Under the pieces are notes generated by a model. That model did no database searches and was not told the origin of the DNA. It saw nothing but the letters and a program-made list of their open reading frames with translations. From NCBI RefSeq assembly GCF_009363715.1, contig NZ_CP045404.1:2758001-2822000 (forward strand): DNA of 64,000 bases, given 5' to 3'. The position numbers and the translations under genes are program-made. Numbering within the stretch: position 1 is the stretch's first letter; each line of letters opens with the position of its first letter. The stretch is from Roseovarius sp. THAF9. Lineage in GTDB: Bacteria > Pseudomonadota > Alphaproteobacteria > Rhodobacterales > Rhodobacteraceae. Shown here piece after piece: positions 1 through 64,000 of this stretch.

Positions 1-66
1 TGGCCATCTGCGATGGTGAGACGAGAATTCAGTCGCTAATCAAGTGTTTCAAGGAATCTTTAGACG

Positions 67-918
67 ATGATTTTTAAGAATTCTCTTAGAGTTGCGCGCG
101 CAAACCTCGTGCTTGCGCTTGACCCGCTACGCTTCAAGCAACGGCGGCTGATGCGCGATGCCACTGCGCCAGTCGAAGAAAAAATCAACTTCGATGCCTA
201 CCCTCGGCCCCATTTTGCCTATGGCGTGCACCGGGCAGCGATGCAGGCCAAAGCGCTTGGTATCGACGCGATCAGCGTAATTGAGTTTGGCTGCGCGGGG
301 GGAAATGGGCTTCTGGCACTTGAAGCGATGGCACTTGAAATAGGCAAGGATGTCGGCGTGCGTGTGGACGTCTACGGGTTTGATGTGGGGGAAGGGTTGC
401 CCAAGCCGCTCGACTACCGCGATCTGCCCTACGCGTGGAAGATGGAACAATTCAAGATGGACGTTCCAAAGCTAAAGGCGAGACTGACAGCCGCCCAATT
501 GGTGATAGGAGACGTCGCTGACACGGTCGAGCCGTTCGGTCAACGTGAGGGTTTGGCGCCTGTTGGGTTCATATCGTTCGACTTGGATTATTATTCGTCA
601 ACAATGGCGGCGTTCAAAATCTTTGATGCCGAAACCGCAAAGATGCTACCGCGCGTCTACTGCTATTTCGACGATATCATTGGCCCTGACAACGAATTGC
701 ATTGCGAGTACGTTGGAGAGTTGCTCGCGATAAAAGACTTCAACGCATCGAAGTCGGCTAAGAAGATCGCTCAGATCAATGGCCTGTCATGGAAGCGCTA
801 TATACCGGCGCCGTGGAATGACAGCATGTTTATCATGCATGCATTCGATCATCCCCTTTATGGGGTCTACATCGATACAAAGGTCGACATGGATCTTGCG
901 CTTGATTCCACCAACTAG
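67..918 (+). CDS. TylF-like class I SAM-dependent methyltransferase, substrate unknown
   Basis: The 283-residue protein shows a Rossmann-type SAM-binding pattern. A glycine-rich motif I (VIEFGCAGGNG) lies near residue 70, an acidic loop (YGFDVGEG) near 103, and a GDVADTV stretch near 146. The later sequence FISFDLDYYSSTMAA followed by YCYFDDIIG resembles the metal-binding aspartate region of TylF/MycF-type sugar O-methyltransferases, so a role in modifying a surface glycan or secondary metabolite is possible but not shown. An ATG with AGGA about 11 bases upstream supports the start. Base composition is visibly less GC-rich than the rest of the window and the gene is followed by decayed DNA, which suggests an acquired segment. 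An open frame closing at 37-39 may be the tail of an upstream gene. Confidence 0.6.
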   Translation: MIFKNSLRVARANLVLALDPLRFKQRRLMRDATAPVEEKINFDAYPRPHFAYGVHRAAMQAKALGIDAISVIEFGCAGGNGLLALEAMALEIGKDVGVRVDVYGFDVGEGLPKPLDYRDLPYAWKMEQFKMDVPKLKARLTAAQLVIGDVADTVEPFGQREGLAPVGFISFDLDYYSSTMAAFKIFDAETAKMLPRVYCYFDDIIGPDNELHCEYVGELLAIKDFNASKSAKKIAQINGLSWKRYIPAPWNDSMFIMHAFDHPLYGVYIDTKVDMDLALDSTN

Positions 919-1111
919 CCCGATTGGCGAGGACATTTCACCACTAGACCTGCCTATTCCGATATAGCCCGAAGGAGAACGGCGCCCTTGCGACAGGTCT
1001 GCACACGTCCCCCTTTTTCCCTCTCCCCGAACACGCGATTGGACCTGTGATCGGCACTCGTTTCTTATGCGTTCCATTGGACGCACACGTCATTTTATTG
1101 AGGAAGACGGG

Positions 1112-1690
1112 ATGGGACTAATTTCAAGATTGACGGCGCTGGCCAGCCTCGTGCCGGTGATCGCATTGGCGGCCAAGCGCGAGAAAGTCGACGTCAGGGG
1201 CGAGCTCATAGACACCTGGCGCTATTATTCGGGCGTCATGGGCAGGCCCAACGCCGTGGTCGGCACCGCGCATCACACCTACGCTTTTTGGTGCTCCGCT
1301 AGGGGATCCCCATGGGCCTGTTGGGCGAGGATAGCGAGGTCTACATGGTCTTGATGATTGAGCGCGACGATGCCTCGGCCTCGGGCTATACCCAACTGCG
1401 GCTGGCCAGCCACGAGGTGCGCGCGAACGGCATGCTCTACCGGCGCGGTTCGAGGCCAACGAGATCAATTGGAACGGCACCCAAAGGACCGTCCGGTCCG
1501 GTTTTGCCCCCGGGAAATGCCCCGATCCGAGGTGGCCGGCGGAGAAAGAGGTTCAAATCTTCGGCTTTGAAGGTCTCCTACCACCCCAGCCAATTCTCTT
1601 TGATCCTTTCCCCGCTGACCCGGCAACGCCGTCCTGGTGTCGAAGTGCCCCGGACAGTGCCCCGCCGGATGCCGCGGGTGAGCGGCTGAG
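1112..1690 (+). pseudogene. Decayed gene with at least two frameshifts, unknown product
   Basis: Coding-like sequence moves between three frames. From 1112 to about 1300 it gives a hydrophobic, signal-like N-terminus (MGLISRLTALASLVPVIALA) and then TWRYYSGVMGRPNAVVG. From about 1310 to 1445 another frame gives MGLLGEDSEVYMVLMIERDD and YTQLRLASHEVRANGMLYRR. From 1446 a third frame gives RFEANEINWNGTQRTVRS and ILFDPFPADP. No single frame runs through. The simplest reading is one exported or membrane protein of about 190 residues broken by indels. I do not recognise the family. Confidence 0.4.
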
Positions 1691-2184
1691 TGGTTCCGGC
1701 GGAGGCATTCCCGCTTGGCCGTTAGAGGAAGTCCGGGTCCGTCCATCCCAAACGTCCAGTGCGCCCAGTCGTCGTGCTTGTTGTCTCTCTGCCAGTCGAT
1801 CCGGAGATGGTCTAGGTCTACGCACCGACGGTTGTAGTAGCGGTGACGTATCATCCTGCGACCTCCCCGGTCAGCACGCAGCAGATGAATCGGTAGGCTT
1901 CGATCGTGCGATTGTGGAAACTTATCTTTCCGGGTTTGACGGTGTCAGCAACCAGAAGCCGCTGTCGGCCTGCTCGGCGCTTTCCAAAAGCGAGAGGGCC
2001 CGTCTCCGCGCCTCCTTCAGCTGAATTTCAGCACGTGCCGGAATCAAGCCTCGCTTTCGTCCTCAAAGCACGGGTGGGCGAAGCCACTTGGCCTTCGGGC
2101 CGCAAGCCGTGTAAATGAGAACCAGGGGCAGCACCAAATCGTGACGGGTCCAGTGCTTTGCAAACAAGAACGGAGTCCTACCAT
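1691..2184. other. Non-coding or degenerate stretch before the CoA-transferase gene
   Basis: No convincing intact gene. On the minus strand two short coding-like peptides appear: LKEARRRALSLLESAEQADS, running to a stop near 1922, and IDWQRDNKHDDWAHWTFGMD around 1740-1810. They may be remnants of lost genes, but neither has a clear family. The last 30 bases carry the ribosome-binding site (CGGAG at 2171-2175) of the next gene. Confidence 0.4.
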
Positions 2185-3399
2185 ATGCCAGGACCGCTCA
2201 AAGGGTTTCGCGTGATCGACCTGACGACAATGATCTCTGGCCCGCTGGCCACCATGACCCTCGCGGATCAGGGCGCCGACGTGATCAAGATAGAGCATCC
2301 CCGAGGCGGCGACCACAGCCGCCAGGTCACCGGTCGGCGCGGTGGATTTTCGGCCTCTTTCCTGAACAACAACCGAGGCAAGAAATCGGTAACGCTGAAC
2401 CTCAAGGACAAGCGCGGCGTTGACGCCGCGCTGAGGCTTTGCGAAACGGCGGACGTCTTCGTTCAAAACTTCAGACCCGGCGTGGCCGAGCGGATCGGCC
2501 TTGGCGAGGCGGCCGTGCGTGCAGTACGCCCCAACATCATATACACCTCCATCGCGGGGTTCGGTTTCGAAGGCGACTGGGCCGGCAAACCTGTCTACGA
2601 CCCGCTCATACAGGCACTTTCCGGACTGGCGAGCGTACAAGGCGGCGCGGATGCCGCGAGACCCCGGCTTGTGCGCACCATTCTGCCCGACAAACTGACC
2701 GCAGTTCAGGCGGCCCAAAGCATCACCGCGGCCCTGCTCGCCCGCAGCCGCACCGGCCAAGGCAGCCACGTACAGATCTCCATGCTGGATACGGTTCTCG
2801 CCTTCCTGTGGAGTTCGGACATGGCGGGCTACACGTTTGTCGGCGACGAGGTGGAGCCGGACCAGAGTGGCAACGCACAAACCTTCGTCGAGCTTATCTA
2901 CCAGACCGCCGATGGCTGGATGGCCGTCTCGGCTCATACGGACAGTACCTGGGCGGGGCTGGCCGCCGCCGTTGACCGGCCGGACTGGCTGGACGATCCG
3001 CGTTTCGCAACCGTTGCCGCGCGGGAAGAAAACAAACCTGCCCGTCTTGAACTAACGCAGGAGGCTTTGTTGCAGGACACGACAGAGAGCTGGATGCAGC
3101 GGCTAAGTGCCGAAGACGTACCCTGCGCGCCGGTCCTGACACGCGCCGAAGTCTACGCGCACCCGCAAGTCGTCGCCAACGGCATTGTCCTGGAACAATA
3201 CCATCCTCAGGCCGGCACTCTGCGGCAGGCCAGATCACCCGCGCGGTTTTCAGCCACTCCCACTGACACTTCGTCGCCTGCCCGGCGGCTGGGCGAAGAC
3301 ACGCGCGCGGTGCTGACAGCGGCGGGCTTTGACGCGGCCGAGATCGACGAGATGATCGCGACCGGCGTCGCGACGGATACACAGGACAGCGAAGAATGA
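2185..3399 (+). CDS. CaiB/BaiF (family III) CoA-transferase
   Basis: This 404-residue protein has the family III CoA-transferase pattern. The N-terminus LKGFRVIDLTTMISGPLATM is followed by LADQGADVIKIEHPRGGD, VTLNLKDKRG and VFVQNFRPGV. The likely catalytic aspartate is D139 in KPVYDPLIQALSG. Members move CoA between carboxylic acids (formyl-CoA:oxalate, carnitine, succinyl-CoA:acid donors); the substrate cannot be read here. The ATG at 2185 has GGAG nine bases upstream and is preferred over an in-frame start at 2158. The stop overlaps the next gene's ATG (ATGA), so the transferase and the glutathione transferase are probably translated together. Confidence 0.85.
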   Translation: MPGPLKGFRVIDLTTMISGPLATMTLADQGADVIKIEHPRGGDHSRQVTGRRGGFSASFLNNNRGKKSVTLNLKDKRGVDAALRLCETADVFVQNFRPGVAERIGLGEAAVRAVRPNIIYTSIAGFGFEGDWAGKPVYDPLIQALSGLASVQGGADAARPRLVRTILPDKLTAVQAAQSITAALLARSRTGQGSHVQISMLDTVLAFLWSSDMAGYTFVGDEVEPDQSGNAQTFVELIYQTADGWMAVSAHTDSTWAGLAAAVDRPDWLDDPRFATVAAREENKPARLELTQEALLQDTTESWMQRLSAEDVPCAPVLTRAEVYAHPQVVANGIVLEQYHPQAGTLRQARSPARFSATPTDTSSPARRLGEDTRAVLTAAGFDAAEIDEMIATGVATDTQDSEE

Positions 3400-4121
3400 T
3401 TGATCTTTACTACGCCCCCACACCCAACGGGTGGAAAGCCGCGATCATGCTGGAGGAGACGGGTCTTGCCTACCGTCCGATCCTGATGCGTCTTAGCGAG
3501 GGCGATCAGTTCACCCGAGAATTTCTGAAGATCAGCCCCAACGCGAAGATGCCGGCTATCGTCGACCACGCACCCGCAGATGATTGGGGCGACACCCCCG
3601 TATCCATTTTCGAATCCGGCGCGATCCTGCTTTATCTCGCGGACAAGACGCGCCAATTCGCCCCGCCGGAAAATCATCGCAGACGCCGTAAGGAACTGCT
3701 GGAGTGGCTTTTCTGGCAGGTCGGCAACCAGGGCCCGATGGGCGGACAGCTCAGCCATTTCCGAAATTACGCTCCGCGAGACCAACGCGACTACGGCTTC
3801 AAGCGGTACTTAGGCGAATACGACCGCAACCTCGGCGTGCTCGAGGCTCGGCTGGAAACACGAGACTACATCCTCGACGACTATTCCATCGCCGACATGC
3901 TGGCATTCCCGTGGGCCTTCATCGCCAAACCGCTCGGAGCCTCGCTCGACAATTTCCCGCGCGTGGCCGACTGGCGTGCACGGATCAAGGAAAGGCCGGC
4001 TGTGCAACGCGCCATCGACCTGCACAAGTCCAAGCAAAATAGCGGCCGACACCGGGTCGACAACAACACAATCCTGTTCAATCAGTCCGCAGCGTCCTTC
4101 AAACCCAAATCCGCCGACTAA
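3396..4121 (+). CDS. Glutathione S-transferase family protein (YfcG/YghU-like)
   Basis: The 241-residue protein begins with a thioredoxin-fold GST N-domain. Its PTPNGWKAAIMLEE motif is the T/P-x-N signature of the bacterial Nu-class (YfcG/YghU-like) enzymes, which use bound glutathione or GS-SG rather than a catalytic Cys or Tyr. NAKMPAIVDH and ESGAILLYLADK complete the glutathione site, and an alpha-helical C-domain follows. The start codon overlaps the CoA-transferase stop by four bases. Pairing with a CaiB-type enzyme may mean detoxification or thiol-linked processing of the same substrate, but that is inference. It could equally be a general disulfide reductase. Confidence 0.85.
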   Translation: MIDLYYAPTPNGWKAAIMLEETGLAYRPILMRLSEGDQFTREFLKISPNAKMPAIVDHAPADDWGDTPVSIFESGAILLYLADKTRQFAPPENHRRRRKELLEWLFWQVGNQGPMGGQLSHFRNYAPRDQRDYGFKRYLGEYDRNLGVLEARLETRDYILDDYSIADMLAFPWAFIAKPLGASLDNFPRVADWRARIKERPAVQRAIDLHKSKQNSGRHRVDNNTILFNQSAASFKPKSAD

Positions 4122-4196
4122 AGTGTCTCGCGATAAGCTGTTGTTCAGATTTATCGCAAAACGCTTCAAGCACGATTGCAAGGACACTCGCGTCGA

Positions 4197-5006
4197 TCAT
4201 CGCTCTATTTGCGCGCCCCGTCTTTCCCAGCCGTGCTCGCCGAGCGTGTACCGGGTGCGTCCGGAGTCGTGAAAGGTGCCGTCTTCGGCCACCATCCGCG
4301 TCACGGTGACGTCTTCGGCGGTGCAATCCAGTACAGCGAAATCATTCGGATGGCCGCGTCGCCGCGTGGACAGACCGGTGCCACAGTGCAACTGCAAGGT
4401 CATGTTCGCGCCCTTTCGACGCACGAAAGGTTCAACCAACCACTGGTGAAGATGCCCCGACATGATGACGTGAGGCCCGCATTGGGCCCAGTGCTCCAGC
4501 GCCTCCGAGGCACCGATCATCAGATCCTTTTCCACATCGGCGGTATGGTGAAACGGATGATGTGCGGCGATGATGGTCAGACCGCCTTGATTCGAGGAGA
4601 TTGCCTCTCCCACTCTGTGAACATCATTCTCTCCCACGCGTCCCCGCTGGTGTGCCCACGGGTCAGTCGTGTTCAGACCCACGACCTTGACGTCGCCCAG
4701 ATCGACGCACGGTTCAAGCTCTGGACAAATCCAGCACTTGTAGCGTCGAAACGGGTCCAAAGCCCTCAAAAGCAGATTATAAAGCGGAATATCGTGATTG
4801 CCGGGCACACCCAGCCACGGCTGACCCAGCGAATTCATGAAGTCGGCGGCGGGTCGGAACTGAGAAGCACGCGCGCGCTGGACAAAGTCACCGGCCATGA
4901 TAACCAGATCCGGTGCCGCGCCTTGTATTGCGGTCCTGAGCGGGTCCAGGAGGTCGGGGTCCTCCCTGCCGAAATGCAGGTCGCTGATCTGCACCAGCCG
5001 GATCAT
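4197..5006 (-). CDS. Calcineurin-like metallophosphoesterase
   Basis: The 269-residue protein carries the full dinuclear metallophosphatase set: D9 and H11 in QISDLHFG, D40 in VIMAGDF, N70 and H71 in GVPGNHD, then AAHHPFHH and MSGHLHQW. Length and motifs fit the 3',5'-cyclic nucleotide or general phosphodiesterase branch, but the substrate is not readable. The ATG at 5006 overlaps the end of the upstream lipid-kinase-like gene by four bases, so the two form a tight operon. An in-frame start at 5051 would lie inside the neighbour and has no merit. Confidence 0.85.
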   Translation of the reverse strand: MIRLVQISDLHFGREDPDLLDPLRTAIQGAAPDLVIMAGDFVQRARASQFRPAADFMNSLGQPWLGVPGNHDIPLYNLLLRALDPFRRYKCWICPELEPCVDLGDVKVVGLNTTDPWAHQRGRVGENDVHRVGEAISSNQGGLTIIAAHHPFHHTADVEKDLMIGASEALEHWAQCGPHVIMSGHLHQWLVEPFVRRKGANMTLQLHCGTGLSTRRRGHPNDFAVLDCTAEDVTVTRMVAEDGTFHDSGRTRYTLGEHGWERRGAQIER

Positions 5007-5920
5007 TCCGCCGCGGCTGCTTGGCTGGTCGCATCGGGCAGACGGACGCAAATGGCGTTCTTCAGGATGCTGAACTCGAATGGACCTTTCATGCGACGAC
5101 GCTCTCCATCCAAGGCGACATCCCGCGCAGACCGCCTGGTCTCGACGGTTGCGCGTTCGCCGGTCAGCAAGGTGAAGTCCCGGCCTTTGCGCACGTCACG
5201 CAACGCGACCAGAAACGCTTTCCAGATCAACATGAAGCGGCCTACATCCGGCGCAAGCAATATCGCGAACTTGCCGTTCCTGACCGCATCCGCGCCTTCA
5301 ATCTCGAATTCATCCAGCTGATACGCGCTCATGCCGACAAACATCGTGGGGGCCTTCGCGCTTTGCAGCTGCCCATCGACCTCGATGCGCATTGTCAGCG
5401 GGCTGTAGACGGTCACCATCGCCACAATGACCGACCAGTAGGCCGCCAGCCGCGACCGTCCCCAGCGCTGATAAATGCTTTCGCGCTGCTTCAGGATAGC
5501 GGGATAAAGCCCGATGCTCGCGTTGTTGATGAAAACCTGTCCGTTTACGCATCCAAGGTCGATCAACACCTTGCGCCCGGCGCAGATCGCGTCGACTGCC
5601 TCTTCGATATCCTCGGGGATACCGAAACGCCGCGCGAAATAATTGAACGTGCCGAACGGAAGAACACCAAGATCGACCCCGCTTTTGGACAGCGCCCCCG
5701 CAACCGCACAGATGGTGCCGTCCCCGCCCGCCGCGACAACGCATTCGACCCCGGGGGCTTTGATCGCTCTCGCTACCTTCGCCGCGATATCGTCGCCGCC
5801 TTTCACGGGCACGATGGTCACAGACACGCCACGCGCATCGAACAAGCGTTCGAGCGTATCTGCGCCGGGGTTGTCGTCGCCTTTCCCGGACTCGGTATTG
5901 AAGATAACTACATAAGACAT
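5003..5920 (-). CDS. Diacylglycerol kinase-like (DAGKc/YegS-type) lipid kinase family protein
   Basis: The 305-residue protein has the DAGK catalytic signature GGDGT at residues 65-69, followed by LGVLPFGTFNYFARRFG, and ends in a beta-rich C-terminal domain. The N-terminal VIFNTESGKG is the usual first strand and loop of this fold. Members phosphorylate lipid alcohols such as diacylglycerol or phosphatidylglycerol at the inner membrane. Paired with the overlapping metallophosphoesterase, it may make and remove a phosphorylated lipid, but this is inference. I chose the ATG at 5920 because homology to the family begins there (MSYVVIFN). Confidence 0.85.
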   Translation of the reverse strand: MSYVVIFNTESGKGDDNPGADTLERLFDARGVSVTIVPVKGGDDIAAKVARAIKAPGVECVVAAGGDGTICAVAGALSKSGVDLGVLPFGTFNYFARRFGIPEDIEEAVDAICAGRKVLIDLGCVNGQVFINNASIGLYPAILKQRESIYQRWGRSRLAAYWSVIVAMVTVYSPLTMRIEVDGQLQSAKAPTMFVGMSAYQLDEFEIEGADAVRNGKFAILLAPDVGRFMLIWKAFLVALRDVRKGRDFTLLTGERATVETRRSARDVALDGERRRMKGPFEFSILKNAICVRLPDATSQAAAAE

Positions 5921-6133
5921 GCAGGCTTTCGCGTTTCTTTGGTCGTTTCCGGTACCGGGACTGCAAATCCACAGGTCATCAGGACACATAACTGCCCGGA
6001 ATTACCTTCTGTTCCGCTACAAGGTCCGAAACGTCGAAATAAACCGCCCAGCAAAAAAACTTGCGCGATCAGAACCGCGAACACCGTCCCCCGTCACACA
6101 CGCTTACAGCGCCGATGAGGCACAACAAATGCA

Positions 6134-7612
6134 TCACCGCATCACGAAAGGATTGGCCATCGGACGGTCCGATGTATTGATCCAGACGGTCTTTGTGCAG
6201 GTATAGTCGCGAACCGCTTCCAGCCCGGCTTCGCGCCCGTACCCCGACTGGTTGAAGCCTCCGAATGGCGCGATGGGCGACACAGCGCGATACGTGTTCA
6301 CCCAGCAGATTCCGGCCCGCAGGCGAGACGACACGCGATGCGCCCGTGACAGGTTTTCCGTGAACACCCCGGAACCAAGACCGTAAGGCGTGCTGTTGGC
6401 CAGGGCGATGGCCTCTTCCTCGGTATCGAAGGGCAAAAGCGACATGACAGGGCCGAACATCTCGACCTTCAGGGTTTCCGTATCGGCGTCGACACACTCG
6501 ACCAGGGTCGGCGCCATGTAATTTCCCGCACGGTCTTGCGGTGTACCGCCAAATCGGATCTTTGCGCCGCCCGCGACCGCAGCGGCAAGCGTTGCCTCGA
6601 TCTTCCGTATCTGCTCGCCAGTGCAAAGCGGGCCGATCTGCGTATGGGGATCCAGCGGATCGCCGACGACGACGCCCTTGACCGTGTCCTCGATCCTTGC
6701 GGCCAGATCATCGAGGATCGACCGGTGCACCAGCCCGCGTGTTCCCGCCACGCAGCTTTGGCCCGAAGCCCCGAAGTTGCCTGCGATCAGGCCATTGGCC
6801 GCCCCTTCCAGGTCGGCGTCCTCGAACACGATGATGGGTGATTTCCCCCCAAGCTCCAGCGTGGTGACGGCGAAATTTTCGGCCGAGTTGCGCACGACAT
6901 GCCGCGCCGTGTCCGGCCCGCCTGTGAAAGCGATGCGGTCCACGTCCGGATGGCGCGTCAGCGGAATGGCGCAATTCTGGGCATCCCCGGCAATGATCGA
7001 GACGACCCCCTTGGGAAAACCTGCCTTTTCAATCAGGCGCGCAAACTCGAGCATCGGCGCAGGCGCGATCTCGGATGCCTTCAGGACGACGGTGCAACCA
7101 GCGGCAAGCGCTGGGCCAAGCTTGGTCGCCGTCAGGAACATCTGCGCATTCCACGGCACGATCGCCGCGACGACACCAATCGGCTCGCGACGGGTGTAAA
7201 CATGCATATCGGGCTTGTCGATCGGCAGGACCGCCCCTTCGATCTTGTCCGCCAATCCTGCGTAATACCGGTAATAGTCTCCGACATAAGCAGACTGGCT
7301 CGCGGTTTCGGCAAGCAGCTTGCCGCTATCGGTGGTCTCGATCCGTCCCAGTTCCGGAGCGTGTTCTTCGATCAGGTCCGCCAACCGGTAAAGCAGCTTG
7401 CCCCGCTGAGTCTGGGTCATGTCGCGCCATTCCGGATCGTCGAGCGCCCGGCGCGCGGCCAAAACGGCACGGTCGACATCCGCGGCAGACGCACAGGCAA
7501 ACGTGGCCCAGTCCTGCCCGGTGGCGGGGTTCTGCGATGCCATTCTCTGGCCCTCCTCCCCGTCGGCCCAAGCACCGTCAATGAATAGCTGGAAATGTGG
7601 TTTGCTTGGCAT
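6134..7612 (-). CDS. NAD(P)-dependent aldehyde dehydrogenase
   Basis: A full-length ALDH of 492 residues. The oxyanion asparagine is N155 (VPWNAQ), the general base E253 (ELGGKSP) and the nucleophile C287 (GQSCVAG). It oxidises an aldehyde to a carboxylate with NAD(P)+. The start at 7612 has AGGTGAGG upstream and lies eight bases after the luciferase-like monooxygenase stop. It is the last gene of a five-gene operon, so it probably takes the aldehyde released by that pathway. The exact aldehyde is unknown. Betaine-aldehyde-type enzymes look similar, but there is no betaine gene context here. Confidence 0.9.
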   Translation of the reverse strand: MPSKPHFQLFIDGAWADGEEGQRMASQNPATGQDWATFACASAADVDRAVLAARRALDDPEWRDMTQTQRGKLLYRLADLIEEHAPELGRIETTDSGKLLAETASQSAYVGDYYRYYAGLADKIEGAVLPIDKPDMHVYTRREPIGVVAAIVPWNAQMFLTATKLGPALAAGCTVVLKASEIAPAPMLEFARLIEKAGFPKGVVSIIAGDAQNCAIPLTRHPDVDRIAFTGGPDTARHVVRNSAENFAVTTLELGGKSPIIVFEDADLEGAANGLIAGNFGASGQSCVAGTRGLVHRSILDDLAARIEDTVKGVVVGDPLDPHTQIGPLCTGEQIRKIEATLAAAVAGGAKIRFGGTPQDRAGNYMAPTLVECVDADTETLKVEMFGPVMSLLPFDTEEEAIALANSTPYGLGSGVFTENLSRAHRVSSRLRAGICWVNTYRAVSPIAPFGGFNQSGYGREAGLEAVRDYTCTKTVWINTSDRPMANPFVMR

Positions 7613-7620
7613 TTTGCACC

Positions 7621-8661
7621 TCACCTGAAAGCCGGCATGACGTCTTCGATGAACCGCTCGAGCGAGGCCCGCTTGCGTTCGAAACTCATACCGCTGTCTA
7701 TCCAAAACGAGTACTCATCATACCCGAGTTCTTCGTATTTCCTGATCTTTTCGATCACATCATCAGCCGTTCCAATGGTCAGGTCACGCGCCATATTCTC
7801 GGCGCTCATCAACCTGTTGCCTGCCATCTCTTCCTCTGTCAGAGGCGCAAGCAAGCCCTTTTCCACTGGGCGCTTGTTTTGAAACCAGGCGCCGAAATAG
7901 CAGTAGAACCGCGACAACTCGCGCGCCGCCAGCGCCACATCCTCCGCGTCGGATCCGACATAGGTATGATGCAGAAGCATGATCTTGGGGCGCGGGCCAT
8001 CGTGGCTGTCGCAGGCCGCATCGAACCGTTGCTTCAGCGTGGTGATCTCGTCCAGCCCTTGCCATAACGGGGTCACCTGAATGTTGAACCCGTTATGCAC
8101 GCCGAATTCATGGCTATTGGGGTCGCGCGCCGCAATCCAGATCGGCGGGCCGCCGGGCTGAACTGGCTTGGGCGCGGATGTCGTGGCGGGAAAATTGAAG
8201 AACACGCCATCATGGGCGCAGTCACCGGTCCATAGTTGAGGAAGCAGCGGCGCCAGCTCGCGCATGCGCTGACCGGCCTCCCACGCGTCCAGACCGGGCA
8301 TGAGCCGTTCGTATTCATAGGAATAGGCCCCGCGCGCGATCCCCAGTTCGATGCGTCCGTCGGTCATCAGGTCAGCGGCTGCGGCCTCCCCGGCCAGTTT
8401 GATCGGGTGCCAGAACGGCGCGATGACGGTCCCGGTGCCTAGTTTCACGTTCCTGGTATGATGGGCAATATGCACCAGCGACATCAAGGGGTTCGGGGCA
8501 ATTGTGAATTCCATGCCATGATGCTCGCCCGTCCAGACCGCGCGCATCCCGGCGTCATCCGCCATCTTGCACAGCTCGATCAACTCCGCTTGCAGCTGCT
8601 TGTGCGATTGGTCCTCCGTCAGACGTTCCATATGCACGAAAAGCGAGAAGTCCATTTTCAT
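7621..8661 (-). CDS. LLM-class (luciferase-like) flavin-dependent monooxygenase
   Basis: The 346-residue protein begins MKMDFSLFVHMERL and carries AVWTGEHHG, the conserved first-strand/helix region of the bacterial luciferase family, then VKLGTGTVIAPFWHP, RIELGIARGAYSYEYERLM and GPPIWIAARDPNSHEFG. These are two-component enzymes that use reduced FMN and O2. The reductase is very probably the next gene upstream, whose stop overlaps this start by four bases. Typical reactions are aldehyde oxidation, Baeyer-Villiger oxidation and C-N or C-S bond cleavage. The surrounding hydrolase and ALDH favour oxygen insertion followed by hydrolysis, but the substrate is unknown. Confidence 0.88.
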   Translation of the reverse strand: MKMDFSLFVHMERLTEDQSHKQLQAELIELCKMADDAGMRAVWTGEHHGMEFTIAPNPLMSLVHIAHHTRNVKLGTGTVIAPFWHPIKLAGEAAAADLMTDGRIELGIARGAYSYEYERLMPGLDAWEAGQRMRELAPLLPQLWTGDCAHDGVFFNFPATTSAPKPVQPGGPPIWIAARDPNSHEFGVHNGFNIQVTPLWQGLDEITTLKQRFDAACDSHDGPRPKIMLLHHTYVGSDAEDVALAARELSRFYCYFGAWFQNKRPVEKGLLAPLTEEEMAGNRLMSAENMARDLTIGTADDVIEKIRKYEELGYDEYSFWIDSGMSFERKRASLERFIEDVMPAFR

Positions 8662-9572
8662 GTCCCTTCTTGTGACTGGTGTACATCCCCACGTCGCGCA
8701 TCACCGATATAAAGACCGAAGCTGCGAGTCCGCGTCTCGACCGCGTATCGCATCATCATGTCGCGGATCGCGGACGAGGCGAATTTCAGATCAGGGATTT
8801 CGGCGACCGGGCACCGGGTGAAACCGGTGGTGCCGCCGCCGTTTGCCGTCGCGAGGAAATACGAGCATTGCGTATTGCCGTCGTTGAAAACCGAATAGGC
8901 AGGCCCAAGCGTCACCGGCTGTCCCCGTCCCGCCACGTCCTGACACAAGCGCTGGCGTGAATTCTCGCGATCTTCCGCAACGACCTGCGGCGGTCGAAAC
9001 CCGCGATCTGTCGCTTCCAACAGCACATCATCGCCCAGTGCAATGATCGCGCCAAAGAGCGCCGCATTGCCCGACGGCTCCAACGCCGCACGCTCCAGGC
9101 CCAAGCTGAAGAACCGCCCACCAGCATAGCCCAGCCCCCGCCCGGCGTCATGGCTGACACCCTGAACCTCACCGATCAGGATCGCATGATCCCCGGCATC
9201 GACCACGTCATGAGTCCGGCACGAAAACTGCGCCACCGCACCATCGACAAGGATATTGCCAAGCGCGTCTTCGCGATGCGCGACCCGCGCAAAACGGTCG
9301 CCCTTGTAGCCGGCAAAGGTGTTCGCCACCTCTTCCTGACCCTCGGCAAGCACGTTCACGGCGAAATGAAGGCAGGTCGCAAAGCTGTCATAGGACGACA
9401 GGAACTTGCCGGGACACACCAGCAACAACGGCGGATCGAGAGACACCGACGAAAAGGAATTGGCCGCGAACCCCACGGGCTCCCCCGCCGCGTTCCGGGT
9501 GGTCACGACCGTCACGCCGGTCATGAAACTGCCGAAGGCGCGGCGCAGAGCAAGACTGTCCAAAGAGGTCAT
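8658..9572 (-). CDS. Flavin reductase with long C-terminal extension
   Basis: Residues 1 to about 165 form a flavin reductase (HpaC/RutF-type) domain: LRRAFGSFMTGVTVVTTR, VGFAANSFSSVSLDPPLLL, a middle segment with FAVNVLAEGQ, and DHAILIGEVQ. It would supply reduced flavin to the luciferase-like monooxygenase downstream. The protein continues to 304 residues, about twice the usual length. The extra part contains DRGFRPPQV and TQCSYFLATANGG and is unassigned. The ATG at 9572 overlaps the upstream hydrolase stop (ATGA); a GTG two codons earlier is possible. Gene overlap on both sides means tight translational coupling. Confidence 0.85.
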   Translation of the reverse strand: MTSLDSLALRRAFGSFMTGVTVVTTRNAAGEPVGFAANSFSSVSLDPPLLLVCPGKFLSSYDSFATCLHFAVNVLAEGQEEVANTFAGYKGDRFARVAHREDALGNILVDGAVAQFSCRTHDVVDAGDHAILIGEVQGVSHDAGRGLGYAGGRFFSLGLERAALEPSGNAALFGAIIALGDDVLLEATDRGFRPPQVVAEDRENSRQRLCQDVAGRGQPVTLGPAYSVFNDGNTQCSYFLATANGGGTTGFTRCPVAEIPDLKFASSAIRDMMMRYAVETRTRSFGLYIGDARRGDVHQSQEGT

Positions 9573-10357
9573 GACCACACCTCCCGCGCAAGATCGGCCA
9601 GCGCGGCGGTCACCTCTTCGGCGTGTGTCATCGGCATCATGTGCGCGGCGTCTTCGATGACCAACGCGCGGCCATCCGGGGCAAGGGCCGCCATCGCCCG
9701 CGACATCGCCGGCGTTGAATTCGGGTCACGCCCTCCCGTGGCGAAAAGCGCCGGACAAGTCAGCGCGCTGATTGCCATGCGGCTCGGACCCTCTGCGCAG
9801 GCAAAGGCCGTATAGGCCATCTTGTACCCTTTGGGGTCCACCGCGCGCAGCCATGCATCACAGGCCGTCCGCGCGGGCGAGCCCTGCGTGCCGAACCAGC
9901 GTTCCAGCGTGGGGGTCGGGCCCGGGTTCTGCACGCCATCAAGGCTCCCGGCGCGTGCCTGCACGGCCGAAGCCGCCTCCGGGGCGCGCTCGAACACGCC
10001 GTTCAGCACCCCAACCGCACAAACGCTGGACGGTGCGCAACTCGCGATTTCCAGCGCGGTCAGCGCCCCCATAGAGTGACCCGCGATCAGTGTAGGCTCG
10101 GACAGGCCCTCGATCAGCGGTAGAACGGCCGTAACGTAGTCGGACATGGAAACCGAGCCGCTCAGGCAGTCACTTTGCCCATGGCCGGGCATATCGGGCG
10201 CAATCACTCGATGATCACGGCTCAGGACATCGATCTGCGCGCCCCAGGCCAAGGCGTTGAGACCAACACCGTGCAACAGCACGATAGGCCTCCCCTCGCC
10301 CGCCTCCAACACGGACAGACCCATAACCTCAGACCGATGCAGGGTTGTCGAGGTCAT
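9569..10357 (-). CDS. Alpha/beta hydrolase
   Basis: The 262-residue protein has an oxyanion-hole HG motif (VLLHGVGLN), the nucleophile elbow GHSMG with S95, an acid at about D211 (TGGRDPNS) and the catalytic His near 239 (EDAAHMM). The size and MhpC/BioH-like pattern fit a single-domain ester, lactone or C-C bond hydrolase. It starts inside the last 29 bases of the upstream gene and its stop overlaps the flavin reductase start. In this operon it probably cleaves the oxygenated product, for example an ester or enol-lactone, before aldehyde oxidation. That order is inferred. Confidence 0.85.
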   Translation of the reverse strand: MTSTTLHRSEVMGLSVLEAGEGRPIVLLHGVGLNALAWGAQIDVLSRDHRVIAPDMPGHGQSDCLSGSVSMSDYVTAVLPLIEGLSEPTLIAGHSMGALTALEIASCAPSSVCAVGVLNGVFERAPEAASAVQARAGSLDGVQNPGPTPTLERWFGTQGSPARTACDAWLRAVDPKGYKMAYTAFACAEGPSRMAISALTCPALFATGGRDPNSTPAMSRAMAALAPDGRALVIEDAAHMMPMTHAEEVTAALADLAREVWS

Positions 10358-10928
10358 GGCCCAAATCCTTCAGATCCTGATAGCGGTCCCCGATCCGGTG
10401 ATGGGGCCGGCCGGACAAGGCGGCCCCCAGCACGACGACAACCTCGTCATCGCGGGGCGCATCGGGGATCGCGAATTGAATGGTCAGATAATGCGAGCGT
10501 CGTCCGGCGTCGTTCTTGTCCATCAGCGGCACCATGATCGGCGCATTGGCGGAACCGCGCGTGTTGGTGAAGGCAAGATAGGATTTGGCTTCGACCGCCT
10601 CGCGGTAAAAATTGCCGAACCGCAGGGTGTGGATCAAACCCGAGGCGTGCTCGATCTCGCCGTCAAGACCGACGACAGCCGCCTTTCCGTAGGCTTCGAT
10701 CGCCGCGCCTTTGCCGGCAAGGCCGATCATCCGGTCTGTCATCATCTTGCCAAGTGCGGGGCCGTATGCGCGAATTTCCGGGCCGAGGTCTTCGACGAAG
10801 CGGCCCGCCCACGGATTTCGTAACACGACCGCGACCGCAAACATGCGCCACGGCGTGCTGGCGGTACGGTATCCTTCGATCAGCACCTCTTCGTCGAACG
10901 TCACAATTTTCCGTATCTCAGGGGTCAT
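10329..10928 (-). CDS. DUF1185 'amino acid synthesis' family protein, function unknown
   Basis: The 199-residue protein resembles the family annotated as 'amino acid synthesis' (PF06684/DUF1185). Visible segments are KIVTFDEEVLIEGYR, FAVAVVLRNPWAG, GKGAAIEAYGKAAVVGLDG, EHASGLIHTLRFGN and RGSANAPIMVPLMDK. The family name is historical and the chemistry is not established. As first gene of the monooxygenase operon, next to the divergent LysR gene, it may bind or isomerise a pathway intermediate. I use the ATG at 10928 because family-like sequence starts with MTPEIRKIV. The 3' end overlaps the hydrolase gene by 29 bases. Confidence 0.7.
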   Translation of the reverse strand: MTPEIRKIVTFDEEVLIEGYRTASTPWRMFAVAVVLRNPWAGRFVEDLGPEIRAYGPALGKMMTDRMIGLAGKGAAIEAYGKAAVVGLDGEIEHASGLIHTLRFGNFYREAVEAKSYLAFTNTRGSANAPIMVPLMDKNDAGRRSHYLTIQFAIPDAPRDDEVVVVLGAALSGRPHHRIGDRYQDLKDLGHDLDNPASV

Positions 10929-11000
10929 CGCATCATCCTTTTGCCGATGCCCCAAGTTAGAAATCCGAGAAAATTTTGACAAACGAAGGGATTACCCCCA

Positions 11001-11025
11001 TAGGCATTAACAACACTAATACCTA
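11001..11025. promoter_or_regulatory. 25-base dyad, candidate LysR-type operator
   Basis: TAGGCATTA at 11001-11009 is mirrored by TAATACCTA at 11017-11025, with a 7-base spacer and one mismatch between the arms. It lies nine bases before the LysR ATG and 72 bases from the first codon of the divergent operon, where a LysR-type protein would both repress itself and activate the operon. Seen directly as an inverted repeat; binding is inferred. Confidence 0.55.
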
Positions 11026-11034
11026 CCTGAACGC

Positions 11035-11865
11035 ATGGCAAAATCTCTTCCTCCCCTCAGCTGGCTGCGTTCCTTCGAGGCCGCGGCGCGCAACCTCAGC
11101 TTCACGACCGCAGCCGAAGAAATTGGCCTCACCCAGTCGGCGGTCAGCCAGCAGGTCAAATCGCTCGAATCGCGGCTCGGCGTCCAACTTTTCATCCGCC
11201 ACGCACGGGGATTGGCCCTGACGGATGCGGGCCGCCGTCTGCTGCCCGAGGTCGACGCGCCGCTCCAAGCCTTGTCGCGCGCCATGGTCGGCATGGACAC
11301 ACGCCCGTCCCGTAACCTGCTCACGATCGCGTCCTCGATCAGCGTCGCACATTGGAAAATAGCGCCCCGCCTGACGGAGTTCAGAGCACGTTTCCCGCAA
11401 ACGGAGGTCAGGATTCTCAGCGCGATCTGGCCAGATGACTTCCACTCCACCCGCGCTGACGTCGAGATACGGTTCGGGTCCGCGCAGCAGGCCGGCCCCG
11501 AGGCCGAGGCGATCCTGCCGAACGACCTCATCGCGCTGAAGACGCCGACACTGAATGGCGATGTGGCAGACCTGCCGCTGATCGAAACGGTCGGCACATC
11601 CAGCGGTTGGCAGGCCTGGTCCAGACAGATCGAACCCGTGCCAAACCCGTCCATTTATACCGACACCTACGGCATGGCACTCCACCTCGCGGCGCAGGGC
11701 AACGGCGTGGTCTTGGCGAACGCGTGGCTGGCGCAATATGCCTTGGAAAACAAGCTTGTCACACGGGCGCATTCCGCATCGATCCCCAGCCAGGAGGGCT
11801 ACCACCTGTCGGTCAACAGGGACAAATGGCAGGCTGAGGCATTCCGGGAATGGCTGTTGAGTTAG
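11035..11865 (+). CDS. LysR family transcriptional regulator (GcvA-like)
   Basis: The 276-residue protein has an N-terminal winged helix-turn-helix: LSWLRSFEAAARNLSFTTAA, then EEIGLTQSAVSQQVKSLE and LGVQLFIRHARGLALTDAG. A periplasmic-binding-like effector domain follows. The LSWLRSFEAAAR start is typical of the GcvA-like branch. It is divergent from the DUF1185/hydrolase/flavin reductase/monooxygenase/ALDH operon with a 106-base gap that holds a dyad, so it is very likely that operon's regulator, responding to a substrate or intermediate. The gene ends 28 bases before the convergent PEP carboxylase stop. Confidence 0.88.
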   Translation: MAKSLPPLSWLRSFEAAARNLSFTTAAEEIGLTQSAVSQQVKSLESRLGVQLFIRHARGLALTDAGRRLLPEVDAPLQALSRAMVGMDTRPSRNLLTIASSISVAHWKIAPRLTEFRARFPQTEVRILSAIWPDDFHSTRADVEIRFGSAQQAGPEAEAILPNDLIALKTPTLNGDVADLPLIETVGTSSGWQAWSRQIEPVPNPSIYTDTYGMALHLAAQGNGVVLANAWLAQYALENKLVTRAHSASIPSQEGYHLSVNRDKWQAEAFREWLLS

Positions 11866-11893
11866 CGGCACCAATCGGCCAACCTACCGCGGC

Positions 11894-14554
11894 CTACCCG
11901 GTCCAGCCCAACCCCGAAGATATAGAGTTCATGGATTGAAGCAGCGGAATAGAAACCCGGTTCGGTTCATCCCGGGACCGCACATCGCGCAGCAGTGCCA
12001 CCTGCAGCGCATTGATCCGGTCCAGACCGGGACGTATCCTGTCAAATCGGGCTCTCATGCGTGGGAAACGCTCGGCAATGGTCTTCTGGCCGGTCAGGAA
12101 CGTGATCCCTTCGCAGGCCAGCGCGTATTCCTTGCGGACCGCCTCCGTGACACGCTTTCGGGTGTCGGCATCCGTGACCAGAGAGGCGTATTCCCCAGCG
12201 ATGCCGAGGTCGCTTTGAAAGAGCGACTTCTCCACCTCGTCCACGATCAGCCGGAACAGTTTGGTCTTCTCGAACATGGCGCGAAGCGTCTCCTCTCCGC
12301 GGGTGCCCTGGAATTTTCGAAACGACTCGATGGCCGAGCCAAACCCGTACCAGCCCGTGATCAGGTGCCGGTTCTGCGACCAGGCAAAGACCCAAGGAAT
12401 AGCTCGCAGGTCATCCAGCGACGCCGCGCCGAAACGGCGCGCAGGCCGCGAGCCGATCTTGAGCATGGCCAGCTCCTCCACCGGGCTGGCCTGCTGGAAA
12501 TAGTCGATGAAGCCGGGCATGTGCAGAAGCGTGGAATACGCGGTCTGCGACAGGCCCGACAGCGCATCCAGCGCATCGTTGAATTCCGGCGCACGGGGCG
12601 GATCGTGCGCATCCGCCGTATGTTTCAGAACGCTCGACGCCAGAAGCTCAAGATGCGCCGCCGCGGTGCCACGATTGGCATAGTTGGCCGACACGACCTC
12701 GCCCTGCTCCGTAAGGCGCATTCTGCCGTTCACGGTATCCGTCGGCTGGGCCGCGATGGCGCGGTCCATCGGAGCGCCGCCGCGGCTGACCGATCCGCCG
12801 CGCCCGTGAAAGAAGACAGGCTTCAGACCCTGCGACGCCAAGACCCGCGTGATCTTGCGCTGCGCCTGATCCAGTTCGCAGGTCGAGCATACGAAACCGC
12901 CATCCTTGTTGCTGTCTGAATAGCCGAGCATGACCTCGATCAAGGGCCCGTCCCGCGTCAGGCTGCGTTTTGCCAGCGGCACCTTCAGAAGGTCGACAAG
13001 GATATCCGGCCCCGCGCGCAGGTCCTTGATGGTCTCGAAAAGCGGTACGACCTTGAGCTCCAGCGTCTCTGCGCCGAAGCCCGCGTAGCGCGCCAGCAGG
13101 AACACCCCCAGCAGGTCGTCCGACGAGCGCGTCATCGACAAAATGAACGGGCCGACCGCCGCCGGGTCCGGGCCATACTGGCGCTTCGACATCAGGCTCA
13201 GAAGCTTGAGGAGCTCAATGGCCTGATCCGACAACGCGTTCTGGTCCGGCTCGGGCAGTTCCGGTTCGGCCAGCTCGGCCCGAAGCCGCTTCGACCACGC
13301 GGAATCGCCATATTCCGGCACCTCGCCATCGTCCCGGCTTCGCCAGATTTCGGCGATCGTGTCCGTCGTCACCGTGGAGTTCTGACGAATATCGAGCGTG
13401 TAGATGCTGAACCCGAAGACCGAGACACGCCAACGGATCGGTCGGATGTAGCGGCGCGCCAGTTTCACCGCGTCGACTGACTCAAGTGCCTTTTCGACCA
13501 TTTCCAGATCGGCAATGAAATGGCTGATATGCCGATACGTTTCCAATCGGTGCAGGATCGCCGAAATCGCCTGGCGGAACAGTTCGTTGGGGTTGCGGTC
13601 TTGCGTCGGTGAAAGCGAGGCCAGACGCTCAAGCTCGCCCTGCACCTCTGGGTCCAGCGGCACGATCCTGTTGCTGATGCTCAGGCGCTCCGCCGCAATC
13701 CGCAGATGTTCCTTGTACATGTCCATCACCGCGTCGCGCGCCCGTTTCAGCGCATGAGCGGTGCTGTCGGCAGTGACGTTCGGGTTGCCATCCCGGTCAC
13801 CGCCGATCCAGGAATGAAAGCGGATGCAGGGGGACACGGCGTCAGGCGTCCCGAACCTGTTCGTGGCGGCCAGCTCGAACTGCTCGAAGACCTGCGGTAC
13901 GGCGTCGAAGATCCCGTCGCGAAAGAACTGCAACCCCCACTCGATCTCGTCGCTCAGATCGGGACGTTCCAGCCGCAACTCGCCCGTCATCCACAGCAGG
14001 TCGATCTCACCCTCGATATCGGTAAGGATCGCGGCACGTTCCCGGCTGGTCCAGCGTTGCGCCTCCAATGAAACCAGATTGCGATAGATCCTGCGGTGGA
14101 TCTCCAGAACCGTGACACGCTTTGCTTCGGTCGGATGCGCCGTCAGGGTTGGTCCTACCGACAGGCTTTGTGATATCTCTGCAAAGCGCTCCCGCGTCAG
14201 ATCCTCGCGTGCCAGCGCTTGCGCGAAACTGCTGGGAACGGTCTCGGCCCCGCTTTGCGTCTCAACTTGGCGTCGGTCCCGAATTGTGGCGTTTTCCTCC
14301 ACGATCCTCAAAAGCTGGAACCAGATGTTCAGCGCCTGAAGGTAGGGCACGGCGCCCGGTCCCGCCGGAATGACGTGCTCGGTGTCGCTATGCGCCCACT
14401 CCGCAACATGAGGCGCGCGCCGCTTCAGCACGTTTCCCCAAAGATCGAAAAGCTCCCTGCGCAGGTCGGCGGCATAGGATTCGTCACTGTCGGTGACGTC
14501 GCAGGCGGCGTTCAGCAAAACCGACGGCATCAGCTGATGTCCCGGTTTGCGCAT
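11894..14554 (-). CDS. ppc: Phosphoenolpyruvate carboxylase
   Basis: The 886-residue enzyme carboxylates PEP with bicarbonate to oxaloacetate, refilling the TCA cycle. Diagnostic motifs are TLTAHPTEAKR with H140, GYSDSNKDGGF, and FHGRGGSVSRGG, with WIGGDRDGNPNVTADS in between. The length matches bacterial PEPC. The C-terminus ends in WTG rather than the common NTG; the terminal glycine, needed for activity in the family, is present. An alternative ATG 24 bases downstream (14530) is possible. It appears monocistronic, convergent with the LysR gene. Confidence 0.95.
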   Translation of the reverse strand: MRKPGHQLMPSVLLNAACDVTDSDESYAADLRRELFDLWGNVLKRRAPHVAEWAHSDTEHVIPAGPGAVPYLQALNIWFQLLRIVEENATIRDRRQVETQSGAETVPSSFAQALAREDLTRERFAEISQSLSVGPTLTAHPTEAKRVTVLEIHRRIYRNLVSLEAQRWTSRERAAILTDIEGEIDLLWMTGELRLERPDLSDEIEWGLQFFRDGIFDAVPQVFEQFELAATNRFGTPDAVSPCIRFHSWIGGDRDGNPNVTADSTAHALKRARDAVMDMYKEHLRIAAERLSISNRIVPLDPEVQGELERLASLSPTQDRNPNELFRQAISAILHRLETYRHISHFIADLEMVEKALESVDAVKLARRYIRPIRWRVSVFGFSIYTLDIRQNSTVTTDTIAEIWRSRDDGEVPEYGDSAWSKRLRAELAEPELPEPDQNALSDQAIELLKLLSLMSKRQYGPDPAAVGPFILSMTRSSDDLLGVFLLARYAGFGAETLELKVVPLFETIKDLRAGPDILVDLLKVPLAKRSLTRDGPLIEVMLGYSDSNKDGGFVCSTCELDQAQRKITRVLASQGLKPVFFHGRGGSVSRGGAPMDRAIAAQPTDTVNGRMRLTEQGEVVSANYANRGTAAAHLELLASSVLKHTADAHDPPRAPEFNDALDALSGLSQTAYSTLLHMPGFIDYFQQASPVEELAMLKIGSRPARRFGAASLDDLRAIPWVFAWSQNRHLITGWYGFGSAIESFRKFQGTRGEETLRAMFEKTKLFRLIVDEVEKSLFQSDLGIAGEYASLVTDADTRKRVTEAVRKEYALACEGITFLTGQKTIAERFPRMRARFDRIRPGLDRINALQVALLRDVRSRDEPNRVSIPLLQSMNSISSGLGWTG

Positions 14555-15071
14555 AGAGGGCGGCCCGCATGCACGTGACGCCCGTCAGGCCTTGCGAAAC
14601 TGCACCCGATGATATGTTTAGGCGTCCTGAAACAAATGCTTTCGCTTAGCCGCATGCCGTACATGATGTTCCTTCCCTTGTGGTATCGCTCACCAACCAG
14701 CGACTCAGCCGTCGCGTACGCTTTCCTGCCACACGTTTCACCTGACTTTAGCGCAATGGCGCCCTGTTCCTCAGCGTGAGGCTACTGTCCATGTCCGCTT
14801 ATTGGCCTGCGGATTCCGACAGAACCCAACGTGAATCCACCTGCCCGGCGACAATAGTTGCCCCGGCAAGGTGCCACAGCACCCCCGCTGCTGACTACCT
14901 ACACTTGAGTGTGAAGTCGCTTCAGGCGGGGCACCTCTGTTTGAGTGCTGTCGGCCTGAAACGAACGACATCATCCTGGCCCCGCGACCGTTTGAAAAAG
15001 ACGGCGGGCATTCCATCGACTGGAAAATAACCTCGGGCGTGATGAACGCGCTCGCCAGCCTTACTCCGTTG
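14555..15071. other. 517-base intergenic region
   Basis: It lies between the start of ppc and the 3' end of the CocE-type hydrolase gene, both on the minus strand. It should hold the ppc promoter. I see no convincing gene, RNA or repeat; the short open frames here have no SD-like sequence or recognisable residues. Confidence 0.4.
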
Positions 15072-17081
15072 TCAATTGTGGTCGCGCGGAATCCGAACGT
15101 CCCAGTCAAGCTCGCGGATGCAATCGCCGTTCAGAAACGCTTCAAGCCGCGCCGTGATCAGATAATCGCAGGCGGTGCAGGTCATTTGTGTCCGGGTGAC
15201 GGTTTTCACGCTCCAATCCTCGCGCGCCATCTCGTGGGTCCACGTCACCTCGCCGGTGGCCGAAGTCGGATCTTCGGGCAGAATCGTGTAACGTTCCTTG
15301 GCCGCGGCCGCGTGGAAATACCCCTGGCTCAGGATCGTCGCCGCGCCCTCGTCGTCGGTCACCTCGATGCTCAGCAGCCCGGTCTCGACGTCCTCGCCCA
15401 GACGCCAGGTCGCGCCGGGCGCGCGTTCAACGTCCAGCTCCAGCAACTCGGCCGACCGGGCCGGGCCGAAGGCATCGACCGCCTCGGGCGCGTCCTTGCG
15501 CATCGGCAGATCCAGCACGCACTCTCCCGTCAGCATGGTCAGGGTCACCGGCTCCGGCGCCGGCCAGGCAATGGGAAAATAACTGGTCGAAACGCCCAGC
15601 CGGATACGATGCCCCGCGCGGAAGGTCTGCGCGACATGCTTCATCGGCACGCGCACCGTGTATTGGCGCCCGGGCTCCAGATTTTCCGGCTGCTCGTGGC
15701 TTTCGCGATGCGTCAGGTTCAGCAAGCCATAGCTCACCCGTGTCGCCGCACCGTCGGGGGCCACGTCCATCAACCGCAGCGCCACCTGCGCCACCGGCTT
15801 GTCCACTTTGAACGTCAATGTCAGCCCCGGATCGCCTATCATGTGGCAATCCTCCTGCAAGGGTGCGGTCTGAAACGTCAGGCTGCCCGCATCCTCGCGC
15901 CGCTGGTCACCGGGCTGGTCCCCTGGATGCCCGTAAGAGCACCACTTGCCGCCATGCCGCCCGACCCAGAGCGGCGAGCAGATGTCCAGCGCGTCCTGCG
16001 GCCCCTCCACGCCAATGCCCCCGTCAGAAGTCAGCGAAAACGCGCGGCGTTCCACGTTGGGCGACGGCCATGACGGCTCGTCGATCCAGACACCCTCGCG
16101 CGTGTCATAATGTGTCTGTGGCCGGGCGTGATCCTGCAGGAACACACGCAGCTTCGGCTCATCCGCGATACTCGTGTCCCGCCCCTTCATCCACTGGTCC
16201 CACCAGCGCACCTCTTCGGTCAGCCAGTCGATCGCCGGACCCGGCTCGCCCAGATGCGGGTAGCGATGCGACCACGGCCCCACCAGCCCCTTCACCGGGC
16301 TCTTCAGGTTTTCCACCAGCCGGAACACTGCGCGGCAATAGCCGTCGGCCCAGCCGCTGACGGCATAGACCGGCACCTCGATATCCGAGAAATCCTCGCA
16401 GACCGACCCATGCTTCCAGAAAGCGTCCCGAGTCTGGTGCTGCATCCAGTTCTCCAGCCACAGGCCCGACCCGTCCAGTCGCTCTTCCCACATCCCGCGC
16501 CAGCGGTCGCCTACATGCGCGGGGTCCGGCGGCAGTGTATTGATCCCGAACATCACCGATGCCCATGACAGGTGATCACCCAGCAGCGTGCCGCCCATGT
16601 AATGGATGTCGTCGGCATACCGGTCATCCGTCGAACAGATCGTGACCACCGCCTTCAGCGCCGGGGGTCGCAGCGCGGCAAGCTGCAAGCCATTGAAACC
16701 GCCCCAGGAAATCCCGACGATCCCGACCCCGCCATCGCACCAGTCCTGCGCCGCGATCCACGCAATCACATCGCAGCCATCCTGCAGCTCTTCTTCGGTA
16801 TATTCGTCCGTCATCAGCCCTTCGGACTCGCCCGTGCCACGCAAGTCGACGCGCACATAGGCATAGCCCTGCGCCGCCATCCACGGCGCCCGGGCGTGAT
16901 CTCGCTCCAGCGTCTTGTCGTTCTTGCGATAGGGGATGAACTCAAGAATCGCCGGCACCGGCTCTGGGTCCGCGCCCTCCGGCATCCAGACCCGCGCCGC
17001 CAGCCGCGTGCCGTCCGGCATGGGGATTTCAAGATGCTCGATTTCTCGGATGGTCTGCGGCAGCGGATGGTCGATTATCAT
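15072..17081 (-). CDS. CocE/NonD family hydrolase (X-Pro dipeptidyl-peptidase-like S15)
   Basis: The 669-residue protein has the S15 layout. The alpha/beta hydrolase core starts with MPDGTRLAARVWMP, then VRVDLRGTGESEG, and nucleophile S125 in GISWGG. An acid appears in SGWADGYC and the histidine in GPWSHRYP. A C-terminal jelly-roll domain contains GHRIRLGVSTSYFP. Members cleave esters or acyl-peptides; NonD and CocE are esterases and others are aminopeptidases. It lies downstream of the cyanophycin genes on the same strand, separated by 151 bases, so a role in peptide breakdown there is possible but unproven. No signal peptide is seen, so it is probably cytoplasmic. Confidence 0.85.
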   Translation of the reverse strand: MIIDHPLPQTIREIEHLEIPMPDGTRLAARVWMPEGADPEPVPAILEFIPYRKNDKTLERDHARAPWMAAQGYAYVRVDLRGTGESEGLMTDEYTEEELQDGCDVIAWIAAQDWCDGGVGIVGISWGGFNGLQLAALRPPALKAVVTICSTDDRYADDIHYMGGTLLGDHLSWASVMFGINTLPPDPAHVGDRWRGMWEERLDGSGLWLENWMQHQTRDAFWKHGSVCEDFSDIEVPVYAVSGWADGYCRAVFRLVENLKSPVKGLVGPWSHRYPHLGEPGPAIDWLTEEVRWWDQWMKGRDTSIADEPKLRVFLQDHARPQTHYDTREGVWIDEPSWPSPNVERRAFSLTSDGGIGVEGPQDALDICSPLWVGRHGGKWCSYGHPGDQPGDQRREDAGSLTFQTAPLQEDCHMIGDPGLTLTFKVDKPVAQVALRLMDVAPDGAATRVSYGLLNLTHRESHEQPENLEPGRQYTVRVPMKHVAQTFRAGHRIRLGVSTSYFPIAWPAPEPVTLTMLTGECVLDLPMRKDAPEAVDAFGPARSAELLELDVERAPGATWRLGEDVETGLLSIEVTDDEGAATILSQGYFHAAAAKERYTILPEDPTSATGEVTWTHEMAREDWSVKTVTRTQMTCTACDYLITARLEAFLNGDCIRELDWDVRIPRDHN

Positions 17082-17232
17082 GAGAAACGCTCGGATCTAG
17101 GGGCGATGTGGTGTCCGAGCCCGCGTACCGCCCGCGCCGGCGGATGTCCAGCCGATGACACCAAAGCGCCCGATCCCGGGCCTAACCCGGGATCTCGCCC
17201 TCACGGGGATGCCGGCAAGATGCGCTGCCAGC

Positions 17233-18531
17233 TTACTCCTCGATGTCCGTGAACTCGTAATTCAGCCGCTTCATCACCTGCTCGTAATTCCAAAGCAGTT
17301 TCGACTGTTTCTGCGCCCCCATCCAGACCGACGCCACCGCATAGCTGTAGGCGTCCTGCTCCGGCAGCTCCGACAGTTTCGCGCCCTTTTTGACGTAAGA
17401 GGTGATGCGCGTGCCCTCTACCTGTTCGGCAGCGACCTCCACTTCGGCGCGCGACGGCGCACGGGCCACGGTCGCGTCGTTGAAGAACACCCGGTAGAAG
17501 AACTCCGCCGCGACGGTTTCCGGCCCTTCGCCCTGGGGCATGTCGGGCTTGCGGCCCAAGCCAAGATCGACTGTCACCTGCTGGTGGCTGACCCCATCGA
17601 CCATCTCGAAAAGGTCACAGTGGGACTGCGCGATGCGCGTGTTGATCTCCAGCAGCCAGATCTGGTTCTGCACCTCATCCCAATAATACTCGATGTTGAA
17701 CCCGGCATTGTCATAACCGATATGCTTCATCACCGTCTTGGTGATCTCGGCCATCTGCTCCTGGATGCGCGGCGGCAGGGTGGACGGGTAGAGATAGTAG
17801 AAAAAGCTCAGAACCTGCGGATAGCGGATCGAATCCACCGTGCCGTAAGGAACGACCTCGCCGTTATGCACGTAGCCCTCGACGGTGCATTGCCGCCCGC
17901 CGATCACCCGCTCGGCCATGCAGTAATGCCCTTCCACCGCTTTGACGTCTTCGGGCAGGTTGGCCTTGTTCAGGATATAATTGAACGGCTCGGAAATCTC
18001 GTTGATCTCGGCGCGGAAGGCCTCGGTCGCGTAGGCGAAATCCTCGGGGCTATCGATGCGAAAGCCAAGCCGCGAGCCGGACGACTTGATCGGCTTCACG
18101 AAAAAGGGAAAGCGTAGACCCGCCTCGCCGATCTTGGACAAGGCCTCGTCGTCGAACGGGTCAAAAGCGGTGAAGTTGGGCGTATGATCGGGGATCACCT
18201 CGGCCATGACCTTGCGCGACCAATACTTGTGCTCGCATTTCAGAAGCGATTCCAGGGACGCGTTCCGCGTACCGTATTTCTCGCACAAGAGCGGCAGCAT
18301 GGTGGACACCGGAAAGTCGATATAGCCCACGATCGCGTCGATCGAGCCGTCGAAGGCATCCAGCGTCTCTTCGGCCCGGCGCAGCATGTCCGGGATATCG
18401 AAAATCTGCGTGTCCGACACTTCGGCAGAGGTCAGAAGCGGGTGGAACTCCACATCCTCCACGCCGCGCAGTCGCTTCAGGCGCTCTGCGTTCAATTCGT
18501 TCATTCCGACGACGAAAACGTTCTTGGTCAT
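17233..18531 (-). CDS. Stand-alone ATP-grasp carboxylate-amine ligase-like enzyme linked to cyanophycin genes
   Basis: The 432-residue protein has an N-terminal Rossmann-like pre-ATP-grasp domain (NVFVVGMNELNAERLKRLRG). An ATP-grasp fold follows, with the ATP lysine motif FVKPIKSSGSRLG at 144-156, a central EGYVHNGEVVPYG, and the metal-binding E295-x-N297 in WLLEINTR. ATP-grasp enzymes make an acyl-phosphate and couple it to an amine or thiol. It begins 69 bases after the cyanophycin synthetase stop, with an AGGGGA ribosome site, so it is probably co-transcribed. It is not a CphA fragment, because it lacks the Mur-ligase half. It could make a primer, a dipeptide or a modified side chain for cyanophycin. 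The product is not recognisable from sequence. Confidence 0.75.
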   Translation of the reverse strand: MTKNVFVVGMNELNAERLKRLRGVEDVEFHPLLTSAEVSDTQIFDIPDMLRRAEETLDAFDGSIDAIVGYIDFPVSTMLPLLCEKYGTRNASLESLLKCEHKYWSRKVMAEVIPDHTPNFTAFDPFDDEALSKIGEAGLRFPFFVKPIKSSGSRLGFRIDSPEDFAYATEAFRAEINEISEPFNYILNKANLPEDVKAVEGHYCMAERVIGGRQCTVEGYVHNGEVVPYGTVDSIRYPQVLSFFYYLYPSTLPPRIQEQMAEITKTVMKHIGYDNAGFNIEYYWDEVQNQIWLLEINTRIAQSHCDLFEMVDGVSHQQVTVDLGLGRKPDMPQGEGPETVAAEFFYRVFFNDATVARAPSRAEVEVAAEQVEGTRITSYVKKGAKLSELPEQDAYSYAVASVWMGAQKQSKLLWNYEQVMKRLNYEFTDIEE

Positions 18532-18552
18532 ATCTGTCCCCTATGGGTGAAA

Positions 18553-18568
18553 CGCCCGAAACCGGGCG
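18553..18568. promoter_or_regulatory. Intercistronic hairpin between cphA and the ATP-grasp gene
   Basis: CGCCCG at 18553-18558 pairs perfectly with CGGGCG at 18563-18568 around an AAAC loop. No T-run follows in the direction of transcription, so this looks like an mRNA processing or stability hairpin rather than a terminator. Confidence 0.35.
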
Positions 18569-18600
18569 CGGTTCCCAGTCTTGTGTCGTTCCGCGCCCCG

Positions 18601-21243
18601 TTACGTCTGCGCCAGATCCGCCTGTGTGCCATAGGTACGACCCTTGAGCCGTTCCGTTGCACCCTCGATGTCATCGACCAGCAACAACAGGAAATCCCCC
18701 GGCTTCGCCTCTGAAATGGCGCGATCCATCGCGGCTTGCTCGTCCATGATGAGCTCGACCGCGCCTGCGGCGCCGGCGTCTTTCGCGCCCTGTTCGATCA
18801 ACCTGCCGGTCTCGCCTTCGCTGCGTCCGCGCGCATCGGTCTCGTAAACGTAGACCGCGTCGCACATCTTCGCCAATTGCGCACCCAGCGCAGCAAGGTC
18901 CTCGTCCCGGCGGTTGCCCGGGGCCGTGGCCACCGCGATCTTGCGCTGTTGCCCCAGGCCGTTGACCAGCGGCTCCAACGCCTCCAGCGCCGGGACGTTG
19001 TGGCCATAGTCGATCAGGCATTTCACGCCGTCGGCCTCGAAGTAGTTGGTCCGCCCCGGCATCTGCGCCGGTGTCGGGTGGAAGCTCAACAGACCCGCGC
19101 GGATATCGTCGATCTCAAGCCCGTGCGCCAGCGCGGCAGCCGTGGCCGCCATGGCGTTCTGCACGTTGAAGGGCGCGTGCCCCTCGAAGGAAATCGGAAC
19201 GTCGTTGACCGCCGCCACCTCGACCTCGACCTGGCCACGCAACAGCACGATCCGGCCTTGGCGCACGGTAACAACCATCTTGTGGTCGGCCAGATGGTCC
19301 TTCAGGTCCGGGTTGTCGGGGTCCATCGTGAAGTAGATGATCTCGCCCCGCGCCCAGTAGGTGCCCTGGTCCATCACCAGCGGGTCGTCGGCGTTCAGCA
19401 CGCAAAAGCCGCCGATCTTCTTGACCGCGTCGACGACCACAGTCTTGCACCGCGCCAGTTCGTCCAGCGTATGAATGTCACGCTCGCCCAGATGATCCGA
19501 CGCGATGTTCAGCAACACGCCCACATCGCATTCGTCAAACCCGAGGCCCCGGCGCATGATCCCGCCGCGCGCAACTTCCAGAACGGCGTGTTCCACCGTC
19601 GGCTCGTGCAGCACCGCGTGTGCGGCGGCGGGGCCGGAATAGTCGCCCCGCAGGATGACGTGATTGTCGATCTCGATCGTGCCGGTACAGCCCATGCCCA
19701 CCGAGTTGCCCGCCTGCCGCAGGATATGCGTGATCAGGCGCGTCGTCGTGGTTTTGCCGTTGGTGCCGGTGATCGCGGTGATCGGGATACGTCCGTCATC
19801 CGTTGGATCCGGGAACAGCATGTCGACAACAGCCTCGCCGACCGGCCGCGGCGTGCCGTGGGTGGGTGCCATATGCATCCGAAAACCGGGGCCCGCATTG
19901 ACCTCGACCACCCCGGCCGATTGCTGGTCCAGCGGTTTGGACAAGGTTTCGGCCAGCATATCGATCCCGATGATATCCAGACCGACAATCCGTCCGATCC
20001 GTTCCATCGCGAACTTGATCTCGGGATGCACCTCGTCGGTCAGGTCCGTAGCGGTGCCGCCGGTCGAGATGTTGGCGGTGGATTTCAGATAGATGATCTC
20101 GCCCTTAGCGGGCACGGAGTCGAGCGTCAACTCGGCCTGCTCCAGCAGGCGCATCGTCTGTTCGTCCACGATGATCTGGGTCAGCAGGTTCTCGTGCCCC
20201 ACACCGCGGCGCGGGTCCTCGTTTTCCTTGTCGATCAATTGCTGGATGGTGGAGGTGCCGTCACCTTCGACATGTGCCGGACGGCGGCGGGCGGCGGCTA
20301 TCATCTTGCCGCCGACGACGAGAATGCGGTGATCTTCGCCCTTGATATAGCTCTCGACGATCACCGCTCCGTAATCGTCGCGACAGCGCGCCAGCGCCGC
20401 CTCGTAGCCCGATTTCAGCTCTTCCTCGTTGGTGATGTCGGTGGTCACGCCGCGCCCGTGGTTGCCCGACAGCGGCTTGGTGACGACCGGCCAGCCGATC
20501 CAGTCAGCCGCATCCTTGATCTCGTCCCAGGAATAACAGATGTAGCCCTTGGGCACCGCCACGCCGGCATCATCGAGCACCTGCTTGGTCCACTCCTTGT
20601 CGTCGGCAATCGAGTGTCCGATGATGCCCGACGCATCCGTCACGGTCGCCTGAAACTTGCGCTGCTTCACGCCATGGCCCAGCTGGGTATAGCTGGTGCC
20701 TTCGGTCAGATTGTACCACGGGATATTGCGCGCTTTCGCGGCGTTCACGATCGACCCGGTGGACGGTCCCAGCGCGTTCGCGTCCCGGACCTCTTTCAGC
20801 CTGTCGATCACCGGCTCCAGATCCACGTCCTTGCCATCGTAAAGCGCTTGCACGATCTCGACCGCCTCTTCGCCGCAGGCCAGCCCACTCGCTTCGTCGC
20901 GATAGCGGTAGACGACGTGGTAGACACCCTTGTCGTAGCTGTCGACGGTCTTGCCGTAGCCCACCGAAAAGCCGATCAGGTTCTGCAATTCGATCGCCAC
21001 ATGCTCGACCATGTGCCCGGCCCAGGTGCCGTCTTTCACCCGGGACAAAAAACCACCAGCCTCTCCGACAGAGCAGCGATGCTCGTAAATCGTGGGGATC
21101 AGCGCTTGCAGCTTGTCAGCAATGCCGTCGACCTTGTCACTCGGCCGGTCTTCGAGTTCCTCGATGTCCAGCCGCATATAGATCGACTGATAGCGACTGT
21201 AGTAGTTCGGTCCGCGCAGCGCACGGTGTTCAAGTATACGCAT
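18601..21243 (-). CDS. cphA: Cyanophycin synthetase
   Basis: The 880-residue protein has the three-part CphA architecture. An N-domain (residues 1 to about 160, MRILEHRALRGPNYYS) is followed by an ATP-grasp domain (about 160-485) with WPVVTKPLSGNHGRGV and VVEVNAGPGFRMH. A Mur-ligase-like domain (about 486-880) carries the P-loop GTNGKTTTT near residue 493. The enzyme adds Asp to the backbone and Arg to its side chains, using ATP, to make multi-L-arginyl-poly-L-aspartate storage granules. Length matches CphA1 enzymes (about 870-900), and both active domains look intact. Its start overlaps the cyanophycinase 3' end by 14 bases, so both are in one operon. Confidence 0.93.
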   Translation of the reverse strand: MRILEHRALRGPNYYSRYQSIYMRLDIEELEDRPSDKVDGIADKLQALIPTIYEHRCSVGEAGGFLSRVKDGTWAGHMVEHVAIELQNLIGFSVGYGKTVDSYDKGVYHVVYRYRDEASGLACGEEAVEIVQALYDGKDVDLEPVIDRLKEVRDANALGPSTGSIVNAAKARNIPWYNLTEGTSYTQLGHGVKQRKFQATVTDASGIIGHSIADDKEWTKQVLDDAGVAVPKGYICYSWDEIKDAADWIGWPVVTKPLSGNHGRGVTTDITNEEELKSGYEAALARCRDDYGAVIVESYIKGEDHRILVVGGKMIAAARRRPAHVEGDGTSTIQQLIDKENEDPRRGVGHENLLTQIIVDEQTMRLLEQAELTLDSVPAKGEIIYLKSTANISTGGTATDLTDEVHPEIKFAMERIGRIVGLDIIGIDMLAETLSKPLDQQSAGVVEVNAGPGFRMHMAPTHGTPRPVGEAVVDMLFPDPTDDGRIPITAITGTNGKTTTTRLITHILRQAGNSVGMGCTGTIEIDNHVILRGDYSGPAAAHAVLHEPTVEHAVLEVARGGIMRRGLGFDECDVGVLLNIASDHLGERDIHTLDELARCKTVVVDAVKKIGGFCVLNADDPLVMDQGTYWARGEIIYFTMDPDNPDLKDHLADHKMVVTVRQGRIVLLRGQVEVEVAAVNDVPISFEGHAPFNVQNAMAATAAALAHGLEIDDIRAGLLSFHPTPAQMPGRTNYFEADGVKCLIDYGHNVPALEALEPLVNGLGQQRKIAVATAPGNRRDEDLAALGAQLAKMCDAVYVYETDARGRSEGETGRLIEQGAKDAGAAGAVELIMDEQAAMDRAISEAKPGDFLLLLVDDIEGATERLKGRTYGTQADLAQT

Positions 21244-22090
21244 CCTTCAGCTCCAGGCTCTCGGCCCCAAGCTGTTTGGCACTCAGGACCTGCCGGTCCG
21301 CCAGGTTGTATCCATCACCCTCGACCAGCGCATGCATCACGACGTTGTGGACGCTCACCGCCTCACCGTCTGATAAGTCGAATACATTGCAACTGGTTAT
21401 GTCCGAACTGTCAACGAGGATTACGTGACCGGGCCCAAAGGCCTTTATGACACCGTTCTCGAACAATACGGCCGCGTCTTCACCCAACCCGATCCCCAGG
21501 TATTCGGGGTTGGTGGCCCCCACTTCCATCAGCCGCGAAAATCGGCCGCGCTCCAGAAAATGGGTGTCGATGATGACCCCTTCGATCAGGCCGAAACCGG
21601 CGCTCATTTTCACCGCGCCCTTGCGAAGGCTGTCGATCGCGCTGCCGCCATATACCATCGTGCTTGATTGGCAGGCCGCGCCGGCGCTGGTCCCCGCGAT
21701 CACGGCGCCCTCTAGGTAAATGGATCGAATCGCCTCTAGTGCCTCCGAAGCGCCGAAGATGCTGGTCAGGCGCATCTGGTCACCGCCGGATATGAAAAGC
21801 ACGTCACACTTTCGGATCATTTCGACCATCTTGGCATCATCGGCATCGGACCGCTCGCGGATGCGCACATCAAGCACTTCGGCCGCGCCCAGCGCGCTGA
21901 ACGCCTCTTCGTACGCTGGAAAGACCTCATCGGGGATGCTGCTGGCGGTGGTGATCACACCGACGACCGGCGCCTCGGCAGAGGATAATTTCAGGACCCG
22001 CCCAAGAATGGCCGCCTTTGCCGATTTGTCTTCGGCGCCGCCAATTGCGACAAGTTTGCCCCGGGGCAACGGTTTCACGGACATATCCAT
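21230..22090 (-). CDS. cphB: Cyanophycinase (S51 serine peptidase)
   Basis: The 286-residue protein shows the S51 nucleophile motif GTSAGA with S135, preceded by DVLFISGGDQMRLTS, and a family N-terminus GKLVAIGGAEDK. Cyanophycinase cuts the polymer exolytically to beta-Asp-Arg dipeptides. I chose the ATG at 22090 because GGAG stands seven bases upstream; an ATG two codons later (22084) also fits, and an earlier in-frame start at 22153 lacks support. It is the first gene of the operon with cphA and the ATP-grasp gene, and is divergent from the isoaspartyl peptidase that would process its product. Confidence 0.92.
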   Translation of the reverse strand: MDMSVKPLPRGKLVAIGGAEDKSAKAAILGRVLKLSSAEAPVVGVITTASSIPDEVFPAYEEAFSALGAAEVLDVRIRERSDADDAKMVEMIRKCDVLFISGGDQMRLTSIFGASEALEAIRSIYLEGAVIAGTSAGAACQSSTMVYGGSAIDSLRKGAVKMSAGFGLIEGVIIDTHFLERGRFSRLMEVGATNPEYLGIGLGEDAAVLFENGVIKAFGPGHVILVDSSDITSCNVFDLSDGEAVSVHNVVMHALVEGDGYNLADRQVLSAKQLGAESLELKDAYT

Positions 22091-22206
22091 CGAGTAACTC
22101 CATCCATCTCTGGACTCATATCTATATGTTGTGGATGTTACCATCCCGTTCACAAGAATGTCACGTTAACCAAGCCCCGCAACTGCAAAAGCGGTCGCAA
22201 CGTCAC

Positions 22207-22229
22207 GAATCCCGCGCTATGTGGGATTC
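22207..22229. promoter_or_regulatory. Perfect inverted repeat in the cphB/iaaA divergent promoter region
   Basis: GAATCCC at 22207-22213 and GGGATTC at 22223-22229 are perfect mirror arms with a 9-base spacer. The repeat lies 50 bases before the peptidase ATG and about 117 bases before the cphB ATG, a fitting place for an operator that controls both directions. No regulator gene is adjacent. Confidence 0.4.
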
Positions 22230-22279
22230 TCGGCAACCAAAGCCCGCCAAAACGGCACGAAACAAGGCAGGAGCAAGAT

Positions 22280-23206
22280 ATGAGCGACGGATTTGCACTG
22301 GCGATTCACGGTGGTGCCGGGGTTCTGCCCCGGTCGGAGATGAGCGCAGAGCGTGAAGCCGCCTGTCACGCCGCGCTTGCCCGCGTTCTGGAGGCGGGTG
22401 AGTCGGTGCTCGCCGCCGATGGCACTGCACTCGACGCCGTCACGGCGGCGGTCCGCGCGTTGGAGGATGAGCCGCTGTTCAACGCCGGGCGCGGCGCCGT
22501 CTTTACCCGTGCAGGAACGCACGAGATGGACGCCGCCCTCATGGACGGGCGCGACCGCCGCGCCGGGGCCGTGGCGGGTATCTGCGGCCCGCGCCACCCG
22601 GTCGACGCCGCCCGCGCGGTCATGGAGCATACCTCGCACGTGCTCATGGCCGGCGAAGGCGCGCACACAGTCGCCCGCGAGGCCGACCTGCCGTTCGAGA
22701 AAGAGAGCTATTTCTTCACGCAGGAGCGTTGGGACACGCTGCAAGAGACCTTGCAGATGGAGGCCGACGGCACGCTCGACGACGACCCTTCACGGCGCCA
22801 CGGCACCGTCGGCGCCGTGGCCCGCGACCGGGCCGGAAACCTTGCCGCTGCCACCTCCACCGGCGGCATGACAGCCAAAAGCGCCGGACGCATCGGCGAC
22901 AGCCCCCTGATCGGCGCCGGCACGCTCGCTCTCAACGAAAGCTGCGCGGTCTCGGCCACCGGCGACGGCGAGGCGTTCATCCGCCTGTCGGTCGCACATG
23001 AAATCGACGCCCGTATCCGCTTGGCCGGCCAGACCGTCACCGACGCCGCGGCGCAGGTGGTGATGCATGGTCTCGTGGCCATAGGGGGATCGGGGGGTCT
23101 CATTGCCATCGGCGCGGACGGCACCGTCACCATGCCCTTCAACTGCGAAGGCATGTATCGCGGCCAGTCGGTCGAAGGAGGGCAGCGCGACACCTTGATC
23201 TACTGA
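22280..23206 (+). CDS. iaaA: Isoaspartyl peptidase / L-asparaginase (Ntn hydrolase)
   Basis: The 308-residue precursor starts SDGFALAIHGGAG, has FNAGRGAVFT, and carries the autocleavage site before T176 in RRHGTVGAVARD. Cleavage makes alpha and beta chains with Thr as N-terminal nucleophile. GGMTAKSAGRIGDSPLIGAG is the conserved beta-chain segment. The enzyme splits beta-aspartyl dipeptides. Beside cphB this points to beta-Asp-Arg hydrolysis to aspartate and arginine, the last step of cyanophycin use. An SD (GGCAGGAG) lies upstream of the ATG. An L-asparaginase side activity is usual in the family. Confidence 0.9.
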   Translation: MSDGFALAIHGGAGVLPRSEMSAEREAACHAALARVLEAGESVLAADGTALDAVTAAVRALEDEPLFNAGRGAVFTRAGTHEMDAALMDGRDRRAGAVAGICGPRHPVDAARAVMEHTSHVLMAGEGAHTVAREADLPFEKESYFFTQERWDTLQETLQMEADGTLDDDPSRRHGTVGAVARDRAGNLAAATSTGGMTAKSAGRIGDSPLIGAGTLALNESCAVSATGDGEAFIRLSVAHEIDARIRLAGQTVTDAAAQVVMHGLVAIGGSGGLIAIGADGTVTMPFNCEGMYRGQSVEGGQRDTLIY

Positions 23207-23240
23207 TCAGGTCCTCCGCGCCCGACGCTCTCTGCCTGCC

Positions 23241-24416
23241 TCAGGAGGCCCTCCGGCTTTCGATTTCCTCGTTCAGCCGGTCAAGCTCGCGGTCGTCCTC
23301 GGGCAGACCTTCGCGCGAGAGCAGCACCGCCACCTTCCGCAATTGCGGCACATGGCTGCAAATCACCAGCAGCATCACCATGATCGGCACCGACAGGAAC
23401 ATCCCCGGAATGCCCCAGACCGCACCCCAGAACGCCAGGCTGATGATGATCCCGAAGGATGACAGCCGCAGCGCCCGCCCCATCAGCCACGGGTCGATCA
23501 CGTTGCCGTTCACGAACTGGATGATCCCGGTGATCACGAACAGCACCGCCGTCACCGACGCCTCGCCCGTCTCGACATAGCCCACCAGCGCCACCATCCC
23601 GGTGGCCACGATCGACCCGATATTGGGAATATAATTCAGGATGAAGGTCAGTATCCCCAGCGACAGCGCCAGCTCGATGCGGAAGAACGTCGCCACCGCG
23701 TAAACCATCGCCCCGGTGATCAGGCTGACCAGCGTCTTGATCAGCAGGTAATAATTCACCCGGTGAATGATCGAGATGAAGATCCGGTTCGCCCGCTCTG
23801 CCTGTGCCGGGTCGTCAAAGAAGTTCGACATCTTGGTCCCGAACCATATCCGCTCGGCGAACAGGAAGCCGAAGAACAGGATGACCAGCACCGTGCCCTG
23901 CATCAGGCTGCCCGCCTGCCCCGCCACGGTCCGCACATATCCCGAGACTTCGACGCTGTTGAGCGAGTTCAGCACCGCCCGCTCCACGTCCTCGCCCATC
24001 CACGCGAACAGCGATGCCACCGCCGACGGTGCGCGCTCGGCATAGGACAGCGTCGTGCCCAAGACCGTGTTCAGCTGCGCCAATATGATCGACGACAACA
24101 GCAGCAGCGCTGTCGAGATCAGCAGGAGCGCCACGATGGACGCCAACCAGTTGGGAATGCGAAACCGCCCGATGCTCTGCCGTGCGATCAGCCGGATCAC
24201 GTCCGAGGTCAGCGTGAACAGGATCACCGCCACCGCCAGCGAAATCAGGATGAAGCGGGCCTGCACCAGCAGGAACAGCACCACGGCGAAGGCGATGATA
24301 ACCAACGCCACCGTCCGGACCTGAGAATATTTCTGCGTGTCCCCCAAGTGCCCTTTCAACGGATCGAGTTCTCTTATCTTACCGGACGTAATATTCCCTC
24401 TCGCGACGATGGGCAA
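23241..24416 (-). CDS. AI-2E family transporter (PerM/YdiK-type membrane protein)
   Basis: A polytopic membrane protein of about 391 residues with the family pattern: an N-terminal hydrophobic pair (VALVIIAFAVVLFLLVQ), a large soluble loop after LLLISTALLLLSS, and a C-terminal helix cluster containing LTFILNYIPNIGSIVATGMV and WGIPGMFLSVPIMVM. Members are named for AI-2 export in E. coli, but most are uncharacterised and some are Na+/H+ antiporter-like. The start is uncertain: 24416 would be a TTG, and a TTG at 24347 just before the first helix is an alternative. No neighbour clarifies its role. Confidence 0.8.
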   Translation of the reverse strand: MPIVARGNITSGKIRELDPLKGHLGDTQKYSQVRTVALVIIAFAVVLFLLVQARFILISLAVAVILFTLTSDVIRLIARQSIGRFRIPNWLASIVALLLISTALLLLSSIILAQLNTVLGTTLSYAERAPSAVASLFAWMGEDVERAVLNSLNSVEVSGYVRTVAGQAGSLMQGTVLVILFFGFLFAERIWFGTKMSNFFDDPAQAERANRIFISIIHRVNYYLLIKTLVSLITGAMVYAVATFFRIELALSLGILTFILNYIPNIGSIVATGMVALVGYVETGEASVTAVLFVITGIIQFVNGNVIDPWLMGRALRLSSFGIIISLAFWGAVWGIPGMFLSVPIMVMLLVICSHVPQLRKVAVLLSREGLPEDDRELDRLNEEIESRRAS

Positions 24417-24769
24417 TCGCCTGACACTGCGCGTTCCGATCCGATCGGGCCATTAGCAGGTGGCAAAGATGCTGCGCCGATGCCATGCGTTACGGCAATT
24501 GCCTGGACCTTTGACACCACGCGCCTCCCGGGGAGCAGCAGGGACAATACGGCGCACCCGCGTCAACATCGCTTCGGAGAAATCTTGCCGATCACGCAAG
24601 TGTTTGCGCCCGATCGCCTTGAAAATGAACTTTCCTGCTGGGAATGCCGCTGCCCCCGTTCTAGTTTGTTGCCGGATGGGGAGACGCGCAGCGCGAAACT
24701 GGCGCACGTCGCATTTTTCCCATCGTCACGCCTTGGGCCCGCTGCGGGCCCCGGAAACGGAGCTGCCTG
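24417..24769. other. 353-base intergenic region
   Basis: It separates the divergent AI-2E-family gene and tamA and must hold both promoters. Apart from the ribosome site CGGAG before tamA I see no repeat, hairpin or gene. Confidence 0.4.
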
Positions 24770-26563
24770 TTGTTCAAGTGTCGTCGCGTCGCGCCCTGGT
24801 TTGTCGTTTTGACCCTGCTGTTGATCCGCCCCGTGCTGGCGGTCGAAGCCACGGTACAGGTCCGTGGAGCATCGGAGGACCTGGTCGAGTACCTCAGCAG
24901 GTCCTCCCTCAGCGTCGAAACCGCAGAGGCAGAAGACGCGACGGCCCAGGATGTCCTGGCCGCCGCGCGCGCCGATTACGCCCGGATGGTGGGGGCGCTT
25001 TATGACGCCGGCTACTACGGTGGCGTGGTCAGCATCCGCGTCGACGGGCGCGAAGCGGCCGACATCTCGCCCATCGCCGGGCCCAGCCGCGTGAACCGTG
25101 TCGTCGTGATCGTGCAACCCGGGACGCCTTTCACCTTTTCCCGTGCCGCCATCGGCCCCGTGGCTCCCGAATCCGAACTGCCCGAAGGCTATGCTCGTGG
25201 TCAGCGCGCCGGCGCCACCGTCATCCGCGACGCGGCAGAGGCGGGCGTCACCGGCTGGCGCGAGGCCGGCCACGCCAAGGTCGAACTCGACGGCCAGTCG
25301 ATCACCGCCGACCACCGCAATTCGACACTGGCATCCGAAATCCGCCTGTCCCCCGGCCCCCAGCTGCGCTTTGGCGACCTCGTGATCACGCGCCCCAGCG
25401 CCGTGCGCGCCAACCGCATCCGCGCCATCGCCGGCCTGCCCTCAGGCAAGGTCTTCTCGCCCGAAGAACTCGAAGACGCCAGCCAGCGCTTGCGCCGCAC
25501 CGGCGCGTTCCGCTCGGTCGTGCTGAACGAGGCCGAGGTTCCCAAGCCCGACGGCACGCTCGATATCCAGGCCGAGGTCATCGACGCCAAGCCCCGCCGC
25601 ATCGGCTTTGGCGCCGAAATCGCCTCGCTCGAAGGCCTGACGCTAAGCGGCTTCTGGTTGCACCGCAACCTTCTTGGCGGCGCCGAACGCCTGCGTATCG
25701 AAGGCGAGGTCGGCGGCATCGGCGGCGACTCGGGCGGCATCGACTATCGCCTGTCCGCCCGCTTCGAACGCCCCGCCACCTTCACGCCCGACACCACCGC
25801 CTTTCTTCAGGCCCGGGCCGAGGAAGTGGACGAAGAGGACTACCGCCAGCGCACCTTCGAGATCGGCGGCGGCGTGTCGCACATCTTCTCGGACGAGCTA
25901 GAAGGCGAGATCGGCATCGCCTATCAATATGCCGAGATCGACGACGACCTCGGCTCGCGCACCAACGAATTGCTGCTCCTGCCCGGCAAGCTGACCTTCG
26001 ACAATCGCGACGACGCGCTCGACGCCACGGAAGGGTTTTACGTCGGGCTGGAGGCCACGCCGTTTCTTGCGCTCGACGCGGGCGACCCGGCCTTCCGCCT
26101 CTATGCCGACGCGCGGACCTACGTGGGCTTTGGTGAAAACGACACGATCGTGCTGGCTGGCCGCGGCCAGATCGGCTCGGTCACCGGCGCATCGCTCGTG
26201 GACGTGCCGCCCGACATGCTGTTCTTCTCCGGCGGCTCCAACACCGTGCGCGGCCAGCCTTACCAGTCGCTCGGCGTCGATCTGGGCGGCGGCAACACCA
26301 GCGGCGGCCGCTCGTTCCTTGCGTTCTCTGGCGAGGTGCGCGCACGTGTGGCCGACTCCTGGCAGGTTGTGGGCTTTGCCGACACCGGCTTTGTCGGTCG
26401 CGACAGCTTCGGCAGCGACAATGGCGACTGGCATTCCGGTGCCGGCTTCGGCATCCGCTACGACACCGGCATCGGCCCGATCCGCTTTGACGTGGCCACC
26501 CCGCTCGACGGCGACGCGGGCGAAGACTACGAGTTCTACATCGGTATTGGACAGGCATTTTGA
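24770..26563 (+). CDS. tamA: TamA, outer-membrane Omp85-family assembly protein
   Basis: The 597-residue protein has a signal peptide (MFKCRR, then a hydrophobic core ending LAVEA), POTRA-like domains to about residue 250 (ARMVGALYDAGYYGGVVSIR; TGAFRSVVLNEAEV), and a C-terminal 16-strand beta-barrel ending in YEFYIGIGQAF. The terminal Phe is the usual barrel-sorting residue. VRGQPYQSLGVDLGGG holds the RGY-like barrel motif of the family (here RGQ). TamA inserts autotransporters and other outer-membrane proteins with TamB. The start is a TTG with CGGAG seven bases upstream. The stop overlaps the tamB ATG. Confidence 0.9.
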   Translation: MFKCRRVAPWFVVLTLLLIRPVLAVEATVQVRGASEDLVEYLSRSSLSVETAEAEDATAQDVLAAARADYARMVGALYDAGYYGGVVSIRVDGREAADISPIAGPSRVNRVVVIVQPGTPFTFSRAAIGPVAPESELPEGYARGQRAGATVIRDAAEAGVTGWREAGHAKVELDGQSITADHRNSTLASEIRLSPGPQLRFGDLVITRPSAVRANRIRAIAGLPSGKVFSPEELEDASQRLRRTGAFRSVVLNEAEVPKPDGTLDIQAEVIDAKPRRIGFGAEIASLEGLTLSGFWLHRNLLGGAERLRIEGEVGGIGGDSGGIDYRLSARFERPATFTPDTTAFLQARAEEVDEEDYRQRTFEIGGGVSHIFSDELEGEIGIAYQYAEIDDDLGSRTNELLLLPGKLTFDNRDDALDATEGFYVGLEATPFLALDAGDPAFRLYADARTYVGFGENDTIVLAGRGQIGSVTGASLVDVPPDMLFFSGGSNTVRGQPYQSLGVDLGGGNTSGGRSFLAFSGEVRARVADSWQVVGFADTGFVGRDSFGSDNGDWHSGAGFGIRYDTGIGPIRFDVATPLDGDAGEDYEFYIGIGQAF

Positions 26564-29500
26564 TGCGCCTACTGCTTTCTCTCCTTCTCGTTCTCACTTT
26601 CGCGATCTCGACGCCCCTGCTCGCCCAGGATCAGGAGGAAGAAGACAAGTCGTTTATCGAGAACTGGCTGCAGGACAACCTCTCCGGCGCGGGCCGCGAT
26701 GTAACTGTCACCGGCTTTAGCGGCGCTCTTTCGTCCAATGCCACGCTCGAACGACTGACAATCGCCGACGAGAATGGCGTCTGGCTGACGCTGCGCGACG
26801 CATCGCTCGTGTGGTCCCGGTCCGCCCTGCTGAGCGGCCGGCTGGAGGTCGAAGAGCTTACTGCCGCCGAAGTCATCCTCGAACGTCTGCCCTCGGGGGG
26901 CGAAACCGTCAGCACCGACGACGCCGAGGCGACACAGTTCTCCCTGCCCGAATTGCCGGTCTCGGTAAATGTCGAACTGGTCCAGATCGAAACGGTGGAA
27001 CTCGGAGAGTCCGTGCTTGGCGAACCGGCCCGGCTGTCGCTGGAAGGCAGCGCCAACCTGGCCGACGGTGAGGGCACCGCCAACCTCGCCATCCAGCGGC
27101 TGGACCGGCAAGACAGCCTGACTTTCGAAGGCTCTTTTGCGAACGAAAGCCGCGTCCTTGCGATCGATCTCGATTTCCAGGAAGGCCCCGAAGGCATCGT
27201 CTCCACCCTGCTCGGCATCCCGGAGACGCCCGCTCTGCGTCTGCAGGTGACCGGCGACGCCCCCCTGTCGGATTTCTCCGCTCGCATCCTGCTCAGCTCC
27301 GATGGCCAAGAACGCTTTGGCGGCACCGTGAATGTCGGCGCCATCGACGGCGACGACACCCAAGGCTACACGTTTGCCGCAGATCTTGATGGCGACCTAC
27401 GCCCGCTCTTCGAGGAACAGTTTCAACCCTTCTTCGGCGAAGCCACCCGCCTCTCCGTCTCCGGTCAGACCGAGGCCAGCGGTCGGCTGGTGCTCGACGA
27501 ACTGGCCCTCGCCTCCGAGGCGCTGGAGCTTCAGGGCAACCTAGCGCTCTCGGCCTCCGGCTGGCCGGAAACGCTCCAGCTTGAGGGCCGTATCGGAAGC
27601 GACGAGGGCGACGTCGTGCGCCTTCCGATTTCCGGCGCGCCGACAACCCTTCAAAACGCCCGGCTCACCGCCAGCTTCGATGCCGCACAGGACGATGCCT
27701 GGCAGGCCGAAATGCAGATCGTCGACCTCGTTCAGGAAAACGGATTGCAACTGGATCGTGCCACGCTTTCGGGCACGGGCCAGATCACGGATGCCCCCGA
27801 CAGATCCTTTTCGGGCGACATCACCTTCAATACCGAAGGCGTGGATCATTCCGATCCCGCGCTGGCCGAGGCCATTGGCGCCGCGCCGGCGGGCAGCATG
27901 ACCCTCGACTGGCAACAGGATCAGCCTCTTGTGATCGACGCGCTCGACGTCGAAAGCGGCAACGTCACCCTCACCGCCAACGGTGAACTCGAAAGCCTCG
28001 AAGACGGCTTTCCCTTCACCGGCAGCGCGACGCTGAACGCCGCCGACCTGTCGCGCTTTGCGGCCATCTCGAACCAAGATATCTCCGGCGCCGCAAATGC
28101 GACGCTGGAAGGCACCGGCACGCTTCTGGGCGGGTCCTTCGATATCGAACTCGAGGCCGAAACCAACGATCTGGCCATCGGCCAACCGCGCCTCGACCCG
28201 CTGATGACCGGCCAGGGCACCCTGTCGCTGGCCGCGCGCCGCGACACCACCGGCACCGTGCTTGAGCGGCTCACTATCCAGACGCAGGCCATCGCCGCCA
28301 ACGCCTCGGGCCGGCTCGATGCCGATGATGGCCAGCTGGACATCGAGGCACGGCTGAAGAACGTCGCGCAAGTCGAGCCCACGCTGTCCGGCCCTGCCAC
28401 ACTGACGACATCCGTCAACTGGAGCACCGGCGATGCCCTCAACATCTCCGCGCTCGAAGCCACCTTGGCCGAAGCCACGCTGACCGGCAGCGGCGCGGTC
28501 TTCCCCGAAGACCCCAACCTGCCCGCCGAAGGCAAGGTGACGCTCGCGGCGCAGGACCTCTCGCGCTTTGCCCAACTGGCGGGTCGTGACCTGGACGGCG
28601 CGGCGACTGTCGTGCTCGAAGGTTCCGGGCGCATCCGCGGCGGCGCGTTCGACATCGTGCTCGACGCCGAAACCAACGATGTCGAAATCGGCGAGCCGCG
28701 CGTCGACGCGCTGATGAACGGCGCAGGCACAGTGTCCATCGCCGCACAGCGCGACACCGACGGCACCGTGCTCGAACGCTTCTCGGTCCGAACGCCGGCG
28801 CTCGAGGCCGACGCCTCGGGCCGGCTCGATTCCGATGACGGCGAAGTGACCCTCAAGGCTGCCATCGCAGACCTCGCCCGGATCGAGCCGCGCATGTCCG
28901 GGCCCGCCACCCTCGACACCGCCGCAACCTGGGAAAAGGGCGGCGCGGTCACCATCTCGCGGCTCGAAGCCTCCGGTGCTGGCACGACGCTTTCGGCGAC
29001 AGGCGCCGTCTTCCCCGACGATGCACTGCTGCCGGTCGAAGGCCAGATGATGCTGAATGCCAGCGACCTGTCGCGCCTCGCGCCGCTTCTGAACCGTCCG
29101 CTGACCGGCAGCCTCGACATGACGCTCGAAGGCTCTGGCCAGGTACGCGGCCGCACGCTCGACATCACCACGGATATCGACGGCTCCAACCTGCGCACCG
29201 GCATCGCCCAACTCGATCAGCTGATCGCCGGCAGCATCGACGCCCGCGCCTCCGTCGCACTGGGCGAGTCCGCGCCCGGCATCCGCTACATCGACATCCA
29301 GACGCCGCGCGTGACCGTCGATGCCGAAGGCAGCGGCCCCGGCGCACCGGTCAACCTGTCGGCCCGGCTTGCAGACCTTGGCATTTTCGTTCCCGATTTC
29401 CCCGGCGCGGTCTCGGCCAATGGCACGATCACGATCGTCGACCGGGCCGGCGAACAGATCCGCCTGTCGCTCAATGCGTCCGGCCCTGGCGGCACCAATG

Positions 29501-30819
29501 CCCGCGTCAACGGGTCGATCAACGGCTACGGCAACAGCCTCGATCTCGACGTGAACGGCTCTGCGCCCCTCGCGCTGGCCAATCCGTTCCTCGCGCCGCG
29601 CTCCATCACCGGACTTGCCAATTTCGACCTCAGCGTCAACGGCCCGCCTGCGCTGAATTCCCTGTCGGGTGTGATCAACGTCTCGGACGGCCGCGTCGCC
29701 CTGCCCCGCCTGTCGTCCGCCATCACCGGCATCACCGGCGCTGTCCGCCTGGCCTCGGGCCGGGCCGAAACAAACATTACCGCCTCGATGGGCACCGGCG
29801 GCAATTTTCGCGTGCGCGGGCCGATCACCCTGTCGGCGCCGTTCAACGCCAATCTGGAGGCCGCGCTGAACGATCTGGTCGTGACCGACCCCGACCTTTA
29901 CACCACTACCCTGTCGGGCCAGGTCGGCATCAACGGCCCGCTGACAGGCGGCGCCACCATCGGCGGCACCGTCAACCTGGGCCGGACCGAGCTGCGCGTG
30001 CCGTCGGGAAGCGGCACCCGCACCCCCGGCGACATTCCCGAGATCACCCATATCGGCGAGCCCGCCGACGTGCGTCGAACCCGCGCCCGCGCCGGGATCA
30101 TCGGCCAGGACAGCGGCGGCACTCCCGTCGCCTTCCCACTGGATCTTGTCATCAACGCGCCGAACCGGATCTTCGTGCGCGGGCGCGGCCTTGACGCCGA
30201 GCTGGGCGGTCGCTTGCGCCTTCAGGGCACCACCGCCGACGTCGTGCCCAGCGGCCTCTTCGAACTCATTCGCGGACGGCTCGATATTCTGGGCCGCCGT
30301 CTTGACCTGACCGAAGGCGTGATCGACCTGCGCGGTGCGCTCGACCCCTACCTGCGCTTCGTAGCCGAAACCGAGAATGACGGCATCCTCGTGCGCACCA
30401 TCATTGAGGGGCTGGCAAGCTCGCCTTCCGTCCGCTTCGAATCCGTCCCCGACCTGCCGCAGGACGAGGCCGTGGCCCGCCTGCTCTTCGGGCGCGGCCT
30501 CGACGACATCTCGGCCTTCCAGGCGGCCCAGCTTGTCGCCGCCGCCGCCACGCTTTCGGGCCAGCGCTCGGGCGGTCTGGACATTCGCGGGGCCCTCGGC
30601 CTCAGCAATCTCGACGTGTCCACGTCCGAGGACGGCGCGACACAGGTCACCGCCGGCGCTTACCTGTCGGAAAACCTCTATTCCGAGGTCACCGCCGACA
30701 GCGAAGGCAATCAGGAGATCAATCTCAACCTCGACATCGGGCGTAACCTGACTGTCAAGGGCTCGACCAGCACCACAGGCAACACCGGCGTCGGCATCTT
30801 CTTCGAAAAGGATTACTGA
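26563..30819 (+). CDS. tamB: TamB, inner-membrane-anchored translocation/assembly protein
   Basis: The 1418-residue protein has an N-terminal hydrophobic anchor (LLLSLLLVLTFAISTPLLA), a very long beta-rich periplasmic body, and a C-terminal DUF490/TamB domain with GVIDLRGALDPYLRF, DLPQDEAVARLLFGRG and ending GVGIFFEKDY. TamB bridges the inner membrane to TamA and belongs to the bridge-like proteins also implicated in phospholipid transport. The ATG at 26563 shares bases with the tamA stop (TGATG). The middle contains three repeats of exactly 170 residues, listed separately. The 3' end overlaps oxyR by seven bases. Confidence 0.93.
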   Translation: MRLLLSLLLVLTFAISTPLLAQDQEEEDKSFIENWLQDNLSGAGRDVTVTGFSGALSSNATLERLTIADENGVWLTLRDASLVWSRSALLSGRLEVEELTAAEVILERLPSGGETVSTDDAEATQFSLPELPVSVNVELVQIETVELGESVLGEPARLSLEGSANLADGEGTANLAIQRLDRQDSLTFEGSFANESRVLAIDLDFQEGPEGIVSTLLGIPETPALRLQVTGDAPLSDFSARILLSSDGQERFGGTVNVGAIDGDDTQGYTFAADLDGDLRPLFEEQFQPFFGEATRLSVSGQTEASGRLVLDELALASEALELQGNLALSASGWPETLQLEGRIGSDEGDVVRLPISGAPTTLQNARLTASFDAAQDDAWQAEMQIVDLVQENGLQLDRATLSGTGQITDAPDRSFSGDITFNTEGVDHSDPALAEAIGAAPAGSMTLDWQQDQPLVIDALDVESGNVTLTANGELESLEDGFPFTGSATLNAADLSRFAAISNQDISGAANATLEGTGTLLGGSFDIELEAETNDLAIGQPRLDPLMTGQGTLSLAARRDTTGTVLERLTIQTQAIAANASGRLDADDGQLDIEARLKNVAQVEPTLSGPATLTTSVNWSTGDALNISALEATLAEATLTGSGAVFPEDPNLPAEGKVTLAAQDLSRFAQLAGRDLDGAATVVLEGSGRIRGGAFDIVLDAETNDVEIGEPRVDALMNGAGTVSIAAQRDTDGTVLERFSVRTPALEADASGRLDSDDGEVTLKAAIADLARIEPRMSGPATLDTAATWEKGGAVTISRLEASGAGTTLSATGAVFPDDALLPVEGQMMLNASDLSRLAPLLNRPLTGSLDMTLEGSGQVRGRTLDITTDIDGSNLRTGIAQLDQLIAGSIDARASVALGESAPGIRYIDIQTPRVTVDAEGSGPGAPVNLSARLADLGIFVPDFPGAVSANGTITIVDRAGEQIRLSLNASGPGGTNARVNGSINGYGNSLDLDVNGSAPLALANPFLAPRSITGLANFDLSVNGPPALNSLSGVINVSDGRVALPRLSSAITGITGAVRLASGRAETNITASMGTGGNFRVRGPITLSAPFNANLEAALNDLVVTDPDLYTTTLSGQVGINGPLTGGATIGGTVNLGRTELRVPSGSGTRTPGDIPEITHIGEPADVRRTRARAGIIGQDSGGTPVAFPLDLVINAPNRIFVRGRGLDAELGGRLRLQGTTADVVPSGLFELIRGRLDILGRRLDLTEGVIDLRGALDPYLRFVAETENDGILVRTIIEGLASSPSVRFESVPDLPQDEAVARLLFGRGLDDISAFQAAQLVAAAATLSGQRSGGLDIRGALGLSNLDVSTSEDGATQVTAGAYLSENLYSEVTADSEGNQEINLNLDIGRNLTVKGSTSTTGNTGVGIFFEKDY
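28021..29550 (+). repeat. Three tandem 510-base (170-residue) repeats inside tamB
   Basis: Equivalent segments begin at 28021 (GSATLNAADLSRFA), 28531 (GKVTLAAQDLSRFA) and 29041 (GQMMLNASDLSRLA), exactly 510 bases apart. Each continues with a GxATxxLEGxG-type strand, a conserved AETNDxxIGxPRxD element (diverged in the third), and an AxASGRLDxDDG element. Copies one and two are the closest. A weaker fourth unit may start near 29551. Confidence 0.8.
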
Positions 30820-31721
30820 GCCGCCTCGCGCGGTTCAGACTCATCCTGCGTCAGCAGGTCAGCGATCGCGCGGAACCGTTCGGCCAGCGGGCTGGTCTTG
30901 CGCCAGACCATGCCGACTTGGCGCTTGGGCTGTGGGTCACGGAACCGCGCCACCGACACCGGCGCCGACCGGGTTTCCACCGGCACCGCCATTTCGGGGA
31001 TCAGCGTAACCCCCATCCCCGCGCCCACCATCTGAACCAATGTCGACAGCGATGTGCCCTCCAGGCCGTCACGCAGCCCGCCACCGGGGATGTTGCAAAA
31101 GGCAAGCGCCTGGTCGCGAAAGCAATGCCCTTCCTCCAGCAGCAACAGCCGCCGCATGTGCAGGGTCGTCACGTCCGGCACCGGCGCATGCGCCTCGGCC
31201 TCGGGCCGCACCAACATCATCGGCTCCTCGAAGACCGGGTATTCTTCCAGCGACCGCTCCGACACCGGCAGAGCGACAAGGGCCAAATCCAGCCCGCCCT
31301 CACCCAGATCGGCGATCAGCCTTGGCGTGATACTCTCGCGCACCTGCACGTCCAAGTCGGGAAACGCCGCATTCAGCCGCGTCAGGAACCGCGGCAGAAG
31401 ATAAGGCGCGATCGTCGGAATGACGCCCAGCCGCAGCCGCCCGCTCAATCCCTCCTGCGCCTTGCGCGCAAGGTCCGACAACTCGTCGACCGACCGCAGG
31501 ATCTCGCGCACCCGCTCGGCAAACTCCACGCCAAACCCGGTCAACCGCACCTCGCGCGTCGTGCGCTCGAAGAGCGCCGCGCCCGCCGAGGCCTCCAATG
31601 CCTTTATCTGCACCGACAGCGCCGGCTGGGTGACCGCGCAAATCTCGGCGGCCCGCCCGAAATGGCCAGTACGGGCCAGCACCTCGAAATAGCGCAACTG
31701 TTTCAGTGAGATATTTTTCAT
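30813..31721 (-). CDS. oxyR: OxyR, hydrogen-peroxide-sensing LysR-type activator
   Basis: The 302-residue regulator has an N-terminal helix-turn-helix (MKNISLKQLRYFEVLARTGH; AVTQPALSVQIKALE). Its effector domain carries the two redox cysteines C200 and C209 in LLLLEEGHCFRDQALAFCN, matching the peroxidatic and resolving Cys of E. coli OxyR (199 and 208). Oxidation to a disulfide switches on antioxidant genes. It is divergent from katG with a dyad between them, the classic arrangement. Its 3' end overlaps the convergent tamB stop by seven bases. Confidence 0.93.
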   Translation of the reverse strand: MKNISLKQLRYFEVLARTGHFGRAAEICAVTQPALSVQIKALEASAGAALFERTTREVRLTGFGVEFAERVREILRSVDELSDLARKAQEGLSGRLRLGVIPTIAPYLLPRFLTRLNAAFPDLDVQVRESITPRLIADLGEGGLDLALVALPVSERSLEEYPVFEEPMMLVRPEAEAHAPVPDVTTLHMRRLLLLEEGHCFRDQALAFCNIPGGGLRDGLEGTSLSTLVQMVGAGMGVTLIPEMAVPVETRSAPVSVARFRDPQPKRQVGMVWRKTSPLAERFRAIADLLTQDESEPREAAQ

Positions 31722-31728
31722 AAGAAAT

Positions 31729-34131
<2,403 letters not shown>

Positions 34132-34157
34132 GGGCCTGATGCCAGGCTAGAAAATCA

Positions 34158-34189
34158 GACGGCGCCTCGGATCATCCCGGGGCGCCGTC
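34158..34189 (+). terminator. Strong hairpin downstream of katG
   Basis: GACGGCGCCTCGG at 34158-34170 pairs with CCGGGGCGCCGTC at 34177-34189 in a 13-bp stem containing one G-T pair, with a 6-base loop. Only a short T-run follows (GCGTTTCGG), so it is a likely but imperfect intrinsic terminator for katG. Confidence 0.6.
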
Positions 34190-34285
34190 GGCGTTTCGGT
34201 GCCCCCCTGCGCAAACTGTCGCACCCCGGACCCGGCAGTCATCCAACCCCGTCCCGCGCACGTATCAGGTGCAAGAGAGGATGAT

Positions 34286-34840
34286 ATGACAAAGCTACCC
34301 AAAGACACCACGCTCCTGATCGTCGAGAATGACGACGTCTTCCGCGAGCAATTGTCCAAGGTCATGGCCAGCCGTGGCTTTGACCCCATTCCGGCCGCGA
34401 CCGTGAGCGAGGCCGCCGCCGCGATCGACACGCGACAACCTGCCTTCGCCATCATCGACCTGCATCTCGGCGAAGGCTCGGGACTCGAGGTGATCGAAAT
34501 GCTGAAGAAACAGCGCAAATCGGCCCGCGCCCTCGTGCTGACCGGCTATGGCGACACACCCACTGCCGTGGCGGCGGTCAAGCTCGGCGCCATCGACTAT
34601 CTCGCCAAGCCCGCCGATGGGGACGAAATCGTGGATGCCCTGCTGGCCGCGGAAGGGGTGCAGCCCCCGGCACCGCAAAACCCGATTTCGCCCGAGGAGG
34701 CCAAGCGCGTGCATATCGAACGTTTCTTGGAACGCACAGACGGCAACATTACAAAGACTGCACAGTTGCTGAACATGCACCGCCGCACCCTTCAGCGGAT
34801 ACTGAAGCGCGAGCCCGAACTCGGCAAGGACCCGGGCTGA
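34286..34840 (+). CDS. RegA/ActR/PrrA-type response regulator
   Basis: The 184-residue protein has a receiver domain with acidic pocket E14/D16, phosphoacceptor D58 (AIIDLHLG), [20 protein letters not shown], and K108 in LAKP. A proline-rich linker ([15 protein letters not shown]) and a Fis-type helix-turn-helix ([19 protein letters not shown]) follow. Size and layout match the RegA/PrrA/ActR redox regulators of alphaproteobacteria. Those usually sit with the RegB kinase and SenC, which are absent here, so this may be a paralogue or a dispersed copy. SD GAGAGG precedes the ATG at 34286. The DCC-family gene starts three bases downstream. Confidence 0.85.
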
Positions 34841-34842
34841 TC

Positions 34843-35235
34843 GTGCAGGGCGCAGATGATACTCGGCTGACGGTCTACTACGACGGGTCCTGCCCGCTAT
34901 GCCGTGCTGAAATAGGCTTCTATCAGAAACGCGACCGGGCAGATCGCATCAATTTCACCGACATCTCGCGCAGCCCGGCAGACCCCGCACCCGACCTTGA
35001 CCGCGATGCGGCAATGGGCCGGTTCCACACTCGCCGCCCCGACGGCACCCTAGTGTCCGGAGCCGCCGGTTTCTTCGAGGTGTGGAAACGCCTGCCCGGC
35101 TGGCGACACCTTGCAAAACTCTCGCGCATTCCGGGCGTCGTGCCGCTTGCCGAATTGGCATACCGCGCGTTCCTCATCCTGCGTCCGGCCCTCGTGCGCC
35201 TGCTCGGTCCCATGCTGCGTCGCCGGTCGGCCTGA
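34843..35235 (+). CDS. DCC-family thiol-disulfide oxidoreductase-like protein (DUF393)
   Basis: The 130-residue protein shows the DCC family signature DGSCPLC with C17 and C20, then INFTDIS and [18 protein letters not shown]. The family is predicted to be thioredoxin-like, but its substrates are unknown. The start is a GTG two bases after the response-regulator stop, and the next gene starts two bases after its own stop, so it is in an operon. A hydrophobic C-terminal helix ([20 protein letters not shown]) suggests membrane association. Confidence 0.8.
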
Positions 35236-35237
35236 CC

Positions 35238-36074
35238 ATGCCCGAACCCGCTCCATTCAGACGGTTTCTCGTTTTGCTGCGCGGCAACTTTTCGCCCGAA
35301 CCGGGCGCGCGCCGGATCATCACGGCTTTGCTGATCGGCGCGGTCGTCCACAGCATCTTCGCCATCGCGGTTGTTTCCATGATCGTCGGCATGTTTTTCG
35401 GCATGAGCCGCGCCTTCGGCAGCGTTCCTGCCCTGTGGCACTGGCTCGCGAACGCGGCCCTTTTGCTGCAATTTCCCCTCGCCCATTCGCTTTTGCTGAA
35501 CGGCCGCGGCCCGCGCATCGTGGCGCGGATTGTACCCGGGCAATACGGCGGCACGCTCGCGACCAGTACCTTCGCCATCATCGCCTCGCTTCAGCTTGCC
35601 GCGCTTTTTCTCCTCTGGACGCCCTCCGGCATCGTCTGGTGGCAGCCGGACGGTGCCATCTTCGCGGCGCTCTGCACCGCCTACGCTGCCTCTTGGCTAT
35701 TGCTGATCAAGGCCAGCATCGACGCCGGCGCCGAGGTACAGTCGGGCGCCTTGGGTTGGATGTCGATGCTGCAGGAGATCAAACCGCGCTATCCGGATAT
35801 GCCCCGAACCGGCCTCTTTCGCATCATACGACAGCCGATCTACGTGTCCTTCGCGCTTACCACCTGGACCGTTCCTGTCTGGACGCCTGACCAGCTTTTG
35901 CTTGCAAGCGTTTTCACGGCCTACTGCCTTCTTGCTCCGGTTCTCAAAGAACGTAGGTTCCGCGCGCGCTACGGCGCAAAGTTCGACGCCTACCAGGCCA
36001 AGGTGCCCTATGCCGTGCCGCGCTTTACCGCCGGGTCCCCAGCGCCAAATCCCAGCTCACGAGACCACGGATGA
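35238..36074 (+). CDS. ICMT/MddA-like integral membrane methyltransferase family protein
   Basis: The 278-residue protein has five or so membrane helices: IITALLIGAVVHSIFAIAVV, ANAALLLQFPLAHSLLL, STFAIIASLQLAALFLLW, AALCTAYAASWLLLI, and a last helix near LLASVFTAYCLLAPVL. The C-terminal part GLFRIIRQPIYVSFAL and KERRFRARYGAKFDAYQ resembles the SAM-binding tail of isoprenylcysteine methyltransferase-like (PEMT, NnrU, MddA) proteins. The substrate is not known. It sits between the DCC protein and the UbiB-type kinase, with the latter's ATG overlapping its stop. Confidence 0.7.
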   Translation: MPEPAPFRRFLVLLRGNFSPEPGARRIITALLIGAVVHSIFAIAVVSMIVGMFFGMSRAFGSVPALWHWLANAALLLQFPLAHSLLLNGRGPRIVARIVPGQYGGTLATSTFAIIASLQLAALFLLWTPSGIVWWQPDGAIFAALCTAYAASWLLLIKASIDAGAEVQSGALGWMSMLQEIKPRYPDMPRTGLFRIIRQPIYVSFALTTWTVPVWTPDQLLLASVFTAYCLLAPVLKERRFRARYGAKFDAYQAKVPYAVPRFTAGSPAPNPSSRDHG

Positions 36075-37399
36075 ACGACCAGAACCCACCCGACCGCAAA
36101 CGCGCCGCCCGCATTCCCACCGGGCGCTTCAACCGCATGGCCCGGACCGGCGGCATGGCGACTGCATTGGCGGGCAACGTCGCCACGCGCGGCGGATGGG
36201 AATTGTTGCGCGGCCGCAAACCCCGGCTGCAGGACCTGCTGATGACACCGTCCAACGTCACCCGCGTGGCCGATCACTTGGCGAACATGCGCGGGGCCGC
36301 CATGAAAGCGGGGCAGCTTCTGTCGATGGAAACCGCCGACATGCTGCCGCCAGAGCTGGCCGAGATCCTCGCCCGCCTGCGCGCCGACGCCCAGTTCATG
36401 CCGCCCTCGCAGCTGAAAAAGGTTCTGGCCGGCAATTGGGGCCGCGACTTTCTGCGCCATTTCAAACGCTTCGACGTGCACCCCATTGCCGCCGCGTCGA
36501 TCGGACAGGTGCACCGCGCCCAGACCCGCGACGGACGCGACCTCGCGATCAAGGTGCAATATCCCGGCATCCGCGACAGCATCGACAGCGACATGCGCAA
36601 CCTCGGCCTGATCCTACGCCGGTCCGGCATGATGCCCGCCAGCTTCGACACGGACCGCATGCTGACCGACGCCGCCGCGCAGCTGCACGAGGAAACCGAC
36701 TACGCGCGCGAAGCCGCCGCACTTAATCGTTTCCGCTCACATCTCGCGGATGACGCCGATTTCGTCCTGCCTGAGGTGCACGACGACCTCAGTACGCGCG
36801 ACATCCTTGCCATGACTTTTGTCGAAGGCCAAAGCATCGACACCGCATCGGAACTGGATCAGCCCACCCGCGACCGCATCGCAACCGCGCTCGTCACGCT
36901 GACCCTGCGAGAGCTTTTCGAACTGCACGACATGCAGACCGACCCCAACTTCGCAAACTACCGCTACCAGCCCGACACCGGCCTTATCGTGCTGCTGGAT
37001 TTCGGCGCGACGCTGCAATTCGAGCCCGGGCGCGTGGACAGCTACCGCGCCCTATTCAACGCCGCGCTGACCGGGGACGACGACGCGGCCTGGGATGCGA
37101 TGATCGCCATCGGCCTCGTGGGTGCCGACACGTCTGACACCGACCGCGCCCACATCCTGCGCCTCTTTGGGATCGCCGCCGAACCGCTGCGCCAAGGCGG
37201 CACGCTCGATTTCGCAACCTGCGGCCTCTTGGCCCGCCTGCGCCGCGAGGGGTTGCTCTTGGCCGACGAACAGGTCGACATCCACGCGCCGCCCACCGAC
37301 ACGCTCTTGCTGCAACGCAAGGTGCTGGGCTGCTACCTACTTGCCGAACGTCTGGGTGCGAGGGTCGATCTCGACCCGATCCTCGCGCGGTTCGCCTAA
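36071..37399 (+). CDS. ABC1/ADCK (UbiB-like) atypical kinase family protein
   Basis: The 442-residue protein has the hallmark KxGQ-type motif ([12 protein letters not shown]), a nucleotide lysine region [38 protein letters not shown] in place of the more usual DPHPGN loop, and [10 protein letters not shown] as the metal-binding DFG. Members support ubiquinone biosynthesis or lipid handling; UbiB itself has C-terminal membrane helices that are not evident here, so it may be the soluble ADCK-type branch. The start overlaps the ICMT-like gene by four bases. The stop overlaps the convergent DUF2256 gene. Confidence 0.82.
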
Positions 37400-37536
37400 T
37401 CCTTCGACCGTGCCCGCTTGCACCGTTCCGAGCAATAGCGCACCTCGTCCCAGACCTTTTCCCACTTCTTGCGCCACGTGAACGGTCGACCGCAGGCCGC
37501 ACAAACCTTCGTAGGCAAATCCGATTTTCGTCGCAT
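37396..37536 (-). CDS. Small DUF2256-type zinc-ribbon-like protein
   Basis: A 46-residue protein reading [20 protein letters not shown] and ending in [13 protein letters not shown], with a [12 protein letters not shown] middle. Two Cys pairs (CAAC and CSERC) suggest a zinc ribbon, and the tryptophan-rich centre is typical of the DUF2256 family, often found beside cryptochrome/photolyase or short-chain genes. No function is established. Its stop overlaps the convergent UbiB-like gene by four bases. It is too short for standard length cut-offs, but the sequence is distinctive. Confidence 0.8.
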
Positions 37537-37649
37537 TTTCACAGCTTTCGCAGGCCCTCTGTCGCTCTATCCGTGCCCTCGCAAGCTAGCCCGAAACGCC
37601 GCGCCGTCACCCTGCCAAACGCCCATCCCGACGGTTTGCCCTTCCGTTT

Positions 37650-37664
37650 TTCACGTGACGTGAA
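37650..37664. promoter_or_regulatory. Perfect 15-base palindrome upstream of the peptide ABC operon
   Basis: TTCACGT-G-ACGTGAA is perfectly symmetrical and stands 99 bases before the binding-protein ATG, in the 226-base gap after the DUF2256 gene. It is a good operator candidate. No regulator is encoded next to it. Confidence 0.45.
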
Positions 37665-37762
37665 GGCATCTGACCATTCGTTTGCTTGCAGCGCCGGACC
37701 ACTCAGTTATGTTTTCGGGATCAGCCCGAGGATCAACCCGGGCGAAATCCAGGGAGACTTTC

Positions 37763-39343
37763 ATGAAAACCAAGACAGTCCTTGCCGCCGCACTGCTCGC
37801 CACCACGGCGATGACCGGCGCATCGGCCGAAACGCTGCGATGGGCCCGCGCGGGCGATTCGCTGACGCTCGACCCCCACGCCCAGAACGAAGGGCCGACG
37901 CACACTCTCTCGCACCAGATCTACGAACCACTGATCATCCGTGACCACTCGGGTGAGTTCCAGGCCGCGCTGGCGACCGACTGGGCGCCCAAGGAAAGCG
38001 ACCCGAACGTCTGGGTCTTCAACCTGCGTCAGGGCGTCACCTATCACGACGGCGCCGACTTCACCGCCGAGGACGTGGTGTTTTCGATCAACCGCGCCAA
38101 GTCCGAAACATCGGCGATGAAGGAACTCCTGACCTCGATCACCGAGGTGCGCGCCGTTGACGATCACACCGTCGAATTCGTCACCGACGGTCCCAACCCG
38201 ATCCTTCCGGCCAACCTCACCAACCTCTTCATGATGGACAAGGGCTGGGCCGAGGAAAACGACGCCGTCGCCGTTCAGGATGTGGCGGGCGGCGAAACAA
38301 CCTTTGCCTCGTCCAACACCAACGGCACCGGCGCCTTTACGCTGGTCAGCCGCGAACCGGACGTGAAGACGGTGCTGGAAGCGAACGAGAATTACTGGGG
38401 CAAGGATGAGTTCCCCCTCGACGTGACCGAGATCATTTACACCCCGATCCAGAACGCCGCCACCCGCGTGGCAGCGCTGCTCTCGGGCGAGGTCGACTTC
38501 ATCCAGGACGTGCCGGTGCAGGATTTGGGCCGGGTCGGCGACACCGAGGGCCTTGTCGTCAAGACCGCGCCGCAGAACCGCGTGATCTTCTTCGGCATGA
38601 ACATGGGCGCCGACGATATCGAGAATGACGACGTCGATGGCGCCAACCCGCTGGCCGACGCCAAGGTGCGCAAGGCGATGTCCATGGCAATCAACCGCGA
38701 CGCCATCAAGCAGGTCGTCATGCGTGACCAGTCCCAGCCCGCGGGCATGATCGCCCCGCCCTTCGTCAACGGCTGGAACGAGGAAATGGACAGCAGCGCG
38801 ACCACTGACATCGAGGCCGCCAAGGCCCTGATGGAAGAGGCCGGTTATGGCGACGGCTTCAGCATCCAGCTCGACTGCCCCAACGACCGCTACGTCAACG
38901 ACGAGGCGATCTGCCAGGCGGCCGTCGGGATGCTGGCGCAGATCGGCGTCACCGTGAACCTGGATGCCAAACCCAAGGCACAGCACTTCCCGCTCATCGA
39001 GAACGGCGAGACGGATTTCTACATGCTGGGCTGGGGCGTTCCGACCTACGATTCGGAATATATCTTCAACTTCCTCGTCCACACCCGCGGCGACGAGCGC
39101 GGCAGCTGGAACGGCACCGGCTATTCCAACCCCGAGCTTGACGAAAAAATCGTCAGCCTCGCCTCGGAAACCGATCTCGAGGCGCGCAACGCCACGATCA
39201 ACGAGATCTGGCAGGTGGTTCAGGAAGAACAACTTTACATTCCGATCCACCACCAGGTGCTGAACTGGGGCATGACCGACGCGGTCGGCACCGAAGTCAG
39301 CCCCGAGGACGATCCCAAGTTCAAGTTCTTCGAAATGAACTAA
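37763..39343 (+). CDS. Peptide/nickel-type ABC transporter, periplasmic substrate-binding protein
   Basis: The 526-residue protein has a Sec signal peptide (MKTKTVLAAALLATTAM...ASA, cleavage before ETLRWA). An SBP_bac_5 domain follows: SLTLDPHAQNEGPT, VFNLRQGVTYHDGADFTAEDVVFSI and KVRKAMSMAINRDAIKQVV. Proteins of this cluster bind di- or oligopeptides, but also opines, glutathione or sugars, so the ligand is open. SD AGGGAGA precedes the ATG at 37763. It is the first gene of a five-gene importer operon, and a hairpin follows before the permease gene. Confidence 0.92.
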   Translation: MKTKTVLAAALLATTAMTGASAETLRWARAGDSLTLDPHAQNEGPTHTLSHQIYEPLIIRDHSGEFQAALATDWAPKESDPNVWVFNLRQGVTYHDGADFTAEDVVFSINRAKSETSAMKELLTSITEVRAVDDHTVEFVTDGPNPILPANLTNLFMMDKGWAEENDAVAVQDVAGGETTFASSNTNGTGAFTLVSREPDVKTVLEANENYWGKDEFPLDVTEIIYTPIQNAATRVAALLSGEVDFIQDVPVQDLGRVGDTEGLVVKTAPQNRVIFFGMNMGADDIENDDVDGANPLADAKVRKAMSMAINRDAIKQVVMRDQSQPAGMIAPPFVNGWNEEMDSSATTDIEAAKALMEEAGYGDGFSIQLDCPNDRYVNDEAICQAAVGMLAQIGVTVNLDAKPKAQHFPLIENGETDFYMLGWGVPTYDSEYIFNFLVHTRGDERGSWNGTGYSNPELDEKIVSLASETDLEARNATINEIWQVVQEEQLYIPIHHQVLNWGMTDAVGTEVSPEDDPKFKFFEMN

Positions 39344-39353
39344 GCCAATCGCG

Positions 39354-39373
39354 GGCGGCCTTCCGGGGCCGCC
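39354..39373 (+). promoter_or_regulatory. Hairpin between binding-protein and permease genes
   Basis: GGCGGCC (39354-39360) pairs perfectly with GGCCGCC (39367-39373) over a 6-base loop, with no T-run after it. It probably stabilises or attenuates the message so that binding protein exceeds permease. Confidence 0.45.
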
Positions 39374-39432
39374 TGCCTGCCGTCACGGGCCAGCACATGA
39401 ACCGCGCGTGACGACCGCTTCGGGGGCGAAAC

Positions 39433-40419
39433 ATGCTAGCATATATAATCCGGCGCGTGGCCCAGTCCGTGCTCGTGCTTCTCGTGGTGGGCCTCGTGGC
39501 CTTCGCGATGTTCCGGTTCGTCGGCGATCCGGTCGACAACATGCTCGGCCAGGAACGCACCGTCGCCGATATCGAACGGCTGCGCTCCGAACTCGGCCTC
39601 GATCAGAATTTCGCCGTCCAGTACTACAAGTTTCTGACCAACGCCGTGCAGGGCAATTTCGGTCTCAGCTACCGGCAGGGCCGGCCCGTGGCCGATATCC
39701 TGATCGAACGCCTGCCCGCCACGCTGGAACTGGCCTTCGTCTCGGGGCTTCTGGCACTTATCGGCGGCATCGGGCTTGGCATCTACACCGCAATCCGAAG
39801 GCGCGGGATCTCGGCCAACATCATCATGACCGCCTCGCTCATAGGGGTGTCGCTGCCCACCTTCCTGATCGGCATCCTGCTGATCTACGTCTTCTCGGTC
39901 GAGCTTGGCTGGCTGCCCAGTTTCGGGCGCGGCGAGGTGACCTTCGTCAACGGCTGGTCCACCGGGTTCCTGACCAAATCCGGGCTTCAGGCGCTCATCC
40001 TGCCCGCCATCACGCTGGGCCTTTACCAGATGACCCTGATCATGCGGCTGGTGCGCACCGAGATGCTCGAGGTGCTGCGCATGGATTACATCCGCTTCGC
40101 CCGCGCCCGCGGCATCCGCGAACGCGCGATCAACTTCCGCCATGCGCTGAAGAACACGCTGGTGCCTGTGATCACCATCACCGGGCTTCAGTTGGGATCC
40201 ATCATCGCCTTCGCCATTATCACTGAAACCGTGTTCCAGTGGCCCGGCGTCGGCCTTCTCTTCATCAACGCGATCCAGTTCGTCGACATCCCCGTGATGG
40301 CCGCCTACCTGATGATGATCTCCGTCATGTTCGTGGGCATCAACCTGATCGTCGACATGCTCTATTTCGCCATCGACCCGCGCCTGCGCGTGGACCGCAG
40401 CGCTGCAGGAGGCCACTGA
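39433..40419 (+). CDS. Peptide/nickel-type ABC transporter permease (DppB/OppB family)
   Basis: The 328-residue integral membrane protein starts LAYIIRRVAQSVLVLLVVGL, the standard first helix of DppB-type permeases, followed by the periplasmic segment FVGDPVDNMLGQERTVADI. The cytoplasmic EAA coupling loop appears as DYIRFARARGIRERAINFRH. Six helices are expected. It pairs with the next permease, whose ATG overlaps its stop (TGATG). Confidence 0.92.
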   Translation: MLAYIIRRVAQSVLVLLVVGLVAFAMFRFVGDPVDNMLGQERTVADIERLRSELGLDQNFAVQYYKFLTNAVQGNFGLSYRQGRPVADILIERLPATLELAFVSGLLALIGGIGLGIYTAIRRRGISANIIMTASLIGVSLPTFLIGILLIYVFSVELGWLPSFGRGEVTFVNGWSTGFLTKSGLQALILPAITLGLYQMTLIMRLVRTEMLEVLRMDYIRFARARGIRERAINFRHALKNTLVPVITITGLQLGSIIAFAIITETVFQWPGVGLLFINAIQFVDIPVMAAYLMMISVMFVGINLIVDMLYFAIDPRLRVDRSAAGGH

Positions 40420-41375
40420 TGACCGATACACCCGTCACATCACCGGCGCCTAAAGTGCGCGACAGCCGCTTTCGCCGCATCTGGGAAAGCGATTTCATGT
40501 GGTCCTTCCGGCACGCACCGGTGGCCATCGCCTCTTTCGCGGTGGTACTGATCCTGATCCTCTCGGCCGTCTTCGCGCCGCTCATCGCGCCGTTTGACCC
40601 GTTCAACCCGGCCTCGCTGAACCTGATGAATGGCTTCACCCCGCCGGGCGAGGCCAACGCCTTTACCGGCGATACCTTTATCCTCGGCACCGACGACCAA
40701 GGCCGCGACGTCTTCTCGACCATCCTCTACGGGATGCGCATATCGCTCTTCGTGGGCTTCGCCGCCGTCTTCCTCGCCATGCTGATCGGCATCACGCTGG
40801 GGCTGATCGCGGGCTATGTCGGGGGCTGGACCGAGACGATCATCATGCGCATCGCCGATGTGCAGCTGACCTTTCCGGCGATCCTCGTCGCCATGCTGAT
40901 CTTCGGCATTGCCAAGGGCATCACGCCGCCCGCCTATCGCGACCAGATGGCGCTCTGGGTGCTGATCCTCGCCATCGGCCTGTCCGACTGGGTGCAGTTC
41001 GCCCGCGTGGTGCGCGGCACAACGCTGGTGGAAAAGAACAAGGAATACGTTCAGGCCGCCCGCCTGATCGGGCGCTCGCCCGTCATCATCATGCTCAAGC
41101 ACATCCTGCCCAATGTGCTCAACCCGGTGCTGGTCATTGCCACGATTTCGCTGGCCCTCGCCATCATCGCAGAGGCCACGCTCAGCTTCCTCGGCGTCGG
41201 CGCCCCGCCCACCAAACCCTCGCTCGGCACGCTCATCCGCATCGGGCAGGAGTTCATGTTCTCCGGCGAATGGTGGATCCTGCTCTTCCCGGCCGGCACC
41301 TTGCTGGCGCTGGCGCTCTCGATCAACCTGCTGGGCGACTGGCTGCGCGACGCACTGAACCCGAGGCTCAGATGA
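40419..41375 (+). CDS. Peptide/nickel-type ABC transporter permease (DppC/OppC family)
   Basis: The 318-residue protein has the DppC N-terminal cytoplasmic tail, first helix (VAIASFAVVLILILSAVFAP), then GTDDQGRDVFSTILYGMR, a family hallmark. The EAA loop is YVQAARLIGRSPVIIMLKH. The last helix ends in GDWLRDALNPRLR, the typical C-terminus. The ATG at 40419 shares bases with the previous stop; homology begins there. Confidence 0.92.
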   Translation: MTDTPVTSPAPKVRDSRFRRIWESDFMWSFRHAPVAIASFAVVLILILSAVFAPLIAPFDPFNPASLNLMNGFTPPGEANAFTGDTFILGTDDQGRDVFSTILYGMRISLFVGFAAVFLAMLIGITLGLIAGYVGGWTETIIMRIADVQLTFPAILVAMLIFGIAKGITPPAYRDQMALWVLILAIGLSDWVQFARVVRGTTLVEKNKEYVQAARLIGRSPVIIMLKHILPNVLNPVLVIATISLALAIIAEATLSFLGVGAPPTKPSLGTLIRIGQEFMFSGEWWILLFPAGTLLALALSINLLGDWLRDALNPRLR

Positions 41376-41413
41376 CGGGCACGCTTTTTCCTACCCGGCA
41401 GGGCGGCAGCGGG

Positions 41414-41581
41414 TCACTCCGCGTCGTCCGCGCTTTCACGGATGCACCAGCGGTTGTCGACGGCAACCCACTCGATATCACCCTCGGTGGCGTGGACCGT
41501 GACCGTGCCGGCATCCGACGACAATATACCCGCACCGATTGTTGTCAGGAACAGCGCAAACGCTTCGCTGGTCAAACACAT
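41414..41581 (-). CDS. Small hypothetical protein antisense to the operon, possibly exported
   Basis: A 55-residue open frame beginning MCLTSEAFALFLTTIGAGI and ending in WCIRESADDAE, with GDIEWVAVDNRW in the middle. An excellent ribosome site (AAGGAG, nine bases before the ATG) precedes it. It sits in the 397-base gap between the second permease and the first ATPase gene, on the opposite strand. The hydrophobic first 20 residues could be a membrane anchor. I recognise no family; two Cys residues are present. Confidence 0.5.
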   Translation of the reverse strand: MCLTSEAFALFLTTIGAGILSSDAGTVTVHATEGDIEWVAVDNRWCIRESADDAE

Positions 41582-41772
41582 GACTATACTCCTTCAGACC
41601 TGCGCCTCATCGGCCTGTCACATGCCCGGCGCGCGTCGGCGGCAGGACAGATCGAGGCCCCCTGCAATCATGCAGCGGCGCACACGTCCCTAAGGTTAAG
41701 ATACAGTGCGCCGCTCAAATGTCCCGAAAATGCAGGGCAAATCCGCGTGATGCTTGCGAAAGGTCTTCCCGT

Positions 41773-42768
41773 ATGACCGACACTCCCATCCTCTCCGTCC
41801 GCGACCTGACCGTGGAAATTCCCACCCGGCACGGCATCCTGCGCCCCGTGGATCACGTCAGCTATGACATCCGCGCGGGCGAGATCCTCGGCGTCGTGGG
41901 CGAATCCGGCGCCGGGAAATCCATGACCGGCAACGCCGTTATCGGCCTTCTGGACCCGCCCGCGCGCATCACCGGCGGCGCGGTTCTGCTGAAGGGCGAA
42001 CCCATCCATGACATCCCGCGCGCCAAGCTGCGCCGCCTGCGGGGCAAGCACATGGGCATGATCTTTCAGGATCCGCTGACGTCGCTCAACCCGCTCCTGA
42101 CCATCGGCGACCAGCTGACCGAGACCATCACCGAGCACCTGAACGTGAGTCAGGACGAGGCCGGCAAGCGCGCCATTGCGGCGCTGGACGAGGTCGGCAT
42201 CCCCGCCGCCTCCGCACGCATCGGCAGCTATCCGCACGAGTTCTCCGGCGGTATGCGCCAGCGTGTGGTGATCGCACTCGCCCTCTGCGCCGAGCCGGAA
42301 CTGGTCATCGCCGACGAGCCCACCACCGCGCTCGACGTCTCGGTGCAGGCCCAGATCGTTTCCCTTCTGAAACGCCTCTGCCGCGAACGCGGCGTGGCGG
42401 TCATGCTGGTCACCCACGACATGGGCGTGATCGCCGAGGCCGCCGACCGCGTCGCCGTCATGTATGCCGGCCGCCTGGCCGAACTTGGCCCGGTGCGCGA
42501 GGTCATCACCAACGCCCACCACCCCTATACCGCAGGGCTCATGGCCTCGACCCCGCTCGCCAGCGTGGGGCAAAAGCGCCTGAAACAGATCCCCGGCGCC
42601 ATGCCCCGCCTGGGCGCCCTGCCCGACGGCTGCGCTTTCCACCCCCGCTGCGAATATGCCGAAGCCAAATGCCGCCGCGAACCCGGCCCCAGCATCGAGG
42701 CCTGCGACGGCCGCGCCGCCTGCTGGTTCCCGCTCGGCACCACGCAAGAGGAGGACACCGTCGCATGA
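41773..42768 (+). CDS. Peptide/nickel-type ABC transporter ATP-binding protein (DppD family)
   Basis: The 331-residue ATPase shows Walker A GESGAGKS, Q-loop IFQDPLTSLNPL, signature EFSGGMRQR, Walker B LVIADEPTTALD and switch His in LVTHDMG. The C-terminal oligopeptide-transporter extension has the Cys cluster GCAFHPRCEYAEAKC. The ATG at 41773 fits the family start (ILSVRDLTVEIPT). It overlaps the next ATPase gene by four bases. The 397-base gap upstream is unusual within such operons. Confidence 0.93.
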   Translation: MTDTPILSVRDLTVEIPTRHGILRPVDHVSYDIRAGEILGVVGESGAGKSMTGNAVIGLLDPPARITGGAVLLKGEPIHDIPRAKLRRLRGKHMGMIFQDPLTSLNPLLTIGDQLTETITEHLNVSQDEAGKRAIAALDEVGIPAASARIGSYPHEFSGGMRQRVVIALALCAEPELVIADEPTTALDVSVQAQIVSLLKRLCRERGVAVMLVTHDMGVIAEAADRVAVMYAGRLAELGPVREVITNAHHPYTAGLMASTPLASVGQKRLKQIPGAMPRLGALPDGCAFHPRCEYAEAKCRREPGPSIEACDGRAACWFPLGTTQEEDTVA

Positions 42769-43730
42769 GCGCCCAGATCTCCATCCGCAACCTCACCCGC
42801 CGCTTCGACGTCTCGAAACCGTGGCTCAACCGCGTGATCGAACGGCTGAACAAGGCGTACCTGACGGCCGTCTCGGACGTCTCCTTTGATATCGAGGAGA
42901 ACAGCGTCTACGCCCTCGTTGGCGAAAGCGGCTCGGGCAAGTCCACCATCGGCAAGATCGTCGTCGGCCTCACCCCGCCCTCGGAAGGCAGCGTCGAGAT
43001 CAACGGCACCGATCTGGCGACTGAGACCGACGCGTCCAAGATCGAAGCGGTCCGCGACGAGATCCAGATGATCTTTCAGGATCCCTTCGCCTCGCTGAAC
43101 CCGCGCTGGCGGGTGCGCGACATCATCGCCGAACCGGTCGCGGCCAAGGGCGGCGACACCTCCGGCCTCGCGGAACGCCTACTGGAACAGGTCGGGCTTT
43201 CCGCCGCCGACGCCTCCAAGTACCCGCACGAGTTCTCTGGCGGTCAGCGCCAGCGGATCTGCATCGCCCGCGCGTTGGCGTCGGAGCCCAAGATCATCGT
43301 CTGCGACGAGCCCACCTCTGCGCTCGACGTCTCGGTGCAAAGCCAGGTCCTGAACCTCATGTCCGACCTGCGAGAGGAGTTCGGGCTGACCTACCTCTTC
43401 ATCAGCCACGACCTGACCGTTGTGCGCCACATGGCCGACCGCATCGGCGTGCTCTACCTTGGCCGGCTGGTCGAGGAAGCGCCGCGCGACGCGCTCTTCA
43501 CCGACCCCAAGCATCCCTATACCCAGATGCTGTTCGACGCGGCCCCCCGCATGGATGCCTTCGGGCGCGAGGTCGATCCCCCCAAGGGCGAAATCCCCGA
43601 CGCGATCAACCCGCCGTCGGGCTGCGCCTTTCATCCCCGCTGCCCCATCGCCATCGACAGATGCAGCAAGGAACGCCCCGAGATGCGCCAACTGGGCCAG
43701 ACCCGCGTCGCCTGCCACCGAGCCGAGTAG
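42765..43730 (+). CDS. Peptide/nickel-type ABC transporter ATP-binding protein (DppF family)
   Basis: The 321-residue ATPase has Walker A GESGSGKS, Q-loop IFQDPFASLNPRW, signature EFSGGQRQRI, Walker B IIVCDEPTSALD, and switch LFISHDLTVV. The C-terminus holds GCAFHPRCPIAIDRC. It completes the importer as the second ATPase and is translationally coupled to the first (ATGA). The N-terminal insertion before the Walker A motif (SKPWLNRVIERLNKAYLT) is longer than in classic DppF proteins. Confidence 0.93.
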   Translation: MSAQISIRNLTRRFDVSKPWLNRVIERLNKAYLTAVSDVSFDIEENSVYALVGESGSGKSTIGKIVVGLTPPSEGSVEINGTDLATETDASKIEAVRDEIQMIFQDPFASLNPRWRVRDIIAEPVAAKGGDTSGLAERLLEQVGLSAADASKYPHEFSGGQRQRICIARALASEPKIIVCDEPTSALDVSVQSQVLNLMSDLREEFGLTYLFISHDLTVVRHMADRIGVLYLGRLVEEAPRDALFTDPKHPYTQMLFDAAPRMDAFGREVDPPKGEIPDAINPPSGCAFHPRCPIAIDRCSKERPEMRQLGQTRVACHRAE

Positions 43731-43853
43731 CGCCGCCCTTTCCTGCGCCCCGGGCTGTGCTAGGTTTGCTCTAGGCGAAACGTGTCCGTGACGCGTCCGC
43801 CGCGACGACCGCGTGGTTTTAACGGTGCATGTCAGGGTTGAGGGGTCATCACG

Positions 43854-43878
43854 AATTGGAAAATTAACTTTACCAATT
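43854..43878. promoter_or_regulatory. 25-base dyad upstream of the TRAP operon, candidate operator
   Basis: AATTGG at 43854-43859 mirrors CCAATT at 43873-43878. The inner AAA and TTT also match, so 20 of 24 off-centre positions are symmetrical. It ends 75 bases before the solute-receptor ATG, and a TATAGA -10-like element follows at 43898-43903. The AATTGG...CCAATT arms recall GntR-family operators, though the spacing is longer than in LldR/PdhR sites. Confidence 0.45.
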
Positions 43879-43953
43879 TGGCGGTTTGTCTTAACGCTAT
43901 AGAGGTCCGGAACCTGAGAAATACAGGACCGGCCACGAACTGGGAGGAATTAC

Positions 43954-45054
43954 ATGACCAACAAACTGACAACGCGGCGCAATGCGCTGCGCACCATCGC
44001 CGGTGCCGGGGCCGCCACGCTCGCCGCACCGCACGTCGCGGGCGCACAGGCCAACGGCACGACCTGGAAAATCCAGACAAGCTGGCCCGGCGGCGCCGGC
44101 CTTCAGATCTTCCGCGACTGGTGCGGAACCATCGCCGAGAAAACCGGCGGCGAACTGACGTTCCAGCCCTTCGGCGCCAATGACGTCGTGGGCGATTTCC
44201 AGCTTTACGACGCGGTGAAGAACGGCGTTCTGGAAGCGGTGAACCCCTTCACAATCTATGCCCAGGGCATCATCCCGGCGGCGACGTTCCTGACGTCCAT
44301 CCCGCTTGGCATGCGCAACCCGCATGAATTCGACGTGTTCTACTACGGCCTGGGCGGCATCGACATCGCGCGCGAACTTTACGCCGCGCAAGGCCTGCAC
44401 TTCGTCGGCCCCGTGCACCACGGCCCGAACATCATCCACTCCAAGGTTCCGATCCGCTCGATCGACGACTTCGCGGGCCGCAAGATGCGCCTGCCCGGTG
44501 GCATGGTCGCCGAGATCTTTAACGAGATCGGCGCCGAAACCACTGTTCTGCCCGGCTCGGAAATCTTCCCGGCGCTGGAAAAGGGCACCATCGACGTGGC
44601 CGACTACGTGGGTCCCGCTGTGAACTACGCCCTCGGCTTCAGCCAGGTCACCGACTACATCGTCATGGGCCCTCCGGGCTTCATGTCGCTCTACCAGCCG
44701 GTCGACACCATGGACATCACCGTGGGCATGGACGCCTGGAATGCGCTCTCGCCCGAGATGCAGCAATTCGTCGAGATGGAAACCCACGTGTATTCCGACA
44801 TGCACCACGCCGCGATCCAGGCCGCAGACCAGGAAGCCTGGGAACAGTTCGAGGCCGACGGCACCGAGGTCACCCGCCTCAGCCAGGACGACGTGGCCCT
44901 GATGACCGAGGTCGCCGTGCCGATCTGGTTCGACTACGCCAACCGCGACCCCCAAGCCGCACGTGTGTTCAAGATTCAGCTTGATTACATGCAGTCCGGT
45001 TCGCTGGGCTATGTCGACCCGGCTCTGACCGAGGGGCTCGAGCTCAAGCTCTGA
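43954..45054 (+). CDS. TRAP transporter solute receptor (DctP family)
   Basis: The 366-residue periplasmic receptor has a twin-arginine signal (TTRRNALRTIAGAGAATLAA, cleavage near VAGAQA). A DctP fold follows, with WKIQTSWPGGAGLQIF, AGRKMRLPGGMVAEIFNEIG and TIDVADYVGPAVNYALGF. The AGRKMRxPGG helix carries the arginine that contacts the ligand carboxylate. The sequence is closest in style to 2-oxoacid/lactate-type (TakP-like) receptors. Tat export suggests folding or ligand or metal loading before export. SD GGGAGGA precedes the ATG. A terminator-like hairpin follows. Confidence 0.9.
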   Translation: MTNKLTTRRNALRTIAGAGAATLAAPHVAGAQANGTTWKIQTSWPGGAGLQIFRDWCGTIAEKTGGELTFQPFGANDVVGDFQLYDAVKNGVLEAVNPFTIYAQGIIPAATFLTSIPLGMRNPHEFDVFYYGLGGIDIARELYAAQGLHFVGPVHHGPNIIHSKVPIRSIDDFAGRKMRLPGGMVAEIFNEIGAETTVLPGSEIFPALEKGTIDVADYVGPAVNYALGFSQVTDYIVMGPPGFMSLYQPVDTMDITVGMDAWNALSPEMQQFVEMETHVYSDMHHAAIQAADQEAWEQFEADGTEVTRLSQDDVALMTEVAVPIWFDYANRDPQAARVFKIQLDYMQSGSLGYVDPALTEGLELKL

Positions 45055-45070
45055 TCCCCCGACCGATCCG

Positions 45071-45106
45071 CCGCCCGAGGGCCCCGCGCCCCCGGGCGGC
45101 ATTTTT
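45071..45106 (+). terminator. Partial terminator/attenuator between TRAP receptor and permease genes
   Basis: CCGCCCG (45071-45077) pairs with CGGGCGG (45093-45099), and the run ATTTTT follows at 45101-45106. It looks like an intrinsic terminator but sits inside the operon, which would let the receptor be made in excess of the permeases. Confidence 0.6.
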
Positions 45107-45133
45107 CAACGCTTTCAACGAGTGAGGACCGCA

Positions 45134-46447
45134 ATGCCGGGGCTCAGCTTCACGCTGCCGCATTGGCTGTACTGGGTGGGACTGATCGTCTTTCCCATCA
45201 TCGCGATGATCCTGTCGCGCCGACCACAGCCCGAAGAGAAACGCTACACCCTGCCGCTGGCCTACATGATCGCCGTCACTGGCGGCATCCTCGGCCTGCA
45301 CCGCTTTTATCTCAAGAGCTTGTGGGGCCTGGTCTTCATCCCGATCTTCCTCTTTATCCTCTACGCCAACGCGCAGACGCAGGACGCCCGCACGATCCTC
45401 TCGGGCTTCGACAACGAGCTGCGCGTGGCCCAGCGGGTGATCGACCGCGAACAGGGCCGCGTCGAAGAGGCCCGCGCCGACTTGCCTGACCTTCAGGCCG
45501 CCTATGACGAGGCCGAAGAAGGCAGCTTTACCCAGCGCGCCGCCGAACGCCGACTGGACCGGGCGAAGGAAACCCTCGACAGCGGGGCCGCCCGCCTCGA
45601 AGAAGCACAGGACACGCTGGAAGAGATCCGCCCGCAACAGGTCGAGGCGTTCCGCACCCGCGCCTGGTGGGACAATGCCGCGGGCTATGGCTTCTATGCG
45701 CTTCTGGCACTTCTGGCGATCGACCTACTGCTGATGCCCATGCTGGTGCGTCGCGCCAATGAACAGATCCCGCCCGACGAGGTGTCCGAGACTGAAAAGG
45801 CCCTCGCCGCCCACGAGGCAGAGGAAGAAGGCCCCAAGCACGACAGCGACTATGCCGAGAACTGGATCGACCGCCTGTCGCTCTTCTGCGGCGAATTCGT
45901 GGCCTATTGGGCCGTCATCGCCGTGTTCGTCTACTATTACGAGGTGCTGGCCCGCTACGTCTTCGGCTCGCCCACCAACTGGGCGCACGAGGCGATGTAC
46001 CTGATGTTCGGGATGCAGTACCTGATCGCCGGCGCCTACGCGATGCTGACCGAAACCCATGTGCGCGTGGACATCTTCTATGCGCCGATGCGGAAAAAGA
46101 ACAAGGCGTGGGTCGACCTGCTGACCTCGATCTTCTTCTTCATCTTCGCCGGCACGCTCTTGGTCACCTCATGGATCTTCGCCATGGACGCCATCGCCGT
46201 GCCGTCCGGCAACGCGGTCGTGTCCGACTGGGCGCGAGGCCAGATCACCTTTGGCGAGATGGTCTCGGGCTTCGGTCTGAACCAGTGGACCGATCCCAAC
46301 ATCCGCTGGGGCGAGATCAGCTTCAACGAATGGGAAGTGCCGCTTTGGCCGATGAAATGGGTCATGGTCATGGGCGGGCTGCTGCTCGTCCTGCAAGGCA
46401 TCTCGAAACTGTCGAAAGACATCCGTGAAATCGCACGGGGGAACTGA
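45134..46447 (+). CDS. TRAP small permease (DctQ) with N-terminal TM2 domain and coiled coil
   Basis: The 437-residue protein is more than twice the usual DctQ length. Residues 1 to about 85 form a TM2-type two-helix hairpin with the GILGLHRFYL signature. Residues 90-165 are a charged, heptad-rich coiled coil (VIDREQGRVEEARADL; ERRLDRAKETLDSGAARLEE). A further helix spans about 175-200. From about 235 the four-helix DctQ domain follows, with NWIDRLSLFCGEFVAYWAV and RVDIFYAPM. Together with DctM it forms the Na+-driven permease. SD GAGG precedes the ATG at 45134. The large permease gene starts five bases after the stop. Confidence 0.85.
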   Translation: MPGLSFTLPHWLYWVGLIVFPIIAMILSRRPQPEEKRYTLPLAYMIAVTGGILGLHRFYLKSLWGLVFIPIFLFILYANAQTQDARTILSGFDNELRVAQRVIDREQGRVEEARADLPDLQAAYDEAEEGSFTQRAAERRLDRAKETLDSGAARLEEAQDTLEEIRPQQVEAFRTRAWWDNAAGYGFYALLALLAIDLLLMPMLVRRANEQIPPDEVSETEKALAAHEAEEEGPKHDSDYAENWIDRLSLFCGEFVAYWAVIAVFVYYYEVLARYVFGSPTNWAHEAMYLMFGMQYLIAGAYAMLTETHVRVDIFYAPMRKKNKAWVDLLTSIFFFIFAGTLLVTSWIFAMDAIAVPSGNAVVSDWARGQITFGEMVSGFGLNQWTDPNIRWGEISFNEWEVPLWPMKWVMVMGGLLLVLQGISKLSKDIREIARGN

Positions 46448-46452
46448 GGCTC

Positions 46453-47808
46453 ATGGGTATTGAAATCGACATCGCGTGGCTCACGCTCATCATGTTCGGC
46501 AGCCTTCTGGCGCTCTTGATGGCGGGCCTGCCACTGGCCTTCGTCACCGGCGGCCTGGCCTGCGTGTTCCTCTTCATCCTCGGCGATGAACGCGCACTCA
46601 ACATTGTGCCCAGCCGCATCTTCCCGCTGATGACCAACTATCAGCTCTCGGCGATCCCGCTCTTCATCTTCATGGCTGCCATGCTGGAAAGGGCAGGCAT
46701 CATCAACGACATGTTCGACGTGATCTACAAGGTCATGGGCGGGCTGAAGGGCGGGCTGGCCGCGGCCACCATCATCGCCTCGACGATCCTGGCCGCCATG
46801 GTCGGCGTGATCGGCGCGGCGGTCGTGACGATGGGCATCATCGCCCTGCCGGCGATGCTGAAGCGCCACTACGATCCCAAGATCGCCATGGGCTCGATCA
46901 TGGCCGGCGGCACGCTGGGCATCCTGATCCCGCCGTCGATCCTTGCGATCATCTACGCGGTGGTGGCCGAACAATCGGTGGGCGAGCTCTTCATCGGCGC
47001 GGTCATCCCGGGCCTGATGCTCTCGAGCATGTACATCGCCTACGTCGTCGTGCGCAGCTACATCAATCCCGCCCTCGGCCCCGCTATCCCGGTCGAGGAA
47101 CGCGTGTCGAACCGCGAAAAGATGCAACTGATCGGCAAGATGGCCGCGCCCATCACGCTGGTCGCAGTGGTGCTCGGCATCATCTTCTCCGGCGTCGCCA
47201 CCCCGGTCGAGGCCGCAGGCATCGGCACCTTCGGCGCCTTCATCGTGGCCGCCATCCACCGCAAGCTCGACTGGCCCACCATCCGCGAGGCCTGCACCAC
47301 GACGCTCAAGGCGTCCGCCATGGTCATCTGGATCATGTTCGGCGCCACGATCTTCGTGGGCCTCTACGTACTCGAAGGCGGGCAACAGTTCGTGCAGGAC
47401 GCGCTGGCGGCCACCGGCCTTGGCCCGTGGGGCATCCTGATCCTCATGCAAATCCTTTTGGTGATCCTCGGCATGTTCCTCGACTGGGTCGGCATCCTTC
47501 TCCTCTGCGTGCCCATCTTCGTGCCGATCATAAAGGCGCTCGGCGCCGCCGCGTTCGGCCTCGACAGCCCCGAGGACCTGGTGCTGTGGTTCGGCGTGCT
47601 CTACCTCGTGAACATGCAGATGAGCTTTCTGTCGCCGCCCTTCGGCTACGCGCTCTTCTACCTGCGCGGGGTGGCGCCGCCCGAGATCCCGATGACGGAC
47701 ATCTTCAAGTCCGCCCTGCCCTTCCTGTTCCTGCAGATTGTCGGGCTGGTGCTCTGCATGGTCTTCCCGCAGATCATCACCTGGCTGCCTCGGCTGATCT
47801 ACGGCTGA
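46453..47808 (+). CDS. TRAP transporter large permease (DctM family)
   Basis: The 451-residue polytopic protein carries the DctM pattern: ALLMAGLPLAFVTGGLACVF near the N-terminus, SAIPLFIFMAAMLERAGI, GGTLGILIPPSILAIIYAVV, and FLDWVGILLLCVPIFVPI. This subunit holds the Na+ and substrate path of the elevator-type importer. It ends in a clear terminator at 47824-47848, closing the three-gene operon. Confidence 0.93.
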   Translation: MGIEIDIAWLTLIMFGSLLALLMAGLPLAFVTGGLACVFLFILGDERALNIVPSRIFPLMTNYQLSAIPLFIFMAAMLERAGIINDMFDVIYKVMGGLKGGLAAATIIASTILAAMVGVIGAAVVTMGIIALPAMLKRHYDPKIAMGSIMAGGTLGILIPPSILAIIYAVVAEQSVGELFIGAVIPGLMLSSMYIAYVVVRSYINPALGPAIPVEERVSNREKMQLIGKMAAPITLVAVVLGIIFSGVATPVEAAGIGTFGAFIVAAIHRKLDWPTIREACTTTLKASAMVIWIMFGATIFVGLYVLEGGQQFVQDALAATGLGPWGILILMQILLVILGMFLDWVGILLLCVPIFVPIIKALGAAAFGLDSPEDLVLWFGVLYLVNMQMSFLSPPFGYALFYLRGVAPPEIPMTDIFKSALPFLFLQIVGLVLCMVFPQIITWLPRLIYG

Positions 47809-47823
47809 CGCGATCAAGAAAAG

Positions 47824-47848
47824 CGGCCCCTGCATTGCGCGGGGGCCG
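47824..47848 (+). terminator. Intrinsic terminator of the TRAP operon
   Basis: CGGCCCC (47824-47830) pairs with GGGGCCG (47842-47848) and is followed by TCATTTTA. It lies 16 bases after the large-permease stop. Confidence 0.7.
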
Positions 47849-47888
47849 TCATTTTAACGCGATATTATTTTACGTCACACGATGACGC

Positions 47889-49727
47889 TTACCCGTCCAG
47901 CCCGCACGCCTTGCGGTCTTCGGGCGACAGGTGCCCGCCCAGCCGTTCGGCCAGATCCTTCAGCAGCGGGCCATAGCGCTGCCATTTTGCGACCGAGCTG
48001 GCATAAATCGGTTCCCGCACCTGGCTGACCGACGCGGTATTTACGGCCCGCAAGGACTTGGTGTAATCCAGAACGCCCGCGTCGTAGGGCAAGCCGACAA
48101 AGTCTAGCACCTCCCGCATCTGCGCCTCGGGATCGGCCACGACTTTCTCGTAGTCCACGAACCGTACCTGATCAGGCAGGGTTTCCAGCTGGTGGCGCGC
48201 GGTCTTGTCGAACTGGTCGTAGACCTGCGCCATTGTCTCGAAACTGGTCGAGAAGGGTTGGTTGTTCCCAAAGTTCTGCATGTAGTTGGACAACAGGTTG
48301 TCCAGCGGGTGCCGGCGCATGATCAGGATCTTTGCCCGCGGAAACGCCAGCGCCAGAAGCCCCGCGTAAAGATAGTTATTGGGCATCTTGTCGGTCACGT
48401 ATTCCGACCGCAGCCCCTCGCGGTGCAGAAAGGTCTGGTACTGCTCGCCCAGCCGGGTCAGCATGTCGTTGGTCACGATGCTGTCGGGCGCTTCCTCCTC
48501 CAGCACCTGTCTCAGGTCCGGGCTGTTGTGAAACGCATAGGCCGTGGCGCGCAGCTCGCCGCCCGCCTGCACCTTCGGATGACGCGAGAACATCTGCTCC
48601 ATCAGCGTCGTGCCCGACCGCGGCATTCCGCAAATGAAGATCGGCGCGACCTCGTGCAGACCGGCCCCGCGATGACGCGCGACAAAGGCAGGCGTGACCA
48701 GGCTGCGCATCCGCTGCTCGCGCGTGAGGAAGGTCTCGGCGTCGAACGGGTACATTTCGGCGGTGATCGCGTTGCCCTTGTGGAAATGTCCTATGGCCGT
48801 CTCGGCGTCGCCCAGATCGTCCGCGGCCTTGCCACATGCGAAATGCAACTGCGCGCGCTGCCGCTCCGGCAAGGTTTCGGCGCGGTCCGCGTATTGCGTG
48901 AGCAGGCGGTATTCGGGGCTGTCCGCCGTGGTCTTGCGCAGCGCGATCAGCCGGGTCAGCGCACCCAGCGCACGTCCGGGCTGTGCCGCGACCTCCAGAA
49001 ACGCCTTGGCCGCCTCGTCCATCCTGCCCATCGCGGCCAGGATATTGCCAAGGTGCAGCTTCGCCTCATGGGCGTCCGGATCGATCTCGAGCGCGCGCCG
49101 CGCGTGATGTTCCGCCGCCTCGTGCCGCTCGGCGCGAAACAACGCGTGCGCCAGACCGACATGCGCCGCCACCGATTGCGGGTCCAGCGCCAGCGCGCGA
49201 AACAACGGATCGACCGCCGGCTGGAACCGGAAACTCCGGATATAGGCCTGCGCCAAGTTCAGGTGCACGTCGACCACGTCACTGTTCAGCCGGGCGGCCG
49301 TGTTCAAGGCCGTGATCGCCTCGTCATAGGCCTGTCTCGAAACCAGTAGCGCGCCAAGATTGGCCTGCGCCAGGGCATTGTTCGGCGCGACCTCGACCGC
49401 CTGTCGCAAATGGGTCATCGCCTTGTCCGCCTGACCGGCCTGCGCCAGGAAGACGCCGTAATCCACCAAGGCCGGAACGTTATCCGGATCATGGTCGATT
49501 ACGGTGGCCAGCAAGCTCAGACCGGCCTCGGTTTCGCCCTGCTGGACAAGGTTCAGACCCTTCAGGTGCAAGAGCTGCGGATGATCCGGATACTCGGACA
49601 AAAGCGCGTTGATCGCCTTACCCGCCTCGTCGAACCGACCGGCATTCTGGTGACGCTGGATGCGGGCCACCTCCTCGTTGACCTGCTTCAGGCGGGCGGT
49701 GGGATCGGTTTCGGTGCTCGAACTCAT
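47889..49727 (-). CDS. TPR-repeat protein with C-terminal sulfotransferase domain
   Basis: The 612-residue protein has an N-terminal array of tetratricopeptide repeats (about residues 20-290; for example NALAQANLGALLVSRQAYDE and DPQSVAAHVGLAHALFRAER). A sulfotransferase domain follows, with the PAPS 5'-phosphosulfate loop CGMPRSGTTLMEQ near residue 365 and the 3'-phosphate region RRHPLDNLLSNYMQNFG. It probably sulfates a protein or glycan recognised through the TPRs. The ATG at 49727 is chosen because the family-like sequence starts there. It is the 3'-most gene of the accessory surface region. Confidence 0.88.
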   Translation of the reverse strand: MSSSTETDPTARLKQVNEEVARIQRHQNAGRFDEAGKAINALLSEYPDHPQLLHLKGLNLVQQGETEAGLSLLATVIDHDPDNVPALVDYGVFLAQAGQADKAMTHLRQAVEVAPNNALAQANLGALLVSRQAYDEAITALNTAARLNSDVVDVHLNLAQAYIRSFRFQPAVDPLFRALALDPQSVAAHVGLAHALFRAERHEAAEHHARRALEIDPDAHEAKLHLGNILAAMGRMDEAAKAFLEVAAQPGRALGALTRLIALRKTTADSPEYRLLTQYADRAETLPERQRAQLHFACGKAADDLGDAETAIGHFHKGNAITAEMYPFDAETFLTREQRMRSLVTPAFVARHRGAGLHEVAPIFICGMPRSGTTLMEQMFSRHPKVQAGGELRATAYAFHNSPDLRQVLEEEAPDSIVTNDMLTRLGEQYQTFLHREGLRSEYVTDKMPNNYLYAGLLALAFPRAKILIMRRHPLDNLLSNYMQNFGNNQPFSTSFETMAQVYDQFDKTARHQLETLPDQVRFVDYEKVVADPEAQMREVLDFVGLPYDAGVLDYTKSLRAVNTASVSQVREPIYASSVAKWQRYGPLLKDLAERLGGHLSPEDRKACGLDG

Positions 49728-49905
49728 GAACGGCTCTTTGGCTGGGGGATTTGCGTATGTCAGCATAGGCCCCGGCCCTCCCGCCGCCAACCGTCTATTG
49801 CCAAAACGCGCCACGACCTATCGCTTTTTCCGGGTCGAGATTCGGGCGCGTGCGCCGTCCACTCACAAATCCCGCGGGCTGTCGGCATCGCAGTAGGAAC
49901 ACATG

Positions 49906-49926
49906 AAAAAGCCCGCATGTGCGGGC
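49906..49926 (-). terminator. Terminator downstream of the first Hint-domain gene
   Basis: Read on the minus strand, GCCCGCAC and ATGCGGGC form a compact stem followed by a T-run (49910 down to 49906). It is 29 bases after the stop. An identical copy follows the paralogue at 51157-51177. Confidence 0.8.
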
Positions 49927-49954
49927 CCTTCCCTTATCCGTTCGACCAAAGCAG

Positions 49955-51001
49955 TCAGGCCACCTGCGCAACCCGCGTCAGGCCCAGCGCGTAGGCGCGG
50001 GCCGAGAGCTGATCCACCACGTCCTGCGGCACCATCCGGCGCGCCACGATGCGCGGCACGGCCATTTCGGCGATGATCGGCGCATCCGCCTGCTCGTGCC
50101 CGTTCACAAAGGCGTCGCGGCCCACCGCGTCCAGATAGGTTTCCGACGCCGCATCCTCGGCCAGCACCAGCTCGTGCGTGCCGGTGTCGATGTGGTAATA
50201 GGTGAACCCGTCCTGCGGCATCTGCGCCGCCTGGGTGATCGAGCGTCCGTTCACCAGCGCCGTCGCGTTGTAGAGGATACCGTCGATCTCCATCGCGTGG
50301 TCGGGAGAGACGTAAAGGTCGCGCGACGGCACGCCCGGCGCGATCGACCCGGCGGCAAAGCGCACCGGAAAGGCCTTGGCGGGCGTGACGCTCGCGGTGT
50401 CGATGGGCTGGATGCCCAGCCAGCGCACCGTGGTCGTGCCGCCCTCCGCCGTCAGGATCTGGTCGCCCGGCTGCAGGTCTTCCACCGCCACGCGGCCCTT
50501 GGGCGTCGCGATGCCCGTGCCTCCGAGGTAGCAGGTGACGGAGGCCGACAGGCTGTCGATCTTGAAAAAGTTGATACCCGCAGTCGATGCTGTAAATCGG
50601 ATGCTTTCGTAATTTTCCGGCGTTGCGAAATTGATCAGCTGGCTGGCCCCCGTGACCGCAAAAGTCTGGTTCAATGCCGTGTTCGTCTCGTGAACGAAGG
50701 TCACGGACCAAGAGCCTGTTACCGTAGCGCCGACCACAAGGGCGATAGAACCGCCGGTCGCGCCGAAATCGGTCGAGGCCTGCGTCGAATTCAGGTCGAG
50801 CGTGAAGACAGCTCCATCGAAAAAATCAAACATGGTGATATTCCCGCCAGAGCCGACGCCATTTGACGCAAAAGCCCCCGGATTTGCAGTGGTACTCAGG
50901 GTGAAGTTGACCGCGCTTCCGGTTGATGTATCGGGAATATCCAGCTCAAACGTCGTTCCCGACGTACTTGCACCGCCGTCCGCAAAGTCGAATGTGGGCA
51001 T
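49955..51001 (-). CDS. Hint-domain (Hint_2) protein, paralogue 1
   Basis: The 348-residue protein has a beta-rich N-terminal domain (about 1-150, with FTLDLNSTQAS, GATGGSIALV and NYESIRFTA) of no family I recognise, and a C-terminal Hint_2 domain starting at C157 in ASVTCYLGGTGIAT. VAVEDLQPGDQILTAEGG and RDLYVSPDHAMEIDG are the Hedgehog/intein-type motifs; the latter histidine is the block-B-like residue. Hint domains self-cleave or transfer at the N-terminal Cys. No signal peptide is visible, so a type I route or lysis may release it. The start matches the paralogue (MPTF). Confidence 0.85.
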   Translation of the reverse strand: MPTFDFADGGASTSGTTFELDIPDTSTGSAVNFTLSTTANPGAFASNGVGSGGNITMFDFFDGAVFTLDLNSTQASTDFGATGGSIALVVGATVTGSWSVTFVHETNTALNQTFAVTGASQLINFATPENYESIRFTASTAGINFFKIDSLSASVTCYLGGTGIATPKGRVAVEDLQPGDQILTAEGGTTTVRWLGIQPIDTASVTPAKAFPVRFAAGSIAPGVPSRDLYVSPDHAMEIDGILYNATALVNGRSITQAAQMPQDGFTYYHIDTGTHELVLAEDAASETYLDAVGRDAFVNGHEQADAPIIAEMAVPRIVARRMVPQDVVDQLSARAYALGLTRVAQVA

Positions 51002-51156
51002 GCTCTAAATCCGTGATGACCAACTACGTTACCGGGTGACCTTGGCAGTTCTGTCTTTGAAAAGCAAACTCGCGGTGGATGGATTTTGCAGAAGACCTTC
51101 AGCATCGCGTTGCACGGCAAACTCCGAGGCCGTCGGTCAAGCAGGCGCGAGACATG

Positions 51157-51177
51157 AAAAAGCCCGCATGTGCGGGC
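51157..51177 (-). terminator. Terminator downstream of the second Hint-domain gene
   Basis: The same GCCCGCAC/ATGCGGGC stem and T-run as at 49906-49926, again 29 bases after the stop. It shows that the duplication included the terminator. Confidence 0.8.
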
Positions 51178-51205
51178 CTTTCCCTTTTCCGTTCGGGCAA
51201 AGCGG

Positions 51206-52246
51206 TCAGGCCACCTGAGCAACCCGCGTCAGGCCCAGCGCGTCGGCGCGGGCCGAGAGCTGATCCACCACGTCCTGCGGCACCATCCGGCGCGCCACGA
51301 TGCGCGGCACGGCCATCTCGGCGATGATCGGCGCATCCGCCTGCTCGTGCCCGTTCACAAAGGCGTCGCGGCCCACCGCGTCCAGATAGGTTTCCGACGC
51401 CGCATCCTCGGCCAGCACCAGCTCATGCGTGCCGGTGTCGATGTGGTAATAGGTGAACCCGTCCTGCGGCATCTGCGCCGCCTGGGTGATCGAGCGTCCG
51501 TTCACCAGCGCCGTCGCGTTGTAGAGGATACCGTCGATCTCCATCGCATGGTCGGGCGAGACGTAAAGGTCGCGCGACGGCACGCCCGGCGCAATCGACC
51601 CGGCGGCGAAACGCACCGGAAAGGCCGTGGCCGGCGTCACGGTCGCGGTGTCGATCGGCTGGATGCCCAGCCAGCGCACCGTGGTCGTGCCGCCCTCCGC
51701 CGTCAGGATCTGGTCGCCCGGCTGCAGGTCTTCCACCGCCACGCGGCCCCCGGGCGTCGCGATGCCCGTGCCTTCGAGGTAGCAGGTGACGGAGGCCGAC
51801 AGGCTGTCGATCGTGATCCCGTTACTAGCCCCGGTCGCCGTGAAGCGGATGCTTTCGTAATTTTCTGCCGTCGCGAAATTGATCACCTGGCTGGCCCCCG
51901 TGACCGCAAATGTCTCGTTCAATGCCGGGTTCGTTTCGTGAAGGAAGGTCACAACCCAGTTGCCTTGTACGAAGGATCCGAGCTGAAGGCCGATAGAACC
52001 GCCGGTCGCGCCGAAATTAGTCAAGGCCTGCGTCGAATTCAGATCGAGCGTGAACACACCGCTTCCGCTGTCACTTATGGAGATTAGCCCGCCGAAGGCG
52101 CTGGAATTTTGCGCAAAAGCGTCCGGATTTCCGCTGGTACTCAGGGTAAAGTTGACCGCGCTTCCCGTCGACGTATCGGTAAAACCGAAGTCGAACGTCG
52201 ATCCCGCCGTGAATCCACCGCCGTCCGTAAACTCGAATGTAGGCAT
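51206..52246 (-). CDS. Hint-domain (Hint_2) protein, paralogue 2
   Basis: A 346-residue tandem paralogue of the previous gene. The Hint half (from C155, SVTCYLEGTGIATPGG) is almost residue-for-residue identical to paralogue 1. The N-terminal beta domain is diverged (FEFTDGGGFTAGSTFDF) but keeps FTLDLNSTQA and GATGGSIGL. The ATG at 52246 follows GAGAGGACAGT and matches the MPTF start of its partner. It is probably expressed alone from a promoter in the 224-base gap to the divergent DUF6916-like gene. Confidence 0.85.
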   Translation of the reverse strand: MPTFEFTDGGGFTAGSTFDFGFTDTSTGSAVNFTLSTSGNPDAFAQNSSAFGGLISISDSGSGVFTLDLNSTQALTNFGATGGSIGLQLGSFVQGNWVVTFLHETNPALNETFAVTGASQVINFATAENYESIRFTATGASNGITIDSLSASVTCYLEGTGIATPGGRVAVEDLQPGDQILTAEGGTTTVRWLGIQPIDTATVTPATAFPVRFAAGSIAPGVPSRDLYVSPDHAMEIDGILYNATALVNGRSITQAAQMPQDGFTYYHIDTGTHELVLAEDAASETYLDAVGRDAFVNGHEQADAPIIAEMAVPRIVARRMVPQDVVDQLSARADALGLTRVAQVA

Positions 52247-52470
52247 ACTGTCCTCTCGGAGTTGAGTTTTGCCAATCCTACGGTAAAAGCCGCCACCGCT
52301 CCAAGAGAATTCCACACCTATTGCGTGAAAGTTTTGCGGCATTTTCTGGCTCAGCGTGACGGAGCGCGCGGGCGACACGCCCCGCAAAGCCAGCTATACC
52401 GCCGTCATGAATTGCCATCCTTGAAACGGTATGACAGGTTGCAACGCGTTACACCAACACCAGGAAGACC

Positions 52471-52779
52471 ATGAAACTGACAGCCGCCCTTTTCGAGCCG
52501 CATGTCGGCGCGGAGATCATCGTGCATCTCGACGACGGCACACCGTTTCCGCTGAGGCTTGAAAACGTCAAGCGCGCAACCAGGTCCAGCGCGCAGGGCC
52601 CGGACACCGACACGGCTGACTGCACGGTGTTCTCGCTGGGTCTCGCGGGGCCACGGCAGCCTGTCATCAAGGCGCTGACCTATCCCATGACCCTGCCCGG
52701 CTTTGAGCCGATCCACCTGTTCATCAGCCCCCACGCGCAGGATGATGACGCGACCTATTACAACATCGCCGTCACCTGA
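52471..52779 (+). CDS. DUF6916-like small beta protein
   Basis: The 102-residue protein reads KLTAALFEPHVGAEIIVHLD, then PFPLRLENVKRAT, TVFSLGLAGPRQP and FEPIHLFISPHAQDDDATYY. This is the pattern of DUF6916-type proteins: an F-x-P-x-VG start, a beta core, and a LFI-P tail. They commonly neighbour tail-collar proteins, and their function is unknown. It is on the plus strand facing the GNAT gene and has no signal peptide, unlike the second copy at 53345. SD AGGAAG precedes the ATG. Confidence 0.65.
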   Translation: MKLTAALFEPHVGAEIIVHLDDGTPFPLRLENVKRATRSSAQGPDTDTADCTVFSLGLAGPRQPVIKALTYPMTLPGFEPIHLFISPHAQDDDATYYNIAVT

Positions 52780-52791
52780 CGGACCAAAGGT

Positions 52792-53310
52792 CTAGGCGGT
52801 CTGCCGCGCGGGCGTCCAGATCATCGACACATAGGGCGCGGGCCGCGCCTGCACCACGAACCCCAACCGCCGGTAAAGCCGCTCGGGCCGGCGCCCGTCA
52901 AGGGTGCTGAGCGTGACATCCCGCCCCCGCGCGGCGGCTTCGTCGCAAAGTGCCCGGAACATCAGCGTTCCCACACCCCGCCCCTGGAACGCAGGCAGAA
53001 TGGCGGCGTCGACCGCGTGTACCGGATCGGCCGAGAAATCCACCAGAAAGCGCCCGATTGGCTCGGGCCCTTCGGTCAGGATCAGGTCGGACGCGCCCGG
53101 CCAGTCGCGGGCGTATTGTGCGCACCGCGCCGCGAACTGCGGCTCCAGCAGCCGGGCCAGATCAGGTTCCGACAGGGGAAGAGCGCCCATTTTCTGACGC
53201 TCGCAGGCCATGAACAGCTGTTTCAGGAACGCGGTGTGCCGCGCCTCGGCCGGCACAAGCGTGTATCCCGGCAGGGTCAGCACCCACGCGCCGGCGCTGG
53301 CCGAACTCAT
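52792..53310 (-). CDS. GNAT family N-acetyltransferase
   Basis: The 172-residue protein has the acetyl-CoA motif A as ILPAFQGRGVGTLMFRALCD (Q-x-x-G-x-G), preceded by GRFLVDFSADPVHAVDAA, and ends with RLYRRLGFVVQAR as motif B. It should acetylate an amine from acetyl-CoA; the target is unknown. It lies between two DUF6916-like genes and downstream of two tail-collar genes on the same strand, 34 bases after the exported DUF6916-like stop, so it is probably in that operon. Confidence 0.85.
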   Translation of the reverse strand: MSSASAGAWVLTLPGYTLVPAEARHTAFLKQLFMACERQKMGALPLSEPDLARLLEPQFAARCAQYARDWPGASDLILTEGPEPIGRFLVDFSADPVHAVDAAILPAFQGRGVGTLMFRALCDEAAARGRDVTLSTLDGRRPERLYRRLGFVVQARPAPYVSMIWTPARQTA

Positions 53311-53344
53311 GAAGACGCGACCGCCATGCGTATCCGCCCGGCGC

Positions 53345-53818
53345 CTAGTTGAGCACCAGCTCGATCATGGACCCGCCCGACCGGCGCGGCAGGGTCTTGA
53401 GAAAGGCGTCGATCTGCCCGATCCGGGGATGCGAAAGCCGGTGTATCCCGTCCTCCAGCCCGGCCAAAATCTGGGCGTCTGGCCCGTCAAAGATCGCCGA
53501 TACGCTGAGCCGTCGTGTCAGGACACCCGGACGCGCAGGGTCGCTCTCCGGCGAGGCCACGTCAACGAGCCGTAGCGCCAGGGCTCCGTGCGTTCGCGTC
53601 GAGACGCGAAACCGCTGCCCCAAAAATGGCCGAAGTTCGTCCGCGGTGGCGGTCTCCCAACGGGCCGGGGCGACGGGCGTCATCGGCGCATCCATGGCGG
53701 AGACGCCTGGCTCGGCGCTGTTGTGTGCGAATGCGGGCACCGGCAACGCCAGCGCCCCTGTAAGGGCGGCCTTCGTGGCCAGAACCATCCGACGGGTCCA
53801 ACCGGTTTTTTCAGTCAT
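53345..53818 (-). CDS. Exported DUF6916-like protein with twin-arginine-type signal
   Basis: The 157-residue protein begins with a twin-arginine signal-like segment (TRRMVLATKAALTGALAL, cleavage after PAFA). The mature part (LRPFLGQRFRV, ALALRLVDVAS, LSVSAIFDGPDAQ, IDAFLKTLPRR) matches the DUF6916-like layout of the small gene at 52471. Tat export implies a folded periplasmic or surface form. The gene lies 26 bases downstream of the tail-collar gene, so it is probably its operon partner. Confidence 0.7.
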   Translation of the reverse strand: MTEKTGWTRRMVLATKAALTGALALPVPAFAHNSAEPGVSAMDAPMTPVAPARWETATADELRPFLGQRFRVSTRTHGALALRLVDVASPESDPARPGVLTRRLSVSAIFDGPDAQILAGLEDGIHRLSHPRIGQIDAFLKTLPRRSGGSMIELVLN

Positions 53819-53844
53819 GTTCGTCTCCGTTTTTCGGCGGCGCT

Positions 53845-54411
53845 TCAGTTGCGCGACGGGAAGATTCCAAAAAGCGCGATGATGTAGTTCACCGCCAGGT
53901 AAGGTTGCACGTTGGTGTGGGACTGGCTGCCTCCGGCGTTGCCCAGAGTCACGCTCGTATCGACCTCCAGCATCGCGGGGTCCATCGTCACATCGTCCAC
54001 CACGGCGTTGGGCCGGAAGATATTCGTGCCTGCCGCCAGCATGTTGCCCGCCGGCGTGCTGGCAGACCCCGGACGCGATTCCGCCCGCATGTTCGCGGTC
54101 GTCTGCACGTTGGCCGCATGGGTGTGGTTCGGCATCTCGGCCTCTGTCAGCGTCACGTTTTCCGCGCCGCCTTTTTGCCCCTGGATGTACGAGCTCAGGC
54201 CCGGGCCCTGCCGCGGACCGATCGCGACCCTGCCACGCAGGTCCGGCAGTCCGAAGGTCGTTCGCCCATCGCCGCCATACGTCGTCCCCAATATCGCGAA
54301 CAATGCGTTGTTCTGACTGATCGCCAAAAGCTGTCCGTCGCAAAAGGCCCAATTGCGTGGCGCGAAGTTGCCGCCAAACATGATGATCTCTCCGATGAAA
54401 GGATCCGACAT
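53845..54411 (-). CDS. Phage tail collar-domain protein (MdpB/microcystin-dependent-protein-like), copy 1
   Basis: The 188-residue protein carries the tail-collar signature MFGGNFAPRNWAFCDGQLL, then YGGDGRTTFGLPDLRGRV, and the C-terminal NHTHAANVQTT and NVQPYLAVNYIIAL. Such domains form trimeric tail-fibre-like tips, but chromosomal MdpB-type copies occur in non-phage loci of unknown role. No phage structural genes are nearby. The ATG at 54411 is preferred over the preceding TTG codon. The 3' half is nearly identical to copy 2. Confidence 0.88.
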   Translation of the reverse strand: MSDPFIGEIIMFGGNFAPRNWAFCDGQLLAISQNNALFAILGTTYGGDGRTTFGLPDLRGRVAIGPRQGPGLSSYIQGQKGGAENVTLTEAEMPNHTHAANVQTTANMRAESRPGSASTPAGNMLAAGTNIFRPNAVVDDVTMDPAMLEVDTSVTLGNAGGSQSHTNVQPYLAVNYIIALFGIFPSRN

Positions 54412-54520
54412 CAATACTCTCCTTCAAATTTTTCGGCCAGAGCACCGACCGTGCCGGGGGGGCGTTTTAAATCGGCCTGACGGCGCCCCCAATGCACCGC
54501 AAGCAACCGTTCAAATCACG

Positions 54521-55087
54521 TCAGCTGCGCGACGGGAAAATCCCTTCGAGCGCGATGATGTAGTTCACCGCCAGGTAAGGTTGCACGTTGGTGTGAGGCT
54601 GGCTGCCTCCGGCGTTGCCGAGGGTCACGCTCGTGTCGACCTCCAGCATCGCGGGGTCCATGGTCACATCGTCCACCACGGCGTTGGGCCGGAAGATGTT
54701 CGTGCCGGCCGCCAGCATGTTGCCCGCCGGCGTGCTGGCAGACCCCGGACGCGATTCCGCCCGCATGTTCGCGGTCGTCTGCACGTTGGCCGCATGGGTG
54801 TGGTTCGGCATCTCCAACTGTGTCAGCGTCACACTTTCCACGCCGCCGCGCGCACCCACCGGATAGAAGGACAATCCGGGGCCCTGCCGCGGACCCAGCG
54901 GCGCGCGGCCGCGCAGATCCGGCAGCCCGAAAGTGGTGCGCCCGTCACCGCCATAGGTCGTGCCCACGAGCGAGAAAAGCGCGGCGTTCTGGTTGATGGG
55001 CAAAAGCTGGCCATCGCAAAATGCCCATCCCCGTGGTGCGAAATTGCCACCGAACAACACGATTTGGGCGATGAAAGGCTCTGACAT
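54521..55087 (-). CDS. Phage tail collar-domain protein (MdpB-like), copy 2
   Basis: A 188-residue paralogue of copy 1: VLFGGNFAPRGWAFCDGQLL, YGGDGRTTFGLPDLRGRA, and an identical PNHTHAANVQTTANMRAESR region to the end apart from a few residues. The first half differs more (QNAALFSLVG, PVGARGGVESVTL). It is the first gene of the minus-strand set, about 110 bases before copy 1. The ATG at 55087 matches the copy 1 start (MSxPFI). An ATG nine bases earlier (55096) is possible. Confidence 0.88.
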   Translation of the reverse strand: MSEPFIAQIVLFGGNFAPRGWAFCDGQLLPINQNAALFSLVGTTYGGDGRTTFGLPDLRGRAPLGPRQGPGLSFYPVGARGGVESVTLTQLEMPNHTHAANVQTTANMRAESRPGSASTPAGNMLAAGTNIFRPNAVVDDVTMDPAMLEVDTSVTLGNAGGSQPHTNVQPYLAVNYIIALEGIFPSRS

Positions 55088-55149
55088 GCAATGCATCCTT
55101 TTGGAATATATCTACGGGCAAATGCCCGCTTTGGTTGACCATAACTGAA

Positions 55150-55192
55150 TTTTTTCCGCGGCGTGACTCTTTCTTCTCGAATACGGAAAAAA
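55150..55192. promoter_or_regulatory. Inverted repeat between the tail-collar and TPR-glycosyltransferase genes
   Basis: TTTTTTCCG (55150-55158) and CGGAAAAAA (55184-55192) are perfect 9-base arms with a 25-base spacer, in the 277-base gap between divergent genes. It could be an operator pair or an AT-rich promoter architecture. Confidence 0.4.
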
Positions 55193-55364
55193 TCGCCTCT
55201 CCGCCGTTTCCGAACGCAACACGCTCCCCGCAACACCGCTGCACCCGCCCTTGCCCATCTGCCGCACCTCGGACGATCCCGTTTCCCAAAGCCAGGGCGT
55301 GCGTGCTAAGCATTGACCGCAGTTTCGCGCTGTCTTCAATGATCCCAACCGCTGTGGCCCGACC

Positions 55365-58247
55365 ATGACGCAATCCAAGACGCCCGGTGCACTGATGGCC
55401 GATCTGCGTGCGCTTGACGCGGGCGGGCAAGAGACCGCCGTATCCGACCTGTTGGCGTCCATCCTGCGTCATCATCCCGATTTCATGCCGGCGCACCGGT
55501 TTCGCATCGACCGGCTGCTGGGGGCGGGCCTGAACGCCGAGGCGCTAGACCTGGCGCAGCGCACCGCCAACGCGTTTCCCGCCATGCGGGCCATGACGAC
55601 GACACGGCAGGCCACGGCGCTCGACCGGCTGGGACAGACCGAGCAGGCGCTGCGTATGCTCGGGTCTTTGCACGACGATGCCGCCGAGGACATGCCCGCC
55701 ACCGTGCTTTTCGCCACTCTGCTGGCAAGGGACGGCATGGCGGATCGCGCCGAGCCGCTCTTTCGGCAGGTTCTGTCGCAAGCGCCCGACCACCCCGGCG
55801 CCCGGCGCGGCCTGATCGACATCGCCTTGGCCCGCGGCGACGCCGACGCGGCGCTGGACCTGTGTGACGACGCCCGGCCCCATGACGACGCCGCGGCGAG
55901 CCTGCTTTCGATCCGGCGCGCCCGCGCTCTGGATCACCTGGGCCGCACGTCCGAAGCCGCCGCGCTTTTGGACAGCGAGGTGGCGGGCGGCAACCGGTCG
56001 GACCAGGTTCTGATTCAACTCGCGTGGATGCAGCGCCAGTTGGGGCGGCTCGACGCGGCCCTGCAAAGCTTTGCCGCCGTGCTGGCAACCACACCCGACC
56101 ATCTCGGCGCCGTGCAGGGCAGCGTCGCAATCCTGCGCCAGCAGGGCGCGATGGACGCGGCGCTGAAGGTCTGTGATGCCGCTATCGCGAAGGCCAAGGA
56201 CGCCCCCGACCTAATTCACATGCGCCGCGCGGAGATTCTTACCGACATGGGCCGCGCCTCCGAGGCCGCGGCCGCGCTCAAGACCGCGCGGGCCAGTGGC
56301 GACGCTACCGGCCAGCTCGACCTTGCCCTGGCCCGCGCGTACGTGGCGTTGGGCAATCCCGACGCGGCGCGCGAGGCATTCGAACAGGCCGCGAGGTCGG
56401 TCGAGACCAGGGCCACGGCGCTGATGGGCCTCGCGGACCTGTCGCGCAAGGCGGGTGACCACGACCGGACGCTGACCCACCTGAACGCCGCGGCAGAGAC
56501 AAGCGACGGCGCCGACGCCGCCGTGACACTTGCCCTGTGCGAGGCGCTGATCCATGCCGGTCGCGCCCGGCAGGTCGCGCCGCATCTCCGGGCGCTGATC
56601 GAAAGCGACGCGCCCTTGAACGATCCGCAGATCGAGCAGTTGCTGAACATCGCTGAACGGCAGGCGCTGCCCGACGTCACCCGCCACCTGATCCGGCTGA
56701 CCAGCGGACGCAGTTCGCTCACGGCCGCTCTTGCACGCCGGTTGCTGCGTCTTGCGCATATCACGGCAGACCGCGACAGCCTGGACCGGATCACACACGG
56801 CCTTCTGCCACGGGTGCCGCCGCAACAGCGTTGCGCGCTCAGGGCCGAGGCCGTCGCGCTCTGCGATGGGCCGGACGCCGCAATAGAATTTGCCCGCACG
56901 TCGCAGGACGACCGCGGCACGCCCGATCGGATCATCGTACTCGGCCGGCTGCTGATCGACGCCGGGACACCGGCGCTGGCGATGCGTTACCTGCGCTTTG
57001 CTCTGCGGACCTGGCCCGCGCATCCGGCCCTCGTGACCGTGTTTGTCCACGCCTGCGTCGGGGCGCGGGATTTCACCGCCGGGCACGCCTGCCTCGACCG
57101 GCTGGAGAACGACCTTCCCGGCACCGATACCGAGGCGCACCGGCTTGCGCTGTTTTATGGCGCAGGCGCCGACCGCAGCGTGCTGGACCGCGCATTGCGT
57201 CGGCGCGATCTCGGGCTGCCTGGCCTGCATCCGCGGCAGCTTCTGGATCTCTGCTTGTCCTGTGGCGATCTGGACCGGGCGCTTGCGATCCAGAACGGCA
57301 TCCGCAACGATCCCGGCAGCAGCGGCCGGGTCGCCGCGCATTTCACCACCGGACTGCAAGGCCGGATGCTGACCGATCTGCACGTCTTTCGCACGCTCGA
57401 AGCCAAGGCCATCAGCGCTGGCGTCCCCCCCGAAGACGCCAGCACCCGCTTGGCGGACCAGTATTACTACCCGGCCAAGTGTATCCTCGACGCCTGGGCG
57501 GACCAAAGCGGGTCCACCCTGCCGCGACGCGAGACACCCGTGCCGCACCGCATCTTCCAGTACTGGGACAGGGCAACGCCGCCCGACGACATCGCCGGCC
57601 TGATCGCCGGATGGCAGAACGTGCCCGGTTTCGAGCACGTACTGATGAACCGCACCCGCGCGATCACGATGCTGCGCCGCCAGTTCGGCCCGCGCGTCGT
57701 CACCGCCTTTCAAAGGGCCCGCCACGTGACCGAGGAAAGCGACCTGCTGCGGCTTTGCCTGATCTTCAGGTTCGGCGGTGTCTACAGCGACGCAGACGAT
57801 CGGCGCGTGGGCGACATCGCGGATCTTGCCGATCTGGGCGCGGGGCTGCTGGTCAGTCGAGAACCGATCGGCGCCATCGCGAACAACACCCTGATTGCGC
57901 CACCGGGCAACCCGATCCTGCGCATCGCCTTGCAGATGACGGTGCAGGCGCTCCTGGCGCGGGATTCGGACGGCGCCTGGTTCAAGTCCGGCCCCGGGAT
58001 GCTGACCCGCGCCGCTGCCGTTTTCCTGCGCGACGCCGAGACGTCCGAGGCCGTCCGCAACCTGACGCTGATCGACGGTGAAACGCTGCGCCGCCATGTC
58101 GAGCCCCATATCCGCCTGCCCTACAAGAAAACCGCCAGCTACTGGAACGCGCAGGACCGGGCTCTCAGCAAGACCGTGCGCGAAAGCCTTCTCGGACTGG
58201 CAGACCTGCCGGAGAGGGACGGGCGCAAGCCCGCCACCATCGGCTGA
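55365..58247 (+). CDS. TPR-repeat protein with C-terminal GT32-type glycosyltransferase domain
   Basis: The 960-residue protein has an all-helical TPR-like body (about 20-640; for example RAEPLFRQVLSQAPDHPGAR, RRLIDIALARGDADAALDLC-type units). From about residue 725 it has a GT32/Och1-like catalytic domain: VPHRIFQYWDRATPPDD, ESDLLRLCLIFRFGGVY, and the DxD metal motif YSDADD near 806. GT32 enzymes add sugars, here probably to a protein or glycan docked on the TPRs. It is divergent from the tail-collar operon, making those surface-like proteins plausible targets by inference only. No signal peptide, so it is cytoplasmic. Confidence 0.8.
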   Translation: MTQSKTPGALMADLRALDAGGQETAVSDLLASILRHHPDFMPAHRFRIDRLLGAGLNAEALDLAQRTANAFPAMRAMTTTRQATALDRLGQTEQALRMLGSLHDDAAEDMPATVLFATLLARDGMADRAEPLFRQVLSQAPDHPGARRGLIDIALARGDADAALDLCDDARPHDDAAASLLSIRRARALDHLGRTSEAAALLDSEVAGGNRSDQVLIQLAWMQRQLGRLDAALQSFAAVLATTPDHLGAVQGSVAILRQQGAMDAALKVCDAAIAKAKDAPDLIHMRRAEILTDMGRASEAAAALKTARASGDATGQLDLALARAYVALGNPDAAREAFEQAARSVETRATALMGLADLSRKAGDHDRTLTHLNAAAETSDGADAAVTLALCEALIHAGRARQVAPHLRALIESDAPLNDPQIEQLLNIAERQALPDVTRHLIRLTSGRSSLTAALARRLLRLAHITADRDSLDRITHGLLPRVPPQQRCALRAEAVALCDGPDAAIEFARTSQDDRGTPDRIIVLGRLLIDAGTPALAMRYLRFALRTWPAHPALVTVFVHACVGARDFTAGHACLDRLENDLPGTDTEAHRLALFYGAGADRSVLDRALRRRDLGLPGLHPRQLLDLCLSCGDLDRALAIQNGIRNDPGSSGRVAAHFTTGLQGRMLTDLHVFRTLEAKAISAGVPPEDASTRLADQYYYPAKCILDAWADQSGSTLPRRETPVPHRIFQYWDRATPPDDIAGLIAGWQNVPGFEHVLMNRTRAITMLRRQFGPRVVTAFQRARHVTEESDLLRLCLIFRFGGVYSDADDRRVGDIADLADLGAGLLVSREPIGAIANNTLIAPPGNPILRIALQMTVQALLARDSDGAWFKSGPGMLTRAAAVFLRDAETSEAVRNLTLIDGETLRRHVEPHIRLPYKKTASYWNAQDRALSKTVRESLLGLADLPERDGRKPATIG

Positions 58248-58377
58248 CACCGGGCCTTCGACGCTAAGGACGCGCACGCCCCTCAAAGCCCGGCCCCTGA
58301 TGCGGCAAGCGGCCTTCAGAACTCGCCCCAAGCCTCGGCAGCCGCCTAAAGACCAAGGCACGAGGCCGGTGAAAGCT

Positions 58378-58660
58378 GCGAACGTGCTTGAGCGTGAGTT
58401 CGAGGCAGGCAGCCCTTGGGAGAATAGCTACGTCGAGAGCTTCAACGCTCGCCTCCGAGATGAATTGCTGAACAGGGAGATCTTCTACTCGCTCAAAGAG
58501 GCCCAGATCATCATCGAGGGTTGGAGGAAGCACTGCAACACCAAACGGCCCCACAGCGCCTTGGGGTACCGGCCGCCAGCGCCCGAGAGCATCATCCCAA
58601 TAGACCAGAGGCCGGCCATGCACTTACAATCAAGCTGGACCAGTCAGGTTAGGCCGCTCC
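58378..58660 (+). pseudogene. IS3-family transposase OrfB remnant (C-terminal end)
   Basis: One frame gives SPWENSYVESFNARLRDELL, EIFYSLKEAQIIIEGWRKHC and NTKRPHSALGYRPPAPE. These are the last part of the IS3-family DDE integrase, including its catalytic Glu. The first two-thirds, OrfA and the left end are missing. The sequence after the coding part (CTGGACCAGTCAGG) resembles the right end of IS407-group elements. It marks an old insertion and rearrangement between the glycosyltransferase and the LysR gene. The rest of 58248-58758 shows nothing else. Confidence 0.8.
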
Positions 58661-58758
58661 GTTTGCTGTTCCTTGCAGTTTCGGGATTTAAGTGGCCCTT
58701 GGCGGAAGAATGGCAGATTGTTGGTGCAGGCTAACTACACGGTAGGACTGATTTCAAA

Positions 58759-59754
58759 ATGCCTAACCCCAGCGCGCGCAAGGCGCTAAACCTGAGATGG
58801 TTGGAAATCTTTCAGCTGTGCGCGCGGAACGGCTCACTCCGGCAGACGGCAGACGCGACCGGACTGTCGGTCAGTACCGTGTCGCACCACCTGCGCAGCC
58901 TGGAGCATCACCTGGGCGTCGCGCTTTTCAATCATACGCGCCGGCCGATGGTTCTGACACCGAAAGGGCACGTGTTTCTGCGCGACATCGATATCGCACT
59001 GCGGGCAATCCGCAAGGCCAAGGCGGAGGCGTCGGCGGGGAACCTGACCGAGGCCAGCCATCTGAGACTGGGCACGATCGAGGATCTTGAAAGCGACGTG
59101 ATACCGGACCTGGCCGTTCACCTGTCGCAACGGATGCCCGATTGCGATTTTTTGTATCATACGGCCACGAGCCGAGAGATCATCGAGATGCTGCGCGACC
59201 GGGAGCTGGACCTCGGCATTGCGACCGCGCCGCCGGACCGGTTGCGCGACCTTCAGGACAGGCCACTGTTACGGGATCCCTTCGTCATCGTATTGCCGGC
59301 GGGGGTGGAGCCGTCGGTGTCCGAAGTGCTGAAAGATGGGTTCAGCCTGCCGTTCCTGCAGTTTTCCAGCGACCTGATCATCGCCCGGCAGATCGAGGCC
59401 CAGCTGCGCCGCGTGGGGTTCACCCTGCCGCACAAGTTCGAATGCGGCAGCAATCAGACGCTGATGGCGATGGTCGCGGCGGGGGCGGGATGGACGATCA
59501 CCACGCCGCTTCTGTTCTCGCGGGCGAAGCGGTTCCAGCCGCAGTTGCTGATGCAGCCCTTTCCGGGCAAGCGGTTTGCGCGGACGCTGTCGCTGATCAC
59601 GACGCCGGATTGTTCGCGGTCGATGCTGGATATCGTGAACGGCAGGATTCGCCGCGCGCTTGAAACGCAGGTGATACGGCCGTTGGTCGCGACCGCGCCG
59701 TGGCTTGAAAACCAGTTCAAGCTGGTTGATGCGGTTGGTGAGGATCAGTCGTAG
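58759..59754 (+). CDS. LysR family transcriptional regulator
   Basis: The 331-residue regulator has the N-terminal helix-turn-helix: LNLRWLEIFQLCARNGSLRQ, TADATGLSVSTVSHHLRSLE, and LGVALFNHTRRPMVLTPKG. An effector-binding domain follows with HLRLGTIEDLESDVIPDLAV and MVAAGAGWTITTPLLFSR. It is convergent with the MttB-family gene, overlapping its 3' end by ten bases, so it is the best candidate regulator of the methylated-amine genes, though it does not face their promoter. The closest upstream DNA is the IS remnant. Confidence 0.85.
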   Translation: MPNPSARKALNLRWLEIFQLCARNGSLRQTADATGLSVSTVSHHLRSLEHHLGVALFNHTRRPMVLTPKGHVFLRDIDIALRAIRKAKAEASAGNLTEASHLRLGTIEDLESDVIPDLAVHLSQRMPDCDFLYHTATSREIIEMLRDRELDLGIATAPPDRLRDLQDRPLLRDPFVIVLPAGVEPSVSEVLKDGFSLPFLQFSSDLIIARQIEAQLRRVGFTLPHKFECGSNQTLMAMVAAGAGWTITTPLLFSRAKRFQPQLLMQPFPGKRFARTLSLITTPDCSRSMLDIVNGRIRRALETQVIRPLVATAPWLENQFKLVDAVGEDQS

Positions 59755-61265
59755 AGGATGTTGAACCGCTGACGGATGGCGCGGTCCTGCTGGGGTGTCA
59801 GGTAGTCGGGGCGGTGCGTTTCCAGAATTTCGCGGGCCCGGGCATTGGCCACCGACCAGGCGTCCTTCGCCCCGGTCTGCGCCCATGTTCGCGGCTCCTC
59901 GCGGTTGGCGAGGGCGGGATAGAAATAATCGCGCTCCATCGCCGCAAAGGTATGCTGCCCGCCCAGGAAATGCCCGTCGCCCAGAACCGCGTCGACGATC
60001 GCGTCATAGCCGAGATTCGCCTCGCTAACCTCGATCCCGCGCAGGGCGCGATAGGTGTGGGAATGCATCTCGTCGTCCAGGACGAAGGCCTCGAAACTCG
60101 CGCCCAGAAGCGAAGCGGTCATGCCGGAGCTTTCGTAGATCAGGTTGCCACCCGCCAGCGCCGCAGCCATCGAGGTCAGGCCCTTTTCCATGCCGTATTG
60201 CGCGTCGATGGCCTTGGCGTCGGTCATGGAACACGCTACCCCCGACGGCAGGCCCAGCCAGTTCGACAGCTGCGCCGACGCGGCGTTCAGAAGCGCGGTC
60301 TCACCGCTGCCCCCGGCAAAGGCGCCGGTGCGCAGGTCTATGACCAGCGGCCAGTTGGAGAAAACCATCGGAAAGCCCGGCCGGATGGCGTGGACCATCA
60401 CCAGGCTGGCCAGCGTTTCGGCCAGTGACTGGGCAAGGAACCCGGCCATCGTCGCGGGCGCGGTAGCCCCGGCCTGTGCTGCGGTGATGCAGGACATCGG
60501 AATGTTGTACCGGATGCATTCATAAACCACGTCGACCGCATCCTCACCGAAGCGCAGGGGCGAAATGATCGGGCTGATATGCGCCTTCACGAAGGGCCGT
60601 TCCGAGAAAGCACCGGGGCCGCCGGCGGCGATGTCGAGCATCTCGACGATCGGTGCCACGTGGCTTGCCAGGGTAAAGGAGGTGGCGGTTGGTTTCGTGG
60701 TGTTGCGCAGGAGCGCATAGACGGTGTTAACGTCCAGGTCGAAAGTGTCGGGCACGTCCGTGGCCACGCAACAGCGGGTGTACCAGCTGACATTGGCGAG
60801 CGTGTCCTGCAACCGGGTGAAATCATGCAGGTCGGCCAGGGTCGAAGGACGGTAGAGGTGGGTGTCTAGGTCCAGCGTCTGCACCGCAGCGCCACCGGTG
60901 CCGAAATGCACGCGGTTGCCGCCGACCTCGATGGACCGCGACGGATCGCGCCCGTGCAGGGTGAAGGTCTTGGCGGCGTGGTCCACCGCGTCCTGCACCA
61001 ACGTCGGCGGGAAGAGGATGCGGCCTCTCTCGCCCTCCAGCGCACCGACGCGCATCAGGTCACCCCGCAGCCGGTCTGGCACCTCGCCCAGGCCCAGCTT
61101 GGCAAGCAGGGCCAGCGCGGTGTCGTAGATCGCGTTTAGGTCGGCCTCGGTCAGGGGCTTGTAGGCGCCGCCGGCCTGACCGGGCGGACAAGGATCAAAC
61201 AGGGGCTTGGCGCGACGTTGCGCCATCCGCTCCACCCGTCCGGCACGTCTAGATCTTTCCGCCAC
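59745..61265 (-). CDS. MttB-family (trimethylamine methyltransferase-like) corrinoid methyltransferase without pyrrolysine
   Basis: The 506-residue protein matches the MttB superfamily: an Arg-rich N-terminus (SRRAGRVERMAQRRAK), GGAYKPLTEADLN, LHGRDPSRSIEVGG, KPTATSFTL, and a TIM-barrel core with ITAAQAGATAPATMAGFL. The frame is uninterrupted with no in-frame amber codon, so it is a non-pyrrolysine member, the group that demethylates quaternary amines such as glycine or proline betaine with a corrinoid protein. No corrinoid protein gene is in view. I take the GTG at 61265 because the Arg-rich leader is family-like; an ATG at 61226 with GGAG is the alternative. Divergent from the FAD dehydrogenase. 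Confidence 0.82.
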   Translation of the reverse strand: MAERSRRAGRVERMAQRRAKPLFDPCPPGQAGGAYKPLTEADLNAIYDTALALLAKLGLGEVPDRLRGDLMRVGALEGERGRILFPPTLVQDAVDHAAKTFTLHGRDPSRSIEVGGNRVHFGTGGAAVQTLDLDTHLYRPSTLADLHDFTRLQDTLANVSWYTRCCVATDVPDTFDLDVNTVYALLRNTTKPTATSFTLASHVAPIVEMLDIAAGGPGAFSERPFVKAHISPIISPLRFGEDAVDVVYECIRYNIPMSCITAAQAGATAPATMAGFLAQSLAETLASLVMVHAIRPGFPMVFSNWPLVIDLRTGAFAGGSGETALLNAASAQLSNWLGLPSGVACSMTDAKAIDAQYGMEKGLTSMAAALAGGNLIYESSGMTASLLGASFEAFVLDDEMHSHTYRALRGIEVSEANLGYDAIVDAVLGDGHFLGGQHTFAAMERDYFYPALANREEPRTWAQTGAKDAWSVANARAREILETHRPDYLTPQQDRAIRQRFNILYD

Positions 61266-61452
61266 GAGGGTCCGCTTTCGTCGTTGAGGGCTGGGTTGAT
61301 CTGGGCAGGATATGTCGAGGCGGGCAAGACTTGGTGGAGAGAATTCGAAAATATCGAAATACAATTCCAGTAATATCGTAATAACCGCGTTTCGGTTGCC
61401 AGAACGGCAAAATCACGCCCCAGTCGCGAACAGACATCGACGGAGACGGATC
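61266..61452. promoter_or_regulatory. Divergent promoter region between the MttB-family and FAD-dehydrogenase genes
   Basis: An AT-rich stretch at 61331-61385 in otherwise GC-rich DNA. A small dyad TTGCC-AGAAC-GGCAA (61396-61410) lies 43 bases before the dehydrogenase ATG, and AACCG-CGTTT-CGGTT (61383-61397) overlaps it. These are weak operator candidates. Confidence 0.35.
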
Positions 61453-63888
61453 ATGAAATCGCGGACCAAGGTTGCGGTCATCGGCGGGGGCATCGCGGGG
61501 TGTTCGACGCTCTATCACCTGACCCAGGAAGGCTGGAGCGACGTGGTGCTGATCGAGCGGGACGAGCTGACATCCGGCACGACCTGGCATTCGGCGGCGC
61601 AGGTGACCAATTTCGGCATGAACCAGACAATGGTGGGCCTGAAATCGCATTCCATCGCGCTTTACAGGAAACTGCGGGACGATCCCGATTATCCCGTGGG
61701 CTATCACCATGGCGACGGCGGCATTCGTCTGGCCAATACCGAGGCGCAGATGCAGGGATATCGCCATTTCGCATCGATGGCACGCGGAATGGGTGTCACC
61801 TACGAAGTGATTGATGCCGAGGAATGTGCCCGCCGCCATCCCCTGATCTCGACCGACAACCTGCTGGGCGGGCTTTGGGATGGCGAGGATGGAGATATTG
61901 ACCCCGCGCAGCTGTGCCAGGCGCTGGCCTTTCATGCCCGCAAGGCCGGTGCGGAGGTTTACCGCCAGACCACCGTGACCGGACTAACCCAGAAGGCGGA
62001 TGATACCTGGACGGTCGAGACGGACAAGGGCGTGATCGACGCCGATATCGTGGTGAACGCCTGCGGCTACCGCGTGAACGAGGTGGGCGCGATGATGGGG
62101 GTGCATCATCCCGTCGCGTCGATGGAACACCAGTATTTCGTGACGGATGACATCCCCGCGATTGCAGCAGCGGGCCACCGTATGCCCCTGCTGCGTTGCC
62201 CGATTTCGGACTATTACTCCCGCCAGGAAAAGGGCGGACTCCTGGTGGGCTTCTACGAGCAGGATTGCAAAACCTGGGGCATGGACGGGATCAGCCCCGA
62301 TTTTTCCAACGATCTTTGCCCCGATGACCTCGACCGGGTTATGGACGTGCTGGAAGGCGCGTTCGCGCGGATGCCGGTGCTGGCCGAGGTCGGCATCAAG
62401 CGGGTGGTCAATGGCCCGATCACCTATACGATGGACGGCGCGCCGCTGGTCGGCCCGATCCCGGGCAAGCGCAACGCGTTCTGCATCATCGGCCTGCGCG
62501 CCGGGCTGGGAGAAGGCGGCGGGCATGGCTGGCTTCTGGCGCAGCAGATCGTGCATGGCGAGGCGTGCTATGACACCTGGTGCCTCGACCCGCGCCGCTT
62601 TACCGGCCACGCCAATGTCGAACTGACCTCGCGCAAGGCGATCGAGGATTACCAGAACGAGTTCCGCTTTCACTTCCCTCATGAACACCGCCCGGCGGGC
62701 CGACCCGCCAAGACAACGCCACTGACCCCGGTGCTGGCCGCCGAAGGGGCAGAGTTTACCGTTGTAAACGGATGGGAGCGGGTGGAGTACATCAAGCCTG
62801 ACCCCGCGTTTCATCCCACGCTCTCCTTCGACTTCGACGAGGCGTTCGACATCGTCGGCGCCGAGGTGCGAAACGTGCAGGATAGTGTCGGGCTTTGCGA
62901 GGTCAGCGGGTTCAACCGGTTCGAGGTCACCGGTGCCGATCGGCATGCATTCCTTGACCGGATGTTCTGCGGCGCGGTGACGAAGCGCACTGGCCGCGTT
63001 GGGCTGGGCTACATGCTCAACCATCACGGCATGGTCAAGGGCGAGGCGACGGTGGCGAACCTGCCCGCCTCGGACCGGGGACCGGAGCGGGTCTGGTATG
63101 GCTCGGCGGCGGCCAGCGAATACCATGACATGGACTGGTTGCAGATGCACCTGCGAGACGATGAGGATGTGCACATCCGCAGCCTGACCAACGACCAGAC
63201 GATCCTGGTGCTGGCCGGTCCGAAGTCGCGCGATGTCATGCAGGCGGTCAGCCGGGCCGATTGGTCGGCGGAGGCGTTCCCGTGGCTGTCGGTGCGCGAA
63301 TGTTTCATCGGCTTTGCCCCTGCCACCGTGATGTCGGTCAGCTTTTCCGGCGAACTGGCTTATGAAATTCACGTGCCAAACGCGTCGCTTTATGCGGCCT
63401 ACCTGGCGCTGCGCGAGGCGGGCGAGGCGCATGGGATGCAGCTTTTCGGGGCTCGCGCCGTGGAGGTGATGCGACTGGAGAAGGGTTTCCTGCACTGGAA
63501 AGCAGACCTTCTGACAGAGTTCGACCCGTACGAGACCGGGCTGGACCGGTTCGTCAAACCGGACAAGGGCGATTTCATCGGCAAAGAGGCGTTGGCGCGG
63601 CACCATGCGAGTGGTCTGCGCAAACGGCTGGTCACGTTGAAGGTCGGGTCAACACAGGGCCCGGCCCACCCCGGCGCCTCTGTCGAGTTGAACGGCGAGG
63701 TCGTCGGAACGATCACCTCCGGCGCATGGGGGCACCGGGTTGGTATGAACCTCGCCTATGCCTTTGTGGACGCCGATGTCGTGGAGGCAGAGGCGAAGAT
63801 CGCTTTGGACCTATGTGGCGAATTGGTAGAGGTGCAGGTGATTGAACCGTGTCCCTATGATCCTGGCCATACACGAATGCGGCAATGA
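61453..63888 (+). CDS. FAD-dependent N-methyl dehydrogenase with GcvT-type tetrahydrofolate domain (DMGDH/SarDH-like)
   Basis: The 811-residue protein has an N-terminal FAD domain (GGGIAG at 11-16; IERDELTSGTTWHSAAQ, where H46 is the likely covalent-FAD histidine), a DAO substrate region to about 390, a linker DUF1989/FAO-M-like region, and from about 470 a GcvT aminomethyltransferase half (FNRFEVTGADRHAFLDRMFC; HHGMVKGEATVANLP; FIGKEALARH). Such enzymes oxidise dimethylglycine, sarcosine or related N-methyl compounds and pass the one-carbon unit to tetrahydrofolate. Together with the divergent MttB-family gene this suggests stepwise demethylation of a betaine. SD CGGAGACGGA precedes the ATG at 61453. 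Confidence 0.88.
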   Translation: MKSRTKVAVIGGGIAGCSTLYHLTQEGWSDVVLIERDELTSGTTWHSAAQVTNFGMNQTMVGLKSHSIALYRKLRDDPDYPVGYHHGDGGIRLANTEAQMQGYRHFASMARGMGVTYEVIDAEECARRHPLISTDNLLGGLWDGEDGDIDPAQLCQALAFHARKAGAEVYRQTTVTGLTQKADDTWTVETDKGVIDADIVVNACGYRVNEVGAMMGVHHPVASMEHQYFVTDDIPAIAAAGHRMPLLRCPISDYYSRQEKGGLLVGFYEQDCKTWGMDGISPDFSNDLCPDDLDRVMDVLEGAFARMPVLAEVGIKRVVNGPITYTMDGAPLVGPIPGKRNAFCIIGLRAGLGEGGGHGWLLAQQIVHGEACYDTWCLDPRRFTGHANVELTSRKAIEDYQNEFRFHFPHEHRPAGRPAKTTPLTPVLAAEGAEFTVVNGWERVEYIKPDPAFHPTLSFDFDEAFDIVGAEVRNVQDSVGLCEVSGFNRFEVTGADRHAFLDRMFCGAVTKRTGRVGLGYMLNHHGMVKGEATVANLPASDRGPERVWYGSAAASEYHDMDWLQMHLRDDEDVHIRSLTNDQTILVLAGPKSRDVMQAVSRADWSAEAFPWLSVRECFIGFAPATVMSVSFSGELAYEIHVPNASLYAAYLALREAGEAHGMQLFGARAVEVMRLEKGFLHWKADLLTEFDPYETGLDRFVKPDKGDFIGKEALARHHASGLRKRLVTLKVGSTQGPAHPGASVELNGEVVGTITSGAWGHRVGMNLAYAFVDADVVEAEAKIALDLCGELVEVQVIEPCPYDPGHTRMRQ

Positions 63889-64000
63889 CTTCGCAGTGCC
63901 GAGACAGCGCGCGTCAGGGAATTGGAAGATCTGCCGCCGCTTTTGTTTACTCGATCCAGCCAAAGACTGACTCAAGCATCATCTTTCGGGATTTCTAATG

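Follow-up and report, generated by a model that had tools for sequence, protein, structure and literature searches.

An ATP-grasp/S15 hydrolase gene pair accompanies a distinct CphA subfamily and may serve a cyanophycin variant

Cyanophycin is regarded as a single substance, and genes are assigned to it by homology. Why a cyanophycin locus should carry a stand-alone ATP-grasp gene, and whether the polymer behind it is ordinary cyanophycin, are the questions raised by a 64,000-nucleotide stretch of the Roseovarius sp. THAF9 genome (4.56 Mb), which is called the window hereafter and to which all positions refer. A first-pass annotation, made from the letters alone, had described a four-gene cyanophycin module here. 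All four genes were borne out by their coordinates and family matches, whereas the boundary of the module was drawn one gene short, since an S15/CocE-NonD hydrolase gene had been missed. On the minus strand the gene order is cphB (21230-22153, 307 aa, GTG start uncertain), cphA (18601-21243, 880 aa), the ATP-grasp gene (17233-18531, 432 aa) and the S15 gene (15072-17081, 669 aa). A stretch of 14 bases is common to cphB and cphA, 69 bases separate cphA from the ATP-grasp gene, and the S15 gene follows downstream on the same strand after 151 bases. An IaaA/Asparaginase_2-type isoaspartyl peptidase gene (22280-23206, plus strand, 308 aa) diverges from cphB, with 126 bases between them.

The polymer genes belong to known families. 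The window CphA scored 1128.7 bits with TIGR02068 (cut-off 850), and CphB scored 221.8 bits with TIGR02069 (cut-off 126.6). The isoaspartyl peptidase matched PF01112 with 331.2 bits and reached 306.8 bits with the IaaA equivalog model NF007589, whose cut-off is 567; it is therefore called IaaA-type only. According to the available part of PMC10206079, the isoaspartyl peptidase of a like cluster in Roseivivax halodurans (our locus L034) is a promiscuous beta-aspartyl dipeptidase.

The ATP-grasp protein is not a piece of CphA, as the first-pass annotation had held, because its only Pfam matches at an E-value of 0.001 were PF13535 and CPSase_L_D2. The N-domain and complete ATP-grasp core ascribed to it were likewise confirmed, E281, E295 and N297 being the same in all 44 sequences aligned. 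Its structure model was nearest to the L-amino-acid ligases (BL00235, BacD/YwfE, RizA), with which the protein shares 14-15% sequence identity; when the Foldseek matches of the model were ranked by E-value, 4dim stood on top. None of the curated L-amino-acid-ligase models matched, and LAL_C2 (PF18603) was not among the Pfam matches at the above threshold. Because the LAL_C2 match is absent, we call the protein ligase-like and do not file it as an L-amino-acid ligase. Unlike those ligases, it keeps a CPSase/biotin-carboxylase-like E-x-N-T-R signature, and in a sequence-profile comparison CPSase and urea-amidolyase-type enzymes scored like the ligase BL00235. We read the enzyme as a putative ligase of the L-amino-acid-ligase type that forms amide bonds at the expense of ATP.

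A carboxylase of the biotin carboxylase or urea carboxylase type would be the other reading of this protein, as its C-terminal part does resemble carboxylases, a similarity that is real, and some database names say the same. The biotin carboxylase motif is NTRIQVEH, in which the Glu is the catalytic base. At this site the ATP-grasp protein reads NTRIAQSH, without the Glu. Moreover, the best carboxylase model (urea carboxylase), whose cut-off is 1303.85, gave 41.4 bits, the biotin carboxylase models gave at most 31 bits, and no biotin carrier was seen among the seven window genes scanned. On the low scores and the motif, the carboxylase identity was rejected as extremely improbable.

The protein encoded downstream scored 247.8 bits with TIGR00976 (cut-off 66.3). 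Residues S125, D246 and H272, which by motif we take to be a Ser-Asp-His triad, were invariant in 32 sequences, and no signal peptide was seen by eye. Fold and catalytic triad are common to this protein and the CocE/NonD and S15 hydrolases, such as cocaine esterase, alpha-amino-acid ester hydrolase and X-prolyl dipeptidyl peptidase. It differs from them in about 140 C-terminal residues (after 530) that lie outside the structural matches listed, and in its constant pairing with an ATP-grasp ligase.

This pairing was examined in the best 80 of 457 loci of ATP-grasp relatives. The S15 gene lay directly downstream on the same strand and within 1 kb in 72 of these 80 close loci and was the most constant neighbour of the ATP-grasp gene. 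At one further locus (L029) it stood about 1 kb on, with one ORF in between, and seven of the 80 held no S15 gene in the locus. When the genomes of six of the seven (all save L054) were searched, a match elsewhere was found in five, one of them partial; in the draft genome of the sixth (L061) CphA was present and the search found no S15 match. Five CphA-bearing loci had no S15 gene beside the ATP-grasp gene (L027, L050, L051, L053, L054), and the four of their genomes that were searched (all save L054) all carried S15 elsewhere. No third constant partner of the pair emerged from 20 neighbouring or replacement ORFs; those that adjoin the pair had no kinship with one another and included GST, ThiI, luciferase-like, isocitrate dehydrogenase and amine oxidase genes.

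The pair also reaches beyond the close relatives. In a tree of 96 ATP-grasp rows, 81 rows formed one clade (clade I, support 100/99) spanning Alphaproteobacteria, Halomonadaceae and Thermodesulfobacteriota. Seventeen distant loci, with ATP-grasp proteins of 32-42% identity, were drawn from the gene-blind genome samples described below. In ten of the 17 the S15 gene was again directly downstream, with identities of 35-41% for the ATP-grasp proteins of these ten and 53-59% for their S15 proteins; in the other seven no S15 gene was found within about 1.5 kb of flank. A larger stretch around one distant locus (L135) showed an S15 gene about 5.5 kb off on the other strand, beside a gene for an oligopeptide-type solute-binding protein. 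In Halomonadaceae, S15 was directly downstream of 49/49 clade-I copies and 14/16 distant copies. The ATP-grasp and S15 genes are thus an old two-gene unit. A search of the available literature found no paper joining ATP-grasp with peptidase S15, or with CocE in an operon. Among the matches listed, the pair was described neither in cyanophycin papers on ATP-grasp gene clusters or Halomonas nor in papers on changed cyanophycin composition, and the words 'ATP-grasp' and 'ligase' are absent from the main text of PMC10206079.

Is this unit tied to cyanophycin? Gene-blind samples of 385 class, 398 phylum and 198 family genomes contained the ATP-grasp gene in 11, 10 and 3 genomes, respectively, the genome of the window being counted in each. 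CphA was present in 60 of the best 80 of 457 loci. CphA was not nearby in 20 clade-I loci; a search of 19 of their genomes found a CphA above the curated cut-off elsewhere in 11 and none in eight, all Halomonadaceae. A further sample, 111 genomes of the family of G475, was taken as Halomonadaceae on account of the 99-100% identity between Halomonas proteins and the protein of one member, G760. The clade-I gene occurred in 49 of the 111 and CphA in 36, all of them within the 49; 13 had the clade-I ATP-grasp/S15 pair without CphA, and 62 had neither (Fisher p = 1.4e-18, uncorrected for shared descent). The ATP-grasp gene and CphA lay within 5 kb of each other in 14 of the 36 CphA-bearing genomes and not in 22; in one of the 22 (G1033) a contig ends about 2.3 kb from CphA, and the two may be linked there.

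In the class and family samples, three genomes (G000, G034, G925) had CphAs of the window type, at 100, 70 and 79% identity, together with the ATP-grasp gene, whereas nine (G098, G241, G173, G323, G792, G795, G797, G804, G897) had other CphAs, at 40-44% identity, and lacked it. Leaving out the genome of the window, all 38 genomes with a window-type CphA in the gene-blind samples carried the ATP-grasp gene, often unlinked, against none of the nine with other CphAs. The association of the ATP-grasp/S15 pair with this CphA subfamily is thus well supported, and the proposed tie of the ATP-grasp gene to cyanophycin gains by it. The word 'dedicated' in the first-pass annotation is, by contrast, unsupported, because 13 of the 49 Halomonadaceae genomes that carry the gene have it with S15 and lack CphA. 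The annotation had named relatives mostly without cphA as the observation that would count against it; this was not the case in the close clade, whereas it was in the distant clade, where 9/9 genomes of the class sample and 9/15 Halomonadaceae had no CphA.

The main rival explanation is a free solute. Amino acids released from cyanophycin would be joined by the pair into a free dipeptide or amide, which the pair would also degrade and which would serve to carry nitrogen or as a compatible solute; the polymer would be ordinary Asp-Arg, and the changes in CphA and CphB described below would be clade drift. The 13 pair-bearing Halomonadaceae without CphA and the distant clade speak for it, as do the many hosts that are halophiles or marine by their names. 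However, the pair was present in all 36 CphA-bearing Halomonadaceae, including the 22 in which it was not within 5 kb of CphA, which is closer than drawing on the same pool of amino acids would require, and the absence of the ATP-grasp gene from 9/9 genomes with other CphAs also argues against it. We consider a free solute with an ordinary polymer somewhat unlikely.

A further possibility is that the S15 protein is another isoaspartyl dipeptidase for beta-Asp-Arg, the ATP-grasp enzyme being a separate matter. Support comes from the Discussion in the available part of PMC10206079, where a gene weakly similar to cocaine esterase on the Roseovarius contig NZ_SJEY01000003 (our locus L024) was raised as a possible isoaspartyl dipeptidase. 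But an IaaA-type gene already stands in 43 of the best 80 of 457 loci, L024 included, ten Halomonadaceae loci hold an amidohydrolase that may be IadA, and S15 stays with the ATP-grasp gene where CphA is absent. Such a role is quite improbable.

Whether the CphA subfamily itself is unusual was assessed by comparing 111 window-type CphAs (at least 63% identity to the window) with 142 others (at most 44%). The rows hold duplicates, leaving 100 and 135 sequences after removal of near-identical ones and 15 and 32 at 80%. The 142 comprise 120 from one search with one query, 15 from genome samples (six genomes twice) and seven from plasmids; none is known as cyanobacterial, and solved CphA1 entries were compared only in separate alignments. 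At position 777 of the M domain, in the motif PG[D/N]RR, N stood in 111/111 window-type sequences and D in 142/142 others, so that the window type reads PGNRR in place of PGDRRD. The solved entries 7lg5, 7wac and 7lgn, which we take to come from Synechocystis, Thermosynechococcus and Tatumella, likewise have D at the equivalent residue. When CphA was aligned with the MurE of this genome, PG[D/N]RR fell on GGDRD and the next loop on DDNPR, both of which presumably bind the incoming amino acid in MurE. In the window type the loop after PG[D/N]RR is shorter by one residue. Position 801 had been considered as a charge reversal and was dropped, Glu standing there in the 7lg5 alignment.

A second difference concerns position 211. 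Its counterpart in TeCphA1, E215, touches the side chain of arginine in the final unit of the polymer; the change E215A cost TeCphA1 most of its activity, while SuCphA1 kept nearly half after a like change (PMC9427784, available part). This contact residue was absent from all 111 window-type CphAs, which had S in 65 (including S211 of the window), G in 44 and A in two. The others had E in 109, D in 21, A in six, S in three and G, N and Q in one each, so that A, S, G, N or Q stood in 12 of 142. The aspartate side is unchanged: N394, S396, R323, R309 and R458, which in the same available part of PMC9427784 bind the substrate aspartate or polymer carboxylate in TeCphA1, were identical in both groups (111/111 window-type sequences). 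It should be noted that 36 of the 852 columns were strictly disjoint between the two groups, a sign of old divergence, so any single change could be drift; for the free-solute explanation this means that the CphA clade is simply old. CphAs are also loose towards Lys, Orn and Cit (PMC8560796, available part), and a residue change therefore need not mean another natural side chain. As neither E215 nor PGDRRD is a curated defining feature, the name CphA stands, whereas arginine specificity does not follow from it.

CphB differs at its pocket as well, a point against the free-solute explanation. The nucleophile motif G-T/S-S-A-G was kept in 73/73 linked CphBs. With matches of 150 residues or fewer left out, these 73 had D-T/S-H-F, against D-Q-H-F in 15/15 others; distinct sequences numbered 70 and 12, respectively. 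Aligned to 3en0, the window CphB has D-T-H-F where SyCphB has D172-Q173-H-F. Q173 is a pocket residue of SyCphB, and Q stands at this site in 3en0 and 7uqv as well.

The CphA sequences also bear on the suggestion of the first-pass annotation that the ATP-grasp enzyme makes a primer peptide for CphA, for which the position of its gene downstream of cphA in the operon would speak. The site Cx19HxxEH makes primers in CphA1 and is present in 83% of nr70 CphA1s (PMC9262961, available part). It stands at position 57 of the window CphA and was kept in 59/59 window-type CphAs tested, and therefore no extra primer enzyme is needed. As the ATP-grasp gene also occurs in genomes without CphA, the primer-making role appears highly improbable and was rejected on the kept site.

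Since the pair looks like a ligase and a hydrolase, and the CphA and CphB residues that would touch the side-chain unit differ while the aspartate contacts are kept, all this is most simply read together as a variant of cyanophycin whose side-chain unit is made, and broken again, by the pair. We give this reading roughly four chances in ten. A cyanophycin variant had been suggested from the ATP-grasp gene; the fixed differences in CphA and CphB add separate support, and the chemistry we infer as follows. The ATP-grasp ligase would form one small amide or dipeptide, and the adjoining S15 hydrolase would cleave the same bond. The clade-I pair would work with a separate CphA/CphB subfamily whose side-chain-unit contacts are changed, supplying and recycling the unit, and the polymer would be an aspartate-backbone relative of cyanophycin whose side chain is not plain arginine. 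Three bonds would each have a maker and a breaker: the ATP-grasp ligase site and S15 for the bond within the unit, the CphA G domain and CphB for the backbone, and the CphA M domain and the isoaspartyl peptidase for the link between backbone and side chain.

The same genetics, the ligase-type fold and the hydrolase partner would also suit an ATP-grasp enzyme that modifies finished cyanophycin, for example by placing an amino acid on the carboxyl that is left free in each arginine side chain, with S15 removing it. However, the pair is present in genomes without CphA, and modification of finished granules would not itself explain the changed M-domain residues of CphA; we hold it improbable. Returning to the side-chain unit, its fullest form, an undescribed storage polymer with an aspartate backbone in which every side chain is an amide or dipeptide unit built by the ATP-grasp enzyme in place of arginine, broken down in three matched steps by CphB, the isoaspartyl peptidase and S15, with the same pair making the unit as a free solute in genomes without CphA, is unlikely. 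On the extra putative ligase and its hydrolase, and on the differences of CphA and CphB at putative arginine-unit contacts, what is stored may be something other than ordinary cyanophycin.

Compared with the CphA1/CphB/IaaA-IadA cyanophycin system, the window shares an above-cut-off CphA and CphB with an adjoining isoaspartyl peptidase, and its CphA keeps the aspartate pocket, the ATP motifs and the primer-making site. It differs by the added putative ligase and S15 hydrolase, by a CphA that belongs to a subfamily of its own, with no more than 44% identity to the others compared, and by fixed differences of CphA and CphB at putative side-chain-unit contacts. The N-acetylglutaminylglutamine amide operon, with its ATP-grasp/GNAT, amidotransferase and M42 hydrolase genes, may resemble the pair in plan, an ATP-grasp enzyme that forms amides being joined there by a hydrolase dedicated to it, although the families are other ones. 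If the side-chain-unit reading is true, nature may hold another storage polymer of polyaspartate type, mostly in halophilic or marine hosts, that has so far been misnamed; peptide-polymer chemistry would gain new enzymes from it, and the ATP-grasp/S15 pair, which had no assigned role in the literature searched, would gain a function. Several named Roseovarius proteins share 97-98% identity with the ATP-grasp protein of the window.

Multiple copies of the ATP-grasp ligase gene were observed in the Halomonadaceae sample of 111 genomes, as genomes G748, G952, G962, G967, G983, G1002, G1028 and G1042 each carried two to three paralogues, most of them with their own S15/CocE-type hydrolase (S15) partner downstream. 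In Ferruginivarius sediminum, a second ATP-grasp gene harboring a LAL_C2 domain (locus L079:4280-5626) was located about 2.4 kb from the ATP-grasp/S15 pair.

Among the remotest relatives of the ATP-grasp protein, at 32-34% identity, some had a metallo-beta-lactamase-fold hydrolase as the next gene in place of S15. This hydrolase was identified by a Pfam match at locus L138 (L138:10093-11064) and by an ORF cluster shared with the L138 protein at locus L140 (L140:542-1525), and it perhaps forms a further ligase/hydrolase pairing with the distant relative. At L135, another distant locus, a gene run (L135:10211-17709) ended in the S15 homologue and contained an oligopeptide-type solute-binding protein, for which further ORFs of the run may encode the ABC transporter.

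In two Desulfobacteraceae MAGs, the cphB-cphA-ATP-grasp series continued with a gene for an aspartate/ornithine carbamoyltransferase and an ORF of 428-441 aa (L050:7079-9520 and L051:9334-11776); the carbamoyltransferase was assigned by Pfam in L050 and by an ORF cluster common with L050 in L051.

Elsewhere in the window, a 330-aa ORF (35082-36074) with an ABC1 kinase-like gene directly downstream gave zero matches in a Pfam scan at 1e-8. An MTTB-family methyltransferase gene with a divergent DAO/GCV_T partner (dimethylglycine or sarcosine dehydrogenase-like) was present at 59745-63888, and the two genes perhaps serve methylated-amine or betaine metabolism.
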